DNA of 64,000 bases from Roseburia sp. 499 (GTDB lineage: Bacteria > Bacillota > Clostridia > Lachnospirales > Lachnospiraceae), in NCBI RefSeq assembly GCF_001940225.2, contig NZ_CP135164.1, positions 3,038,001 through 3,102,000 of the forward strand, read 5' to 3'. A program made the translations under genes and the position numbers. The notes below the pieces were generated by a model. It made no database searches. It had not been told where the DNA came from and saw only the letters and a program-made list of their open reading frames with translations. Shown here piece after piece: positions 1 to 64,000 of the stretch; positions within the stretch are counted from its first letter, which is position 1, and each line of letters begins with the position of its first letter.

Positions 1-1
1 A

Positions 2-1264
2 TATTCTCTTCAAAATCTGTATCGCGCACTCTCTGTTATTGCACAGGAATCCGATTTCATACAAGAAGAGCTCTACAAGAACTCTAACTTCATACATCCA
101 AGAAATCAACGTATCCTCTATTATGACTGCACGAATTACTACTTTGAAATTGAAGAAGAAGACAGCATCAAAAAGTATGGAAAAAGCAAAGAAAACCGTC
201 CAAACCCGATTGTTACTATGGGCTTGTTTATGGATGCAGATGGCATTCCTTTAGCCTTTGACATTTTTCCTGGAAATCAGAATGAGCAGACAACATTAAA
301 ACCATTAGAGAAAAAGATTCTTCAGGATTTTAACTGCAGCGATTTTATCTTTTGTTCCGATGCGGGTCTCGGCAGTGCAGACAACCGACGTTTTAACAGC
401 ATTGGAAATCGTTCATACATCATCACACACTCTTTGAAAAAAATGAAAAAAGAGGATCGTGATATTGCCATGAATCCAACACAGTTCCGAAAAACAGGAA
501 CAACTTCATTTGTTGATCTTCGCACTTTGGATGAAACAGACGAAGAGGTCTTCAACTCTATCTATTACAAGGAAGTTCCCGTTGTTACAGGAGACATGGA
601 TGAGACCCTCATTGTCACCTACTCTCCTAAATATAAGGCATATCAGAGAAAAGTACGTGCCCGTCAGATTGAACGTGCCGAAAAGCTTATTGCCTCTCCG
701 GGTTCAAAGCGAAAAGGAAAAAATCAAAACGACCCTATGCGCTTTGTCAAAAAGACATTAGTCACTACTGATGGCGAGATTGCTGAAAATCAGGTCTATG
801 GGCTTGATGAAGATTTGATTCGAAAAGAAGAGCTATATGATGGCTTCTATGCTGTTATCACAAATCTTGAAGGAGATATCAATGAGATTATAAAGATCAA
901 CAAACAACGCTGGGAGATTGAAGAAAACTTCCGTATTATGAAGACGGAATTCGAAGCACGGCCTGTGTACGTTAGAAGAGATGACCGTATCAAGGCTCAT
1001 TTTATGACATGTTATATCAGCCTGCTTCTCTATCGTCTGCTTGAGAAAAAACTTGAATCAGACTTCACCTGCAGCCAGATATTGGAAACCTTAAGAAATA
1101 TGAATGTGACACTGTTGTCAAAAGACGGTGGATATATACCATCGTATAAACGCACAAAACTTACCGATGCTTTACACAATGCATTCGGATTTAGGACAGA
1201 CTTTGAATTCCTCTCAAAAGCTTTCATGCGAACCATCATAAAACAAACAAAACAGATTAAATAG
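2..1264 (+). CDS. IS1634-type DDE transposase, 5' truncated by window edge
   Basis: The reading frame is open from base 2, so the gene starts before the window; the first internal ATG (218) lies inside the catalytic domain and is not the true start. Visible signs of an IS1634/IS4-superfamily DDE transposase are a first Asp in YDCTNYYFE (about base 128), a second Asp in CSDAGLGSADNRRF, and the C-terminal YREK-like block RWEIEENFRIMKTEF carrying the last acidic residue. The enzyme would cut and join the element ends. The coding part seen here is undamaged, so the element may be functional, but its left end is not visible. The IS family is assigned from motif style, not from a search. Confidence 0.85.
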   Translation, partial: YSLQNLYRALSVIAQESDFIQEELYKNSNFIHPRNQRILYYDCTNYYFEIEEEDSIKKYGKSKENRPNPIVTMGLFMDADGIPLAFDIFPGNQNEQTTLKPLEKKILQDFNCSDFIFCSDAGLGSADNRRFNSIGNRSYIITHSLKKMKKEDRDIAMNPTQFRKTGTTSFVDLRTLDETDEEVFNSIYYKEVPVVTGDMDETLIVTYSPKYKAYQRKVRARQIERAEKLIASPGSKRKGKNQNDPMRFVKKTLVTTDGEIAENQVYGLDEDLIRKEELYDGFYAVITNLEGDINEIIKINKQRWEIEENFRIMKTEFEARPVYVRRDDRIKAHFMTCYISLLLYRLLEKKLESDFTCSQILETLRNMNVTLLSKDGGYIPSYKRTKLTDALHNAFGFRTDFEFLSKAFMRTIIKQTKQIK

Positions 1265-1303
1265 CATAATCAAAAAATAGCACATATCGCTACGAACAAA
1301 AAA

Positions 1304-1341
1304 ACAGCCGCAACCCTTGAAAATAGTAGGGTTGTGACTGT
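1304..1341 (+). terminator. Imperfect hairpin after the IS1634 transposase
   Basis: Arms ACAGCCGCAACCC (1304-1316) and GGGTTGTGACTGT (1329-1341) pair with one mismatch and one G-U, followed by a T-rich stretch. It may be the transposase terminator or lie near the right IS end. The left IS end is outside the window, so an inverted-repeat role cannot be tested here. Confidence 0.5.
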
Positions 1342-1459
1342 CTTATTCTTTTCCAAGTGTCAAAGATGGGATTATAACATGTTCTTTTTCTTCTTCTCAA
1401 TATTTTTCTCACTAATTAAAATTATCCTAAGAATTTCCTTGTGATTTCTTAATGTTTTC

Positions 1460-1488
1460 TTGTAAATTTTTTCCTTTGTGTGTACAAT
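1460..1488 (+). promoter_or_regulatory. Sigma-A-type promoter of cheW
   Basis: TTGTAA (1460-1465) and TACAAT (1483-1488) are separated by exactly 17 bp, about 40 bases before the cheW start. The match to the housekeeping consensus is 4/6 and 5/6. Confidence 0.5.
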
Positions 1489-1530
1489 TATACTATTATA
1501 AATAAAACTTTACCATTAAAGGAGCTTATT

Positions 1531-2028
1531 ATGGATGACAAAGAATTAACAATCAATGGTATGTTCAAATATCTTACTTTTTGGGCAAATGGAAATATTT
1601 ATGCTGTTTCCAGCATCGATGTACTGCAGCTGATTGAAATGCCCTTTATCACTCCAATTCCAGAAATGCCAGACTATGTCAAAGGAATTCTGCATTTACG
1701 CGGCGAAAATATTCCTGTTATTGACCTAGGTCTGCGTCTTCAGGAAGCTGCTGTAGAAAAAAGCAATACCGCAAGAATCGTTGTACTTTCTACTAAAGAT
1801 GGAGATTTGGGATTAATTGTAGAATCTATTGGAGAGATTATCGACTTGGCTTCTAACGATATTTCCACAATTCCCAAAATTGCAGACCCCACCGGAAAAC
1901 ATATTATTTCCAGTGTCGCACTACATAATGGAAGATTGATTCCAGTTTTAGATATTGTGACAATTCTGTCTGACGATGCACTGAAAAACATCGATTTGCA
2001 ACAGAAAAGCGATATAAAAAATCAGTAA
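1531..2028 (+). CDS. cheW: CheW-like chemotaxis coupling protein
   Basis: A 165-residue CheW-domain protein, the usual length for a stand-alone CheW, which links methyl-accepting receptors to the CheA kinase. Family features include the segments FWANGNIYAVSSIDVLQLIE, PDYVKGILHLRGENIPVIDL and GRLIPVLDI. The start at 1531 is chosen because AAAGGAG lies 6 bases upstream; an in-frame ATG at 1480 has no ribosome site and sits on the promoter. The gene is monocistronic between the IS and a shared terminator. The MCP at 10559-12646 would be a possible partner; CheA is not in the window. Confidence 0.88.
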   Translation: MDDKELTINGMFKYLTFWANGNIYAVSSIDVLQLIEMPFITPIPEMPDYVKGILHLRGENIPVIDLGLRLQEAAVEKSNTARIVVLSTKDGDLGLIVESIGEIIDLASNDISTIPKIADPTGKHIISSVALHNGRLIPVLDIVTILSDDALKNIDLQQKSDIKNQ

Positions 2029-2040
2029 TTTTCCCACAAA

Positions 2041-2080
2041 AAAAAGCTTATCAGAAATTTGCATTCTGATAAGCTTTTTT
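2041..2080. terminator. Bidirectional terminator between cheW and the DEAD-box gene
   Basis: AAAAAGCTTATCAGAA pairs with TTCTGATAAGCTTTTTT. A-run and T-run on both sides make it work on either strand, fitting the convergent genes around it. Confidence 0.85.
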
Positions 2081-2091
2081 TCATAGGTTTA

Positions 2092-3681
2092 TTATTTCTG
2101 GTTTGCTGGCTCGATGCTGATACTCTTACCTTTTATCTTAGCTCCTGCTAATGCCAAAAGCACTTCTCTTCCATATTCTCTCGGCACTTCTACAAAAGTA
2201 TATTTATCAAACATATCAATGGCTCCTACCAGTTTTCCCGGCATTCCGGATTCTCCAGCGATGGCTCCTAAAATATCTCCAGGCTTCACTTTCTGTTTCT
2301 TTCCTATATTAATGAAAAGACGAACCATTCCTTCTTCTGCTCCGGTATCTCCGAAGTCAAAATTATCCTTTTCCGAACCCTGCTCATCATTTCCACCCAT
2401 AGCCATTTTCAAAAAGGCTGCTGCAATATCCATAGCGGTATAATCTGACTCATTTACCTGGCTTTCAATCATATCAAGCATTGGTGTCAAATCCTCTTCT
2501 TCAACTATGGCAGATACCTTATCCATGATTTTTTCCAGTTTGACTTGAGCTACATCCTCCATGGTTGGAATCTTCTGAGCAAGAATCTTGGTCTTGCAGT
2601 ACCGCTGAATGTCCTTCAGTTTATATACTTCTTTTCCTTTTACAAAGGTAAAGGAACGCCCTGTTCTTCCTGCACGTCCGGTTCTTCCGATACGGTGTAC
2701 ATAATATTCGTCATCCTGCGGAACGTCAAAATTAAAAACTGCCTCTACATCATCCACATCGATTCCACGAGCTGCTACGTCTGTTGCCACCAAAATCTCT
2801 GTCTTTCCATCACGGAAATTCTTCATAACACGATCACGTTGCTGTTGCTTCATATCGCCATGAAGCCCTTCCGCAAAATAGCCTCTTCCCTGCAATGCTG
2901 TTACCAATTCCTCTACCATACGCTTGGTATTACAGAATACCAGAGAAAGCTTTGGATTGTATACATCCAAAAGTCGGCTTAGCACCTCTACTTTATCTTT
3001 TCGCTTTACATCATAGTAATACTGTTCAATATTCGGAACAGTCAGTTCCTTCTTTACCACTTTAATCGTAGTAGCATTCTTCTGATATTTTCTGGTAATA
3101 TCCATAATTGCCTTTGGCATAGTTGCCGAGAAAAGTACTACCTGACGGTCTTCCTTCAGATATCCTAACACTGTTTCAATATCTTCACGGAATCCCATGT
3201 TGAGCATTTCATCTGCTTCATCCAAAACAATCGTATTAATATAGTCACATTTAATTGTCTTTCTTCTTAAGTGATCCATAACACGACCCGGAGTTCCCAC
3301 AATAATCTGTGCTCCTCCCTTTAAGGAACGTATTTGCTTGCTGATTTCCTGACCTCCATATACCGGAAGCACTTTTACTCCATGCATATATTTCGCTAAC
3401 TTGCGAATCTCATCTGCCACTTGAACTGCCAGTTCTCTAGTAGGACACAGAACAATAGACTGTGTCTTCTTATTTTGTGGGTCTGCTTTCATTAATAAAG
3501 GGATTCCGAATGCAGCTGTCTTTCCGGTTCCTGTCTGAGCCTGACCGATTACATCGCCTCCTGCAAGCACTACAGGAATCGCCTGACTCTGAATCGGACT
3601 AGCCGCTTCAAATCCCATTTCCTGAATTCCTCTCAATATCTGAGGGGATAAATTTAATTCATCAAATCTTACTGTTTCCAT
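2092..3681 (-). CDS. DEAD-box RNA helicase, DeaD/CshA type
   Basis: A 529-residue ATP-dependent RNA helicase for ribosome assembly, RNA decay or cold adaptation. Motifs in order: Q motif near residues 5-35, Walker A AQTGTGKT (48-55), PTRELA (80-85), DEAD (154-157), SAT in FSATMP, and HRIGRTGRAGR in the second RecA domain. A C-terminal DbpA-type RNA-binding fold (about 450-527, beginning VRLFINIGKKQKVKPGDI) ends the protein. Ribosome site AAAGGA precedes the ATG. It has its own promoter and a terminator shared with cheW, so it is probably monocistronic. Whether it is the deaD, cshA or dbpA counterpart cannot be decided without a tree. Confidence 0.93.
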   Translation of the reverse strand: METVRFDELNLSPQILRGIQEMGFEAASPIQSQAIPVVLAGGDVIGQAQTGTGKTAAFGIPLLMKADPQNKKTQSIVLCPTRELAVQVADEIRKLAKYMHGVKVLPVYGGQEISKQIRSLKGGAQIIVGTPGRVMDHLRRKTIKCDYINTIVLDEADEMLNMGFREDIETVLGYLKEDRQVVLFSATMPKAIMDITRKYQKNATTIKVVKKELTVPNIEQYYYDVKRKDKVEVLSRLLDVYNPKLSLVFCNTKRMVEELVTALQGRGYFAEGLHGDMKQQQRDRVMKNFRDGKTEILVATDVAARGIDVDDVEAVFNFDVPQDDEYYVHRIGRTGRAGRTGRSFTFVKGKEVYKLKDIQRYCKTKILAQKIPTMEDVAQVKLEKIMDKVSAIVEEEDLTPMLDMIESQVNESDYTAMDIAAAFLKMAMGGNDEQGSEKDNFDFGDTGAEEGMVRLFINIGKKQKVKPGDILGAIAGESGMPGKLVGAIDMFDKYTFVEVPREYGREVLLALAGAKIKGKSISIEPANQK

Positions 3682-3720
3682 ATATTTCCTTTCATCGACT
3701 GCTTTTAAAGTCTGTTGCTT

Positions 3721-3749
3721 ATCATAACAGAGATTATCGTTATTGTCAA
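3721..3749 (-). promoter_or_regulatory. Promoter of the DEAD-box gene
   Basis: On the minus strand TTGACA (3744-3749), a 17-bp spacer and TATGAT (3721-3726) form a near-consensus sigma-A promoter about 40 bases before the start codon. Confidence 0.75.
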
Positions 3750-3791
3750 ACCACTGATTTTTTTCACAACCTTCTATTGACTTTCACCCTT

Positions 3792-3841
3792 ACAAGTAGT
3801 AGTATTTATTTATCGCAGATATAGTTTTAAATACTACTTGT
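3792..3841. repeat. Inverted repeat upstream of hemolysin III gene
   Basis: ACAAGTAGTAGTATTTA (3792-3808) is mirrored by TAAATACTACTTGT (3828-3841), with a three-base bulge in one arm. It lies between the divergent DEAD-box and hemolysin III genes and spans a possible minus-ten TATAGT, so it could be an operator or an RNA hairpin. Confidence 0.5.
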
Positions 3842-3889
3842 TATATTTTTCAAAACTTTACATATAATATTTCCAAAGGAGATGGTCAT

Positions 3890-4555
3890 ATGAAATTCAA
3901 ATTAAAAGAACCCGGAAGTTCCATTACCCATTTTATCGGTATGCTAATGGCACTATTCGCCGCAACTCCATTGCTAATACGAGCTTCCACCAATCCGGAC
4001 AAAGTTCATGTTATATCACTTGCTATTTTTATTATCAGCATGGTCCTACTATATGCAGCAAGCGCCACTTATCATGCATTGGATTTATCTGAACACACAA
4101 ATCGTATTTTACGCAAACTGGATCACATGATGATTTTTGTTTTAATTGCAGGTAGCTATACTCCGGTATGTGTTATCGTACTCGGCGGTAAATTAGGTTA
4201 TACGCTTCTTGCTTTAGTATGGGGAATTGCCCTTGTAGGAATTCTGATAAAAGGCTTTTGGATTACTTGTCCGAAATGGTTCTCTTCGGTTCTGTATATT
4301 GCAATGGGCTGGGTATGTGTACTTGCTTTTACCCAAATTATTAACTCCCTTTCCGCTCAAGCCTTTGGTTGGCTTTTAGCAGGTGGAATTATTTACACGA
4401 TTGGCGGTGTTATCTACGCATTGAAACTCCCCATTTTCAATGCCAAACATAAAAATTTCGGTTCTCATGAAATCTTTCACTTGTTTGTTATGGGCGGAAG
4501 CATTTGCCACTTCATTGTAATGTATTGTTTTGTAGCAAAAATGCCGCTGTTATAA
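3890..4555 (+). CDS. Hemolysin III / PAQR-family membrane protein
   Basis: A 221-residue protein with about seven hydrophobic helices and the HlyIII/PAQR metal-site motifs: HALDLSEH around residue 62, LDHMMIFVLIAGSYTP around 76-91, and HEIFHLFVMGGSICHF near the C terminus, together giving the conserved Ser/His/Asp set. Bacterial members (YqfA/TrhA) are linked to membrane-energy homeostasis; the haemolysin name is historical. AAAGGAG precedes the ATG. The last 6 bases overlap the convergent GIY-YIG gene. Confidence 0.9.
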   Translation: MKFKLKEPGSSITHFIGMLMALFAATPLLIRASTNPDKVHVISLAIFIISMVLLYAASATYHALDLSEHTNRILRKLDHMMIFVLIAGSYTPVCVIVLGGKLGYTLLALVWGIALVGILIKGFWITCPKWFSSVLYIAMGWVCVLAFTQIINSLSAQAFGWLLAGGIIYTIGGVIYALKLPIFNAKHKNFGSHEIFHLFVMGGSICHFIVMYCFVAKMPLL

Positions 4556-4822
4556 GTTCTCTTTTAACATTGCGGCATATTGCTGTATCAGTTCTTCTTT
4601 TTGTATTCTAGGAAGCCTTTTTATAAAGGCTTCCCTTTTCATAGCTTCTTGTTTCGTATTATGAACTTCTAAATATACCAATTTTACCGGTCGTCTGCCT
4701 CTGGTGTATTTAGCTCCTTGTCCGCTATTATGCGCTTCTAAACGTTTCTCTATATCATTTGTCCATCCTGTATACAATGTATGATCGCTACATTCCAAAA
4801 TATACGTTACATTCTGTTTCAT
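4550..4822 (-). CDS. GIY-YIG domain protein (UPF0213/YhbQ-like)
   Basis: A 90-residue single-domain GIY-YIG protein. The variant core YILECSDHTLYTGWT replaces GIY-YIG; it is followed by the usual Arg (KRLEAHN), by GAKYTRGRRPVKLVY, and by the Glu-containing segment KREAFIKRLPR. The family includes small nuclease-like proteins, but most short members have no proven role. GAAGGAAAG precedes the start. Its 3' end overlaps the convergent hemolysin III gene by 6 bases. Confidence 0.88.
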   Translation of the reverse strand: MKQNVTYILECSDHTLYTGWTNDIEKRLEAHNSGQGAKYTRGRRPVKLVYLEVHNTKQEAMKREAFIKRLPRIQKEELIQQYAAMLKENL

Positions 4823-4842
4823 GTTCTTTCCTTCTATGTAAA

Positions 4843-4861
4843 GAGACTGCCTGGCAGTCTC
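4843..4861. repeat. Short perfect hairpin in the GIY-YIG leader
   Basis: GAGACTGCC-T-GGCAGTCTC sits about 20 bases before the GIY-YIG start codon. There is no T-run, so it is not a classical terminator. The rest of 4823-5065 shows nothing else recognisable. Confidence 0.4.
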
Positions 4862-5065
4862 CTATATGCAAAGCAGCCGTCTTCGCGTACTTCACCCAAA
4901 TTAATACTGACTGTAAATAAATATACGACTGCGGATTTTCCGGTCATATTCTATTCTATGAAGTTTTTCAGGCTTCTGTGCCTGTATTGCCTTCTCTAAC
5001 ACTTTTCTTATTATAATTGGTTTCCACAAAAGTGTAAAGAAATGCTCCACAGCTTTATTGTATAT

Positions 5066-5821
5066 TTATTCCAGATACTCCATTGGGTTTACCGGTGCTC
5101 CATCCTTCAATAATTCAAAGTACAAGTTCGCACCTTCGACGGAATAATATTTTGTTGGCTCGCTTACATAACCAATGACTTCACCTGCTGCCACACTGTC
5201 TCCTGTATTCCATGCAATCTCTTTGAGCTGTCCGTATACCGCACTGTAACCATCTCCCATATCTACTGTTACAGTTGTTCCTGTTTCCGCATTATTCTCT
5301 ATAGATATTACTTTTCCAGCTGATACTGCCTCTACCGGAGCATTTATCTCTGCCTGAATGACAATTGCCGGATTATATTTATACTGATCCAATGTTGCAA
5401 AATATATGGTCTGATCCATGCTGTAATTCATAATTACATTTCCCTGCAATGGCCAACTCATATTTTCCGTATCAAAGTGAAACTCTACTTCTTGTGCAAC
5501 GGATTCTTTTTCTATCGTCGCTTCCGGTGCATCCAGAAAATCAGTACTCTGTGGAGGAATAATCCCTGACACTGCTTCTGTCTCCTGCTGTTTTTCTTCC
5601 TCTTTTTTTGCCTGCTGCTCCTTTTTCAAAGCTTCTTCTTTCTCTTTCGCTGCTTCCTGTTTTTCCATTTCTTCCTGCTCTTTTGCCAGCTTTGCTTCCT
5701 GCTTCTTATTCTGCTGAGAATAGTAGATACCAGTCATACCGAATACCGCTGCCAACATAATTACCGCTGCAATAACATACGATTTTTGCCTCAGTCCTGT
5801 CGTTGTTTTTCCATTTCTCAT
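5066..5821 (-). CDS. spoIIQ: SpoIIQ-like M23 (LytM) domain sporulation protein, probably inactive
   Basis: A 251-residue membrane protein: short cytoplasmic N terminus, one membrane helix (about 15-33), a long Glu/Lys/Gln coiled coil (about 35-82), and a C-terminal LytM/M23 fold. SpoIIQ in the forespore binds SpoIIIAH across the septum to hold the engulfing membranes and build the feeding channel. The zinc ligands of M23 enzymes appear lost: the H-x3-D segment reads YNPAIVIQ, and HxH reads NLY in GANLYFELLKDGAPVNP. This resembles the degenerate B. subtilis protein more than clostridial forms that keep zinc. It lies downstream of spoIID and has a sigma-F-like promoter. Identity rests on architecture and context. 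Confidence 0.82.
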   Translation of the reverse strand: MRNGKTTTGLRQKSYVIAAVIMLAAVFGMTGIYYSQQNKKQEAKLAKEQEEMEKQEAAKEKEEALKKEQQAKKEEEKQQETEAVSGIIPPQSTDFLDAPEATIEKESVAQEVEFHFDTENMSWPLQGNVIMNYSMDQTIYFATLDQYKYNPAIVIQAEINAPVEAVSAGKVISIENNAETGTTVTVDMGDGYSAVYGQLKEIAWNTGDSVAAGEVIGYVSEPTKYYSVEGANLYFELLKDGAPVNPMEYLE

Positions 5822-5853
5822 CCTATCACCTTCCTGTTTTTATTTTCCCTGTT

Positions 5854-5881
5854 AGTTTTGCCGGAAAATACAGGTTTATAC
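5854..5881 (-). promoter_or_regulatory. Candidate sigma-F/G forespore promoter of spoIIQ
   Basis: On the minus strand GTATA (5877-5881), a 14-bp spacer and GGCAAAACT (5854-5862) fit the forespore pattern GTATA / GGnnAnAnT at every fixed position. It is 33 bases from the start codon. Known spoIIQ genes are sigma-F dependent, which agrees. Confidence 0.6.
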
Positions 5882-5890
5882 AATAGTATG

Positions 5891-6315
5891 AAAAATTACA
5901 AATAAAATCTTTGCGAGACAAGATTGTAGTTGGGCGAAATATATTTCTCCAAGTTCGTTATCTGAGTTTTTTTGTCTTCTGCAAAGAAACTGATACAAAA
6001 AAATCCGATTTTCATATGAATCCACACTTCTAGTTCTTCTAGACAGCAGTAACAAGAATGTTCGATAAGGGTATGCCAAAAGAACTCGGACAGATACACA
6101 TTTAAAACAATGTTTCTCTGTCCTCAAACATCTTTCTGGCATACCCATTCATTCTTTTATACTGTTGTAAGAAGAACACAAAGTGTTCCACATATGAAAA
6201 TCGAATTTTTGTATTCAGTTTCTGTTGCATGAAGGAAAAAACCGAGTTTCGAATTGGAGAAATTAATATTATGCGCCCAACTACAATATAGAGAACTGCA
6301 CAATTTGTAATTTTT
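5891..6315. repeat. Giant imperfect palindrome (MITE-like or structured RNA)
   Basis: Nearly the whole spoIID-spoIIQ gap folds on itself. Matching arms, outside to inside: 5891-5903 with 6303-6315 (13 bp perfect); 5923-5936 with 6274-6287 (ATTGTAGTTGGGCG, 14 bp perfect); 5943-5957 with 6250-6263 (one base difference in length); 5985-6018 with 6191-6223 (about 34 bp, few mismatches); 6069-6078 with 6137-6146 (GGGTATGCCA, perfect); 6088-6093 with 6118-6123. The outer arm ends at the spoIID stop codon (6314-6316). This is unlike any terminator in size. No convincing gene lies inside; the short reading frames there have no ribosome site. Confidence 0.85.
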
Positions 6316-7213
6316 AATACGTTTTCAGTTCTAATCCTTTATAGTAATAATTCAAAATTTCCTTATAATCTTTTCCCTTTTTTGCCATTTCGTTTGCCCC
6401 ATATTGGCTAAGTCCCAATCCATGTCCAAGTCCTTTGGTAAGAATACGCACCTGGCCTTCCACCTCTTTTATGTAAAAACATGCAGAGTTCAAGTCCAGA
6501 TATTGCCGAAACTGCTCTCCCGACAAGGTTACTGTCCCAATCTGTACCTGTGTCACATATCCACTATCATCTCTCGCTATAATCTGGATATTTCCCGGTA
6601 TTTCGTCCGGATTCAACACCAAAGAATTATCCGCTTTCTGCAGTTTTTCTGCCAACTCTGTTTTTTCCATAAAAATAACCTTCAAATAATTAGGAGAAGA
6701 AATATCATATTCACTGTCTACGGCCCCTAAATAAGGAACATCTTCCCTTCCCAAAGTCACCTGGCCATTCCTTGTTACTCCCGCAGAGACTGCATGATAT
6801 GCCGCTTCAGCAGGTTTTCCCTGCCAAGTCAGAATCTCTCCTTTTGTCGCTGCTACCGCTTCCTCCAACACATTATACTTTTCTTCAAATCCTTTCTGTC
6901 CCCATAATTCCAATAGTTTTTGAGTATCCATAGATTCGGGTAGCTCTTTTCCCTCCTCCTGAGCCTTTACAATCATTGTCCTTGCAATAACCGTTTGCGC
7001 CTTCAGCGTTTCCGTTTCACTTTCCAGAGAAATCTGTTTTGCCACTACTCCTTTGACATATTCTTCAACATCTATTTCACTTTCCTGTGTCTGTGCCAAC
7101 GTGCTGTTTTCTGTAATGCTTGTCTCATCGCCCTGAAACAACAACGTAACAATATAAGGAATCGCAATTACTAATACACAAACGGAAAAAAACGTCTTTA
7201 TTTTTTCTTTCAT
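6314..7213 (-). CDS. spoIID: Stage II sporulation protein D, septal peptidoglycan lytic transglycosylase
   Basis: A 299-residue SpoIID/LytB-domain protein. An N-terminal helix (about 5-27) anchors it in the mother-cell membrane; SpoIID cleaves septal glycan with SpoIIP and SpoIIM to drive engulfment. The family core is visible from VEEYVKGVVAKQI through TLKAQTVIARTMIVKAQEEG to the C-terminal GHGLGLSQYGANEMAKKGKDYKEILNYYY-type segment, which is diagnostic in this family. The start at 7213 is chosen for AAAGGGG just upstream; the longer frame to 7282 lacks a ribosome site and runs over the promoter. A sigma-E-like promoter precedes it, and its stop touches the giant palindrome. Confidence 0.92.
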   Translation of the reverse strand: MKEKIKTFFSVCVLVIAIPYIVTLLFQGDETSITENSTLAQTQESEIDVEEYVKGVVAKQISLESETETLKAQTVIARTMIVKAQEEGKELPESMDTQKLLELWGQKGFEEKYNVLEEAVAATKGEILTWQGKPAEAAYHAVSAGVTRNGQVTLGREDVPYLGAVDSEYDISSPNYLKVIFMEKTELAEKLQKADNSLVLNPDEIPGNIQIIARDDSGYVTQVQIGTVTLSGEQFRQYLDLNSACFYIKEVEGQVRILTKGLGHGLGLSQYGANEMAKKGKDYKEILNYYYKGLELKTY

Positions 7214-7232
7214 AGAAATCCCCTTTCTGTGT

Positions 7233-7262
7233 AGTCTATGTGGGGTGAAAGAAAAAAATACG
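7233..7262 (-). promoter_or_regulatory. Candidate sigma-E promoter of spoIID
   Basis: On the minus strand CGTATTTT (7255-7262), 14 bp, then CATAGACT (7233-7240). The minus-ten resembles CATACAnT of mother-cell sigma-E promoters; the minus-35 is weaker. It lies about 20 bases before the start. Known spoIID genes use sigma-E. Confidence 0.4.
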
Positions 7263-7340
7263 TAAATTGACATAAGCTTCATTCTATCGTAAAATTTAGA
7301 TTGTATATATTTCTGATTTTATTCAGAAGGAGGTATCTTT

Positions 7341-7393
7341 ATGGGAATTTGGATGTAACGGCAAGGCCGTTATAAAAATGTATCGGTCTTGCC
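7341..7393 (+). promoter_or_regulatory. Leader micro-ORF MGIWM with alternative hairpins
   Basis: AAGGAGG (7328-7334) precedes a five-codon frame, MGIWM then TAA (7341-7358). Right after it, ACGGC-AAG-GCCGT (7358-7370) and the longer pairing GGCAAGGCCG (7360-7369) with CGGTCTTGCC (7384-7393) exclude each other. Short leader peptide plus competing hairpins is the layout of ribosome-stalling attenuators. The alpha/beta hydrolase gene begins 43 bases later. No signal for what it would sense is visible. Confidence 0.4.
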
Positions 7394-7435
7394 TGTGTAT
7401 ATAGTAAACAAAATTGTATAAACAGGAGGACTATT

Positions 7436-8197
7436 ATGGCTTATTTTAAATATCACTCACACAACATTTATTTTGAAGAAATTGGCATGGGTACACCCCT
7501 TCTTTTCCTACACGGAAATACGGCATCATCCGTAATGTTTTCTGAAATCAAAGAAACGTATGCAAAGGATTACAGAGTAATTCTAATAGATTTCCTTGGT
7601 TGCGGAAAATCAGAGCGTATTCAGACATGGGCTGAAGATTTATGGTATGACGAAGCAATGCAGGCGATATGCCTTTTGGACGAAAAGGGATACCAAAATG
7701 TAAATATTATCGGCACAAGCGGAGGCGCTCTTGCAGGTATTAATATTGCATTGGAACGTCCAGATCTTGTAAATAAAATAATTGCTGACAGTTTTGAAGG
7801 CGAGAAGGCAAATCCTCTCATTACCGAAAACTTACGCATAGGAAGAGAGGCATCCAAAAATGATGTTGGCTCAAAAATGTTTTATGAGATGATGAATGGT
7901 TCAGATTGGGAATCTGTGATTGATGCTGATACAAAATCTGTAATTGCACATGCAGAACATATCATTAACTTTTTTCATAAACCAATTAATACTCTAAAGG
8001 CAAAAATACTCTTTACCGGAAGCAAAGAAGATCCTTTCTTCCCTGAAGGTTTTTACGAAAATCTGTTTCATGACATGATCGGCAAAGTTGAGCATGGAAA
8101 GCAGTTTTTATTTGAACATGGCGGTCATCCCGCAATGATATCAAACCAAGAAGAATTTATATTAATAAGCAAGGCATTTTTTTCAAACCAAGATTAA
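7436..8197 (+). CDS. Alpha/beta-fold hydrolase
   Basis: A 253-residue alpha/beta hydrolase with an oxyanion-loop HGN (LLFLHGNTASS, about 24-34), nucleophile elbow IIGTSGGAL (Ser near 95), acid in FTGSKEDPFF, and catalytic His in HGGHPAM near the C terminus. All three triad members are therefore present. The substrate cannot be read; cytoplasmic esterases, haloperoxidases and C-C hydrolases share this layout. AGGAGG precedes the ATG. The gene stands alone with a leader upstream and a strong terminator downstream. Confidence 0.85.
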   Translation: MAYFKYHSHNIYFEEIGMGTPLLFLHGNTASSVMFSEIKETYAKDYRVILIDFLGCGKSERIQTWAEDLWYDEAMQAICLLDEKGYQNVNIIGTSGGALAGINIALERPDLVNKIIADSFEGEKANPLITENLRIGREASKNDVGSKMFYEMMNGSDWESVIDADTKSVIAHAEHIINFFHKPINTLKAKILFTGSKEDPFFPEGFYENLFHDMIGKVEHGKQFLFEHGGHPAMISNQEEFILISKAFFSNQD

Positions 8198-8233
8198 AAC
8201 TCAACTTATTTCAATTCAATTTTTTGGATTTAT

Positions 8234-8272
8234 AAAGCAGTCATGCACTATTATAGTGTGCGACTGCTTTTC
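8234..8272 (+). terminator. Terminator of the alpha/beta hydrolase gene
   Basis: AAAGCAGTC pairs with GACTGCTTT around an inner CACTA/TAGTG stem, then TTTTC. The following 8273-8403 holds no further recognised element apart from the ribosome site of the next gene. Confidence 0.8.
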
Positions 8273-8403
8273 TGTTTTTCCGACGCTGTAATAAATAATT
8301 CATTGTGTTAAATCCACACTATTCCAAACAAATGTTCTTGCTTTTTCCATCCACATATGCTATCCTTATATCAGAACATACGTTTGCTTCAGGAGGGATA
8401 CAC

Positions 8404-9756
8404 ATGAATTTGCAGATGAATATGGATTTGATGGAAAAACTGACGATTTTATCTGATGCCGCTAAATATGACGTTGCCTGTACTTCCAGCGGGGTAGACC
8501 GCAAGGGAACCGGGAAGGGAATGGGGAATTCCATTGCCCCGGGAATCTGCCATACTTTTTCTGCTGATGGACGCTGTGTTTCTCTTTTGAAAATCCTCTT
8601 TACCAATGAATGTATTTTTAACTGTGCCTATTGTCTAAATAATTGCAACAGTGACGTAAAGCGTGCTGCTTTTACACCGGAAGAAGTCTGCACCATTACT
8701 ATGGAATTTTACCGCCGTAACTATATTGAAGGATTATTTTTAAGCTCCGGCATTATGATAAGTCCTAACTATACCATGGACCTAATTTATCAAACTGTTT
8801 ATCAATTAAGAACCATTCACCACTTCAATGGTTATATTCATGTAAAGGCAATTCCGGGAGCAGACCCGGTACTTGTGGAAAAGACCGGCTTCCTTGCAGA
8901 TCGTATGAGCATAAATTTAGAGCTTCCTACTTCCGATGGTCTGAAACAGCTTGCCCCTTATAAATCACGGAAAACTATTTTAAAGCCAATGCGTCAGATT
9001 CAAAATGGCATTGCAGAAAATAAACACGAACTTATGGTATACCATAAAGCTCCCACCTTTGTCCCCGCCGGTCAATCTACACAAATGATTATTGGCGCCA
9101 CCCCGGAAAATGACTTCCAGATTATGAGCGTAGCAGAAGGGCTTTATAAAAAGTTTTCTTTAAAACGTGTCTTTTATTCTGCTTTTGTAAACGTAAATAA
9201 TAATTCCAATCTTCCGACCACTGCCGGAGGACCACCACTATTACGGGAACACCGCCTTTATCAGGCAGACTGGTTACTGCGGTACTACAACTTTGAAGTA
9301 TCGGAATTATTGTCAGAAGACCGACCTGACTTTAATATATTTCTTGACCCTAAATGTGACTGGGCACTACGACATCTGGAATACTTCCCTGTAGAAATTA
9401 ATCGTGCCAGTTACCAAACTCTGCTACGCGTTCCGGGCATCGGCTACAAATCTGCAGAACGCATTGTAAAGGCGCGCAAAATGAACAAACTTACCTTTGA
9501 TGATCTTAAAAAAATCGGAGTCGTATTGAAGCGGGCACTTTACTTTATTACCTGTTCCGGCAAGATGATGTATAACACCAAACTAGAAGAAAACTATATC
9601 TGTGAGAATCTTTTGCGGGATAAAACACAAATTCCCAGAGAAATCCGCGAAGGTGGCTACCAACAGTTGAGTTTCTTTGACCAGGATATGCGTGCAGACT
9701 TTCACCTCACCGATGCACAGATTATTCCACCGGGACAACAAATTACCGCCATATAA
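8404..9756 (+). CDS. Radical SAM protein, putative DNA modification/repair (TIGR03916-like)
   Basis: A 450-residue radical SAM enzyme. The [4Fe-4S] motif CxxxCxxC reads CIFNCAYC near residue 71. A C-terminal helix-hairpin-helix (INRASYQTLLRVPGIGYKSAERIVKARK region) suggests DNA binding. This matches the family annotated as putative DNA modification/repair radical SAM protein, which almost always sits next to the gene found here downstream, a uracil-DNA-glycosylase-linked protein. AGGAGGG before 8404 decides the start; the longer frame from 8305 lacks a ribosome site. The reaction is unknown. The two genes are 11 bases apart. Confidence 0.88.
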   Translation: MNLQMNMDLMEKLTILSDAAKYDVACTSSGVDRKGTGKGMGNSIAPGICHTFSADGRCVSLLKILFTNECIFNCAYCLNNCNSDVKRAAFTPEEVCTITMEFYRRNYIEGLFLSSGIMISPNYTMDLIYQTVYQLRTIHHFNGYIHVKAIPGADPVLVEKTGFLADRMSINLELPTSDGLKQLAPYKSRKTILKPMRQIQNGIAENKHELMVYHKAPTFVPAGQSTQMIIGATPENDFQIMSVAEGLYKKFSLKRVFYSAFVNVNNNSNLPTTAGGPPLLREHRLYQADWLLRYYNFEVSELLSEDRPDFNIFLDPKCDWALRHLEYFPVEINRASYQTLLRVPGIGYKSAERIVKARKMNKLTFDDLKKIGVVLKRALYFITCSGKMMYNTKLEENYICENLLRDKTQIPREIREGGYQQLSFFDQDMRADFHLTDAQIIPPGQQITAI

Positions 9757-9767
9757 GGAGGCTATTT

Positions 9768-10568
9768 ATGTATATTTTTCTTTGCGAGGACAGTGTCGAT
9801 GGCATCTTCACCGGAGTATATGATGCTTGGGCAAGTCATTATGGCCATCGTAATATATCTCTTACCACACGCACACCGGACAATTACACTTTATTTGACG
9901 AATACATTTCCGTCACTCCCGATGCAGAAAAGAGCCACAAAGTTGGAAATACATTACTGCAACGTCTAGGCGCAAATGTTTATTCACAAATTTGCGAGGC
10001 TGCATCCGCTCTGGAAGAACCTTCTCGCAAGTCCAACCAACTCTCTAAGGCGGATGCTATCTATCGGACCATTGTACTGGGACTTTCGCTCAAAGATGGT
10101 CGCCACGTCTTGGAATACTTGGGAGAACCTTATGTAAACCGAGTATTTCAACTTTCACGTGCTACCAGTAATGAAGCCCACCATCTTCTTGGATTTTTAC
10201 GATTTCAGGAATTGGAGAATGGAGTTCTTTTTGCCCGTATCCACCCCAAGAACGATGTGCTTCCTTTATTGGGCGACCATTTCTCCGACCGCTTACCGGA
10301 AGAAAACTTCATGATTTATGATGAGACACGAAAAAAGGCCGCTCTGCACCGGAAAGGTTCTTACTTTTTCCTTACCGGCACCGAGGGCCTGAATGAAGAA
10401 ATGTTACATCGTTTTTCTTCGGAAGAACTGGAATATCAACGGCTGTGGTGTGGCTTTTTTGAAAGCATTGCCATTGAAGCCAGACGCAATCCCAAACTAC
10501 AAAACCAAAATATTCCGAAACGTTTCCAGAAAGACGCAGTGGAATTTTCTTCTAATTCTTATAACTGA
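9768..10568 (+). CDS. Putative DNA metabolism protein (TIGR03915/DUF4130-like)
   Basis: A 266-residue soluble protein starting [21 protein letters not shown], typical of the TIGR03915 family that partners the radical SAM gene upstream; DUF4130 forms its C-terminal half and in other species is fused to uracil-DNA glycosylase. The segment [35 protein letters not shown] is recognisable as that domain. Function is unproven; the pair is inferred to act on DNA. AAGGAGG precedes the ATG, 11 bases after the upstream stop. Its 3' end overlaps the convergent MCP gene by 10 bases. Confidence 0.85.
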
Positions 10569-12646
10569 AACATATTTACGATATTCTGTAGTCTTGCAAT
10601 ATTCTCTTCGCTGCTATCTACCAAATCATTATTTACCTGTACCACTTGGAACATTTCCTGAGTTCTCTGGGCAATATCTGTAATTCCGGTAGCCGACTCA
10701 CTTACGGTCTTACTTACATTGTCCACTGCCTCGGCAATTTCCATAATTGCCTTCTGCAGGGCATCAATCTGACCTCCGATTTCACTCATATTGCCTTCAA
10801 AGCTCGTGGCATCTTCTGTATATTGTTCTGCGACAGTATTGAAATTACCATAATCGGTTAATACATTTTGCTCCAAGAAATCCGAGCTTTCCTTCAGGCA
10901 AAGCGCCATATTTTCCACTGCTGTATTAACCTCTTCAATAATCTCATTGATATCTGTTACCGTATTGGAGGTTTGCTCTGCAAGAGAACCAATTTCTCCT
11001 GCAACTACTGCAAATCCTTTTCCGGCTTCTCCTGCTCTTGCCGCTTCTATGGATGCATTCAACGCCAATAAATTGGTCTGACTGGAAATATCCAGAATAG
11101 CTTTTGTCAGTTCATTAATTCTTTCCACAGCCTTTGCCTGTTCAATTGCTTGATTTGACCTACGACGTACATTCTCGTACATCTGTGTTGTCTTTTCACT
11201 TGCTGTCTGAGTAGCTCCCTTTAACTGACTAGCACGCTCTTTTACCTCTGTAGAAGATTTCTTTCCTTCTTCGGAACGATTCTGAATTACTCCTGCACGC
11301 TGACGAATATCCATAATGGTATTATTTACGGTTTCCATGGTAGCTGCTGTCTCTTCCATAGCTGCTGCAAGCTCCTGTGTAACTGCAACATTGCTCTCAC
11401 CCATTTCACTAACCTGGTCCGTTGTCTTTGTCATTTGCTCTATGGTATTGGTCATATCTTCGTCTGCTACTCGCACATCTTCTACCATCTTACGAAGATT
11501 CTTACGCATCTCATGCATGGATTTCGCCATAGTAGCCGTTTCATCTTTTTTCTTATAAAGAATATCGTTTGCCGGATTATGAATAAAGTTAAACTTTGCC
11601 GTAGACTCTACAATACCATTAATCTGAGTGATTGGTTTCGTAAGACCTCTACTAAGAATAAGTCCAATCACTCCTGAAATAACTAATGCCAAAATTGCTC
11701 CGCAAAGAATTAACTTCGCCACATGCACTGCCTCTTCCTGAAGTTCTGATATCGGAACCGTCATCACAAGAACCATACCATTATTTAAATTGGTATAATA
11801 CATATTCTTCTTGGCGCCCTTATAGGTATATTCTATAAACTGCTCCGCCTGATTCGAATCTGCTACTGCCTTCTCTACTACGGATAAACTGCTATCTGTT
11901 TCAGAAAGCCTTGTTCCGGTCTCTATCCCTTTGTGATACATGACCTTTCCCTCTGTATTTGTCAAGAAACTGTATCCCATACCTTCAGATGATGCATCCT
12001 CTAACGTATCCTCAAACTCTGAAAAGTCAATATCCATTCCTATAATACCAATGGATTCCCCATCTACATAAATCGGAACCACATAAGAAATCATATAAAC
12101 ATTGATATTAGAATTTAGGTATGGCTCCATCCAGGTTGCCTGCTTATTTTGCACTGGAATATAATACCATCCCACATGTTCCAAATCACTTTCATCATAC
12201 ATGGAAAAATCTGTAGGTGTAACACTTTCAAATGCTGCATCATCAGAATCTCTGGTAAGAAACAAGCCACTGGTAGGCTCTGTAAATTCAGGATTATAAC
12301 GAATATAAGCTGTCAGGGCCCCTTCTGTATTCGTAGCAGCTTCTATCAGAACATTCTCCATCTGCTCTGTATAGGCTTCCACATATTCCTCACTCGACTT
12401 AAATTCATCCACATCTGTTAGATTTGCTACTGCAATACTGTACACCGTATCAACCGATTGTGAAACACGCTGTAGCATTCCATTGATTTTTTCGCTCTGC
12501 TCACGACCGTTAAGAGCCATTATTTTCTTAGAATCTTCATAGGATGTCCTATATGCATTCTGTATACTTAGTACCCCACAGACAAGAACAGAAATTGCAG
12601 CACATAAAAGCACCGATAACGTAATTTTGGTTTTTATTGACCTCAT
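10559..12646 (-). CDS. Methyl-accepting chemotaxis protein with dCache-type sensor
   Basis: A 695-residue receptor. TM1 (about 8-30) is followed by a roughly 270-residue extracellular sensor resembling double-Cache (features [18 protein letters not shown] and [20 protein letters not shown]), TM2 (about 310-332), HAMP (about 333-390), and the cytoplasmic coiled coil. The hairpin tip with the strongly conserved [21 protein letters not shown] motif contacts CheA and CheW. The ligand is not predictable; dCache often binds amino acids or organic acids. AAAGGGGG precedes the ATG. cheW lies 9 kb away on the other strand. Confidence 0.92.
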
Positions 12647-12719
12647 AGTAGTCCCCCTTTATCCTTTGTGTTTTATTTCTTTTTCACAAATACTACTATA
12701 ATTTTACCATATTTTCCGT

Positions 12720-13589
12720 CTATTTCAACATATTTTCAATGATGTTACTAAGTTTTGCAAACTGTTCCAATGTCAATGCCTCTCCACGAATACTTGGATT
12801 CACACCTAGTTGTGCTATCGCCTCTCCTATCTTCTCTTTGGATAACGGAATATCCGGAGCATTATTCAGACCATTTGCCAGTGTTTTTCGACGCTGATTA
12901 AAAGATGCACGAATAATACGAAACATTAACTTTTCATCCTCCACCTGTACCGGAACCTCTGTATGACGTGTAAGACGTATTACAGCACTCCCTACATTCG
13001 GTCTTGGCATAAAACAATTAGGTGGCACGTTAGCTACAATTTCCGGTTTGGCATAATACTGCACTGCCAGAGAAAGTGCGCCATAATCCTTTGTTCCAGG
13101 TCCCACCTGCATTCGGTCTGCTACTTCCTTCTGTACCATAATCGTAATACTATCAATAGGAACATGACTTTCAAACAATCCCATAATAATAGGCGTCGTA
13201 ATATAATACGGAAGATTAGCCACTACTTTAATGGGCTTTCCTCCATTTCGCTCTTCTGCCAACCGGTTAATATCTACTTTTAAAATATCGTCATTGATTA
13301 CTTCTACATTATCATAATCACTTAAAGTATCTTCTAATATTGGAATCAAATTCTTATCTATCTCTACTGCCGCTACCGCTCTTGCATTTTCGCAAAGATA
13401 CTGTGTCATTGTTCCGATTCCCGGTCCAATTTCCAATACAAAGTCCTCTTTCGTCACACCGGCTGCTGCAATAATACGTTCCAACACTCTTGTATCAATC
13501 AAAAAATTTTGCCCAAACTTTTTCTGAAAATTAAAATTATATTTTTGTAATACCGCTATGGTATTCTGTGGATTTCCTAATGTTGCCAT
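12720..13589 (-). CDS. rsmA: 16S rRNA dimethyladenosine transferase RsmA/KsgA
   Basis: A 289-residue SAM-dependent methylase that dimethylates two adjacent adenines near the 3' end of 16S rRNA late in 30S assembly. Visible motifs: FGQNFLID near residue 25, the SAM loop EIGPGIGT (53-60), acidic EID after the next strand, and the catalytic NLPYY (125-129). CAGGAG precedes the ATG. It lies 19 bases downstream of tatD in the order GGDEF gene, tatD, rsmA, a common Firmicute neighbour pair. Confidence 0.95.
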   Translation of the reverse strand: MATLGNPQNTIAVLQKYNFNFQKKFGQNFLIDTRVLERIIAAAGVTKEDFVLEIGPGIGTMTQYLCENARAVAAVEIDKNLIPILEDTLSDYDNVEVINDDILKVDINRLAEERNGGKPIKVVANLPYYITTPIIMGLFESHVPIDSITIMVQKEVADRMQVGPGTKDYGALSLAVQYYAKPEIVANVPPNCFMPRPNVGSAVIRLTRHTEVPVQVEDEKLMFRIIRASFNQRRKTLANGLNNAPDIPLSKEKIGEAIAQLGVNPSIRGEALTLEQFAKLSNIIENMLK

Positions 13590-13608
13590 AATCGCTCCTG
13601 TTCTATTC

Positions 13609-14388
13609 CTATTTTACACTTCCAAAAAAGAGACGCTCCGCATTCCTTTTCGTAACTTCTATCACTTCCTCCGGTGTAATCTCCCGAATTCGTGCAATTT
13701 CTGCTGCTACATAAGGTAAATTCAAAGAAGAATTACGACTTCCACGATGCGGTTCCGGTGCAAGATATGGGCAATCAGTTTCTAACAGTATTCGTTCCAA
13801 TGGTACGTTTGCAGCTACCTCTTTCAATTTCTTTGCATTTTTAAAGGTTACTACTCCACCAATTCCAATATAGTACCCCATTTTCACATATTCTTCCGCC
13901 ATTTCTCTGGAATAAGAAAAACAGTGTATCACACCCGGAATCTGTTCTGCATGAATCTCTTTCATTAACTTTAATGTATCTTCTGCCGCATCTCTGGAAT
14001 GAATAATCACCGGAAGGTTCGCTTTCTCCGCCAGCTTCATCTGCCACTCGAACCAATACCGCTGTGCCTTTTGAACTTCTTCCTCTTTATCCCAGTAATA
14101 ATCCAGTCCAATTTCTCCGATTGCTACCACCTTTTCCAGTGCTGCATTTTCCTCCAGCCACTGGCATGTCTCCTGATTCAAATCACTAATGTCGCTTGGA
14201 TGAATCCCGATAGCTCCATAAATAAAATCATACTTTTTCGCAAGTTCTACCGTATCCTTCGAACCACGAAAATCAGAACCTACATTTATAATTGTTTCAA
14301 TTCCATTTTCCTTCATGGATGACAACAGCTGCTCTCTGTCACTATCAAACTGCTTGTCATCATAATGTGCATGACTTTCAAATATCAT
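13609..14388 (-). CDS. tatD: TatD-family metal-dependent deoxyribonuclease
   Basis: A 259-residue TIM-barrel hydrolase. Metal ligands begin with HAH at residues 6-8 (FESHAHYDD), then a Glu in AIGEIGLDY, His in PVIIHSRDA, His in GVIHCFSYS, and Asp in LLETDCPYLAPEP. TatD/YcfH enzymes trim DNA 3' ends and act in DNA turnover. GTAGGAG places the start at 14388, so the longer frame to 14412 is rejected. The start overlaps the 3' end of the GGDEF gene by 11 bases, implying co-transcription. Confidence 0.93.
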   Translation of the reverse strand: MIFESHAHYDDKQFDSDREQLLSSMKENGIETIINVGSDFRGSKDTVELAKKYDFIYGAIGIHPSDISDLNQETCQWLEENAALEKVVAIGEIGLDYYWDKEEEVQKAQRYWFEWQMKLAEKANLPVIIHSRDAAEDTLKLMKEIHAEQIPGVIHCFSYSREMAEEYVKMGYYIGIGGVVTFKNAKKLKEVAANVPLERILLETDCPYLAPEPHRGSRNSSLNLPYVAAEIARIREITPEEVIEVTKRNAERLFFGSVK

Positions 14389-16039
14389 TTTTTCTCCTAC
14401 TTGCCAGAACAACCGTATCTATTAAGTCATTTTCCTTCTCATACCTCATACAGACGCTGTTCTTTCTATATTTTTTTGCCTGATATAGCGCTTTGTCTGC
14501 AGAATGAAGATACTCCCACACCCCCTTTTGCTCTCTTGGCACGGTATTGTGAATTCCCTGAGATATAGTAACAACCTTTCTCTCCGGAGAGTAATCATGT
14601 AAAATTTGCTTCTCTAAAATGCGTTTTCTCAAAAGCACTGCCTGATGCAAAATTTCTTCATCCGATTTTCCATAATAAATAATTACAAACTCATCTCCAC
14701 CATATCGTGTACAGAAAACATCATTATCATTCTCCATCATCTGACGCAAGGCTTCTCCAATAACCTTTAGACATTCATCCCCCTTTTGATGTCCATATCC
14801 ATCATTATACTGTTTAAAATAATCCACGTCCAGAATTTCTATTCCAAAAGTATTCTGAGCCTGATAAGCCTTTTCAAAAAGTTCTTCTGCAAACACTTTT
14901 AAGCGATACCGATTCGGAAGCTTGGTAAGAGCATCTCGCTCTGCCTTCTCCTGCAGTCTGCTCGTCTCCTTACGAAGCAATTTTTCCTTTCCTATAGCCT
15001 CTTCCAGACTAAATCGCAACTCTGCTGAACGACGAAGCATAGCAAGGTTTTCTTTATCCTGTACTTCTCTATACTCATAAAGCTTTGCACATGACTCCAA
15101 ATATTCCTTTCTGTTTCTCTGCTCCTTAAAATAACGGATTTTTAAACATAAAAACTTTATCTTTAAATTTGTAATCTGGGTCTGTTCCACCATCTCTTCC
15201 ATTTTCTGAAAAAACTGTTCCAATTCCGTATACTTTTTCAGCCTGAACAAGAATTCTCCAAAGCAAAGAATATCCTCCCACGCCTCTAAAAACGTCTGAA
15301 CATCTCCCATACTTTTCATAATCATTGCAACATACTGCTCGCATTCCTCGTTTCTTCCCTGCGCATGGCGAAGTTGGGCTTGAAAACTACGAATCAACAG
15401 CATATCTACACTTTCCAGCTGTTCTCCCTGCATACGCTTTATCATCTTTTGCTCTGCTTCTTCTGCTTCCGAAATCTTTCCCAATTCCAGATAACAATGC
15501 CCTAATATTGTATACAACATAATAAGGTTTTCCCTAGCGTGTGAATTTGTCTGAAATTTCTGAAGCAACTGTTCCGATTCCAAAAGGTAATGTATCGCAC
15601 GTTCAAATTCTTCCAAGTATACATAAAGTTGTCCCAGATTATTATAAATTATCGCTGTCTCATATTCACAATTATGCCTTTTCGCAACCCTTAATCCTAA
15701 GAGATACTGATCCAAAGCAACTGTTACATTCCCTTGATTCGCAGCGCTAACCCCCATAAAATTATAAGACTTTACCAAAATTGACCACTGTGATGCTTCC
15801 TTCTGATATTCAATTCCTAACTGCAAACATTCTATAAAATTTTTATCATCATTCAGAGTAAAATAAACATTGGATAGATGGTAATATCCAAACCCTAAGA
15901 GATTAATATCATTTTCCTTCTTGCCTTTTTGTATTAATCTTTGACATAGTTCCAGACAAACCTGTGGTTCTGTTACTCCCTGTGTCAATATTTTATCCGT
16001 TATCTTTCTAACTTCGCTTGGATAATTGGAAAAATCCAT
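14378..16039 (-). CDS. TPR-repeat diguanylate cyclase
   Basis: A 553-residue soluble protein. Residues about 1-340 form TPR-like helical repeats (for example YNFMGVSAANQGNVTVALDQ, IIYNNLGQLYVYLEEFERAI); a short coiled coil links them to a GGDEF domain (about 375-540) with DALTKLPNR and RYGGDEFVIIY, the intact active site for making c-di-GMP. The inhibitory I-site RxxD is not present: NDND stands at that place. It is the first gene of the tatD-rsmA operon. The TPR part probably senses a protein or peptide partner. Ribosome site AAAGGA. Confidence 0.9.
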   Translation of the reverse strand: MDFSNYPSEVRKITDKILTQGVTEPQVCLELCQRLIQKGKKENDINLLGFGYYHLSNVYFTLNDDKNFIECLQLGIEYQKEASQWSILVKSYNFMGVSAANQGNVTVALDQYLLGLRVAKRHNCEYETAIIYNNLGQLYVYLEEFERAIHYLLESEQLLQKFQTNSHARENLIMLYTILGHCYLELGKISEAEEAEQKMIKRMQGEQLESVDMLLIRSFQAQLRHAQGRNEECEQYVAMIMKSMGDVQTFLEAWEDILCFGEFLFRLKKYTELEQFFQKMEEMVEQTQITNLKIKFLCLKIRYFKEQRNRKEYLESCAKLYEYREVQDKENLAMLRRSAELRFSLEEAIGKEKLLRKETSRLQEKAERDALTKLPNRYRLKVFAEELFEKAYQAQNTFGIEILDVDYFKQYNDGYGHQKGDECLKVIGEALRQMMENDNDVFCTRYGGDEFVIIYYGKSDEEILHQAVLLRKRILEKQILHDYSPERKVVTISQGIHNTVPREQKGVWEYLHSADKALYQAKKYRKNSVCMRYEKENDLIDTVVLASRRKNDI

Positions 16040-16063
16040 GGGCTACATTCCTTTCTATACAGA

Positions 16064-16113
16064 AAAACGTATTTAAGAAGGACATACTTCTTTTCCTCTC
16101 TTAAATACGTTTT
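16064..16113 (-). terminator. Terminator of metG
   Basis: AAAACGTATTTAAGA (16064-16078) pairs perfectly with TCTTAAATACGTTTT (16099-16113), ending in TTTTT on the minus strand. Confidence 0.75.
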
Positions 16114-16133
16114 ATGTTTTCAATTATCCCTTA

Positions 16134-18104
16134 CTAGCAAATTTCCGCTCCGGAAGGCATATTCTTCTCCGGCACTACCAGAGCAAGCTGTCCATTTTCG
16201 TCTTCTGCACAGAGCAACATTCCTTCGGATAAAACTCCCGCTAGCTTTGCCGGTTTCAGATTCACCAGAACCATTACTTTCTTTCCTACCATTTCTTCCG
16301 GTGTATAGAACTTACGAATTCCCGATACAATCTGTTTCACCTGACTGCCAATCCGCACCTGAGAGCAAAGCAACTTCTTTGACTTTTCAACCGCTTCACA
16401 AGCAATAACTTCTCCTACCTGAAACTGCATTCTCATGAAATCATCATACTCTATTTCAGGCTTAGATTCAATATCTATTCCAATTTCTTCCTGTTTTTCT
16501 TTTAATACATCTTCTTTCTGCGGATGTAACTGTGCCACCTTTTCCATCACTTCTTCTACTTTCATACGTTCAAAAAGAATTTCCGGTTCTTCTGTAACCT
16601 TTGTTCCACTAACATAATGACCAAAGGTATCTAAGCTTTCGTATGGTACTTCTTTTGCATTTAACTGAGCCAGAATCTTTTCTGCGGTCTGAGGCATAAA
16701 GCTCTTTAACAGTGTAGCACCGATAGAAATACTTTCTACCAGATTATACAAAACAGTTGCAAGACGTGGCTTATCTGCTTCTTCTTTTGCCAGAATCCAT
16801 GGTGTTGTTTCATCAATATATTTATTACAGCGTTTGAAGAGATTAAATATCTCTGTAATAGCATCTGCTACACGAAGTTCTTCCATCTTGGCAGCAACTT
16901 TTTCAACAGTTCCGGTTACCACGTTCTTCAAGTCTTCATCAACTGCATCGGTTACACCTGCATCCGTTACTACTCCATCAAAGTACTTGTTACTCATGGA
17001 AACAGTTCTGTTTACCAAATTCCCCAGCGTATTCGCTAAATCAGAATTTCTTCGCTCTGTTACTAACTCCCAGGAAATAACGCCATCATTGTCAAATGGC
17101 ATCTCATGAAGCAGGAAATAACGGATGGCATCTACACCAAACATATCTACCAGTTCATCTGCATACAACACATTTCCCTTGGATTTACTCATTTTACCAT
17201 CGCCCTGTAACAGCCACGGATGTCCGAATACCTGTTTTGGAAGTGGTAAATCCAATGCCATCAGGAAAATCGGCCAGTAAATCGTATGAAAACGAATAAT
17301 ATCCTTACCTATTAAGTGAAGGTCTGCCGGCCAATTCTTATTGAACAGCTCTGAAGAATTGCCATCTACATCATATCCTATCTTAGTAATATAGTTGGTC
17401 AACGCATCCAACCATACATAAACCACATGCTTTGGATCGAAATCTACCGGAATTCCCCAGCTGAATGATGTTCTGGATACACACAAGTCCTGAAGTCCCG
17501 GCAATAAGAAGTTATTCATCATCTCATTCTTACGGGACACCGGTTGAATGAAATCCGGATGTGTATTGATATGTTCAATCAAACGATCTGCATATTTACT
17601 CATTTTAAAGAAATACGCCTCTTCCTTGGCAGGCTGCACGTCTCTTCCACAGTCCGGACACTTTCCATCCACTAACTGAGACTCTGTCCAGAAGGATTCG
17701 CAAGGAGTACAATACAAGCCTTCATAAGAACCTTTGTAAATGTCCCCCTGATCATATAACTTTTTAAAAATTTTAGCTACTTGAGTTTCATGATCTTTAT
17801 CTGTAGTACGAATGAAATTGTCATAAGACGCTCCCATCAAATCCCAAACTTCTTTTACCTGACCTGCTATATTATCGACATATTCCTTTGGCGTAATTCC
17901 TGCTGCCTCTGCCTTTTCCTGAATCTTCTGTCCATGTTCATCTGTTCCTGTCTGGAAATAAACATCATAACCTTCCTGACGCTTATATCTTGCAATCGCA
18001 TCTGCCAATACGATTTCATAGGTATTACCAATATGCGGTTTGCCTGACGTATAAGCAATTGCTGTTGTCATATAATATTTTCCTTTGTTACATTTTGTAC
18101 ACAT
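16134..18104 (-). CDS. metG: Methionine-tRNA ligase
   Basis: A 656-residue class I synthetase that charges tRNA-Met. The HIGH motif reads HIGN (24-27), KMSKS is exact (KMSKSKGNVLYADEL), and a zinc knuckle with CTPC and CPDC lies near 130-150. A C-terminal EMAPII/Trbp111-type tRNA-binding domain (about 550-656, MRMQFQVGEVIACEAVEKSKK) is fused. AGGAGG 8 bases before 18104 supports this start, giving an unusual N terminus MCTKCNKGKYYM; a second ATG at MTTAIAY has a weaker site. A T-box leader controls it. Confidence 0.96.
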   Translation of the reverse strand: MCTKCNKGKYYMTTAIAYTSGKPHIGNTYEIVLADAIARYKRQEGYDVYFQTGTDEHGQKIQEKAEAAGITPKEYVDNIAGQVKEVWDLMGASYDNFIRTTDKDHETQVAKIFKKLYDQGDIYKGSYEGLYCTPCESFWTESQLVDGKCPDCGRDVQPAKEEAYFFKMSKYADRLIEHINTHPDFIQPVSRKNEMMNNFLLPGLQDLCVSRTSFSWGIPVDFDPKHVVYVWLDALTNYITKIGYDVDGNSSELFNKNWPADLHLIGKDIIRFHTIYWPIFLMALDLPLPKQVFGHPWLLQGDGKMSKSKGNVLYADELVDMFGVDAIRYFLLHEMPFDNDGVISWELVTERRNSDLANTLGNLVNRTVSMSNKYFDGVVTDAGVTDAVDEDLKNVVTGTVEKVAAKMEELRVADAITEIFNLFKRCNKYIDETTPWILAKEEADKPRLATVLYNLVESISIGATLLKSFMPQTAEKILAQLNAKEVPYESLDTFGHYVSGTKVTEEPEILFERMKVEEVMEKVAQLHPQKEDVLKEKQEEIGIDIESKPEIEYDDFMRMQFQVGEVIACEAVEKSKKLLCSQVRIGSQVKQIVSGIRKFYTPEEMVGKKVMVLVNLKPAKLAGVLSEGMLLCAEDENGQLALVVPEKNMPSGAEIC

Positions 18105-18116
18105 AAATTTTTCCTC

Positions 18117-18395
18117 CTAAAAAACCCGTCCTCTATGATAAACAATCATAGAAGACGGGCTATTATTGTCCGTGATACCACTTCTCTTTATCTGTATCTC
18201 ACGACACAGACCTCTACAAGTACCTTCATACTCTTCGCTATAACAGGCGATCCCGTCATTATCTAGCCTTCCGGTTCGACAATGCCACTCCAAAGCCATC
18301 TTCCACATGCTCTCCTGTATCCCTTTTCAGCTACCGGAACTCTCTTTGCCATTCCTTCATGTGTACTCTCTTCTTCTCAGTGTTTACTTCATTTC
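18117..18395 (-). promoter_or_regulatory. T-box riboswitch (Met) leader of metG
   Basis: Read on the minus strand: a stem I region with AGAGAG and GTAGCTGAAAAGG-type elements, an ATG in AAGATGG (18297-18299) as likely Met specifier, the conserved T-box TGGTATCACG (18171-18180), and a terminator formed by 18125-18138 and 18146-18159 with TTTTTT (18119-18124). Uncharged tRNA-Met would favour the antiterminator. The specifier is inferred from position; the T-box and terminator are clear. Confidence 0.85.
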
Positions 18396-18398
18396 TAA

Positions 18399-18427
18399 AA
18401 TGTAGCACAGAAATTCTTTTAAGTCAA
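18399..18427 (-). promoter_or_regulatory. Promoter of the metG T-box transcript
   Basis: On the minus strand TTGACT (18422-18427), 17 bp, TACATT (18399-18404). Confidence 0.6.
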
Positions 18428-18444
18428 GTTATACTTTGACTTCT

Positions 18445-18831
18445 CTACTCTACTTCGCCTTCGTATACCTCTGTTTCCGGCTCCTCATATTTTGCGCCGC
18501 ATTTCTTACAAAATACATCGTCTATATTCAATGGTGTCCCACAGGACTGACATCTCTTCATCCCTTTCAGCTCTGCAATTTCACCTTTGATGGCCTCCAT
18601 TTCTTCCATCGCTTCTTTTATCAAAGCAATTTCCCCAAATGCTGACTCTGTATCTTCTTTATGCTGTTCATAATATTGTTTTCCAATTTCCTGGTACTGT
18701 CTCAGTATATATTCTTCTTTGGCTCTTAAATCCATATTCAGCTTTGCAAGTCCTGTCAAATCCCTTGCTTTTTTGGAAACATCCTTTCCTGTTGCTGAAA
18801 TGGTATCTCCTAATTTAGAAAAAAAGTCCAT
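18445..18831 (-). CDS. Small zinc-ribbon coiled-coil protein
   Basis: A 128-residue protein: an amphipathic N terminus (MDFFSKLGDTISATGKDVSKKARD), a long Glu/Lys-rich coiled coil (about 30-90), and a C-terminal zinc ribbon with CQSCGTPL and CKKCG, followed by an acidic tail. Similar small zinc-ribbon proteins are common in Lachnospiraceae; no function is known to me. It is 15 bases downstream of the Ca2+/Na+ antiporter gene on the same strand, so probably co-transcribed. It ends just before the metG promoter. Confidence 0.8.
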   Translation of the reverse strand: MDFFSKLGDTISATGKDVSKKARDLTGLAKLNMDLRAKEEYILRQYQEIGKQYYEQHKEDTESAFGEIALIKEAMEEMEAIKGEIAELKGMKRCQSCGTPLNIDDVFCKKCGAKYEEPETEVYEGEVE

Positions 18832-18846
18832 ACCGCTTCCTCCTTT

Positions 18847-19773
18847 TTAACGCATGCATATATATACTACATATGCCGCATATATCAAAATCATTATAAT
18901 ACCGTGTATCCGATTTAGCTTTTTCTTACTCCATGCAAAAATCCATACCAGAATACTTACTACTATTAGAATTATAGCATCTATCAAATTTTCATTCAAG
19001 AATACCATCGGACTAACTGCTCCTGCAATTCCAAGTACCAACAAAATATTGAAAATATTAGAACCTATTACATTTCCAAGCGCCATATCCGTCTCACCCT
19101 TTTTGGCAGCCACAAGAGAAGTTACCAATTCCGGCAGAGAGGTTCCGAATGCTACAACGGTAAGACCAATTAATGTCTGACTCAATCCAAATGCTTTTGC
19201 AATGTTAGAAGCAGAATCTACAACTAAATCACCACCAATTACGATGGCAATAATTCCTCCAATGATATAAATCAAGCACTTCCATCCCGGAAGGGTTTCA
19301 ATCTCTTCTACTTCTGTATTGTTTCTTGCCTTCATTGCAGCAAGCACCATCCATAACAGAAACGCTGCAAAAACAACCAGTAAGATGACACCTTCTACCC
19401 GATTCAGACTCATTCCCAAATATCCCATACCAACCAAAAGAATTGCTGCTAAAATAGATAGTGGAAATTCCTGTTTCAACGTAGACACTTTTACTGCCAA
19501 AGGAGCAAATAATGCACATGCTCCACATACAATCATCAAATTAAAAATATTAGAACCTATTACATTACTGATTGCCATGGTATTGCTTCCCTTTACAGAT
19601 GCAGCAATGCTGACGGCACATTCCGGTGCACTGGTTCCCATAGCCACGATTGTCATTCCGATAATCATCGTAGGCACACGCAATTTTTTTGCAACACTGG
19701 CACTTCCGTCTACAAAAAAATCCGCACCCTTAATCAACAATACAAATCCTACTACTAATAAAATGTAATCCAT
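18847..19773 (-). CDS. Calcium/sodium antiporter, CaCA family (YrbG-like)
   Basis: A 308-residue membrane protein with about ten helices in two inverted halves. Both alpha repeats are clear: GMTIVAMGTSAPECAVSI with GNVIGSNIFN-like SNVIGSNIFNLM in the first half, and GLTVVAFGTSLPELVTSL with LGNVIGSNIFNILL in the second. The acidic residues in those repeats bind Ca2+ and Na+. It exports Ca2+ in exchange for Na+. It lies 41 bases downstream of mntP and is likely in one transcript with it and the zinc-ribbon gene. Confidence 0.94.
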   Translation of the reverse strand: MDYILLVVGFVLLIKGADFFVDGSASVAKKLRVPTMIIGMTIVAMGTSAPECAVSIAASVKGSNTMAISNVIGSNIFNLMIVCGACALFAPLAVKVSTLKQEFPLSILAAILLVGMGYLGMSLNRVEGVILLVVFAAFLLWMVLAAMKARNNTEVEEIETLPGWKCLIYIIGGIIAIVIGGDLVVDSASNIAKAFGLSQTLIGLTVVAFGTSLPELVTSLVAAKKGETDMALGNVIGSNIFNILLVLGIAGAVSPMVFLNENLIDAIILIVVSILVWIFAWSKKKLNRIHGIIMILIYAAYVVYICMR

Positions 19774-19814
19774 CTCTTTTCCTCTTTTCTTTCGTTATTT
19801 TGTATTATTCCCAG

Positions 19815-20390
19815 TTAAAAGTTCAATATGCCTAAATGTTCCAGCAAAATCTTAAGCCCAATCAATATCAATATGATTCCTCCGGCAAGTTCTGCCTTAC
19901 TCTTGTACTTGCTTCCAAAAATATTTCCAACAAATACTCCAACAGCAGAAATAGCAAACGTAGTAACTCCTATTATTGCAATGGCCGGAATAATATTAAC
20001 CTTTAAAAATGCAAAGGTAATTCCCACTGCCAAAGCATCAATACTGGTTGCAATCGCAAGAAGAAAAAGTTCTTTTATGTTGAGCTTACTCTCGCATTGA
20101 CAGACCTCCTCTTCTTCTTTTTCTCTGGACTCCTTCACCATATTTCCACCAATCAGTGCCAGAAGAATAAACGCAATCCAATGGTCTACTGAGGTGATAT
20201 ACGTTTCAAACTGTTTTCCCAGTACCCATCCAATCAGAGGCATCAATGCCTGAAATCCTCCAAAAAACAGAGCAATAATAACGCAATGGAACTTATTTAC
20301 CTTTTTCATATTCAGTCCTTTACAGATAGATACCGCAAATGCATCCATGGATAAGCCAACGCCTATCAGAAGCAGTTCAACAATTCCCAT
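19815..20390 (-). CDS. mntP: Manganese efflux pump MntP
   Basis: A 191-residue membrane protein of the MntP (DUF204) family with about six helices and the paired motifs [17 protein letters not shown] near the N terminus and [17 protein letters not shown] in the second half, whose Asp residues carry Mn2+. It protects against excess manganese. AAAGGAG before 20390 decides the start; the longer frame to 20447 extends into IS DNA. An IS lies only 17 bases upstream of the ATG and separates it from the probable Mn2+ riboswitch at 22173-22310. Confidence 0.94.
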
Positions 20391-20406
20391 ATTTTTTCTC
20401 CTTTGC

Positions 20407-20420
20407 AATAAATAAATTTT
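20407..20420. repeat. Left copy of IS target-site duplication
   Basis: AATAAATAAATTTT, repeated in direct orientation at 22149-22162 on the other side of the IS. Because the last T may belong to the IS end, the duplication is 13 or 14 bp. Confidence 0.75.
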
Positions 20421-22148
20421 AGGCGTTTGATAAACGCCGTAACCCATTGATTTTACTGGGTTTTATTGCTAATTTTATATAAATTTTCTCTCCTCAAGTG
20501 ATAAAATATAAGTAACAACACAAACACTTTTTCACAAGAGAGGAGAAAATTTATGGCTATTAAGTATCATCAAATTTCTTTAAGTGAAACTTTTTCAGAC
20601 TGTCAAAACCAGTTCATGGATGACTCTCCATCATTCTTTAATATTCTCGCAGAATACTTTGATCTTGATGACTTCATCCCTCCAGAATTCACATCCGCTT
20701 TTTATCTTACCATCGGCAGGAATCGTCTTTATTCTCTTCATGGTTTTCTTACCGCCTATATCCTCCAGAAAATATTTTCTATTCCTACCGATTCCCTGCT
20801 TCTTTTATTCTTAAATCTCTGCAAGGAATTACGTGATTTCTGCGGTTTTTCTAAAGTTCCTGACGCTTCCTTAATGTCCAGGTTCAAAAACGAATTCGAG
20901 CCTTACATTGAACTCATGTTTCAACGAATGGTTGATTACACAGAGCCCATCTGCCAACTAATTGACTCATCTCTCGCACAGATGCTTACCTTTGATACCT
21001 CCGGAATTGAACTTTATGTTACTGAAAACAATCCAAAAACTTTAAATGCTTTAATCAAAAAACTCAAAGCTTTTTACAAAGATAAACCTGATGTCGACCC
21101 TTACAAGATGGCTTATGGCCTCATGCCTTCACAGGCTGTTTCCTGTCCTGACGCAAAGCATATGTACATCAATGGTCATTTTTGCTATGCAGACAAATTT
21201 GCTATTCTTACCAATGGTTTAGGTATCGTAAGACATATCGCTTTTATCAATGATGACGATTTCAAATCTGCGCATCCAGAACTTCCTGTTGAAAAGAAAA
21301 CTGCTTCTCCCGATGAAGATAAATCCTTAGGTGACGCTGCAGCACTTGTTCCAGTTCTTAGTGATTTCTTTTCCCTTCATCCAGACTTTCATCCAAATAC
21401 TTTTCTTGGAGATGCTGCTTTCGACTCTGCTGAATTGTATGGAAAGTTATTCAATGATTTCCATTTTTCCAAAGCTCTAATCCCCTATAATCCAAGAAAT
21501 GAAAGCCCTCTTAAAAAGGTTGGTTATAATGCTTATGGCTATCCTACTTGCCCTAATGACTCCTCTCTTTCCATGAAATACTGTGGAGTAACAAAGGAAA
21601 AAGGTCGTTCAAATCGTATCAAATGGATCTGCCCTAAGATGTCTTATAGCCATGGTTGGCATTGCAACTGTGAAACCCCTTGCAGCACAGCTGCTAAAGG
21701 GCGAACAACATATACTTATGAGAACATGGATTTACGTATGTTTCCTGGCATCCAACGTGATTCTGACGAGTGGAATGACACTTATAAAATAAGAGCCATT
21801 GTCGAGCGTGTAATCAATCATTTTAAAATCAACATGTGTATTGCTGGAAGGAAAACAAGAAATCACTCCACCACCAAAGCTGATGTCTTTCTTGCCGGTA
21901 TTGCAAGCCAGTTGACGGTAATCGTTGCATATGCGATGAATTGTCCACAATACATTCGAAGTCTAAAACCTTTAGTTGCCTGAAAAAATATTCAATTGTC
22001 ATAATACTTATTTGAGCTTATTAAAGTACGCCCCAAATTTGATGCTCTATGTCAATTCAGAAACAATTCTGAATACTGACCGATTTTTTCTCCTTATATA
22101 GAGGAGAGTTATCCACAAGAACTGATAAAATCATTTATCAATTACCTA
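20420..22148 (+). mobile_element. Insertion sequence, about 1.73 kb, inserted between mntP and its leader
   Basis: Ends are defined by the 13-14 bp direct repeat on both sides and by imperfect terminal inverted repeats TAGGCGTTTGATAAACG (left) and, read inward on the other strand, TAGGTAATTGATAAATG (right), 13 of 17 identical. The left tip carries a hairpin terminator-like AACCCA/TGGGTTTT (about 20441-20464), and ATTCAGAA-ACAA-TTCTGAAT follows the transposase (22055-22074) before a T-run. It holds one intact transposase gene running opposite to mntP. Confidence 0.85.
20553..21983 (+). CDS. DDE transposase of the mntP-upstream IS
   Basis: A 476-residue transposase with an N-terminal helical region and an RNase H-like core. 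Acidic triad candidates: LTFDTSGIE (about 150), TFLGDAAFDSAELY (about 285), and the C-terminal YKIRAIVERVINHFKI block. A four-Cys cluster near 370-385 (WHCNCETPC and ICPKM) may bind zinc. The style resembles IS1182/IS5-superfamily elements, but the family is not certain. GAGAGGAG precedes the ATG. The frame is intact. Confidence 0.88.
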   Translation: MAIKYHQISLSETFSDCQNQFMDDSPSFFNILAEYFDLDDFIPPEFTSAFYLTIGRNRLYSLHGFLTAYILQKIFSIPTDSLLLLFLNLCKELRDFCGFSKVPDASLMSRFKNEFEPYIELMFQRMVDYTEPICQLIDSSLAQMLTFDTSGIELYVTENNPKTLNALIKKLKAFYKDKPDVDPYKMAYGLMPSQAVSCPDAKHMYINGHFCYADKFAILTNGLGIVRHIAFINDDDFKSAHPELPVEKKTASPDEDKSLGDAAALVPVLSDFFSLHPDFHPNTFLGDAAFDSAELYGKLFNDFHFSKALIPYNPRNESPLKKVGYNAYGYPTCPNDSSLSMKYCGVTKEKGRSNRIKWICPKMSYSHGWHCNCETPCSTAAKGRTTYTYENMDLRMFPGIQRDSDEWNDTYKIRAIVERVINHFKINMCIAGRKTRNHSTTKADVFLAGIASQLTVIVAYAMNCPQYIRSLKPLVA

Positions 22149-22162
22149 AATAAATAAATTTT
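22149..22162. repeat. Right copy of IS target-site duplication
   Basis: AATAAATAAATTTT, same orientation and sequence as 20407-20420. Removing the IS and one copy joins the riboswitch terminator directly to the mntP ribosome site. Confidence 0.75.
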
Positions 22163-22172
22163 CCAGAATAAC

Positions 22173-22310
22173 AAAAAACCCATGTATGCCCCAAAAGGCA
22201 TACATGAGTCTCATTCTTTAAGATTTGCCAGGTCTTTACGGCTATCGCCTAACCAGGATGTTGACAAATCACGTATTCACGCGAATTACTCCCTCACGAA
22301 GTATGTCCAT
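22173..22310 (-). promoter_or_regulatory. Probable yybP-ykoY manganese riboswitch, separated from mntP by an IS
   Basis: On the minus strand a 5' GGACATACTTCGTGAG strand is followed by GGGAGTA, a long internal arm with TTTGTCAACATC, then TGAGAC and CTCATGTATGCC. The last strand can pair either with the 5' strand (closed aptamer) or with GGCATACATG to form a terminator (22181-22206, TTTTTT at 22174-22179). GGGAGTA and GAGAC are hallmarks of yybP-ykoY aptamers, which sense Mn2+ and commonly precede mntP. The assignment is from memory of the consensus; a covariance search was not possible. Confidence 0.7.
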
Positions 22311-22340
22311 ACTATAACAGTTTTTGATAATATTTGTCAA
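22311..22340 (-). promoter_or_regulatory. Promoter of the riboswitch transcript
   Basis: On the minus strand TTGACA (22335-22340), 18 bp, TATAGT (22311-22316); transcription would begin right at the aptamer. It is 4 bases beyond the phoR stop. Confidence 0.7.
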
Positions 22341-22343
22341 CTA

Positions 22344-23660
22344 CTAAAATAAAATTTTTATTTCAGTTCCTTTTCCCTGCTCACTTTCCAATGTAATCTC
22401 TGCATTATGCTGAGCTACAATATGCTTTACTATCGCAAGTCCTAGTCCGGTTCCACCACTCTGCTTCGACCGACTCTTATCCACCCGGTAAAATCGTTCA
22501 AAAACTCTCTCCTGATGCTCTTTGGGAATCCCGATTCCGGTATCTTTTACAGATAACATAACTTTTCCATTTATCGGCTTCACCGTAACCGTCACACTCC
22601 CGCCACGATTATTATAGCGCACTGCATTACTACACAAATTGTATAACAATTCGTCCATTAGATTGCGGTTTGCTACCACAGTACAATGTTCTCCCTTCAG
22701 GCTCAGAGTAACGTCCTGCTTACTTGCCTGTACATCCATCATATCCAAACAACTTTGGGCTGCTACATAAAGATCTACCTGTTCAAAATCAAACTCCAAA
22801 TCCTCGCAATCCAGCTCTGATAGTTTTATAATATCGTTAATAAGAGTCAGCAAGCGGTCTGAACCATGATGTATCTCTTCCGCAAAGCGCTTGGTATCTT
22901 TTTCATCTGCCATTCCGCTTCCAATTAGCTCTGCATAGCCGGAAATGGCTGTTAACGGTGTTTTCAATTCATGGGAAACATTAGCAGTAAATTCCTGACG
23001 CATTTTTGCACTATTTAAGATATTAATATGCTGCTCCTTAATCGTCTGAATAAAAGGTTTTATTTCATCATAAATGTTATCCTGGTTTACTCCATCCAAA
23101 TTAGACGCCAGTTTTTCAATGGGCAGCAGTAACCGTTTCGTTAAAACATGCGACAGTAATACACACAGCACCACAATTAACACAGAGAGCACTAATGCGA
23201 TGGACACTGTATTTATCATAATCCGAAAGATGTTTTCTGAATCCTTTCCCACTCGCAGTATCTGTCCATTTTCTAGTTTTTCTGCATAATATAGCGTATG
23301 TAAAGAACTGGTGGAAGACCAACGTACTGAAGTCCCCTCTCCTTCCTCCATTGCCTCTTGAATCTCAGGACGGTTTTTATGATTCTCCATCGTCTCCACA
23401 TCAACCGCCGTATCATAGACAACTTTTCCATTTTCCGCTATCAACGTAATACGCAGCCCATCCTCTTCCAATCGCTCCCGATTCTCCGGCAAATCCCAGA
23501 AACTCTGTTTTAACGGCTGAATTACATGGTCATAGGCCCTAATATCATCAAACACCTGATTTTGAAATATATTATAAAACAATATCATAGAAGTAATGGC
23601 GGTGATAATCACCGCCAGTGCTGATACTGCCATAAACTGGATGTTTATTTTCTTCTTCAT
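22344..23660 (-). CDS. phoR: PhoR-like sensor histidine kinase
   Basis: A 438-residue kinase: TM1 (about 8-30), an extracytoplasmic region (about 31-150), TM2 (about 151-174), HAMP, dimerisation box NVSHELKTPLTAISGYAEL with the phosphorylated His, N box LLYNLCSNAVRYN, and ATP-lid motifs DTGIGIPKEHQERVFERFYR and SGGTGLGLAIVKH. Paired 13 bases downstream of phoB and following a Na+/Pi cotransporter gene, it is inferred to report phosphate shortage. The gene symbol rests on this context. Confidence 0.88.
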   Translation of the reverse strand: MKKKINIQFMAVSALAVIITAITSMILFYNIFQNQVFDDIRAYDHVIQPLKQSFWDLPENRERLEEDGLRITLIAENGKVVYDTAVDVETMENHKNRPEIQEAMEEGEGTSVRWSSTSSLHTLYYAEKLENGQILRVGKDSENIFRIMINTVSIALVLSVLIVVLCVLLSHVLTKRLLLPIEKLASNLDGVNQDNIYDEIKPFIQTIKEQHINILNSAKMRQEFTANVSHELKTPLTAISGYAELIGSGMADEKDTKRFAEEIHHGSDRLLTLINDIIKLSELDCEDLEFDFEQVDLYVAAQSCLDMMDVQASKQDVTLSLKGEHCTVVANRNLMDELLYNLCSNAVRYNNRGGSVTVTVKPINGKVMLSVKDTGIGIPKEHQERVFERFYRVDKSRSKQSGGTGLGLAIVKHIVAQHNAEITLESEQGKGTEIKILF

Positions 23661-23673
23661 CTGCCCACTCTTT

Positions 23674-24351
23674 CTATAGTGAATCTATCATATATCCGAC
23701 ATTTCGAACTGTTTTAATGGCTCCTCCTGCCGTTCCAAGTTTCTGACGCAATGTTTTTATATGCATATCAACCGTGCGGCTCTCACCTTCATATTCAAAG
23801 CCCCATACCTGATCCATAATCTTATCTCTGGTCAATACAATACCACGGTTCAGCAAAAGCATCTTTAATAACTCAAATTCTTTATAAGTCAATTCACAGT
23901 TCTGTCCATTTACCGTAACACTTCGTTTATCTGTATCAATTACAATTTCTCCATTGGTAAGTATCGGTACTTCTGCCACATCCTCTGTTCTTCTTAGAAG
24001 TGCCTTTACCCTGGAAATCAATTCCATAATACCAAAAGGCTTTGTCATGTAATCATCGGCTCCCAAATCCAGCCCCTTTACCTTATCCAATTCCGTAGTT
24101 TTTGCGGTTACCATGATAATTGGTACTTTCTTGGTTGTCTTCTTACTTCTCAACTCTGTCAAAATATCAAGTCCATCTTCATTTGGTAGCATAATATCCA
24201 GTAAAATAAGACTCGGCACATGCTTTTCTATTGCTTTATACAACTCTTTTCCACACTCGAATTCCTGCACTTCGAATCCACTGTTTTTCAACGCATAACG
24301 CTCAATTTCCCGGATGTTTACATCATCCTCCACAATGTATATTAATGGCAC
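23674..24351 (-). CDS. phoB: PhoB/PhoP-like OmpR-family response regulator
   Basis: A 225-residue regulator: receiver domain with acidic pocket EDD near residue 8, phospho-Asp in LILLDIMLPNEDG (about 53), and KPFG near 103; winged-helix DNA-binding domain from about 130 with ELLKMLLLNRGIVLTRDKIMDQVWG and SRTVDMHIKTLRQKLG. It is 26 bases downstream of the Na+/Pi cotransporter gene. The Pho-box array at 26237-26275 is its probable target. Confidence 0.9.
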   Translation of the reverse strand: MPLIYIVEDDVNIREIERYALKNSGFEVQEFECGKELYKAIEKHVPSLILLDIMLPNEDGLDILTELRSKKTTKKVPIIMVTAKTTELDKVKGLDLGADDYMTKPFGIMELISRVKALLRRTEDVAEVPILTNGEIVIDTDKRSVTVNGQNCELTYKEFELLKMLLLNRGIVLTRDKIMDQVWGFEYEGESRTVDMHIKTLRQKLGTAGGAIKTVRNVGYMIDSL

Positions 24352-24377
24352 GGATATTCCTCCTCCCGCTTCTCACA

Positions 24378-26147
24378 CTAGGAAAGCTGATATTTTTCCC
24401 GGTATGTCTCCTGCATTTGTTCAAATTGTTCTCTAATTTCTTCTGTAAGTGTATTAACATATTCATGCGCTTCAATGGAACTATCCTCCATCTGAATCAT
24501 GTATACCGCAAGATTGGAACAATGATCTGCCACTCTTTCATAATTAGCAGCAACATCTGCCAGTACCAATCCCAAATCGATGGTACATTTACCCTTTCTA
24601 AGACGCTTGATATGACGTTTCTTCACTTCTTTGTTCAAATCATCAATTACTTCTTCCAACGGTTCTACCGTCAGAGCAAGTTCCATATCGCTTTCTACAA
24701 AAGCACGTACGGAACGGTCTAAAATATCCTCTACCGCATTTCCGAAAATTTCCATCTCTCTCTGTGCCTTCGCAGAAAATTCTATCTCCTTCTTGTTCAT
24801 CTTCCGGATAATCTCCATAAGATTTACTGCATGGTCTGCAATACGCTCAAAATCATTGATGCTGTGCATCAGTGTAGACACCATCTGACTGTCACGATAA
24901 GACAGATTCTGACTATTCAACTGTGTCAGGTATGCACTCAGTTTATCATCATATTTATCAATCAGGTTTTCCTGCTTCTCCACCTTCTCTGCTGCTTCTT
25001 CTGAATACTCCGTAAAAAGATTCTTCGCAGTGACTAAAGTGTCCCTGGTAAGCTCTGCCATCTGCTTTGTCACAGTCACACACTGCTCAATAGCAAAATT
25101 CGGTGTTGCCAAAAAACGACTGTCCAATATTTTGAATTCCTCTTCCTCTCCTTTTCGGGATAGTTCTGACTCGTCCACAGGAATGGTAAGGTAAGCCAAC
25201 TTTTCCAATCCTTTAGTAAATGGCAACAACAGCAACGTTGCAAATACATTAAAAATACTGTGAATCGCTGCAATTCCTGCAACGCCCACCGTTTCGTCTG
25301 CAAAACTAAAATGAAACACTGCATTCAGCACCATATATAACGCTAAAAACAAAACGGAACCAATGATATTAAAATACAAATGTACACAAGCTGTTCGCTT
25401 CGCACCTTTGTTCGCACCAACTGCTGATAATATAGCAGTGACACAAGTTCCAATATTCTGTCCCATAATAATTGGTATAACAGAACCATAAGTAAATGCC
25501 CCTGTCACTGACAGTGCCTGTAAAATACCTACAGAAGCTGACGAGCTCTGAATCACTGCTGTTAATACAGCACCGGCCAAAACGCCTAATAACGGATTAC
25601 TGAACTTTGTAAGGATTCCTGTAAATTCCGGTACATCCGCAAGGGGTTTTACCGCACTGCTCATAGTCTCCATACCAAACATCAGCACAGCAAATCCTAT
25701 CAGAATCTCACCAACATCTTTTCTCCGGTCACTCTTTTTGCTCATAATCATAATAACTCCGATTACTGCAAGAATCGGTGAAAACGATGTAGGCTTTAAC
25801 ATACTGATAAAAAAGTTGTCGCTTTCGATTCCGGTAAGACTTAATAACCATGAAGTAGCTGTGGTACCAATGTTAGCACCCATAATAATACCAATTGCCT
25901 GTGACAACTTCATAATTCCCGAATTCACGAATCCTACCAGCATAACTGTCGTAGCTGATGATGACTGTATCACTGCAGTCACTCCGGCTCCCAATAATAC
26001 TGCTTTTAATGGATTTGAAGTAAGCCTCTCAAGAATACGCTCCAGTTTTCCACCGGACACCTTTTCCAAGCCGCCGCCCATTACGTTCATTCCGTACAAA
26101 AACAAGGCCAACCCGCCAAGTAATGACAGAAATCCAAAAATATTCAT
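24378..26147 (-). CDS. Na+/phosphate cotransporter with PhoU domain
   Basis: A 589-residue protein. Residues 1-310 hold two PNaS (Na/Pi cotransporter II) repeats, each with the QSSSA signature (AVIQSSSATTVMLVGFVNSG and AVIQSSSASVGILQALSV) and the GANIGTT / GQNIGTC loops; residues about 350-560 form two PhoU-like helical bundles. It imports phosphate with Na+, and the PhoU part likely ties transport to kinase signalling. First gene of a phosphate operon with phoB and phoR and headed by Pho-box repeats. A ribosome site AGGAGGATGAAAA precedes the ATG. Confidence 0.92.
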   Translation of the reverse strand: MNIFGFLSLLGGLALFLYGMNVMGGGLEKVSGGKLERILERLTSNPLKAVLLGAGVTAVIQSSSATTVMLVGFVNSGIMKLSQAIGIIMGANIGTTATSWLLSLTGIESDNFFISMLKPTSFSPILAVIGVIMIMSKKSDRRKDVGEILIGFAVLMFGMETMSSAVKPLADVPEFTGILTKFSNPLLGVLAGAVLTAVIQSSSASVGILQALSVTGAFTYGSVIPIIMGQNIGTCVTAILSAVGANKGAKRTACVHLYFNIIGSVLFLALYMVLNAVFHFSFADETVGVAGIAAIHSIFNVFATLLLLPFTKGLEKLAYLTIPVDESELSRKGEEEEFKILDSRFLATPNFAIEQCVTVTKQMAELTRDTLVTAKNLFTEYSEEAAEKVEKQENLIDKYDDKLSAYLTQLNSQNLSYRDSQMVSTLMHSINDFERIADHAVNLMEIIRKMNKKEIEFSAKAQREMEIFGNAVEDILDRSVRAFVESDMELALTVEPLEEVIDDLNKEVKKRHIKRLRKGKCTIDLGLVLADVAANYERVADHCSNLAVYMIQMEDSSIEAHEYVNTLTEEIREQFEQMQETYREKYQLS

Positions 26148-26221
26148 TTTTCATCCTCCTAAGTGATTCCTTTATCTTTTATCCCAACTGCTACGGGCAG
26201 AATCTTCCCTTTAGCCTATTT

Positions 26222-26275
26222 ATTGTATACTTTTTCTGTAAACCCAATACATAATCTATGTAAAGTCTGTGTAAA
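26222..26275 (-). promoter_or_regulatory. Pho box of four 11-bp-spaced repeats plus minus-ten
   Basis: On the minus strand TTTACA occurs at 26270-26275, 26259-26264 and 26237-26242, with a degenerate TATGTA at 26248-26253, so four sites keep an exact 11-bp period. This is the TTnACA-N5-TTnACA layout of PhoP/PhoB-type Pho boxes. TACAAT (26222-26227) follows 9 bp after the last site and no good minus-35 exists, as expected for an activated promoter. Confidence 0.75.
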
Positions 26276-26279
26276 ATCT

Positions 26280-27428
26280 TTACGCTTTCTTTACAAATAT
26301 TCTGTAATTAATCCACTCTCGTAATAAAGCATATAAAACAGAAAACAGCGGAATAAATACAAGCATTCCCATAACGCCCATGAGCTTACCGCCTACTGTT
26401 ACTGCAAACAATACCCAAATAGATGGTAAACCAACCGAATTACCTACTACATGAGGGTAAACCAAATTCCCCTCTACCTGCTGTAAAATCAAGAACAATA
26501 TAACAAAAAATACTGCCTGCATAGGATTTACCATTAATATCAAAAGTGCTCCCACAAAGCATCCGATAAACGCTCCCACAATAGGTATTAGTGCCGTAAA
26601 TGCAATCAATACCCCCACCAAAAGGGCATAAGGCAAACGAAAAATGCTCATAGTTACAAAAAACATAGCTCCCAGAATCATTGCCTCTAAACACTGTCCC
26701 GTAATAAACCTTGAAAAAGTTTTATAGGAAAGACTACATACAGAAAGTATCTTTTCCACAATTTTTTGTGAAAAAACAGCTGTTATCAATTTTCTACTTT
26801 GTCTTCCCAAATTTTCCTTCTGACTTAAAATATACAATGCAAAAATAAATGCTATAAAAAATGACATTACACCATTTACTACCATCATAGTCGCTGACAT
26901 AGTATAAGAAAGCACACTTCCGGCACCATTCCATGCAAAATCTTTTATGGTATTTAACCAGTTCTTCCAGTCAAAATCAAGATTTTTAATATATTTCACA
27001 ATTTCTTCCTGATCCTGAAAAGTCTGCTCCAGCCATATCTGAATCTTCGGAAGTGATTTTGTCATGCTCTCTCCAATACTATTAATAGTCTGCCCCAGCT
27101 GTGGAACCACTACTCCAATGACAATTCCAATAATAAGAAATACCAATAAAATTGCCAATACCATACTCACAGGTCGCACAACGCGATTCCGAATTTTTTC
27201 TCCACGTTTTGTTTTTATCTGTATCTTCTGAAATTGCTTTTCAATGGCAGACATAGGAATATTCAAAATGAATGCTATGGCCCCGCCAACCACAAACGGA
27301 AGTACAATCCCCCATAAAAACATCAAATAATTTCCCACTGCACTAAAATTCAACAACACTGCCATGAGAATCAATGTAAACGTGATAATTCCCAATATTT
27401 TTTTCACATTATTCTTGTTTAAGTCCAT
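26280..27428 (-). CDS. AI-2E family transporter (PerM-like) 1
   Basis: A 382-residue membrane protein with about eight helices, a hydrophilic segment near 130-190, and the family block FIACFVGALLILMVNPMQAVFFVILFLILQQ-like stretch with the QQVEGNLVYPHVVG motif. Members export small molecules such as AI-2, indole-like compounds or Na+; substrate is unknown here. The start at 27428 has AAAGGA upstream; the longer frame to 27464 has none. It ends 5 bases beyond the outermost Pho-box repeat. Confidence 0.88.
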   Translation of the reverse strand: MDLNKNNVKKILGIITFTLILMAVLLNFSAVGNYLMFLWGIVLPFVVGGAIAFILNIPMSAIEKQFQKIQIKTKRGEKIRNRVVRPVSMVLAILLVFLIIGIVIGVVVPQLGQTINSIGESMTKSLPKIQIWLEQTFQDQEEIVKYIKNLDFDWKNWLNTIKDFAWNGAGSVLSYTMSATMMVVNGVMSFFIAFIFALYILSQKENLGRQSRKLITAVFSQKIVEKILSVCSLSYKTFSRFITGQCLEAMILGAMFFVTMSIFRLPYALLVGVLIAFTALIPIVGAFIGCFVGALLILMVNPMQAVFFVILFLILQQVEGNLVYPHVVGNSVGLPSIWVLFAVTVGGKLMGVMGMLVFIPLFSVLYALLREWINYRIFVKKA

Positions 27429-27565
27429 CTCTTTTTCCTTTCTTTTAAAATTTTCTGAAATCATAATATTATTATTTTAACATAAATGATATTCCTATAC
27501 TAGTCTGAAGAAACCGGCTTAAAACAATAAAAAGGATTTAAAGCAAGTATTATACTGTTTCTCTC

Positions 27566-27595
27566 TTGACAATCTTTCTGTCTTTTGTTTATAAT
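27566..27595 (+). promoter_or_regulatory. Promoter of the tyrS T-box transcript
   Basis: TTGACA (27566-27571), 18 bp, TATAAT (27590-27595): both hexamers are perfect. Confidence 0.85.
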
Positions 27596-27599
27596 GGGC

Positions 27600-27877
27600 A
27601 TAGTTTCAATAAGCAAAAGCATTGATTGGAAGAAGTAACAATTGGGAAATCCAACAGAAAGCAGCCGGCAGATGAGAGGCGCAGGAAGAACTTTTTGTGA
27701 ATACATCCAGGAGCTTCACACCGAACAGAATCTAAGTAGGCTGTGACGGAATTGCAACCGTTAATATGCAGGAGTGCTGACAGGCACTTACCAAGACAGG
27801 CAATGTGAGTTGTCTGTGAATAAAGGTGGTAACACGTAAGTTTTGGCTTTCGTCCTTTAATAGGACGGGAGCCTTTT
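27600..27877 (+). promoter_or_regulatory. T-box riboswitch (Tyr) leader of tyrS
   Basis: Stem I carries TAC in GAATACATCC (27702-27704), the classic GAA-UAC specifier for tyrosine. The T-box GGTGGTAACACG (27825-27836) is exact, followed by a terminator GGCTTTCGTCC / GGACGGGAGCC (about 27845-27873) and TTTT. Uncharged tRNA-Tyr should switch on tyrS. Confidence 0.93.
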
Positions 27878-27879
27878 GC

Positions 27880-27999
27880 GCGTTAAGGCAGAGGAAGGTA
27901 ATAGGAAAGATGCTGGTTGCTCGCTACCATGGAACTTTCCTATTATCTGACGAGCTACGCGAACCTGGATTGCGAAGCAATTCAGGTCTGCCTTAATGC
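27880..27999 (+). ncRNA. Extra folded block between T-box terminator and tyrS
   Basis: A 120-nt segment closed by GCGTTAAGGCAGA (27880-27892) with TCTGCCTTAATGC (27987-27999). Inside are AGGTAATAGGAAAG (27896-27909) with CTTTCCTATTATCT (27935-27948), and CCTGGATTGC-GAA-GCAATTCAGG (about 27964-27986), giving a three-way junction. GCTCG in the first loop (27919-27923) can pair with CGAGC in the junction (27951-27955). It is not part of the usual T-box design. It may be a mobile palindromic insert or a second control layer. Confidence 0.6.
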
Positions 28000-28027
28000 A
28001 CCCAAACAAATATCAGGAGGAAACACA

Positions 28028-29245
28028 ATGACAGTATATGATGAATTAGTTGCCAGAGGTCTAATTGCCCAGGTAACAGATGAAGAAGAAATTAAGGAAC
28101 TTGTAAATAATGGAAAGGCTGTATTTTACATTGGTTTTGACCCAACCGCAGATAGCCTTCATGTAGGTCACTTTATGGCTTTATGCTTAATGAAACGTTT
28201 ACAGATAGCCGGAAATAAACCGATTGCTTTAATTGGTGGCGGTACTGCCATGATTGGTGACCCAACCGGAAGAACCGATATGCGCCAGATGCTGACACCG
28301 GAAACCATTCAGCACAATGTTGAATGCATTAAAAAACAAATGAGCCGATTTATTGATTTTTCGGATGACAAAGCATTACTGGTAAATAACGCTGACTGGC
28401 TGATGGATTTGAACTATGTGGAAGTATTGCGCGAAGTTGGACCACACTTTTCCGTAAACAGAATGCTGACACATGAATGTTACAAGCAGAGAATGGAACG
28501 AGGCCTTACTTTCCTGGAATTCAACTACATGATTATGCAAAGCTATGACTTCTATGAATTATTCCAGAAATACGGATGTAATATGCAGTTTGGTGGTGAC
28601 GACCAGTGGGCAAACATGTTGGGCGGTACAGAACTGATTCGTCGTAAGCTTGGAAAAGATGCCTATGCAATGACCATTACTCTGCTTTTAAATTCCGAAG
28701 GAAAGAAAATGGGAAAAACCCAGTCCGGTGCCGTATGGCTTGACCCAAATAAGACTTCACCATTCGATTTCTACCAGTACTGGAGAAATGTTGCAGACAG
28801 CGACGTCCTAAAATGCATCCGCATGTTGACGTTCCTTCCATTAGAGGAAATTGACAAAATGAACGATTGGGAGGGTGCACAGTTAAATACAGCCAAGGAA
28901 ATCCTTGCCTTTGAATTAACCAAATTAGTTCACGGGGAAGAAGAAGCTAAGAAAGCACAGGAGGGTGCAAGAGCTCTGTTTTCCAGCGGAAATGCAGCTA
29001 ACATGCCAACTGCCACTCTTGCAGAGACCGATTTCAAAGATGGTTCTATTGATATATTAGGACTTCTTGTTGCCTCTGGTCTTGCTGCTTCCCGTTCCGA
29101 AGCTCGCCGCGCCGTTGAGCAGGGTGGAGTTTCTGTAGACGGTGAAAAAATAACCGATACGTTTGCTTCCTTTACACCGGATGATTTCAAAGAAGCAAAG
29201 GTTGTGAAAAAAGGAAAGAAGAACTTTAGAAAAGTAGAAATGTAA
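28028..29245 (+). CDS. tyrS: Tyrosine-tRNA ligase
   Basis: A 405-residue class I synthetase. The HIGH box reads HVGH (SLHVGHF, about 48), the KMSKS-like loop reads KMGKT ([15 protein letters not shown]), tyrosine-pocket motifs include [22 protein letters not shown] and GGDDQWANM, and an S4 RNA-binding domain closes the protein ([23 protein letters not shown]). CAGGAGGAAACACA before 28028 fixes the start; the longer upstream frame runs through the leader structures. Control by the Tyr T-box is clear. Confidence 0.96.
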
Positions 29246-29264
29246 AAATTTTTCTCATAGAAAA

Positions 29265-29305
29265 GTCCATGACAACAATCATATATCTGTTGTCATGGAC
29301 TTTTT
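29265..29305. terminator. Terminator between tyrS and glgB
   Basis: GTCCATGACAACA (29265-29277) pairs perfectly with TGTTGTCATGGAC (29288-29300) and ends in TTTTT; an AAAA on the left lets it serve glgB as well. Confidence 0.88.
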
Positions 29306-29319
29306 ACTTCACTAATTTA

Positions 29320-31212
29320 CTAATACTCAAATACCGCTACTCCAAATCCCTGCAACGGATATGCAAAGGAATATGGCTGATTATCACATTCCTTCTTTAC
29401 TGCTCGATAGGTAAGAGGATGTTTCTCTCCTGTTCCGCCGTACTTTTTCTCATCACTGCTAAAAATCAGCTTATACTGCTTCCTCTTCGGCACTCCCACC
29501 CGGTAATCTTCACGCGCCACCGGAGTAAAGTTACATACAAACAGCAAATTTTTCTTACCATTCTTACTCTTTCTTACAAAGCTGAAAATACTGCGATATG
29601 CGTCATCCGCATTTATCCACTCAAAATTTTCTCCATCCGCATCAGCTTCGTACATTGCCGGATATTTTGTGTAAATATGTAACAAATCCTTTACAAATGT
29701 CTGAAGTTGCTTGTGACTATCCTCTTCTAACAAGAACCAATCCAGTTCTCGTTCTTCACTCCATTCACGAAGCTGACCAAATTCCTGCCCCATAAACAAC
29801 AATTTTTTACCTGGATGTCCCATCATAAATGCATATCCAGCCTTCAAATTAGAAAACTTATCTTCTCCCTCTCCAGGCATTTTGTTAATCATGGAGCATT
29901 TTAAATGTACCACTTCATCATGAGATAATACCAGAATATAATTCTCACTTCCGTTATAACTCATAGCAAAGGTCATCTTATTATGATTGTATTGCCTAAA
30001 ATACGGATCCAACTTCATATAATCCAGAAAATCATGCATCCATCCCATGTTCCACTTGAAGCTAAAGTTCAGTCCATCTTCCTCTGCGGAACCAGTCACC
30101 TTCGGCCACGCGGTAGATTCTTCCGCAATCATGACAGTTCCGGGATTTCTTCCAAGAATCAGCGTATTAATATGCTTAAAGAACTCAATAGCTTCCAGAT
30201 TCTTATTTCCACCATATTTATTCGCAACCCACTGGCCGTCCTGTTTTCCGTAATCAAGATACAACATAGATGCTACTGCATCCACTCGCAACCCATCTAT
30301 ATGATAATGCTCAATCCACATGAGTGCACTACCAATTAGGAAGTTTTTTACCTCATTTCTTCCATAGTCAAAAATCTTGGTTCCCCAATCCGGATGCTCT
30401 CCCTTCTTCGGATCTGCGTACTCATACAAACATGTACCGTCAAATTCAGCAAGTCCATGGGCATCTTTTGGAAAATGGGCCGGTACCCAGTCCAAAATGA
30501 CACCAATATTATTCTTATGAAGATAATCTACTAAGTAAGCGAAATCCTCCGGTGTCCCATATCGTGAAGTAGGTGCATAATATCCGGTCACCTGATATCC
30601 CCAAGAACCATCATAAGGATATTCTGATATTCCCATCAATTCTACATGAGTATATCCCATTTCTTTTACATAGTCCGTTAACTGTTTTGCCAGTTCCCGA
30701 TATGTATAAAATCCATCATCCTCTTTGTCCGGGTGACGCATCCATGAACCAGGATGCACCTCATAGATTGCCATTGGCTGACTATGCACATTCTCCATTT
30801 TTCTGCGTTTTTCCATCCATTTCGTATCTGTCCATTTGAAATGATCAATATCTGCTACGATAGACGCAGTACCCGGGCGAAGCTCCGCGTAATTAGCATA
30901 TGGATCTGCCTTATAGAGTCTTCTTCCATCACGCGTCTCTATGTAGAACTTATACATATCTCCCACTGACGCCTCTGGTATAAAAGTCTCATAAACTCCC
31001 ATGGGCTCCTGACGCTCCATCTCATTGACATCTTCCTGCCAATTATTAAAACTTCCAATGACACTTACCTTCGCTGCATTCGGTGCCCATACTGCAAAAT
31101 ATACTCCCTTTTTTCCCTTCTCTTCTGTAGGATGTGCCCCTAACTTGTGGTAAATCTCATAATGTGTTGCCTGCCCAAAATAATACATATCAAGTTCTGA
31201 AAATCTGCCCAT
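29320..31212 (-). CDS. glgB: 1,4-alpha-glucan branching enzyme
   Basis: A 630-residue glycogen branching enzyme: N-terminal CBM48 (VYFAVWAPNAAKVSVIGSFNNW), GH13 barrel with nucleophile Asp in DGLRVDAVASMLY, acid/base Glu in MIAEESTAWP, and the stabiliser in LSHDEV, then a C-terminal beta domain. It makes alpha-1,6 branches in glycogen. The frame opens at a GTG (31221), but AGGAG is correctly spaced only for the ATG at 31212, which I chose. It lies 20 bases after the TPR-AAA gene. No other glycogen genes are in the window. Confidence 0.95.
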   Translation of the reverse strand: MGRFSELDMYYFGQATHYEIYHKLGAHPTEEKGKKGVYFAVWAPNAAKVSVIGSFNNWQEDVNEMERQEPMGVYETFIPEASVGDMYKFYIETRDGRRLYKADPYANYAELRPGTASIVADIDHFKWTDTKWMEKRRKMENVHSQPMAIYEVHPGSWMRHPDKEDDGFYTYRELAKQLTDYVKEMGYTHVELMGISEYPYDGSWGYQVTGYYAPTSRYGTPEDFAYLVDYLHKNNIGVILDWVPAHFPKDAHGLAEFDGTCLYEYADPKKGEHPDWGTKIFDYGRNEVKNFLIGSALMWIEHYHIDGLRVDAVASMLYLDYGKQDGQWVANKYGGNKNLEAIEFFKHINTLILGRNPGTVMIAEESTAWPKVTGSAEEDGLNFSFKWNMGWMHDFLDYMKLDPYFRQYNHNKMTFAMSYNGSENYILVLSHDEVVHLKCSMINKMPGEGEDKFSNLKAGYAFMMGHPGKKLLFMGQEFGQLREWSEERELDWFLLEEDSHKQLQTFVKDLLHIYTKYPAMYEADADGENFEWINADDAYRSIFSFVRKSKNGKKNLLFVCNFTPVAREDYRVGVPKRKQYKLIFSSDEKKYGGTGEKHPLTYRAVKKECDNQPYSFAYPLQGFGVAVFEY

Positions 31213-31232
31213 AGTACCCACTCCTGTCCTTC

Positions 31233-33500
31233 TTAATTTTGAAAATCCTTCTCACGCAAATACAAATAACCCTCTGGGCTGTATTTCTTACCACCAAACA
31301 GTTTTTTCAATCCTCCGCGTTCTGCATGGTCTATTGCTATATCTACGATTTCTTTCACCTCTGTCAAAGTAGTTGCTTCATCTAGCTTCTGAATATTACT
31401 GATGCAGTTATACAGTGCCAGAATTCCCATATCATCAATCTCACATTCCTGTTCCATTGCATATGACTTAGCAAACTGTACTAATTCATCGCTGGTAAAT
31501 ACCGGTATCTTTATCCGCTCTGTAAACTTCCGCGTAAAGTTTGCATCCCTTGCCAACACCTTATCAATACCCACTCTGGTGTCTTCCATAATAATCATAA
31601 GTCCCTGCGTATCCTGTTCCATTAACAACGATAATTTTGTCACAGTCTCCTGAGACAGGTCCCCTGCCTTTTCAATAATCAGATAACCCCCTGCAACCTT
31701 TTTCAACAATTTAGATAAATCCTTCTGATTCAATGACGATGCGGCAATTTTCCCAATCTTTCCACCGGCATGTTTTCCACTCTTTTGAATTGCCTTAATA
31801 ATATCTGTAGCCAATACGGTCTTTCCGCTTCCTCGGCCACCCATAATAACAATATTTCCGGCAACAGACGTATTGTCATTTTCTCTCCTATGAAGGGTTC
31901 CTTCCAATACCTGACACAACTGTTGCTCCATTCCGGTAACCGGAACAAAATAGGAAAAGATTTCTTTCTGCTCTTCATTCAATTTTGTAATTGGTTCTTC
32001 TTCCATTTTCGCAAGTTCAATCTCTTCTTTTGGAAGCTCTACTTCATTCTTCAACAAACTTTCTAAATATTCTTCAGAAGAGGATTCTTCTTTTTCCTCT
32101 TTCTCTACTTCCTGCAAAGTCTCCTGCTCTAATGCCTGCTGCACTTCACCCAAGTTAATGGTAGGTTCCGGCACTTCTTCCTGCTCAATCGGAAGTTCTT
32201 CCTCTACATTTTCTTTCTGCAATAAATCCTCTGGCAATTCTATTTTTGGCAATTCTCCGGTACCTTGCAAATACTTCTCCGCCATGAGTTCTTGCGGTGA
32301 GACTCCTGCATCCAATTTAGGCATAACATCTGTTAAACGTTCCATAATGCCTTCTGCTTTCTGAAGAGCCTTAGCCTTGGCAGACTCCAGTTTTCGCTTC
32401 CTTGCTGTTTCCATAGCCGCCTCGGCTGCCCGCTTGGTTCTCTCCCATTCTGACAGTACATCTTCAATGCTCATCTGTCCTGTTACCTGTGGTTCCCTGT
32501 TTCCACCGTCCGGTACAAACAGGCTAATCTGCCCATCTCTATCCTCTGCCAAAATTTCTTTAAAGTTTATCTTTAAGGAACCATCTATTTCTTCATCACT
32601 TTCAATGTGTCCGTATTTCTCTTCCTCGTCCTCTTCCTTTTCTGTAGGCATCTGCAAATACGGAATCTCTTCTACCATTTTCTTAATATTATCCATGGTA
32701 TCTGTTACTGTTTCCTGGGAACTTGCATCCATAATCTGTTGCATACTCTTTGCCAGTTCTGCCTGCAGATTCACTGTATTGAACTTTCCTGTATTAGCTG
32801 TTACCTTCGGAATCTGAACCGGCTCACGAACAATCTCTCCCGATTCAAGCATATCCGTAGGACGAACTTCTACAATGCCTTCCTTTCGTAGCTTAAACTG
32901 TCGATACTTATCCTCTTGAAGCTTATTCAGTGGCTGATACAGCATCTTTAATTCCAATGCCTTTTCTACATATTTTCCATCTCCGAACCACAAAATCAGT
33001 TCATCACAAACTGCTACACATCGCTCGCTGTTTCCCGCCCGATGATATAAATATGCCAGTTCAAACGCCCATTCCTCTGTATATTCCCGTTCCTTAAACT
33101 CCTCCAGAATATCAATTAATTCTCCAATAGAAGCCCCGCCTACCTTAGCAATCTCGTAACGCAGTACATATCGTAAATTATCGTAAGGCGCAATCTCCAG
33201 AAATTCATCATAGTATTCTTTTGCCTCTTCCACATTTCCCATTTTCAATGCCACCAGAGCTAAACGGTAAATAATATTTCTTCCTACGGAAGAACGGTCA
33301 TATGCCATCAAAAGAATCTCTCTGCTATCCTCATAGCGTTTATTCCGATCATATATTTCACCTACCATACAAAGGGTAGATGCACTCTTTACTTTACGCC
33401 AATTAATGGTATCTGCTATTTCTACTGCTGTTTTGTAATCCTTCTCAGCTACAAGATTTTTTAATTGTTCTAGTTTTAATTTGTATTCGTATTTGTCCAC
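31233..33500 (-). CDS. TPR protein with C-terminal AAA-like ATPase domain
   Basis: A 755-residue cytoplasmic protein with a GTG start supported by GAGGTG. Residues about 1-230 are TPR-like helices (KNLVAEKDYKTAVEIADTINW, LVALKMGNVEEAKEYYDEFLE); 230-520 is acidic, low-complexity and probably disordered; about 525-750 is an AAA-like module with Walker A GGRGSGKT. The Walker B position reads YLIIEKAGDL rather than hhhhDE, so hydrolysis may be impaired. The module resembles EccA/CbbX-type AAA domains. Such proteins recur in Lachnospiraceae without known function. Own promoter at 33562-33591; glgB follows 20 bases later. Confidence 0.75.
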   Translation of the reverse strand: MDKYEYKLKLEQLKNLVAEKDYKTAVEIADTINWRKVKSASTLCMVGEIYDRNKRYEDSREILLMAYDRSSVGRNIIYRLALVALKMGNVEEAKEYYDEFLEIAPYDNLRYVLRYEIAKVGGASIGELIDILEEFKEREYTEEWAFELAYLYHRAGNSERCVAVCDELILWFGDGKYVEKALELKMLYQPLNKLQEDKYRQFKLRKEGIVEVRPTDMLESGEIVREPVQIPKVTANTGKFNTVNLQAELAKSMQQIMDASSQETVTDTMDNIKKMVEEIPYLQMPTEKEEDEEEKYGHIESDEEIDGSLKINFKEILAEDRDGQISLFVPDGGNREPQVTGQMSIEDVLSEWERTKRAAEAAMETARKRKLESAKAKALQKAEGIMERLTDVMPKLDAGVSPQELMAEKYLQGTGELPKIELPEDLLQKENVEEELPIEQEEVPEPTINLGEVQQALEQETLQEVEKEEKEESSSEEYLESLLKNEVELPKEEIELAKMEEEPITKLNEEQKEIFSYFVPVTGMEQQLCQVLEGTLHRRENDNTSVAGNIVIMGGRGSGKTVLATDIIKAIQKSGKHAGGKIGKIAASSLNQKDLSKLLKKVAGGYLIIEKAGDLSQETVTKLSLLMEQDTQGLMIIMEDTRVGIDKVLARDANFTRKFTERIKIPVFTSDELVQFAKSYAMEQECEIDDMGILALYNCISNIQKLDEATTLTEVKEIVDIAIDHAERGGLKKLFGGKKYSPEGYLYLREKDFQN

Positions 33501-33561
33501 CTTAATGTCACCTCAAACTCTATGAAAGGTCTAGATCTCCTAATTATCATTCTATTAGATT

Positions 33562-33591
33562 TAGTGTAACATATGAACCATGCATATGTCA
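33562..33591 (-). promoter_or_regulatory. Promoter of the TPR-AAA/glgB unit
   Basis: On the minus strand TTGACA (33586-33591), 18 bp, TACACT (33562-33567). CATATG occurs twice inside the spacer (as CATATG...CATATG), a possible operator. Confidence 0.6.
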
Positions 33592-33601
33592 AAATTTATC
33601 C

Positions 33602-33661
33602 AAAAAAATAGTATCCTGCAAACTACCATATCTTTGTATGGTTTGATTTGCAAGATACTAT
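33602..33661 (-). terminator. Long hairpin terminator of AI-2E transporter 2
   Basis: On the minus strand ATAGTATC, TTGCAAA and an inner ACCATA pair with their mirror segments, then TTTTTTT. The stem has short internal loops. Confidence 0.8.
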
Positions 33662-33691
33662 ATTTTGTTAAATTGCGGTTATCAACTTCTA

Positions 33692-35023
33692 CTATTTTCC
33701 AGACTCTTCGCTATCTTCCTCCGGCTTTGATTCCACTTTTGCCTTTGTCATCTTTTCCCAGTGCTCCAACTCATGTTTTTCTATATTCAGTCGCCGCACA
33801 TCGATATAGTCCTTTGTCTCCTTTGGAAGCTTTTTCCGCTCCAACACATGATTTATCATGTTTCGAATAATATAATAAATCACCGCAAAGACAGGAACTC
33901 CCATAATCATTCCCGGAACGCCGAACAATCCGCCGCCTGCCAGAATCGCAAATACTACCCAGAAGGACGTCAATCCCGTAGAGTCTCCCAGAATCTTCGG
34001 TCCAATAATATTTCCATCTATCTGTTGCAACACCAGAATGAAAATAACAAAGTATAATCCGTATAACGGACTAGATAAGGCAATCAGAATCGCACTTGGC
34101 ACTGCCCCCAGATACGGTCCGAAAAACGGAATAATATTTGTCACGCCTACGATAACGCTAACCAACAATGTATATGGCATTTTTAAAATAGAAAGTCCTA
34201 TAAAGCAAATTATCCCAATAATCAAAGAATCCAGAATCTTTCCAGAAATAAATCCACCAAAAATTTTATTACTCTTGTGAACGGTATGGACAATTACATT
34301 TGCCTGTTTTGCAGGGAACAATGCATATACCAGCTTCTTCGCCTGCCCAACAAAAGTCTCTTTACTCATTAACACATATACCGAAATAATGATTCCAATC
34401 ACCACATTGAACAAAACCTTTACCACACTGATGACTCCCGTGGTAAGGGATGTAATTATGTTCTTGGTCTGAGGAAGAAACTCTGTCTTTGCCCAGTCTT
34501 CGAAGAATGTGATTCCCTGTTGGAGCCCCTGCTCTAAATACTTTGCCAGTTTACTATCTTCATCAATGTAACTTTCTGCCCAGTCCATAAAACTGTTTAC
34601 CTGCTTTGGCAAATCCACAATCATTTTTTCTATACTGCGATATAACTCCGGAATTACCATCTGCAGTAAAACACCAATAATCAGTCCTACAAACACCAAT
34701 GCTCCCAGAATACTTGCACCGCGGCTTAGTTTTTCAGCTCTTTTTGGATTCTTGATTTTCTTTTTCAACAAAGGAAGCAGATACTTCTCTTCGAACTTTA
34801 CAATCGGATTCACCAAATATGCTATAATCAATCCTATCGTTATCGGCTGCAAGATACCTAGCAACTTATTCCATAACTCTGTCAGTCCGGTATAGCGATA
34901 TATCAGAAAAAACACGGATATACACGCCACAATTACTATAAAGGCGGTAAGCCCCATTGCTAAATAGGGCTTAATATTCCAATTTGCCTTTTGATTCTCT
35001 GATTTTTTATTGTTTTCTTCCAA
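33692..35023 (-). CDS. AI-2E family transporter (PerM-like) 2
   Basis: A 443-residue membrane protein of the same family as 26280-27428, with about eight helices, a soluble loop near 150-220, and the block FGPYLGAVPSAILIALSSPLYGLYFV with QQIDGNIIGPKILGDSTGLTSFWV. It begins with TTG, preceded by AGAGGA at good spacing; no better ATG exists before the first helix. A charged C-terminal tail of about 70 residues follows the last helix. Substrate unknown. It lies 49 bases downstream of the aconitase gene, so the two may be co-transcribed. Confidence 0.88.
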   Translation of the reverse strand: MEENNKKSENQKANWNIKPYLAMGLTAFIVIVACISVFFLIYRYTGLTELWNKLLGILQPITIGLIIAYLVNPIVKFEEKYLLPLLKKKIKNPKRAEKLSRGASILGALVFVGLIIGVLLQMVIPELYRSIEKMIVDLPKQVNSFMDWAESYIDEDSKLAKYLEQGLQQGITFFEDWAKTEFLPQTKNIITSLTTGVISVVKVLFNVVIGIIISVYVLMSKETFVGQAKKLVYALFPAKQANVIVHTVHKSNKIFGGFISGKILDSLIIGIICFIGLSILKMPYTLLVSVIVGVTNIIPFFGPYLGAVPSAILIALSSPLYGLYFVIFILVLQQIDGNIIGPKILGDSTGLTSFWVVFAILAGGGLFGVPGMIMGVPVFAVIYYIIRNMINHVLERKKLPKETKDYIDVRRLNIEKHELEHWEKMTKAKVESKPEEDSEESGK

Positions 35024-35072
35024 AATGATTCCTCTTTTCTTTTCATTTTGAAATGCTCTAATCTAAGAATGT

Positions 35073-37361
35073 CTATCCTCTGTAGTAATTAATCAGGCAT
35101 CCCTTCAAAATAATGGTACGTTCATCTTCTGTCAGTTCTCCCATTTTCAGAGTGAACTCCTTGAGACTATTATCCTTTACTACATATGCTGTAAATTCTG
35201 TCTTACGTTCTTCTACTGCCTTACGCACTTCCGGAATAAAAATATAATCTCCATTTGCGAATGGAAGTTCTCCCTCCGGAATCAGGAATGGAAGCATTCC
35301 CCAGTTAATAAGGTTAGAACGATAACGCTTGGTTGCATATTCGTTGGCAATGTTTGCCCATCCACCTAATACTTTCTGACAAGAAGCTGCCTGCTCTCTT
35401 GCAGAACCATCACCTGGTTTTACTGCAAAGATAGTACTTCCGAATCCAATATTTCCTTTTCCTGCCTCTGGGAACTTCTCATTTACCGTTGCCATAACAT
35501 CCTTTAATTCCGGTACTGCATCGATTGGACACTCTCCAGCTTCTACTGCCTTCTGTGCCTTCTGAATCTCCTTTGCACGTCCTACATATGCAGGATCTTT
35601 TCTGGACAGAGTAAATTCTGCCAGTCCCAACGGGTTAGAACGATAAGAAGATGTTTCTCCGGAAGGAATCAATTCATCGGTTGTGGTAACAGGGTCATGA
35701 ATCTCAGAAACAACTTTTAATACCATGTTCTGTGGCAATGCACTCATTGCCGGCCAGTCTTTGATATTTGGACCAAATTTAATTTCCTGTTCCGGATCTG
35801 CAACACCTTTGCTGTCAAATACACGATTTGCGTAAATATTGCTGTCAAAATGATATTTTGGCTTACCATAGTTTACATCCATATCTGTTGCAGGTGTTAA
35901 GTAACCCTTATTTGCTGCAGTTGCTGCAATAGAACGAGCATCCATTAATGCTACAGATGCAATCTGTCCACTCTGAAGCTTGGAACCTTCACGGTTCGGG
36001 AAGTTTCTAGTGGAGTGACGAATAGAGAATCCGTTGTTGCTTGGAGTATCTCCGGCACCAAAACATGGTCCACAGAATGCAGTCTTTAAAATAGCTCCTG
36101 TTTCCATCAAAGTTGCTGCTGCTCCGTTCTTTACCAGTTCCATATAAACAGGCATACTTGCCGGATATACACTTAAGGTAAATTCATCAGAACCGATGCT
36201 TGCACCCTTTAAGATGTCTGCTGCATCACAGATATTTTCGAATCCACCACCAGCACATCCTGCTATGATTCCCTGGTCAACATAGAGTTTTCCGTTTCTT
36301 ACTTTATCTTTCAGTGTAAAATCTACTGCACCATCTAAGCTTACTAATGCCTTCTTCTCACAATCATCCAAAATATCCATAAGGTTTGCATTTAATTCTT
36401 CAATGGTATAGGTATTGCTTGGATGGAATGGCATTGCAATCATTGGTTTTACTTTACTTAAATCTACTTCAATCATTCCGTCGTAGTAGGTTACCTGTCC
36501 CGGATTTAATTCTTTATAATCTTCTGTTCTGCCATGAATGTCATAGAATTCACGAATCGTATCATCTGTTCTCCAAATAGAAGACAGACAAGTTGTTTCT
36601 GTTGTCATAACGTCCACACCGATACGGAAATCTGCACTTAAGTTAGATACACCAGGTCCTACGAATTCCATTACTTTATTATTTACGTAGCCATTTGCAA
36701 ATACTGCTCCGATAATAGCAAGTGCCACGTCCTGAGGTCCTACGCCCTTCTCCGGCTTTCCTGTCATGTATACACCTACTACCTTTGGCATATTGATATC
36801 ATAAGTCTTATTTAATAACTGTTTTACCAGCTCCGGTCCACCTTCACCCATTGCCATGGTTCCTAATGCACCATAACGTGTATGAGAGTCAGATCCTAAA
36901 ATCATCTTTCCACCACCTGCAAGCATTTCTCTTGCATACTGATGAATAACTGCCTGATGAGGTGGTACATACACTCCACCGTACTTCTTAGCACAAGTTA
37001 GACCAAACATGTGGTCATCTTCATTGATGGTTCCACCTACAGCACAAAGAGAATTATGACAGTTTGTCAATACATATGGCACTGGGAATTTTTCTAATCC
37101 TGATGCTCTTGCTGTCTGAATAATTCCAACAAATGTAATATCATGAGATGTCAATTTATCGAACTTAATTTTCAGTTTGTCCATGTTTCCAGACGTATTG
37201 TGGTCTGCAAGGATACCATATGCAATGGTGTTTTTCGCTGCTTCTTCCTTTGTGATATTCTTCCCAACAGCTGCATTAATCGCCGCTGCTGCCTGTGCAT
37301 TATCTTCCACCAGAGTGGTTCCATTTACCAGATATGCACCGCCATCATGCAATTTTATCAT
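35073..37361 (-). CDS. Aconitate hydratase (mitochondrial/AcnA-like hydratase)
   Basis: A 762-residue aconitase-family [4Fe-4S] hydratase interconverting citrate and isocitrate, or a close analogue substrate. Cluster ligands are visible in [14 protein letters not shown] and [11 protein letters not shown]. Other blocks are [21 protein letters not shown] and [27 protein letters not shown], and the C-terminal swivel domain from about 610 has the GFGSTIFAV and [13 protein letters not shown] elements. AGGAGG precedes the ATG. No citrate synthase or isocitrate dehydrogenase gene flanks it, so the substrate is likely citrate but not proven. Confidence 0.88.
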
Positions 37362-37400
37362 AATATGTCCTCCTGTTTGGTATGATTACTTTAAGTGTCA

Positions 37401-37426
37401 AAAAGCCGATGGGAATCCCCATCGGC
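37401..37426 (-). terminator. Terminator after the lipoprotein gene
   Basis: GCCGATGGG (37405-37413) pairs with CCCATCGGC (37418-37426), then TTTT on the minus strand. It separates the lipoprotein gene from aconitase. Confidence 0.75.
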
Positions 37427-37494
37427 TTTGCTTTTCCCTATTAACGTATTATACTGGTCTCCCGCAAGAATTGCAAGGTAAAATACGCTTTTTA

Positions 37495-38229
37495 CTAAAT
37501 TGCTGTTATAGAATCAAAGAACTGCTGTATGGACTCTGGTTCTGTTTCTGTATATGTTGCTGCAAATGATACCATATAACCATCTATCTCAGTAATATAA
37601 TATTCCTGTGTCACTCCGGCAAAAGTAACATAAACTCGCTGACAATCCAGCCCATTCTTATTTTCTTCTGTAATACTGGAAGCTTCTACTTCAATACCAT
37701 TTGCTTCATACGTTGTTTTTAGATTTTTTTCTAAAATTTTGGCATATTGTTCCACACTTACTTTCATGCCAGCTGATACTTCCGTGTTCTCGATAACAAT
37801 TTGAACGTTAGATCCATCCGCAGCTGATGCCATTACTTCATAAAGTGTTCCGCCTTCCTCCAATGCATCTACATCATAGTCCGCAGCTTCCATCATTTCT
37901 GTTCCGACTCCCAACACTTCCTGAATCTGTTCATCGGTATACAGAACAAATCCTTCCGGAATCGTCGCCTGAATCCCCAAACTTTCATTGGTATAAACAT
38001 TTCCATCAACAGTTCCTTGTTCTACAGTTACTGTTTCTTCTTCGGAATCCTCATCTAATTCTTCCTCGTCAAAATCTTCATCGACTACTTCTTCGTCGTC
38101 TTTCTCTTCTTGCTGCTCCGTCTTAGAAGTCTCTTTTGTGTCATTGTCATTGTTGTTCTCATTTCCGCATGCCGTCAATGCAAATACCATTGTCAACGCC
38201 AACATACATGTAATTACTTTTTTCTTCAT
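37495..38229 (-). CDS. Acidic lipoprotein of unknown function
   Basis: A 244-residue secreted protein with a lipoprotein signal: MKKKV, hydrophobic core, and lipobox LTAC with Cys at about 21. A long Asn/Asp/Glu-rich linker (about 22-72) leads to a folded domain of about 165 residues (NVYTNESLGIQATIPEGFVLYTD to the end) that resembles PsbP/DUF-type lipoprotein domains, though I cannot assign a family. It lies 79 bases after the large histidine kinase gene on the same strand, so it could be a target or part of that system. Confidence 0.78.
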   Translation of the reverse strand: MKKKVITCMLALTMVFALTACGNENNNDNDTKETSKTEQQEEKDDEEVVDEDFDEEELDEDSEEETVTVEQGTVDGNVYTNESLGIQATIPEGFVLYTDEQIQEVLGVGTEMMEAADYDVDALEEGGTLYEVMASAADGSNVQIVIENTEVSAGMKVSVEQYAKILEKNLKTTYEANGIEVEASSITEENKNGLDCQRVYVTFAGVTQEYYITEIDGYMVSFAATYTETEPESIQQFFDSITAI

Positions 38230-38308
38230 TTTTTTCTTCCCCTTTTGCTATTTTTTTGTTCCTTTTTTAGGTGGAACCGTTATATTGTATCCTTCTTCAC
38301 TCTCCATG

Positions 38309-41002
38309 TCAATCTTCAGACATATTTTCCCGTGCCGGCTCTCGTTTAAATCCAATGGTAACCTTAAACAAGTCACCATCCAAATAAATTTCAAATTCTC
38401 CCCCCATAAGTTTAGTAAGATTCTTTGCAATAGATAGACCAAGGCCGCTTCCTTCGGTACTTCTTGACACATCTCCTCGAATGAAACGCTCCGTCAGTTC
38501 ATCCGCCTGGATATTCAACGCATTCTGCGAAATATTCTTAATGGAAAGACTCACCCATTCCTCATCTACTTCCATATCCACATATACGCGAGTATTTGCC
38601 ATAGCATATTTTGCCACGTTATTGTAAAGATTTTCTACAACACGCCAGATTCTTCTGCCATCTGCCATAATAACTACCGGTTCTCTCGGAAGCTTGGTAA
38701 CCGCAGTCAATCCCTTCGCTTCAAACTTTTCATTAAATTCTCCACCGGTCTGATATACCAGTTCTACGAAATTGATACGTTCCATTTGAAGAGTGATATT
38801 TCCGGAACTTATCTTAGATGCTTCTAGCAAGTCTTCTGTCAACTGCTTCAACCTCTGAGACTTCTGTTCTAATACTGCAATATAATTCTGTGCCCGTTCA
38901 TTTGGAATATCCTCTCTTTTCAACAAATCCACATAGTTAACAATGGAAGTAAGAGGGGTCTTAATGTCATGTGAAACATTGGTAATTAAATCTGCCTTTA
39001 GACGCTCATTTTTCATGCTGTCATCTACTGCATGAAACAATCCATCACCAATCTTATTTACTGCCTCTGCAAACTTCTTATTATCTCCCTTTAACTCCTG
39101 TGTATCTATCTTAAACTCTAGGTCTCCTTCGGAAATATTTTTGATTCCTTCTAACACCTTATTGCGTTGAATACCCTCTCTTACAATAAATACACCTTCC
39201 GCCAGGCTCATAACAATAAAGCAACATAGCCCAAACATCTGATACGGACTGTTCCACTCCATTATTAGCGGAATCACAATAAAACATCCCAAAAAATGTA
39301 TTCCAAAGCAAATCAGCAACTTGGTCACCGGTCTACGCGCCTGAAATATACTTCCAATTGCTCGCACAATCCAATGCGTGATACTTTGATTCCATAATAC
39401 TCCTGCACGAATTCTCCTTACGAAACTTAAGTAAAACAACATAAATAACGCCGAACTAACGAAAGCAAGTACACCGGACATAATCAAAAGACCGGCCAGT
39501 TCAGATGCGGTAAATCGATAAAACACCTCACCATACGTAAAAATCGTTACTATAACAGAAACAAATGATGCAATAAATACCAACTCTGTAGGAATCTTAT
39601 CAAACCAACACAACTGATTCTCCTCACCATTTTCTCCGCCCTTTCCGGCAACCGTACTTAAATAAATAAAACAAATGAGATAACCTAGTGCGCTGATTAC
39701 TATGGCGCTGGTTCCAATATAAATCCATGGATACATGCGATTATATTCCTGTTTTGCCTCATAAAAACTATCTTCCTGCGGAAAAGACGTGTTTACACAA
39801 ACAAAAAGAACATTCCCTTTTCCACCATATATCTGCTCAATTCCATTGTAGAAAACATCTTCCATGCCCTTTACATCTGTCTCCAAACGCATATCAGACT
39901 CTCTATAGAAGAAGTATTTCCCCATCTGCTTTCCATAGGCTATCAAATCATCCACATCTTTGTCTTCCAGATTTGTGTATACCCTGTCTTCATTACCTCT
40001 TTTTATCCAATAACCAACATTGCTTCCTTCTTTTCCCAGATTGTAGCGGTTTAAACATTTCTTGTAAGTATTTACTTCTTGTCCTATATTTTCCAGCGTA
40101 TATTCCAATGCCTCATACGCCTTTTGCATCTGAACCTCGGTACATTTTCCCTGAATATAATCATTCCAGATACCTTTTCCTTCTACAGAAAAATATGACT
40201 CATCCACAAAATTATAATCAGAAACATGGCTCCCCTGTTCCATGCCCATATCCTGCAAAAGCATACTCAACTCATTGCTGTCCAATTCATACAATCCACC
40301 ATTAATTACCTTTTGTACAATATCTGGGAGATAGTTTTCATCCGTATTTTCTGCGGTATCTTCTATTGATGTTATGGAAGATGACGCACTACTGCCTTCC
40401 TCCATCCCAGTCACTTTATAAGAACCGCCATAGTAATGCTCTACATTAGAAACAATGAGCTCCTGAAGTTCTACACTCATATCTCCCAAGGTTGCAATTA
40501 CCTTTTCCTGATTATAAATCGGCGCTCCCTCTCTGGTCACGATTTGCTTCTGATGTATCCCATCACCGATATAGTAACTGGAATTAAATTCATACTCTGA
40601 CATAGTATAGCTTCTTGCCCATTCTACCAGTTCTCCCAAATAATAGTATCTGGCTTGTCCATCGCCTTCCGCAAACTTATCGTCCGAAATATCCCCGGCT
40701 CTTCCCTGACTACTATAATATTTTTGGATATCAATCCTTTTCTCCGTATCATAATTTCCTTCGGTCTCAAACTTCTTCCGAAGCTCTACAAAATTAAAAA
40801 TATCTTCCGCCGATTCCTGAAATAGCGCCGAAAAGTATGCCGAAGTTGGGAATGACTTATTTCTGATTTCACTAAAATCCAAAATATTTTTCTGGAAAAG
40901 AGTTGTTACCAACAGTATCGATATAATCAATACAACAAACAGAATCTGTTGAATAACCACCATGGTTGCTTTTAATCCGGTAGAATATCGAAGCTTTTTC
41001 AT
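38309..41002 (-). CDS. Large multi-pass sensor histidine kinase
   Basis: An 897-residue kinase: TM1 (about 14-36), an extracytoplasmic domain of almost 400 residues with no family I recognise, then about six membrane helices (roughly 425-620), HAMP-like linker, dimerisation box LITNVSHDIKTPLTSIVNYVDLL and an ATPase domain with NLYNNVAKYA and GSGLGLSIAKN. It follows the response regulator gene by 12 bases. The very large outer domain suggests an unusual ligand. AAAGGAG precedes the ATG. Confidence 0.9.
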   Translation of the reverse strand: MKKLRYSTGLKATMVVIQQILFVVLIISILLVTTLFQKNILDFSEIRNKSFPTSAYFSALFQESAEDIFNFVELRKKFETEGNYDTEKRIDIQKYYSSQGRAGDISDDKFAEGDGQARYYYLGELVEWARSYTMSEYEFNSSYYIGDGIHQKQIVTREGAPIYNQEKVIATLGDMSVELQELIVSNVEHYYGGSYKVTGMEEGSSASSSITSIEDTAENTDENYLPDIVQKVINGGLYELDSNELSMLLQDMGMEQGSHVSDYNFVDESYFSVEGKGIWNDYIQGKCTEVQMQKAYEALEYTLENIGQEVNTYKKCLNRYNLGKEGSNVGYWIKRGNEDRVYTNLEDKDVDDLIAYGKQMGKYFFYRESDMRLETDVKGMEDVFYNGIEQIYGGKGNVLFVCVNTSFPQEDSFYEAKQEYNRMYPWIYIGTSAIVISALGYLICFIYLSTVAGKGGENGEENQLCWFDKIPTELVFIASFVSVIVTIFTYGEVFYRFTASELAGLLIMSGVLAFVSSALFMLFYLSFVRRIRAGVLWNQSITHWIVRAIGSIFQARRPVTKLLICFGIHFLGCFIVIPLIMEWNSPYQMFGLCCFIVMSLAEGVFIVREGIQRNKVLEGIKNISEGDLEFKIDTQELKGDNKKFAEAVNKIGDGLFHAVDDSMKNERLKADLITNVSHDIKTPLTSIVNYVDLLKREDIPNERAQNYIAVLEQKSQRLKQLTEDLLEASKISSGNITLQMERINFVELVYQTGGEFNEKFEAKGLTAVTKLPREPVVIMADGRRIWRVVENLYNNVAKYAMANTRVYVDMEVDEEWVSLSIKNISQNALNIQADELTERFIRGDVSRSTEGSGLGLSIAKNLTKLMGGEFEIYLDGDLFKVTIGFKREPARENMSED

Positions 41003-41014
41003 TGCGCCACTCCT

Positions 41015-41710
41015 TTATTTTGATTTTTCTATTTTATATCCTACTCCCCATACCACTTTCAGATATCTTGGTTCCTTTGGATTGATTTCTATCTTCTCTC
41101 GAATATGGCGAATATGCACTGCTACCGTATTATCTGCTCCGATTGCATCTTCGTTCCATATACTTTCATATATCTGATTAATGGAAAATACTTTTCCCTG
41201 ATTCTTCACCAATAACAACAAAATATTATATTCAATCGGAGTCAGTTTCACCAGTTCATCATCTACCGTCACTTCTTTTAGGTCATCATTAATAATCAGA
41301 CCACCCACCTGATAAATTCTCTGGCTGCTTTCTGCCGCATTGCCAAGCTGTGTATATCGCCGCAACTGAGATTTTACTCGTGCAACTAACTCCAATGGAT
41401 TAAATGGCTTTGTCACATAATCATCTGCCCCAATATTAAGCCCTAATATCTTATCTGCATCCTCAGATTTTGCAGATAAAATAATAATCGGGATACTACT
41501 TTCTTCTCGAATCTTCAACGTGGCACGAATTCCATCCAACTTCGGCATCATCACATCAATAATCAAAAGATGAACCTCTTGCTCTCTCAACACTTCCAAT
41601 GCCTGTTCACCATCATATGCCTTTAGGATATGATATCCCTCCTGCTGCAAATATATCTCTATTGCATCTACAATTTCTTTGTCATCATCACATACTAAAA
41701 TATTTTTCAT
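41015..41710 (-). CDS. OmpR-family response regulator
   Basis: A 231-residue regulator: acidic pocket CDDDKEI at residues 6-12, phospho-Asp in LLIIDVMMPKLDGI (about 52), KPFNPLELVARV, and a winged-helix domain with ELVKLTPIEYNILLLLVKNQG and NTVAVHIRHIREKIE. It is the partner of the downstream large kinase. Target genes are unknown; the following lipoprotein gene is a candidate. The preceding gap 41711-41825 shows nothing else clear. Confidence 0.92.
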   Translation of the reverse strand: MKNILVCDDDKEIVDAIEIYLQQEGYHILKAYDGEQALEVLREQEVHLLIIDVMMPKLDGIRATLKIREESSIPIIILSAKSEDADKILGLNIGADDYVTKPFNPLELVARVKSQLRRYTQLGNAAESSQRIYQVGGLIINDDLKEVTVDDELVKLTPIEYNILLLLVKNQGKVFSINQIYESIWNEDAIGADNTVAVHIRHIREKIEINPKEPRYLKVVWGVGYKIEKSK

Positions 41711-41825
41711 ATTCCTTCACCTCATAAGTTAGGGACATCCGCCATATCTTCTGACGTATGCCCCTATTCTATCAATTGTTTTTTAAATTACTGACAGGAA
41801 ATTTATTAAGATTTCCGAAAGGTCG

Positions 41826-42686
41826 CTATTTTTTGCTAAAGGGGAAGCGCCTGTCTTTGCCCTCTGTCTGTTTTTTCTTAAAATATGCAGCATCCAGATT
41901 CACCTTTACCTCGGGAACTGCATGCGCTACCGGCTGTTCTTCTTGTTCCTCTTGGAAACCACTCATTGCAGCTCTTCTCCGCAGACTTTCTGCAAATTCC
42001 TTTCCCGTTACTTTGGAAAGACTTTCCGTTACCTCATCCGGATCGTCCAAGCTACCATTTTCATTATAATGCTTTCCAACCTGGTCAAAGTACGCCTTGT
42101 TTATTTTTATTTCCGGCTGAATCGCTGAATAGGATTTTCCTTCATTCGGAATCCGTTTTCCCTTAGACTTTTCTATCTTCTCCCGCAGTTCCTTCTCTCT
42201 CTGCTGATTATTTTCATCAATTACTTTGAGATATTTCTGCGTATCGGCAAAGTCCTGTAATTGTTCCTTTAATTCAAACTGATTCTGTCGGACTTTCTCC
42301 TTCTCATTATTCAGTTCTGTATTCATCTTACGAAAAATCCGTTGCACTGACTTATTGGCATCCTCCATAATATACTGAATTCTACTCAATGCATCATCCG
42401 TATAAATAATAGACGCCGCATAAATATCATCTGCATGCCGATTTGCTTTTCCTATAATCTCCTCTCCCCGTTTCTGGCTACGTCGCTCAGACAGCTCATG
42501 CTTCTGTCTGGTAACCTCATATTCATCCATTACCTCATAAACTGCCATATTCAGTTGCTCTAACAAGTCAAACACCTTCTGCTTCTCTACCACAATCATA
42601 GCATCATTTTGCTCATAGGTCTGACTCTGTGAAAACAATACATGTATCTCTTTTAAAATACGTTCTATCTTATCTTGTACACTCAT
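41826..42686 (-). CDS. Hypothetical coiled-coil protein
   Basis: A 286-residue soluble protein that I do not recognise. Residues about 1-185 are almost wholly helical and heptad-rich (EKQKVFDLLEQLNMAVYEVMDE; NTELNNEKEKVRQNQFELKEQL), like DivIVA- or F0 b-type coiled coils; 185-286 is polar, with FDQVGKHYNENGSLDDPDEV and a basic C terminus KDRRFPFSKK. No signal or membrane segment. It may be structural or cell-division related, but there is no direct evidence. It is divergent from the ydbS/ydbT pair. Confidence 0.7.
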   Translation of the reverse strand: MSVQDKIERILKEIHVLFSQSQTYEQNDAMIVVEKQKVFDLLEQLNMAVYEVMDEYEVTRQKHELSERRSQKRGEEIIGKANRHADDIYAASIIYTDDALSRIQYIMEDANKSVQRIFRKMNTELNNEKEKVRQNQFELKEQLQDFADTQKYLKVIDENNQQREKELREKIEKSKGKRIPNEGKSYSAIQPEIKINKAYFDQVGKHYNENGSLDDPDEVTESLSKVTGKEFAESLRRRAAMSGFQEEQEEQPVAHAVPEVKVNLDAAYFKKKQTEGKDRRFPFSKK

Positions 42687-42872
42687 ATTCCGGTTCCCCT
42701 ATCCGTTTCTTATTCTCATTTATTATAGGGGATTTATTTTTATGTTGCAACAGGTTTTCATTCTCGACTAAATTAATGTTACGTTAAGAAAAACAGATAT
42801 AATTTTTAAGAATGTTATGTTATTTTATTACTTATAATAATTATTTTAATCTGTTCAGGGAGGCGTATTTTC

Positions 42873-43349
42873 ATGGAATTTAAACAATTACACAAAAAAG
42901 CTTTGTACTGCATGTATGTTTCAACCTTTATTACCACGCTTATTACACTTGCTGTTTTAACTGCAATACTACACTTCACATCCTTATTTTCCAAACCCTT
43001 TGTTCCGATTGCTTTTGTAATCATTTTAGCACTGTCCACCATAAATTGTCTTATTAGCCCATTTTTCCGCTACCGCCGTTACCGCTATGCCATTGACGAG
43101 GAGTGCATCTACATTAGGGAAGGCTTTTTATGGATTACAGAGACTATTGTTCCGTTGGAAAGACTTCATAAAATTGCCATGTCTCAAGGCCCCATCGACC
43201 GTTTCTTCGGCCTTACTAAAGTCGTTGTTACCACAGCCGGAGGAGATGCTGACATAAGTTTTCTGGGATACGAAACCGGCCAGTCCATTACGGATTCCCT
43301 AAAGAAAAAGATAAACACAATTGCCTTGGAGGAAAATTATGGAGAATAA
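42873..43349 (+). CDS. PH-domain membrane protein, YdbS-like
   Basis: A 158-residue protein with two membrane helices (about 15-62) and a bacterial PH (bPH2) domain: RYRRYRYAIDEECIYIREGFLWITETIVPLERLHKIAMSQGPIDRFFGLTKVVVTTAGG. B. subtilis YdbS and YdbT form a pair linked to bacteriocin resistance. AGGGAGG precedes the ATG. The next gene overlaps its 3' end by 11 bases, so translation is probably coupled. Confidence 0.88.
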   Translation: MEFKQLHKKALYCMYVSTFITTLITLAVLTAILHFTSLFSKPFVPIAFVIILALSTINCLISPFFRYRRYRYAIDEECIYIREGFLWITETIVPLERLHKIAMSQGPIDRFFGLTKVVVTTAGGDADISFLGYETGQSITDSLKKKINTIALEENYGE

Positions 43350-44838
43350 CAAAATGCGCTGTCATTTCAGCATTATATTTGAAAAGGCCGGAAGCTTTCT
43401 TGTCTTCTGGCTCATTCTTGTGGCAAATAAAATAGATGATATCATTGAGGTTATTACCGCACCGGATTTCAGCATAAAATCCATACCTTACATTCTGCCA
43501 GTCTGTTTGGGACTTACACTCTTACTTTTGATTATCCTTGGATATCAGTTTCTGGTATGGCGAAAGACTTTTATCTATCTGGACGGAGACACATTTGTAG
43601 TAGAGCGAAATACCTTAAATCGCCAAAAAAGTACTTTTGCCATTTCCAGCCTTGCAAATATCAATCTGGAGCAAAACCTCCTGGAACGCCTAATAGGAAC
43701 TTATCGTTTGAAGCTGGATACCGATAGTTTTTCCACCGCAGATTCTACTGATGTCTCTATCGTGCTTTCTGCTTCAAATGCAACTGCCCTAAAAGAGGAG
43801 TTATTGACACTCATGAAAAAGGAACCTCTATCCGAAACTGTCACAGTTTCCGGGGAAACGGAAAACGCTTCTCCAGAAACTATAACCTATGCCTCTACCA
43901 AAGAAGTGCTTTCCCATTGTTTTTTCAGTATCCCCACCAGGCTCCTCTTTCTTACTTTTGCTGTTATCATTGGAGTTCCGCTTTACTTATATTTAAATAA
44001 TATTTCTATACGACATTTTATAATAGATGATATTGCTGGTTCTTCCGGAAATCTTCTTGCTGTTTTTTTGTTGGTAATTACTTATGGATATTCTTTTGCC
44101 AAACAACTATTATCATTCTATCATTTCCGCTGCTTTCGCCAGGGAAATGACATTCGAATTCAGTATGGTTTCCTAAAAAATCAGGACTTTACCATTCCCT
44201 TGAAGCGTATCAATGCAATTCAGATATCTCAACCGCCACTCTCCCGCCTTACCGGACGGATGCAGGCACAGCTTATTTGTATTGGTGTAGGCGACTCCGA
44301 GACTGAAAAGCCACAGCTTACTCTTTGCATGAAAAAAGAAAAATTTTATACACATATGCAAGAATTATTGCCGGAGTTTTCCACAGAAGCGATTCAAGAA
44401 ATCCACAAATTGCCGAAGGGTTCCGCAACTTCCTACTTCATTTCCTGCCTATCTTTGCTCTTACTATTTAGCGTAGGATATTGGGGGGGAACCGCTTTAT
44501 TTGGAACCAAAGTTCCTGGCAAAATGCCTCTTTGCATTTGTTACGGAATTACTGTTTTCCTCATTATCCTATATCAATTCCTTCACTATTTTAGTCTTGG
44601 AACAGAAATAGAGGAAAAACAACTTGTCATTCACAGTGGTTCCTTTCGGAAGGAAATCTGGCTGATTCCCTACCATAAAATTCAGTATGTAGACCTTCAG
44701 CAGAATCCGGTATCACGCTTATTTCAGATTGCAAAGGGAAAAGTACACATTCTGGCATCATTAGGCAATAGCACAGTATCACTTCCCTTTACTTCTCTAT
44801 CTAAAATTAATGAATTAAAAGAAGAGCTGTTGAATTAA
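43339..44838 (+). CDS. PH-domain membrane protein, YdbT-like
   Basis: A 499-residue protein with three bPH2 domains separated by pairs of membrane helices; each domain repeats the pattern seen as LANINLEQNLLERLIGTYRLKLDT, RINAIQISQPPLSRLTGRMQAQL and KIQYVDLQQNPVSRLFQIAKGKV. It is the usual partner of YdbS. The start at 43339 has GGAGGAAAATT in front; the longer frame from 43321 does not. The final codons form half of a palindrome shared with the convergent HD-GYP gene. Confidence 0.9.
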   Translation: MENNKMRCHFSIIFEKAGSFLVFWLILVANKIDDIIEVITAPDFSIKSIPYILPVCLGLTLLLLIILGYQFLVWRKTFIYLDGDTFVVERNTLNRQKSTFAISSLANINLEQNLLERLIGTYRLKLDTDSFSTADSTDVSIVLSASNATALKEELLTLMKKEPLSETVTVSGETENASPETITYASTKEVLSHCFFSIPTRLLFLTFAVIIGVPLYLYLNNISIRHFIIDDIAGSSGNLLAVFLLVITYGYSFAKQLLSFYHFRCFRQGNDIRIQYGFLKNQDFTIPLKRINAIQISQPPLSRLTGRMQAQLICIGVGDSETEKPQLTLCMKKEKFYTHMQELLPEFSTEAIQEIHKLPKGSATSYFISCLSLLLLFSVGYWGGTALFGTKVPGKMPLCICYGITVFLIILYQFLHYFSLGTEIEEKQLVIHSGSFRKEIWLIPYHKIQYVDLQQNPVSRLFQIAKGKVHILASLGNSTVSLPFTSLSKINELKEELLN

Positions 44839-44859
44839 ACTTTAATTCAACAACTCTTC
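44821..44859. terminator. Palindromic terminator spanning both stop codons
   Basis: GAAGAGCTGTTGAATTAAA pairs, with one G-U, with TTTAATTCAACAACTCTTC. It covers the last codons and stop of the ydbT-like gene and, on the other strand, the last codons and stop of the HD-GYP gene. Both proteins therefore end in KEELLN or GKEELLN. Confidence 0.7.
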
Positions 44860-46728
44860 CTTTCCTTGATTTTTCTCACTGGCAAATCGATGATACAATT
44901 GATAATATGCTTCTTCCCTTTCTTCTGTCACAATATATTCCAGACTTTCTATCAGATTCTCATCTGCCCAGATAAAATCTACAATTTCAGGGGAATATCT
45001 TACTCCCTTTTCCTCATTCATCTCCTCCAAAACCATACGAACTGTTTTATCACTCATATAATTTCTTCCAAGGCTGTCTGTAGCCGCATCAATACAGTCA
45101 CATATCGTTATCAAGTCTATTGCAAACTTGTCCTTACATTTCCGATTATCAAACTCTACAGGATATCCTCCCTCTCCATTATAATACTTATGGTGCCCCA
45201 GAATAATATTATAGTACTGTTTCAGACTTTCATAGGAATCTCCACCATTCAAACCATATTGTGGATGTTTCTTTATAGTTTCAAATTCCTGGTCTGTCAG
45301 CTTTCGAAGTTGCATATTAATCGTAGTACTAATCAGTAATTTTCCTCTATCATGATGCAATGCTCCGAGTCGAAAGAAGGAAAGAATCTCTCTTTTTCGT
45401 CTTTTTACCTCTTCCGGGGTCTTACATCCTAATACCCCTACCACATATTCCGGCTTTCTATCAATAATCTTTCCTGCAACCTCTACCGCCAGCTTCGCCA
45501 CTCCCCGCACATGAATTTCTGTACTTCCTTGTCTTATCAACAATACTCTTTCATACAATTCCATAGCTTCCTTCTGCTCATAATGCGGTAGCAACTCCAT
45601 GATTTCGTATACAATAAGCCTATCTACATATGCTTTGTTTCCATCAATCGGGAAACTGGTATAGTACCAAGTTACATCATCTTTCAACTTCTCGTTCCAA
45701 GGGAACTGATACTTTTCTCCCCCTTCAAATAACTCCGGCAAAAACAACGGCATCATCCGCACCATATTATTATCGTTATACTGATACCCCTCTCCTCGTT
45801 TTATCTCTTGCCACGGCTCTTCTCTATAATATTCATATAGCTTCTCATAGTATTCTTTTTCTGTTATTTTCCCCTGTTTTCTTTCATGTTTCCAGTAATT
45901 ATAGTACTCACTGGCCCCAAGCCGTTCCTTCTTCTCCCGCAGTTTTTGATAATATTTCTCCTCTATGTCGCGTACTTTTCCAACAACATTTTCACTTCCG
46001 GGTTTCAAAAGTTCTGTACATATTTCATCTACTAAAATTGCCTGCATAGATGCAATATCAAAATTCTGATTAAACCGCCCTTTATTTTTTTCCGCTTCAT
46101 AAAACTCATACGCTTCCATTAAATGAGACATATGAATGGCATTATAATCCTTGTCATCCTCAGTATCCCAATTTGTCCGGTTAAACAGGGAAGCCAAGAT
46201 TGCTCTTCTCACTACAGGGTCTTTTATCTCTCCATACTGATTCCGATAAGATACCACCTTCTGATAGCATTGATATACTTCCTGACGTATCTGGGGATCA
46301 TTGATAAATCCTCCAAAATATCCCAGACAAAAATAGCTTAAAATCTGCTTTTCTATATTACTCTTCTGTGTATAATATGGAATAAGCTTTTTTAACACCT
46401 CTACCGTAAGGAGACTGTCAAAGGTGACCTCATATGCCATCTTCATAATTTCATCCAAAAAAGTATCTGCTATTTCATCTGTAAATTCCCTGTGTCCTTC
46501 TCCCTCTTGCACAAAAGGCAAAATCACTTCCCGGATACATACATTATTTTTCTGAAAAGCTTCTCGCTGAAAGGCTGATTTTTCCTTTAAAAGACAAAAC
46601 CATTTTTCCTTTTGTTCCGGCTTCATATACAGAAAATACAGGATACTTTCATAATGATCCTGTCTGCGCAAACTTTCTTTATACATTTTGTAAAACTGAC
46701 GTATCTTTTCTGCTCCGATTTCCTGCAT
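44842..46728 (-). CDS. HD-GYP-type phosphodiesterase protein
   Basis: A 628-residue cytoplasmic protein. The N-terminal 400 residues are helical with no family I recognise; the C-terminal third carries an HD-GYP-like domain with HHDRGKL (HD motif), HPQYGLNGG, and GHHKYYNGEGGYP, the GYP signature, followed by ICDCIDAATDSLGRNY. HD-GYP enzymes break down c-di-GMP; the Lys-Tyr-Tyr before NGEGGYP departs from the usual HHExxDGxGYP, so activity needs proof. It balances the GGDEF protein at 14378-16039 in theory. Ribosome site AAGGGG. Confidence 0.82.
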   Translation of the reverse strand: MQEIGAEKIRQFYKMYKESLRRQDHYESILYFLYMKPEQKEKWFCLLKEKSAFQREAFQKNNVCIREVILPFVQEGEGHREFTDEIADTFLDEIMKMAYEVTFDSLLTVEVLKKLIPYYTQKSNIEKQILSYFCLGYFGGFINDPQIRQEVYQCYQKVVSYRNQYGEIKDPVVRRAILASLFNRTNWDTEDDKDYNAIHMSHLMEAYEFYEAEKNKGRFNQNFDIASMQAILVDEICTELLKPGSENVVGKVRDIEEKYYQKLREKKERLGASEYYNYWKHERKQGKITEKEYYEKLYEYYREEPWQEIKRGEGYQYNDNNMVRMMPLFLPELFEGGEKYQFPWNEKLKDDVTWYYTSFPIDGNKAYVDRLIVYEIMELLPHYEQKEAMELYERVLLIRQGSTEIHVRGVAKLAVEVAGKIIDRKPEYVVGVLGCKTPEEVKRRKREILSFFRLGALHHDRGKLLISTTINMQLRKLTDQEFETIKKHPQYGLNGGDSYESLKQYYNIILGHHKYYNGEGGYPVEFDNRKCKDKFAIDLITICDCIDAATDSLGRNYMSDKTVRMVLEEMNEEKGVRYSPEIVDFIWADENLIESLEYIVTEEREEAYYQLYHRFASEKNQGKEELLN

Positions 46729-46876
46729 AATAAAGAAGCCCCTTTTCTCAATTACTACATTTCATATATTATAACAGTATTTCCCTTTTGTAAATTATTA
46801 TTCCGCAAAAAGAAGACAGCTATTCACTGTCTCCTTTGCTCCATTCATACTACCATGAAATCCCACTCATTTTCAA

Positions 46877-48295
46877 TTAGAATCTGAAATCTCTTTCTCC
46901 GTTATGAATATTTGCCAGATATTCTATTACCTTTTCCTTTACCTTTGGATTGGTAATGACATCTAATTCCTTTTCAATCAACTTATCCCCTACTGCCTTT
47001 GTTTCCGGTGATGCATAGTCTTCCAGATATTCTTTTAAGGTCATCAACGCATTCGGATGACAGCAGTTTACAATCTGACCACTCTTTAGCAATGTCATAA
47101 AACGGTCTCCCGTTCTGCCTTCCCGGTAACATGCCGTACAGAAACTCGGAACATAATCCATCTCCATTAACCATTTTACCACTTCGTCTAAAGTACGATT
47201 GTCGCTGACATCAAACTGTGCGGAATTCTCTTCCTCCGGTTCCGGTTCTGCATATCCTCCAACACTTGTCTTAGAACCTCCACTAATCTGGGACACGCCA
47301 AGATGAAGCACTTTTTCACGACAGGCCTGAGACTCCCGCGTAGAAATAATCATTCCGGTATACGGTACTGCAATTCGAATACATGCTACAATCTTCTGGA
47401 AAGTTTCGTCTGAAATACCATTATCAAATACATCCGGATCGATATCGTCTGCGCGACGTACTCTTGGAACACTGATGGTATGCGGCCCTACGCCCTTGTA
47501 TACTTCTAAGTGCTCTGCATGCATAAGAATTCCCACAAAATCATAACGATAGTTATTTAACCCAAACAAAACTCCCAATCCTACATCATCTATACCACCT
47601 TCCATGGCACGGTCCATAGCTTCCGTATGATATGCATAATCATGCTTTGGTCCGGTTGGATGAAGTTTTTCATAAGACTCTTTATTGTAGGTCTCTTGGA
47701 ATAAAATATAAGTTCCAATTCCTGCTTCCTTCAGTTTCCGATAATTCTCTACTGTAGTTGCTGCAATATTTACGTTTACACGACGGATTGCTCCGTTCTT
47801 GTGCTTAATACCATAAATGGTATGGATACACTCTAATATGTACTCAATCGGATTATTTACCGGATCTTCTCCGGCTTCCAATGCCAGACGTTTATGTCCC
47901 ATATCCTGTAGTGCAGTAACTTCTTTTACAATTTCCTCCTGAGTCAATTTCTTACGAGCAATGTGTTTGTTTTTCGCATGATATGGACAGTACTCACAAC
48001 CATTGATACAGTAATTAGATAAATACAATGGCGCAAACATAACAATACGGTTACCGTAAAAGTCTTTTTTAATCTGTTCTGCCAGCGCATAGATTTCTTG
48101 ATTCTTGTCCTCTAATTCACAATCCAGAAGCACCATTGCTTCCTTATGGGACAGTCCTTTTCTTTTTTTGGCCTTTTCTAAAATCTGGTCAATCAATTCC
48201 CTATTGTTCTTATTTTTCTCGGCATACTCCAGGGAATCCAAAATTTCCTGATTGTCAATAAATTCTTCTGCCTTTGGTGACATTACATTGTACAT
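46877..48295 (-). CDS. hydG: [FeFe]-hydrogenase H-cluster radical SAM maturase HydG
   Basis: A 472-residue radical SAM tyrosine lyase that makes CO and cyanide ligands for the H-cluster. The SAM-cluster motif CxxxCxxC is CINGCEYC (about 85-92), and the second cluster site CxxC-x22-C is present near the C terminus (CTACYREG ... VNCCHPNAL). GGAGG before 48295 fixes the start. It lies 19 bases downstream of hydE. The third maturase hydF is not in the window. Confidence 0.96.
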   Translation of the reverse strand: MYNVMSPKAEEFIDNQEILDSLEYAEKNKNNRELIDQILEKAKKRKGLSHKEAMVLLDCELEDKNQEIYALAEQIKKDFYGNRIVMFAPLYLSNYCINGCEYCPYHAKNKHIARKKLTQEEIVKEVTALQDMGHKRLALEAGEDPVNNPIEYILECIHTIYGIKHKNGAIRRVNVNIAATTVENYRKLKEAGIGTYILFQETYNKESYEKLHPTGPKHDYAYHTEAMDRAMEGGIDDVGLGVLFGLNNYRYDFVGILMHAEHLEVYKGVGPHTISVPRVRRADDIDPDVFDNGISDETFQKIVACIRIAVPYTGMIISTRESQACREKVLHLGVSQISGGSKTSVGGYAEPEPEEENSAQFDVSDNRTLDEVVKWLMEMDYVPSFCTACYREGRTGDRFMTLLKSGQIVNCCHPNALMTLKEYLEDYASPETKAVGDKLIEKELDVITNPKVKEKVIEYLANIHNGERDFRF

Positions 48296-48314
48296 AACTT
48301 TTCCTCCACTTTTT

Positions 48315-49364
48315 CTAACTATCTTCATCCGGGTAATCGCCCCGGTCTGTTACCAACTCATATCCTATACTTTCCATCCGTCGATTGAGGCACATACGAC
48401 ATTCTGCCGCTTCATCTCCGGTACAGATTTTATTATCATAAAGTTCATATTTTTTCCGTACCGACGTAGGTGACAAATTCGGCATTACGACATTCGCTCC
48501 TGCCTGAATTCCTTTTTCTCTTCCCAATGGATCAATGGTTCCAAGTGCTGTCGTGGACGGCAATAACAATTTCGGCTGCATTAATCGCAACAAACCAATC
48601 ATAAATAACGTTAATTCTACCGTTCCACCTACCTCTTCTGCAAAAGGTGTTTCATGGTGCGGCACAAATGGTCCAATCCCCACCATATGAGGCTGTAATT
48701 CATGAATAAACATCATATCTTCTGCCAGCTGCTCTGGTGTCTGTCCGGGGCTTCCTACCATGAATCCCGTTCCGGTCTGATAACCAATTTCCTTTAAGTT
48801 TCTAAGGCACTGTTTTCGATTTTCCGATGATAATTCCGGCGGATGCAATTTTCGATAATGGACATCCTCCGCTGTTTCATGGCGCAATAGGTATCGGTCT
48901 GCTCCCGCCTCAAAAAGACGCTGATAACTCTCAAAACTACGTTCTCCCACAGACAATGTCAATGCGCAATCCGGGAAACTTTCTTTTATCGTTCTTACAA
49001 TATCCTCCAGCTTCTCTTGGGTAAACCATCCATCCTCACCACCCTGAAGCACAAAGGTTCGAAAACCAAGCTCATATCCGGTGGCACAGCATTCCAAAAT
49101 TTGTTCCTTCGTCAGTCGATAACGTTCTGCTTTTCCATTACTTCTACGGATACCACAATAATAACAGTCGTTTTTGCAGTAATTCGTAAACTCAATCAAT
49201 CCTCTGGTGTAAACCTTGTTGCCAAAATACTTATGCTGCCAATAACGTGCCTTTTCAAAAAGATATGCAGCCGCTTCTTCATTTCGTCCGGCAATCAACA
49301 TAGTCCACTCTTCTTTGGCAAGACAATGCTGCTGCTCCAACTTATCAATTAATTCTAATATCAT
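48315..49364 (-). CDS. hydE: [FeFe]-hydrogenase H-cluster radical SAM maturase HydE
   Basis: A 349-residue radical SAM enzyme that helps build the H-cluster dithiolate bridge. CxxxCxxC reads CKNDCYYC (about 52-59); LQGGEDGWF and RHETAEDVHYRKLHP are typical of the family, and PNLSPTSVRKKYELYDNK lies near the end. The start at MILELIDKL fits family N termini; its ribosome site (AGGG) is buried in a 12-bp hairpin (49367-49395). It is the first gene of hydE-hydG. Confidence 0.95.
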   Translation of the reverse strand: MILELIDKLEQQHCLAKEEWTMLIAGRNEEAAAYLFEKARYWQHKYFGNKVYTRGLIEFTNYCKNDCYYCGIRRSNGKAERYRLTKEQILECCATGYELGFRTFVLQGGEDGWFTQEKLEDIVRTIKESFPDCALTLSVGERSFESYQRLFEAGADRYLLRHETAEDVHYRKLHPPELSSENRKQCLRNLKEIGYQTGTGFMVGSPGQTPEQLAEDMMFIHELQPHMVGIGPFVPHHETPFAEEVGGTVELTLFMIGLLRLMQPKLLLPSTTALGTIDPLGREKGIQAGANVVMPNLSPTSVRKKYELYDNKICTGDEAAECRMCLNRRMESIGYELVTDRGDYPDEDS

Positions 49365-49366
49365 AA

Positions 49367-49395
49367 AAGCCCTGTACCGAAAGGGTACAGGGCTT
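49367..49395 (-). promoter_or_regulatory. Hairpin over the hydE ribosome site
   Basis: AAGCCCTGTACC (49367-49378) and GGTACAGGGCTT (49384-49395) form a perfect 12-bp stem with a 5-base loop. On the minus strand it ends in TTTTATG, so it holds the AGGG ribosome site and looks like a terminator placed directly on the start codon. Upstream, 49396-49530 contains further folded-looking sequence (ACCGGCAGAAGTTCTGGCGGT). A promoter TTGTAT-17-TACGAT lies near 49545-49575. The combination suggests attenuation or translational control. Confidence 0.6.
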
Positions 49396-49634
49396 ACATA
49401 CACACTACACCGCCAGAACTTCTGCCGGTTTTCCTTTTATGTCTGCACCTTTCCCCTCAGGTATTCCTTTCTGGTCTGGTCTGCTTCTTATTTTATAAGT
49501 ACATTTCTTTTGAAATAGTGGTTTGTGGTAAGAGTCATTCTATCCACGCACCTTGGTTATCGTAACATGGTTTTCCACAAAATACAACCATTGCACGGAA
49601 ACAAGTGCACAATTTTGCTTAATTGCAAGTTATT

Positions 49635-50753
49635 CTAAATCTCAATCAGTTCATATTCCCTGCTGCCAAGGCCAATTTTTTCTGCATGCTCCACGCAGGA
49701 CTTCCAGTTGGTATCCGGATGGGTCACATGAAAATGATCATGATGTTCATCATGGGTCTTCTCTTTATTGTCACTCAAAACACTTCCTGCAATCACAGGC
49801 TGACGGTTGCAAGCATCTGCACACGCCATATCCAACGCTACCGGATCAAAGGATGCAAACATTCCTACATCCGGAATAATCGGAATATCATTTTCTGCAT
49901 GACAATCGCAGTTTGGTGACACATCGCATATAATCGAAATATGAAAATGCGGTCTTCCATCACATACTGCCTTGCTGTACTCTGCAATCTTGTAATTCAG
50001 CACATCATTAGAACTGCTGGAGCCCGGCTGTACCGCATCCTTCGGACAGACTCCGATACATCTTCCACATCCTACACATTTACTATGGTCAATGGATGCT
50101 TTCTTATTTGTAACAGTAACCCCTGTGTGGGCACAAACCTTCGTACAAGCTCCACATCCTACACATTTGTCCTGGTTTACATAAGGCTTTCCATCACTGT
50201 GCATTTCCATTTTTCCAGCTCTGGAACCACATCCCATACCGATATTTTTCAGCGCACCACCAAATCCTGTCGCTTCATGTCCCTTGAAATGAGTAAGGGA
50301 GATAAAAATATCTGCATCCATAACAGCCTGTCCTATTTTTGCTTCTTTTATGTATTCTCCGCCTTCCACCGGTACCAGTGCTTCATCGGTTCCTTTTAAT
50401 CCGTCTGCTATGATAACATGACATCCCGTAGAAAAAGGCGAGAATCCATTTTCATACGCAGTATCCAGATGATCCAGCGCATTTTTTCTACTTCCTACAT
50501 ACAGCGTATTACAATCTGTCAAAAATGCTTTTCCGCCCAGTTCCTTTACAATATCCACTACTACTTTCGCATAGTTCGGTCGCAGGAACGCAAGATTTCC
50601 CAATTCTCCGAAATGTATTTTGATTGCTGCATAGTGGTCTTTAAAATCAATATCTTTGATTCCTGCTGTCAAGATTAGCCTTCTTAGCTTATCCGGAATA
50701 TTTTCCGTATATGATGTCTTAAAATTTGTAAAATATACTTTTGATTTTTCCAC
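49635..50753 (-). CDS. DUF362 protein with two [4Fe-4S] ferredoxin motifs
   Basis: A 372-residue protein: DUF362 domain (about 1-330) with IKIHFGELGNLAFLRPNYAK and LTHFKGHEATGFGGALKNIGMGCGSRAGK, interrupted or followed by a 2x[4Fe-4S] insert, CVGCGACTKVC and CVGCGRCIGVCP near 195-240. A His-rich stretch (THDEHHDHFHVTHPD) near 345 may bind metal. Role unknown; likely an iron-sulphur redox or assembly protein. It is upstream of hydE on the same strand, with a 270-base gap. Confidence 0.87.
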   Translation of the reverse strand: MEKSKVYFTNFKTSYTENIPDKLRRLILTAGIKDIDFKDHYAAIKIHFGELGNLAFLRPNYAKVVVDIVKELGGKAFLTDCNTLYVGSRKNALDHLDTAYENGFSPFSTGCHVIIADGLKGTDEALVPVEGGEYIKEAKIGQAVMDADIFISLTHFKGHEATGFGGALKNIGMGCGSRAGKMEMHSDGKPYVNQDKCVGCGACTKVCAHTGVTVTNKKASIDHSKCVGCGRCIGVCPKDAVQPGSSSSNDVLNYKIAEYSKAVCDGRPHFHISIICDVSPNCDCHAENDIPIIPDVGMFASFDPVALDMACADACNRQPVIAGSVLSDNKEKTHDEHHDHFHVTHPDTNWKSCVEHAEKIGLGSREYELIEI

Positions 50754-50949
50754 GTAAAAAACTCCTTTCCATTTAAAAACAAGCTTCTGATATCCCTAGT
50801 ATATCATTTTTCTCACAATTTCTTTACTATTTCTTCATAATTTCTTTTGACTTTTTTATTTTTCTTTTAGAAATTGTCCACACTTTGCACACATTTCTTT
50901 TTTATACTAAATACATCAAATGAAGTTGATGACAAAACAGCGCGCACCG

Positions 50950-51102
50950 TTGTCGACTTCGACAAAAAATAATTGTAACTGTTTTATTGCAACAGTTGCA
51001 AATTATCCTATAGATAGTTGGTGCCACCGCCCAAGATGTGGCACCCCATGAAACATTTCATAAATTTACTCCCCCCAAAGCGTTGTCACAAGACAACGCT
51101 TT
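50950..51102. repeat. Cluster of four perfect hairpins
   Basis: TTGTCGACTTCGACAA (50950-50965), AACTGTT/AACAGTT (50977-50997), GGTGCCAC/GTGGCACC (51020-51045) and AAAGCGTTGTC/GACAACGCTTT (51077-51102) follow each other within 153 bases. None has a clean T-run on the minus strand, the direction of the flanking genes. The rest of 50754-50949 shows nothing I can name. Confidence 0.6.
51008..51061 (-). CDS. Possible micro-ORF MKCFMGCHILGGGTNYL
   Basis: A 17-codon frame preceded by GGGGGGAG (about 51067-51074) at correct spacing. It lies between the amidohydrolase stop and the DUF362 gene on the same strand. The peptide has two Cys four residues apart and a GGG run. The GGTGCCAC/GTGGCACC hairpin lies inside it, so the codons may be a by-product of RNA structure. 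I know no matching family. Confidence 0.3.
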   Translation of the reverse strand: MKCFMGCHILGGGTNYL

Positions 51103-51121
51103 CCTTCCTTTTAAGGGCCTT

Positions 51122-52291
51122 TTATTCTCCTGTATATCTTATGACTCCGTCAATAACAACAAATTTAAGTTTTGTATCAGAAACCATGGGATTTCCTTTT
51201 GCAATTACAAAGTCTGCATCCTTTCCAATCTCAATGGAACCGACTCGGTCTGATACCCCGATATGCTTTGCCGCATTAATCGTGATTGCCTTTAATGCAT
51301 CGAATTCACTCATACCATCTTTTACCGCAAGCCCTGCGCACAATGGCAAGTATTGTTGTGGAATCACCGGCGAATCCGTAATGATTGATACCTGACATCC
51401 TGCTTTTGCTAAAATCCCCGGTGTGGTAAAGCTCTTATTTTTCAATTCAAACTTGGTCGCATGTCCCAAGGACGGTCCTACCGCTACCGGAAATCCTTCT
51501 TTTGCCAAATCATCTGCTATCAATGCTCCATCCGTACAGTGATCTATCGTAAGCCCTAAGTGATATTCCTTCGCAATACGAATAGCAGTATAAATATCAT
51601 TTGCCTGATGTGCGTGTGCCTTTAATGGCATTTTTCCCTCTATAACCGGAATCAATGCCTCCAACTTAGCATCATAGGCAGGCTGTTTTAACACATCGTC
51701 TCCTGCTGCTTCTTTTTTCTTCTTATACTCAATGGTTTTATCCAACATAATCCGCAACTTAGAAGCCGTACTCATTCTGGAATAATTATCTTTGTCCTTA
51801 TAGCATCTTTTGGGGTTCTCCCCAAATGCACACTTCATTGCCACCTTTTCTCGAATTACCATATCATCGATTCGTTTCCCTGTGGTCTTATATGCCGTAA
51901 AGGTTCCACCCAACACATTGGAACTTCCCGGTCCTGCCGCCACGCAGGTCACACCACCTTCCATCGCCAGATGTATACTTTCATCCTGTGGATTAAGTCC
52001 ATCTATTGCAGATAACTGCGGTGTAAGAGAATCGGTCATTTCGTTGTAATCCGCTCCTTCAAATCCGATTGCATATCCGTCTAGTCCCAAATGGCAGTGC
52101 GCCTCTACAAATCCCGGATATACATTCAATTCCGATGCATCCAATATCTGGGCTTCATTTATAATTTTTCCTTCTAACACCGGTGCAATCTGTATGATTT
52201 TTCCTTTTTCTACTAAAATATCCGCCACATACGGTTCTTCATGTACTGCATCATAAATGGTGCCCTGCTTTATTAATAACATTTCACTCAT
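51122..52291 (-). CDS. Amidohydrolase family protein (imidazolonepropionase-like)
   Basis: A 389-residue metal-dependent hydrolase with N-terminal beta sandwich, then the barrel: HCHLGLD (HxH metal pair near 66-68), the later His in PLKAHAHQAND and LTIDHCTDG, and Asp in SIITDSPVIP. The C-terminal KDADFVIAKGNPM is typical of cytosine deaminase/imidazolonepropionase-like amidohydrolases. Substrate unknown. AAGGAG precedes the 52291 start; the longer frame is rejected. A possible operator lies upstream at 52348-52367. Confidence 0.9.
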   Translation of the reverse strand: MSEMLLIKQGTIYDAVHEEPYVADILVEKGKIIQIAPVLEGKIINEAQILDASELNVYPGFVEAHCHLGLDGYAIGFEGADYNEMTDSLTPQLSAIDGLNPQDESIHLAMEGGVTCVAAGPGSSNVLGGTFTAYKTTGKRIDDMVIREKVAMKCAFGENPKRCYKDKDNYSRMSTASKLRIMLDKTIEYKKKKEAAGDDVLKQPAYDAKLEALIPVIEGKMPLKAHAHQANDIYTAIRIAKEYHLGLTIDHCTDGALIADDLAKEGFPVAVGPSLGHATKFELKNKSFTTPGILAKAGCQVSIITDSPVIPQQYLPLCAGLAVKDGMSEFDALKAITINAAKHIGVSDRVGSIEIGKDADFVIAKGNPMVSDTKLKFVVIDGVIRYTGE

Positions 52292-52347
52292 TTTGCAAGT
52301 CTCCTTCATCTGCTTCTTTTTCATATAGTATACCACAAATTCGAATA

Positions 52348-52367
52348 TAACTTACAGATTTGTAAGT
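52348..52367. promoter_or_regulatory. Operator-like palindrome between divergent genes
   Basis: AACTTACA-GATT-TGTAAGTT is a perfect 8+8 inverted repeat between the amidohydrolase and VanZ-like genes. A further half site GATTTGTAAG occurs at 52376-52385. TACA/TGTA symmetric sites are used by BlaI/CopY- and GntR-type regulators. Confidence 0.5.
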
Positions 52368-52468
52368 TTTAAAACGGATTTGTAAGGCGAATCGATGGTT
52401 GCCTCTCCTTGTTCTTGCTATACTTGTCTTATCAAGAAACGAAACAACAACCAAATGGAGGTAGTCTT

Positions 52469-53122
52469 ATGGAACAATATATATTAGCTATAAAAATGGG
52501 AGTGGCACATTTTCCGGTTATCGCCACATTTCTCATCATTCCAATCCTGCTTTTTCAGGTGATTTCAACCAAAAAATTAAATCTTGTCCGCGTTGGAATG
52601 TGTTTTCTATTTCTATTTTATATGATGTGCACCTATGCATTGATTATTTTTCCATTGCCGGATGCAGCAACCGCAGAAACGCTTTCTTCTCACAATATAC
52701 AACTTATTCCGTTTCACTTCATTGCTGACATCGTGAGAGAAACTCCTTTTGAAATTAGTAATATTCACACCTATTTACCGGCACTTTTTCATAGAACAAT
52801 ATTACAGGTAGTCCTCAACGTTGTAATGGTAATTCCTTTCGGTATGTTTTTAGCTTATTATTTTAACTTCAATACCAGAAAAGTTGCTCTTTCCTCCTTC
52901 TTGTTAAGTTGCTTTTTTGAACTGAGCCAGCTCACCGGTTTGTTCTTTATGTTCTCCGGTTCATATCGCCTGTGTGATGTAGATGACTTAATGGCAAATA
53001 CTTTAGGCGGAATCATCGGATGCCTGCTGGTACAGCTTTGCAGCAAATGGCTGCCAAATCTGAGACGCTTTGATATTGATATACTAAAACCTTTACGTAG
53101 CTTAAAGCACCGCCCGGTATAG
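52469..53122 (+). CDS. VanZ-like membrane protein
   Basis: A 217-residue protein with about five membrane helices and the VanZ family blocks NIQLIPFHFI, NVVMVIPFGMFLAYYF, FELSQLTGLFF and CDVDDLMANTLGGIIG. VanZ members affect teicoplanin susceptibility and membrane phospholipid packing. TGGAGG precedes the ATG at 52469; the longer frame from 52409 has none. It stands alone on the plus strand, with a terminator hairpin 16 bases after its stop. Confidence 0.92.
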   Translation: MEQYILAIKMGVAHFPVIATFLIIPILLFQVISTKKLNLVRVGMCFLFLFYMMCTYALIIFPLPDAATAETLSSHNIQLIPFHFIADIVRETPFEISNIHTYLPALFHRTILQVVLNVVMVIPFGMFLAYYFNFNTRKVALSSFLLSCFFELSQLTGLFFMFSGSYRLCDVDDLMANTLGGIIGCLLVQLCSKWLPNLRRFDIDILKPLRSLKHRPV

Positions 53123-53138
53123 TTTCTATATTATAAAA

Positions 53139-53182
53139 AATGTGTCCTGCTATAAAATTCTCACTTTATAACAAGACACATT
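53139..53182. terminator. Terminator between vanZ-like gene and agr-like operon
   Basis: AATGTGTC, TG and TATAAA pair with TTTATA, CA and GACACATT across a short loop. On the minus strand it ends in TTTTTTAT, so it mainly closes the peptide/kinase/regulator operon; on plus it can serve the vanZ-like gene. Confidence 0.75.
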
Positions 53183-53186
53183 CTTC

Positions 53187-53275
53187 TTACCCTATATCCT
53201 TTATTCTAAAGTCTCCCGCTACCTTCCCATACCTCATGCTTCTCCTGCACATATTTTAAAATATCCCCTCTGCAT
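53187..53275 (-). other. Two overlapping possible micro-ORFs
   Basis: MQRGYFKICAGEA (53234-53275, AAAGGA upstream) and MRYGKVAGDFRIKDIG (53187-53237, AGGAG upstream) overlap by ATGA and end just before the operon terminator. They are short enough to arise by chance; listed because they sit in the tail of the agr-like operon. Confidence 0.2.
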
Positions 53276-53334
53276 GCAATTATTTCCTTTACTGCTTATT
53301 ACAAAATAGCACAATACATGAGGCTCTTCAAGGA

Positions 53335-53373
53335 TAACCCCGTAAACGTCGACTTAACCCCGTGAACGTTGAC
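53335..53373. repeat. Tandem 20-bp repeat
   Basis: TAACCCCGTAAACGTCGAC (53335-53353) and TAACCCCGTGAACGTTGAC (53355-53373) differ at two positions. On the minus strand they contain AACGTTCAC and GACGTTTAC, close to the direct-repeat core bound by LytTR regulators. It lies just downstream of the micropeptide gene. Confidence 0.6.
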
Positions 53374-53381
53374 AATCTTTG

Positions 53382-53444
53382 TCAATTACCACCAAATAAT
53401 CTTTTTATGAAATCAATCCACCAACTAGTTCCAGTTAACAACAT
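53382..53444 (-). CDS. 20-residue peptide, candidate signal or toxin-like peptide
   Basis: The frame encodes MLLTGTSWWIDFIKRLFGGN with a strong ribosome site AAGGAGG 8 bases upstream. It lies 49 bases after the GHKL kinase stop on the same strand and before the operon terminator. The sequence gives an amphipathic helix with an aromatic face, like delta-lysin/PSM peptides or short pheromones; there is no Cys and no Gly-Gly leader. I infer that it may be the ligand of the adjacent kinase or an output of the system. Too short for routine gene calling. The remaining gap 53445-53493 holds only the ribosome site. Confidence 0.55.
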   Translation of the reverse strand: MLLTGTSWWIDFIKRLFGGN

Positions 53445-53493
53445 GATATCATCCTCCTTTTTATCTATAAGATACTACAAAAATAACTTATTT

Positions 53494-54816
53494 TCAACAA
53501 TTACACTTTAAAGGTAATGTTACCACTGTCCTAAAGCAGGAATCTTCCACTCCCCATTGAAAAGTCCCATGATTTTTTTCCACCGTTTCCTTTACGTTTC
53601 TTAATCCAATTCCATGATTCTTTTTGTCCTTCTTGGTGGTTTTTGGCAAGTCTCCTTTTATTTCTTCCGTCTGCTTTGAAATACTATTGGAAATCTCCAT
53701 CTGGAACGCCTGCTGACCGGAGTTTACCTTTATCTTCAGATACTTTCCGCTCTCACTCGGTTTCTTTAATTCCTCTACACTATTCTTAATCAGATTGGAA
53801 AAAATGGTACACAACTCTACATCACTGATAGAAAGCTCCTTGGTCAAACAACCTGTAACCTTTACTTCCACCTCTTCATCCAACATTTGTACATAATAAT
53901 TTAAAAAAGAATCTATGATGGTATTTCCAACACTGTAACATTTCTGCTGAATTTTTACAATATTTCCCTGCATCTCCTCCACATAATCTGCAACCGGCTC
54001 CACTTGCCCCTTCTTCGTCAACTCTCCCAGTGCAATTAAATGATTCATTACATCATGACGAAATCTTCTGGTATCTTCCTCCTTTGCCAACATCGCCTCA
54101 TAATAATTTTTCTGTGTATCTTTTAATGTCTTTTCCATTTCCAGATACTTTTTCATCTTTTTATTCATATCATTGACATAAATAATAAACACGGCAAGCG
54201 CTATCATACTAAAAAGAAAAATAACAGTTAATATCTGCACCTTCTTGGTAAGTATAGGGTCATTTATTCCCTCCGCAAAATAGGCCAGTCCACTTACCGT
54301 CGCTGGTAAAGCTATCATCATAACCGCAATACAAAGATATAACATTGCCTTTGTTATCAACTGAAATATTCTATTATCTTTCATCCATCTTTTTTTCTTT
54401 ACCCCACAAATCGCTAATAATATAGAAATAGATATCAGATTATTGATAATCCAATTTATTTCTTGAGGCACTTTTTCAAGAAACATCCTGTCCTCTAATA
54501 TTTCTAACACCATTCCAATAGCAGAATCCGCAGTAATTAGTATGACCCATATTGCCAGTATATGTAAGATTCTTCTTTTTATCGGCTCATTCGCAACAAC
54601 CACCAATGTAATAATGATACCAGGTATCAAGTTATAAGATAACGCAATTAAATCTTCCGTCTGTTGAATCCCTGTCATTAACACAATCAACCACAAACCA
54701 AATGCAACTCCCACAAACCATTTTCTGCGTAATTTTGTTTCAAACAAAACATATAATAGTAACGAATATTTTACCAGTTCCAATACGAAATCAAATGCTA
54801 AGACCAGCTTCATCAT
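53494..54816 (-). CDS. GHKL sensor histidine kinase, AgrC-like
   Basis: A 440-residue kinase with about six N-terminal membrane helices (1-220), a coiled-coil linker (MNKKMKKYLEMEKTLKDTQ), the AgrC-type His box DTRRFRHDVMNHL, and a GHKL ATPase domain with IFSNLIKNSVEEL and KNHGIGLRNVKET. Multi-helix sensors of this kind detect peptide pheromones. It starts 8 bases after the LytTR regulator stop (AAGGAG upstream) and is followed by the 20-residue peptide gene. No AgrB-like processing protease is adjacent. Confidence 0.9.
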   Translation of the reverse strand: MMKLVLAFDFVLELVKYSLLLYVLFETKLRRKWFVGVAFGLWLIVLMTGIQQTEDLIALSYNLIPGIIITLVVVANEPIKRRILHILAIWVILITADSAIGMVLEILEDRMFLEKVPQEINWIINNLISISILLAICGVKKKRWMKDNRIFQLITKAMLYLCIAVMMIALPATVSGLAYFAEGINDPILTKKVQILTVIFLFSMIALAVFIIYVNDMNKKMKKYLEMEKTLKDTQKNYYEAMLAKEEDTRRFRHDVMNHLIALGELTKKGQVEPVADYVEEMQGNIVKIQQKCYSVGNTIIDSFLNYYVQMLDEEVEVKVTGCLTKELSISDVELCTIFSNLIKNSVEELKKPSESGKYLKIKVNSGQQAFQMEISNSISKQTEEIKGDLPKTTKKDKKNHGIGLRNVKETVEKNHGTFQWGVEDSCFRTVVTLPLKCNC

Positions 54817-54824
54817 ATGTCTCC

Positions 54825-55523
54825 TTATCTATAGTTTACATCAAACATAATGTAAGCTTTTTCAAATTCCTTTTTCTTTCTTACGGAAACCCTTATTTCT
54901 ACTGCTCCAATCTGAATGACTCCGTTTTTATATGTATCAATATATCTCATATTTACAATACACTGCTTATTTACCCGAAAAAACAGCCTGTCATCCAATG
55001 CTGTTTCCAATTCCTTCAGCGAGGTTTCCTTGCGAAATACACCTTCCTTCAAGATAAATTCAACAGAACTGTCCATAGCCTCCACATACAGAATCTCGTT
55101 CTGACAAAAAGTATATGCCACCCGTTCCCGATATACTTCTATCTTTTCCATTCCAACCCGTGTCTGGAGCGCATCCTCTAACGCCTCTCGAACTTCATTC
55201 TTTTGAAAGGGCTTGGTCACAAAGCGAAATGCATTTATCTTAAATGCTTCTTTAAAGCGGTCCTGTCTGCTTGTCGCCATAATAATCTTGCAGTCTAAAT
55301 TCTGCTTTTGAATTCTGTTTCCAATTTCAATTCCATCCAACCCCGGCATCTCGATATCAAGAAATAGGACATCCAAACTCTCTACTTCTTCCAATAGCTT
55401 TTCACCGCAATCAAAGGTTGCAATCTGTCCCTCTTCTTCTAATTCGTCCAGACATTGTTCTACTAATGTTCCCAATACGCTTAATACAATCTTTTCATCA
55501 TCACAAATCCCAATTTTTATCAT
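54825..55523 (-). CDS. LytTR-family response regulator, AgrA-like
   Basis: A 232-residue regulator: receiver domain with ICDDEK (residues 5-10), phospho-Asp in VLFLDIEMPGLDG (about 60), KPF; then a LytTR DNA-binding domain (about 135-232) with EILYVEAMDSSVEFI, FFRVNKQCIVNMRYID and VSVRKKKEFEKAY. The start at 55523 (GGAGAG upstream) gives the usual MIKIGICDDEK N terminus; the longer frame to 55562 is rejected. It begins the regulator-kinase-peptide operon. Confidence 0.9.
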   Translation of the reverse strand: MIKIGICDDEKIVLSVLGTLVEQCLDELEEEGQIATFDCGEKLLEEVESLDVLFLDIEMPGLDGIEIGNRIQKQNLDCKIIMATSRQDRFKEAFKINAFRFVTKPFQKNEVREALEDALQTRVGMEKIEVYRERVAYTFCQNEILYVEAMDSSVEFILKEGVFRKETSLKELETALDDRLFFRVNKQCIVNMRYIDTYKNGVIQIGAVEIRVSVRKKKEFEKAYIMFDVNYR

Positions 55524-55640
55524 ATGCGATATTCTCTCCGATTTCTTCCCCTCGAAGCACAATAATTTTAATTATATATTATATTGCAAAAACTGGGTTT
55601 TGTACATGGTATTGGGTGAAAATTTTTTATAAGGTTAGAA

Positions 55641-55663
55641 CAAAGAGTGCTTTGCACTCTTTG
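55641..55663. terminator. Perfect hairpin between atpC and agr-like operon
   Basis: CAAAGAGTGC-TTT-GCACTCTTTG has a 10-bp stem without a T-run. It is separate from the atpC terminator and may add to insulation. Confidence 0.5.
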
Positions 55664-55675
55664 CGCGCTTAAATT

Positions 55676-55713
55676 AAAAAGAAGCTTCTTCCCATCTGGG
55701 ATAGAAGCTTCTT
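55676..55713 (-). terminator. Terminator of the ATP synthase operon
   Basis: AAGAAGCTTCT (55679-55689) pairs with AGAAGCTTCTT (55703-55713), with an inner CCCA/TGGG, and ends in TTTTT on the minus strand, just after the atpC stop. Confidence 0.88.
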
Positions 55714-55718
55714 CTCTT

Positions 55719-56126
55719 TTATCTCTTAATATCAATTCGAACCAATGCCTTCTTCAATGCAATCTCTGCACGGGCAACATCAATTTCTGCCGCATGATTA
55801 TGAAGTCTCTCTTCCGCACGGGAGCGAGATGCTTCTGCACGCGCAACATCGATTTCTTCGGGCCATTCTGCAATTTCTGCCAAAAAGGTTACCTTGTCCG
55901 GTAAAATTTCCACAAATCCTGCATGAATTGCCGCTTCTTTCTTTCCTTCTGCCTCTGTAATGGTTACGATTCCCGGAGCCAGTACAGCGGTCAGAGGGAT
56001 GTGGTGCTTATAGACACCCATTTCCCCCTCGGTAGATGTGAACTCTACCATGGAGGCTTCTCCTTCGTAAAACTTACGGTCAGGAGTTATAATTTCCAAC
56101 CGGAAAAATTTGTTTTCCTCTGCCAT
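55719..56126 (-). CDS. atpC: ATP synthase epsilon subunit
   Basis: A 135-residue F1 epsilon subunit: N-terminal beta sandwich (FRLEIITPDRKFYEGEASMVEFTSTEGEMGVYKHHIPL, GFVEILPDKVTFLAE) and C-terminal helix-turn-helix rich in Ala/Arg/Glu (ARAEASRSRAEERL) that can block rotation. Last gene of the operon, 11 bases after atpD. Confidence 0.95.
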   Translation of the reverse strand: MAEENKFFRLEIITPDRKFYEGEASMVEFTSTEGEMGVYKHHIPLTAVLAPGIVTITEAEGKKEAAIHAGFVEILPDKVTFLAEIAEWPEEIDVARAEASRSRAEERLHNHAAEIDVARAEIALKKALVRIDIKR

Positions 56127-56137
56127 TTGTCCACCCC

Positions 56138-58404
<2,267 letters not shown>

Positions 58405-58422
58405 ATCTTTTCACCACCTGTT

Positions 58423-60478
<2,056 letters not shown>

Positions 60479-60491
<13 letters not shown>

Positions 60492-60997
60492 GTACTCTCA
60501 CCTATTTCCTTTAATGTCTCTTCTACCAAAGCATCCTGTACCGATGTGTCAATGGAAGCTGATACAACTTTTCCTGCCATCATGGATGCAATAGAAATCA
60601 TTTCCTGCTTTGCCTCATCCATAACACGCTTCTTCTCCAACACTGCTTCTTCGTTGGCGCGCTTTATGATACGGGCTGCCTCTTCCTTCGCTTCGTCTAT
60701 AATTCTTGCTTCGTTTTTCAAAGCCTTCTGACGAGCCTCACTTAAAATTTCCTCGGCCTCTTTTTCCACACCTTTGAGCTTTGCATCATATTCTTCCTTT
60801 AATGCAGTTGCATCTTTTCTGTCCTTATTGGCCATGTCAATATCGTTCTTAATACGTTCCTGTCTGTCTTTTAACATCTTACGTGCCGGATTAAACAGCA
60901 GATAAGACATCATGGTAAACAGAAACAGAACTGCCAATGCCAAAAGTATGGTGTCATGTAAAAGCTGAGGATCTAAGCCAAATATTCTTGGTTCCAA
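60479..60997 (-). CDS. atpF: ATP synthase b subunit
   Basis: A 172-residue peripheral-stalk subunit: one N-terminal membrane helix (about 14-34, LLHDTILLALAVLFLFTMMS) then a long charged helix (KMLKDRQERIKNDIDMANKDRKDA to the end). Overlaps atpH by 13 bases. Confidence 0.95.
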
Positions 60998-61019
60998 GGC
61001 TTGTCCTCCTTTCCGTTGC

Positions 61020-61298
<279 letters not shown>

Positions 61299-61316
61299 TT
61301 ATTTTGTTTTTAATTT

Positions 61317-62051
61317 TTACTCTTCTTCTCCCATCTGATTGCTGATATAAGTCATAGTCAGCATACAGAATACGTAGGTTTGGATACAGCCGGAAAAAAC
61401 ATCAAAATATGCATGCAGTACTCCCGGCCAGAAGTACGCAAACTTAGCTAACAACGCATAGACCAATGCCATGATAATGGTCCCGGACAAAACGTTTGCA
61501 AACAAACGCAATGATAATGAAATCGGCACTGCAACCTCACTAATCAAATTGATTGGAAACCATATCGGCAGCCAGGGCGGCAATGGAGAACACATATCCT
61601 TCCATATCTCCTTCGGCTTGTTATACTTAAACTGCACGAAGTGGATAATACAGAAGGTCATCAATGCCAGCGGCAATGTTACGCCATAATCTGCTGTTGG
61701 CGGTCTTAGACCAAACAGACCTGAAATATTGCTGAGCAGAATAAATATAAAAACGGTTCCCACGTAATTGACAAAATTGTTGCCTTTTTTGCCCATAACA
61801 CCTCGAACCATACCGTCCAGTTTTTCCACAACAAGTTCTACTACATTCTGAAATCCCGTCGGTACTTCAGATGCATGCTTCATTGCTCTGTTCGCTGCAA
61901 AAGCAAATCCCAGCATAATTAGCATAACAATCAGAACACATACATGAGTTGTCGTAATCCAAAAGGTATGTCCGAATAATTTGTAGGAAAATAAACCTTC
62001 AATATAAATATCTACATCCGCACCAGCTGCCAGCAAAATTGAACTATTCAC
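61317..62051 (-). CDS. atpB: ATP synthase a subunit
   Basis: A 244-residue membrane subunit that forms the ion half-channels with the c ring. The essential Arg is in SLSLRLFANVLSGTIIM; other conserved parts are FVNYVGTVFIFILLSNISGLF and FPINLISEVAVPISL. Five to six helices. 39 bases before atpE. Confidence 0.95.
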   Translation of the reverse strand: MNSSILLAAGADVDIYIEGLFSYKLFGHTFWITTTHVCVLIVMLIMLGFAFAANRAMKHASEVPTGFQNVVELVVEKLDGMVRGVMGKKGNNFVNYVGTVFIFILLSNISGLFGLRPPTADYGVTLPLALMTFCIIHFVQFKYNKPKEIWKDMCSPLPPWLPIWFPINLISEVAVPISLSLRLFANVLSGTIIMALVYALLAKFAYFWPGVLHAYFDVFSGCIQTYVFCMLTMTYISNQMGEEE

Positions 62052-62084
62052 GCTCTCACCTCCTTTAATTCGCTTGATTAATCA

Positions 62085-62510
62085 CTACCCGATTTTGTCC
62101 GCAGACAATTCTCCTTTTCTCCTCGCGTATTTTGTGATGAATTTATGTGTAAAAGGCTGTAGATAGGCTGCTACCTTCAGTCCCATTACTCCGATGAACA
62201 TGGTAATCAGATTACCTAAATCAAAAATACCTGTAACTGCAAATGCAACTACGACACCAATATATCGTATCGCTGAAAACAGGGCACTCTTTCTGGATGC
62301 CCCCTTTTCCGATGCCAATTCTACAGTATCTAAAATCACAACCGCCATATTGACAGCCATAAGACCTGCTACTACTATTCCAAACCACAAACCTGTGCTA
62401 TAACGCAATCTGTCTTCCACAAACCACACACCCGTAAACTGTATTACCAATCCATACAGAACCAGCTCCAGTATCAGTTCCGGCAATACCGGATTAATCC
62501 TTTTTAACAT
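62085..62510 (-). CDS. AtpI-like ATP synthase accessory membrane protein
   Basis: A 141-residue protein with four hydrophobic helices (PELILELVLYGLVIQFTGVWF, WFGIVVAGLMAVNMAVVIL, IRYIGVVVAFAVTGIF, NLITMFIGVMGLKVAAYL), the layout of AtpI/subunit I, which assists c-ring assembly. AGGAAAGGAAG before 62510 sets the start, overlapping the previous gene by 17 bases; the longer frame to 62588 is an out-of-frame extension into it. Family assignment is by position and topology. Confidence 0.75.
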   Translation of the reverse strand: MLKRINPVLPELILELVLYGLVIQFTGVWFVEDRLRYSTGLWFGIVVAGLMAVNMAVVILDTVELASEKGASRKSALFSAIRYIGVVVAFAVTGIFDLGNLITMFIGVMGLKVAAYLQPFTHKFITKYARRKGELSADKIG

Positions 62511-62751
62511 GATTCTGCTTCCTTTCCTCTTTTTGCTGATATATCTTTTTGGCCATTTTGTGTACATTCTGGAATCCTGCCAATGCACCCATGAAAAATA
62601 ATGGTATTACAATCCAATCCATGTCAAAACGCTTCCCGATATATACACCGGCCAACGAACACATAAAAATAGGCACCAACATGTTAATTCCAAATTGCGT
62701 AATTAGAACCAGAGACTGATATACGCTTCTTTTGTATTTCACATGCGGCAC
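62494..62751 (-). CDS. AtpZ/AtpI-type small membrane protein
   Basis: An 85-residue two-helix protein (SLVLITQFGINMLVPIFMCSLAGVYIG and WIVIPLFFMGALAGFQNVHKM) with a basic tail, the AtpZ pattern: members lead F0F1 operons and are proposed to help Mg2+/Ca2+ movement or assembly with AtpI. AGGAGG precedes the ATG. First gene of the ATP synthase operon. Confidence 0.85.
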   Translation of the reverse strand: MPHVKYKRSVYQSLVLITQFGINMLVPIFMCSLAGVYIGKRFDMDWIVIPLFFMGALAGFQNVHKMAKKIYQQKEERKQNHVKKD

Positions 62752-62774
62752 CTCCTATTACTTTTATATTATTT

Positions 62775-62803
62775 ATTATATCTACTTTTCGACAAAATGT
62801 CCA
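62775..62803 (-). promoter_or_regulatory. Promoter of the ATP synthase operon
   Basis: On the minus strand TGGACA (62798-62803), 17 bp, TATAAT (62775-62780), about 23 bases before the first start codon. Confidence 0.8.
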
Positions 62804-62885
62804 TTCCTTCCGGCAACTTTCCGAAAAATGTTTTTAGTCAATTTTTTCCATTTGCAACCAAAGTGCACAACTACTGCTGTTTCCG

Positions 62886-62926
62886 CAAAAAAGAGTAACC
62901 AAATATTTTTCTCTTCTGGTTACTCT
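62886..62926 (-). terminator. Terminator of the dCMP deaminase gene
   Basis: AGAGTAACCA (62892-62901) pairs with TGGTTACTCT (62917-62926) and is followed on the minus strand by TTTTTT. Confidence 0.85.
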
Positions 62927-62944
62927 TTCCATTCCACACTATTA

Positions 62945-63430
62945 TTATACTGTTATTTTAATTTCTTTTCCAGTCCGCTCATATCGATAAAACTTCACTC
63001 CAGCAGCCTTAAACATTCGCTTGGACGCAATCACGGATGGCGCATCTTTATACTTATCATCATCATATATAACGGTTTTTATTCCCGCCTGAATAATTGC
63101 CTTGGCACACTCATTACACGGAAACAAGGACACATACATTTTGGCACCTTCCAGACTTCCGCCCCGATAGTTCAATATCGCATTCAACTCACTGTGGGTC
63201 GTATAAAAATATTTATTCTGCAAAGGTTCTCCTTCTCTCGCCCATGGAAATTCATCATCGGAACACCCTATTGGAAACCCATTATATCCCATAGATAAAA
63301 TCTTATTATCGGGACTTACAATACATGCTCCCACTTGGGTATTGGGGTCTTTAGAACGCATTCCCGACAAAAGGGCAACCCCCATAAAATATTCATCCCA
63401 GGAAATATAATCCTCACGCTTCTGACTCAT
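62945..63430 (-). CDS. dCMP deaminase (ComEB-like)
   Basis: A 161-residue zinc deaminase that turns dCMP into dUMP for thymidylate synthesis. The zinc site is HSELNAIL (HxE) and PCNECAK (PCxxC), with DPNTQVGACIV and GYNGFPIGCSDD upstream. GAGGAAG before 63430 fixes the start, overlapping the phosphatase gene by 17 bases. Confidence 0.94.
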   Translation of the reverse strand: MSQKREDYISWDEYFMGVALLSGMRSKDPNTQVGACIVSPDNKILSMGYNGFPIGCSDDEFPWAREGEPLQNKYFYTTHSELNAILNYRGGSLEGAKMYVSLFPCNECAKAIIQAGIKTVIYDDDKYKDAPSVIASKRMFKAAGVKFYRYERTGKEIKITV

Positions 63431-63896
63431 TCTCTTCCTCGTTTCCTTCATTAATCAAACTTACCAATTTCTTAATCGTCTTATTGAGTGTTTCATAGCA
63501 TAGTCCATAAGACTGCAACGGCCCTCCATACGGATTGATAATTTCTAATTCATCTCCGGTAAGCTCTGTCAAAACCTCAAGTTCCATTCCTTCCGGCAAT
63601 TCATAAGATTCTATAATCTTTTGCTTTTGTGCCTCTCCCATGGCTATAATCAGATTCTCCGGCTCCAAATCTTCTTGTTCCAGTTGTCGCGACATCTGAT
63701 TCTCCCCATTAATTCCATTACTAATCAATACAGCCTCCGCTTTTTGATTTAAAGGCTCCGGAAAAAGAACTACCAGTCCTCTGCTTTCAATCTCCAGCGG
63801 GTATTTTATCATATACTCTTTCATAATTGCTTCTGCCATAGGTGCTCGTGCAGTTCCGCTGTCACATACAAAAATAATTTTCTTGTATTTTTTCAT
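63414..63896 (-). CDS. Low-molecular-weight protein phosphatase family protein
   Basis: A 160-residue LMW-PTP fold protein. The P-loop that normally reads C-x4-CRS reads CDSGTARAPMAEA, so the nucleophilic Cys is present with Arg at the expected distance (C-x5-R), but the second Cys is replaced. The Asp loop near the C terminus, usually DP, reads NPYGG. Members in Sua5 operons include arginine phosphatases such as YwlE. GGAAGG before 63896 decides the start. Confidence 0.82.
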   Translation of the reverse strand: MKKYKKIIFVCDSGTARAPMAEAIMKEYMIKYPLEIESRGLVVLFPEPLNQKAEAVLISNGINGENQMSRQLEQEDLEPENLIIAMGEAQKQKIIESYELPEGMELEVLTELTGDELEIINPYGGPLQSYGLCYETLNKTIKKLVSLINEGNEEENESEA

Positions 63897-63912
63897 TCTG
63901 CTTCCTTCCATT

Positions 63913-64000
63913 CTACACTTCAATTACCTGATGTCCTGCTGCTTTTAACATGCGGTTCATGATAGCTTGTCCTATTCTGGGTGTGGAAAAGCTTTCCGAA
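63913..64000 (-). CDS. C-terminal end of a Sua5/YrdC-type threonylcarbamoyl-AMP synthase
   Basis: Only the last 28 codons are visible: SESFSTPRIGQAIMNRMLKAAGHQ then VIEV and stop. The IGxAIMNRMLKAA pattern is like the Sua5 C-terminal domain end, and Sua5 commonly sits before an LMW-PTP gene, 16 bases here. The main part lies beyond the window, so the call leans on context. Confidence 0.5.
   Translation of the reverse strand, partial: SESFSTPRIGQAIMNRMLKAAGHQVIEV

Follow-up and report, generated by a model that had tools for sequence, protein, structure and literature searches.

The insertion sequence (IS) that divides the leader of mntP, in the 64,000-nucleotide stretch of DNA analysed here (the window), belongs to a clade of ISs that mostly lie beside Shine-Dalgarno (SD) motifs. 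At mntP the IS is flanked by a target duplication and stands between a manganese riboswitch-type aptamer and the SD, and same-genus relatives carry the site empty. In most of the relatives examined, an SD-like motif lies beyond the transposase-start end, in one fixed polarity and within a narrow range of distances, and by this trait we define a proposed SD-targeted class. The pattern of surviving insertions strongly supports a clade addressed to SD motifs, and we put the probability that its transposition machinery uses the SD motif as a DNA address at about 85%. The initial annotation of this DNA, which had described the IS at mntP, overlooked this non-random position.

Along the minus strand come, in turn, promoter, aptamer, terminator, duplication, 1729-bp IS, duplication, SD, mntP and exchanger-type gene. 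The features are as follows:

22311..22340, minus strand: promoter of the mntP leader, TTGACA-18-TATAGT, 11/12, with TG before the -10; found by scan, with the same elements seen by eye in the relatives L012 and L013
22196..22305, minus strand: yybP-ykoY-type (manganese riboswitch-type) aptamer, from model R1
22175..22212, minus strand: intrinsic terminator, whose 5' arm includes the 3' strand of aptamer helix P1
22149..22161: target duplication, right copy, AATAAATAAATTT
20420..22148, plus strand: insertion sequence IS-A, 1729 bp, TAGG...CCTA, imperfect terminal repeats
20553..21983, plus strand: transposase, 476 aa, DUF772 and RNase-H-like DDE fold, with motif CPK..C.C..PC..GR
20479..20554, plus strand: inverted repeat by which the SD and start of the transposase gene would be masked in transcripts entering from outside
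20407..20419: target duplication, left copy, AATAAATAAATTT
20398..20404, minus strand: SD AAAGGAG of mntP, the putative insertion address, from statistics over relatives
19815..20390, minus strand: mntP, putative manganese efflux pump (Pfam Mntp, 4.8e-56)
18847..19773, minus strand: sodium/calcium exchanger-type gene, 41 bp 3' of mntP

The initial annotation had proposed that an IS with a 13-14 bp target duplication separates a riboswitch-type leader from the mntP SD and that its transposase runs the other way, all of which is borne out. Specifically, AATAAATAAATTT is present on both sides of the 1729-bp element, as a 13-bp duplication if the ends are TAGG/CCTA and a 14-bp one if the boundary is shifted by one base, and the transposase gene points away from mntP. 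The genome holds three IS-A copies without a single base difference, with duplications of 13, 10 and 11 bp. The exchanger-type gene probably shares the mntP transcript; by eye, L013 has the same neighbour.

The proposal that removing the IS would restore a normal leader agrees with an empty-site comparison across genomes at one per species. Two same-genus genomes have the uninterrupted arrangement, G006 (L012, mntP 90% identical) and G007 (L013, 85% identical), with promoter, aptamer, terminator, AAAGGAG SD and mntP present and no IS. The site of a related element, IS-B, is also empty in G006 with CTCC, the SD complement, retained (L278), giving three same-genus empty sites that keep the SD motif without the IS. 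The site corresponding to L002 in G006 likewise lacks the IS, though without a clear CTCC.

Several other observations concern the window and its genome. The right end of IS-A at 22083-22095 reads ATTTTTTCTCCTT, and the identical 13 bases span the mntP SD at 20391-20403. Two T-box leaders lie in the window, at 18148-18387 (minus strand) and 27613-27860 (plus strand); the minus-strand gene directly 3' of the former is, judging from its sequence, presumably methionyl-tRNA synthetase-like. Another DDE transposase (PF01609) occupies approximately 206-1030 of the window (plus strand) and has two equal-scoring counterparts in the genome (the three being L218-L220). Elsewhere in the genome, G000:C1:2893845-2894411 (minus strand) encodes a distant paralogue of mntP, with 29% identity.

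All three IS-A copies adjoin an SD-like AAGGAG. Outside them the common sequence is TTTTTCTCCTT, an SD on the opposite strand, located 13-16 bp from the left end (the transposase-start end), and copies of IS-B (66% over matched DNA) show the same SD placement. The relatives then analysed were 80 of the 142 that come from named genomes, together with 6 from viral contigs. A transposase match was obtained at 121 loci, of which 20 lacked a recognisable left end and one had too short a flank; the 100 usable loci provided 88 distinct flanks. Same-genus loci L054/L059 and L066 have flanks in common with L085 from Petralouisia muris and L115 from a Lachnospiraceae isolate, which makes a Lachnospiraceae host probable for the window. 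CTCC occurs in the window 7-26 bp outside the left end at 77/88 of these sites and on the opposite strand at 1/88, with the proviso that sites sharing an element or a genome are not fully independent. Outside the right end it occurs at 3/56 sites on the same strand and 1/56 on the opposite strand (left versus right, Fisher p = 1.5e-24), and 5.8% of random 20-nt windows contain it (514/8800). When only duplication-bounded sites are counted, CTCC is found in 50/56.

The motif extends beyond this tetranucleotide. The best match to GAAAGGAG is 8/8 at 38 and 7/8 at 28 of the 88 sites, while random positions scored in the same way (n = 4400) reach 8/8 in 0.2% and 7/8 in 1.7% of cases; thus 66/88 sites have at least 7/8, compared with about 1.9% of random positions. 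The match begins 13-17 bp from the junction at 68/88 sites. Agreement within the aligned motif is 86-97% at seven of eight positions, with 64% G at the first, values that are inflated by best-match alignment. Consensus sequences of the subgroups are AAGGAGAaaAA in subgroup A (15 sites), gAAAGGAGa in subgroup B (63 sites) and aAGGAGgt in subgroup C (seven sites), three sites being unplaced; these differences may stem from the transposases or from host SD habits. AAGGAG is present at 63/88 sites (28-nt window) versus 10.6% of 245 flank ORF starts (24-nt window), a background that is possibly too low since starts were called mechanically.

CTCC is missing from the window at 11 of the 88 discovery sites. 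By eye, seven of these have weaker GAAAGG- or GAGGT-like sequences, two lie beside another copy (L067, L068), one has its SD at the other end (L109) and one has a misassigned end (L142). New copies also land beside older ones, as in the tandem pair L067/L069. In that pair, from G028, two IS-B copies share a single SD, and the L069 copy sits between the SD and the L067 copy. The left flank of L179 reads, in our interpretation, as the leader of a related IS, entered at its CTCCTC. Leaders of related ISs also show CTCC facing their own SD, as in the inverted repeat at 20479-20554.

The pattern was reproduced in a replication set for which the rule was fixed beforehand. A total of 397 genomes of the family gave 30 loci, to which two plasmid loci were added; 11 of the 32 had no recognisable left end and four repeated earlier sites, leaving 17 new distinct sites. 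CTCC is present at 16/17, GAAAGGAG matches at 7/8 or better at 12/17, and the single miss carries AAAAAGGTGGG. Loci with variant ends, including those of transposases with 44-46% identity, have the motif at 7/8 distinct sites, counted by eye (19 loci, of which 8 gave no ends and the other 11 represent the 8 sites). As a control, we analysed nine other IS groups of the genome, whose ends were set by common identity and are hence approximate. Eight of them (31 copies, 62 ends) show no consistent SD, with the motif outward at 3/62 and inward at 4/62 ends. These eight include IS-D, a DUF772 element in three copies, closer to curated IS1182 (126 bits), whose duplications read as 7 bp.

The ninth control group, IS-E, was unexpectedly positive. 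The four copies compared, none of them in the window, have GGAGG at a distance of exactly 11 bp beyond their transposase-start end:

G000:C1:788056, 1121075, 2235530 and 2334815: IS-E copies (L236-L239)

At 23 distinct sites of IS-E and its relatives, six of them from the window's genome, CTCC is nearby in 19 and CCTCC lies at exactly -16..-12 in 15. The four sites without CTCC are L234 (nested beside another copy), L242, L258 and L265; placing the end of L258 like those of the other IS-E sites gives CCTCC at 11 bp there too. The IS-E duplication appears to be 4-5 bp, and DUF772 was not found in IS-E. The transposases of IS-E and IS-A/B are distantly related, with homology across the DDE region (163 columns; hhalign probability 98.5, E = 2.9e-15), and the cysteine motif CPK..C.C..PC..GR is found in 19/22 IS-A/B/C sequences, in 1/1 IS-E sequence tested and in 0/1 IS-D sequence tested. 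Speculatively, the shared DDE region and cysteine motif could form a dedicated SD reader passed between otherwise different transposases, which would define a class addressing the 5' side of genes across Clostridia; we hold this extension to be doubtful.

We infer recognition of DNA sequence to be the cause of the pattern. The element would dock on a GAAAGGAG- or AAGGAG-like sequence with fixed polarity, and its transposase-start end would be joined approximately 13-17 bp upstream of the motif, with a duplication of about 11 bp (range 7-15). By this docking rule the element would often land in the 5' leader between promoter and SD; the coding region would stay intact and the transposase gene would be divergent from the host gene. 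At mntP, such an insertion would have moved the manganese switch 1.73 kb away from the SD. Riboswitches or terminators were also considered as the IS target and dropped, the SD motif being the feature common across sites.

What lies behind the motif bears on whether a gene is needed. At the 88 sites, 50 motifs are followed by a start and an ORF of at least 60 codons (or open to the locus end), 10 by a long frame without a start and 19 by neither, and at nine the motif is too weak to place. Hence, of the 79 sites scoring at least 6, 29 lack a start followed by an ORF of at least 60 codons, short genes being counted as no start, which weakens the idea that a real gene start is needed; a gene start seems not to be required. 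Full GAAAGGAG octamers are at gene starts in 25/38 insertion sites and in 16/26 background cases (flanks and window), with no excess, whereas AAGGAG is at gene starts in 41/63 insertion sites and 91/266 background cases, an excess. This difference suggests that sequence recognition suffices at strong sites and that selection or context may add to it at weaker ones.

The excess of AAGGAG at gene starts, together with the start codon and ORF behind the SD at 50/88 sites, is what would be expected if the ISs inserted broadly in AT-rich DNA and persisted only just 5' of SDs, where they are harmless to coding or useful. Selection of this kind could sharpen the pattern, but selection alone does not readily explain the fixed polarity and the 13-17 bp spacing, or the spacing of exactly 11 bp at 15/23 sites of the IS-E group; moreover, strong motifs exist without an ORF start, and the pattern is absent from the eight other IS groups of the same genome. 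We therefore regard survivorship as an unlikely account of the whole. Even less probable is targeting coupled to translation, in which the 16S rRNA 3' tail (anti-SD) or an initiating ribosome would guide the transposase. The 16S rRNA 3' tail includes CUCCUUUC, to which GAAAGGAG is complementary; but full-octamer sites are at gene starts about as often as background octamers, some sites have no ORF start, and the predicted model of the transposase (a sequence search of solved structures with it gave no match) resembles an ordinary DDE transposase. Chance, or a generic preference for AT-rich intergenic DNA, could draw on the fact that many target duplications are AT-rich, but it is contradicted by the right-end, random-position and other-IS controls and by the replication set, and its probability is negligible. 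Direct reading of the SD motif in DNA is thus the reading we prefer.

The leader separated from mntP was also analysed. The initial annotation had called its aptamer yybP-ykoY-like, a name that stands by a model built here, although not by the Rfam search. Specifically, Rfam did not list RF00080 for 22100-22400 at E<=1, nor at gathering across the whole window, and the mntP aptamer falls short of the RF00080 gathering score of 45 bits. Over 61 relatives, RF00080 gave three weak matches (30.3-35.7 bits), all in order-level kin and all below the 45-bit cut-off. Because the matches in relatives are also below cut-off, the RF00080 model looks insensitive for this group, and we use the name yybP-ykoY-type. 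Model R1 was built from five mntP leaders and three loci weakly matching RF00080, with the window and its two nearest kin left out. R1 matches the window leader at 22196-22305 (minus strand) with 53.5 bits and E = 4.9e-11 (1.6e-9 for the whole genome), E-values that are rough owing to short calibration, and scores 52.1 and 52.4 bits on the two nearest kin.

Through R1, which bridges to the RF00080 matches, the mntP aptamer has the conserved core and a covarying P1. When 11 sequences are aligned to the structure, pairing holds in 97% of cells and 6/9 pairs changed on both sides, and slides of 1-3 columns reduce pairing to 28-53%. The covariation score is above all 500 shuffles and two of five measures are unremarkable; shuffles reached the both-side pair number in 153/500 and the pair-type number in 478/500, and the alignment was fitted to the same structure. 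GGGAGTA is found no more than 420 bp upstream of the gene in 9/30 mntP-homologue loci. Seven of the nine (L012, L013, L015, L018, L027, L030, L031) go on, by eye, to elements resembling CAACAU and GAGAC and to a hairpin followed by a T run; in L014 the series is partial, and the match in L038 adjoins the start codon. The window locus (L011) is absent from the nine because the IS pushes its aptamer out of range. A genome scan, in which 150 of 496 candidates were scored, revealed a second yybP-ykoY-type aptamer at G000:C1:1760932-1761035 (minus strand; L170, 36 bits with R1), just 5' of a gene that we take from its sequence to encode a P-type cation ATPase.

The only terminator-like site flagged within 20380-22400 is at 22212-22175 (minus strand). 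As its 5' arm includes the P1 3' strand, we infer the usual switch arrangement, in which the bound aptamer would prevent the terminator. The leader resembles RF00080 in its GGGAGUA, CAACAU and GAGAC core, its covarying P1, a terminator sharing a P1 strand and a position upstream of a manganese exporter gene; it differs in that the aptamer is compact and unlisted by the Rfam model at E<=1 and is followed by an IS before the SD.

The promoter and switch are still in series with mntP. Within the IS, the scans detected neither a terminator on the minus strand nor, at the end facing mntP, an outward promoter-like site; the only minus-strand promoter-like match in the IS is weak (21463-21434, 9/12) and lies deep in the transposase gene. 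With the leader intact and no internal terminator flagged, read-through is possible. The hairpins that the initial annotation had placed at the IS ends do occur on the minus strand. Two hairpins form in one stretch close to the right end (folding energy -18.8 kcal/mol), and 20-odd bases 5' of the mntP SD there is a hairpin of 7 bp (-8.6); a T run accepted by the scan follows neither. Such hairpins could slow or stop polymerase.

The conclusion of the initial annotation, that mntP has probably lost its manganese control or now depends on an IS promoter instead, gains no support from these scans, and the specific regulatory claim for mntP is unproven. We give roughly even odds to mntP being still transcribed, at a lower level and still gated by the switch, through read-through antisense to the transposase. 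That mntP is cut off from manganese control, its expression lost or driven from an IS promoter, seems somewhat less probable. The distance of 1.73 kb that now separates the SD from promoter and switch speaks for such a loss, as do the minus-strand hairpins, including the one close to the SD, and the fact that Rho or decay can remove long transcripts that are not translated; the intact series without a flagged internal terminator or outward promoter speaks against it. The second aptamer, preceding the presumed ATPase gene elsewhere in the genome, also counts against loss, and suggests that other manganese-responsive export may remain. A published example, in which a manganese exporter controlled by a yybP-ykoY switch was altered, is attributed to a 30-bp duplication in the gene, not to an IS (PMC8546581).

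Within a literature search of titles and abstract openings, with most subscription papers outside its coverage, we found nothing on an SD-targeted IS and nothing on an IS splitting a yybP-ykoY riboswitch from its gene. Few conserved signals in bacterial genomes are as widespread as the SD motif, and an element that reads it would be addressed to the upstream side of many genes, in many different hosts. SD-addressed insertions can split promoters or riboswitches from coding regions, which would explain the arrangement at mntP and predicts other cases. The rule is simple enough to find leader-splitting insertions in gut Clostridia, and the way in which a DDE transposase would recognise SD motifs in DNA becomes open to experiment.

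Among known families, the IS1182 family, including IS1272, is the closest. IS-A shares with it a DUF772 and DDE transposase of similar length and terminal inverted repeats: the IS-A transposase matches DUF772 (Pfam PF05598, 37.9 bits, cut-off 23.1) and has an RNase-H-fold DDE domain with the invariant acidic residues. The best NCBIfam match is the IS1182 model NF033551, at 50.5 bits for IS-A and 66.4 bits for IS-B, over the C-terminal part and below the cut-off of 270. On these scores we call IS-A IS1182-like and do not file it as an IS1182 member. According to a published account, IS1272 replaces inverted repeats without any sequence in common, and palindromes are the target of some IS1182 members (PMC5678879). 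In contrast to these elements, the clade described here lies next to an SD motif and makes a duplication of about 11 bp.

Sequence-specific mobile elements include ISs in REP palindromes, Tn7 at attTn7 and class C group II introns at terminators. Like them, the clade described here would use a conserved host feature as its address and often spare coding DNA; unlike them, it would take as that address the Shine-Dalgarno motif, on its upstream side, with fixed polarity and spacing.
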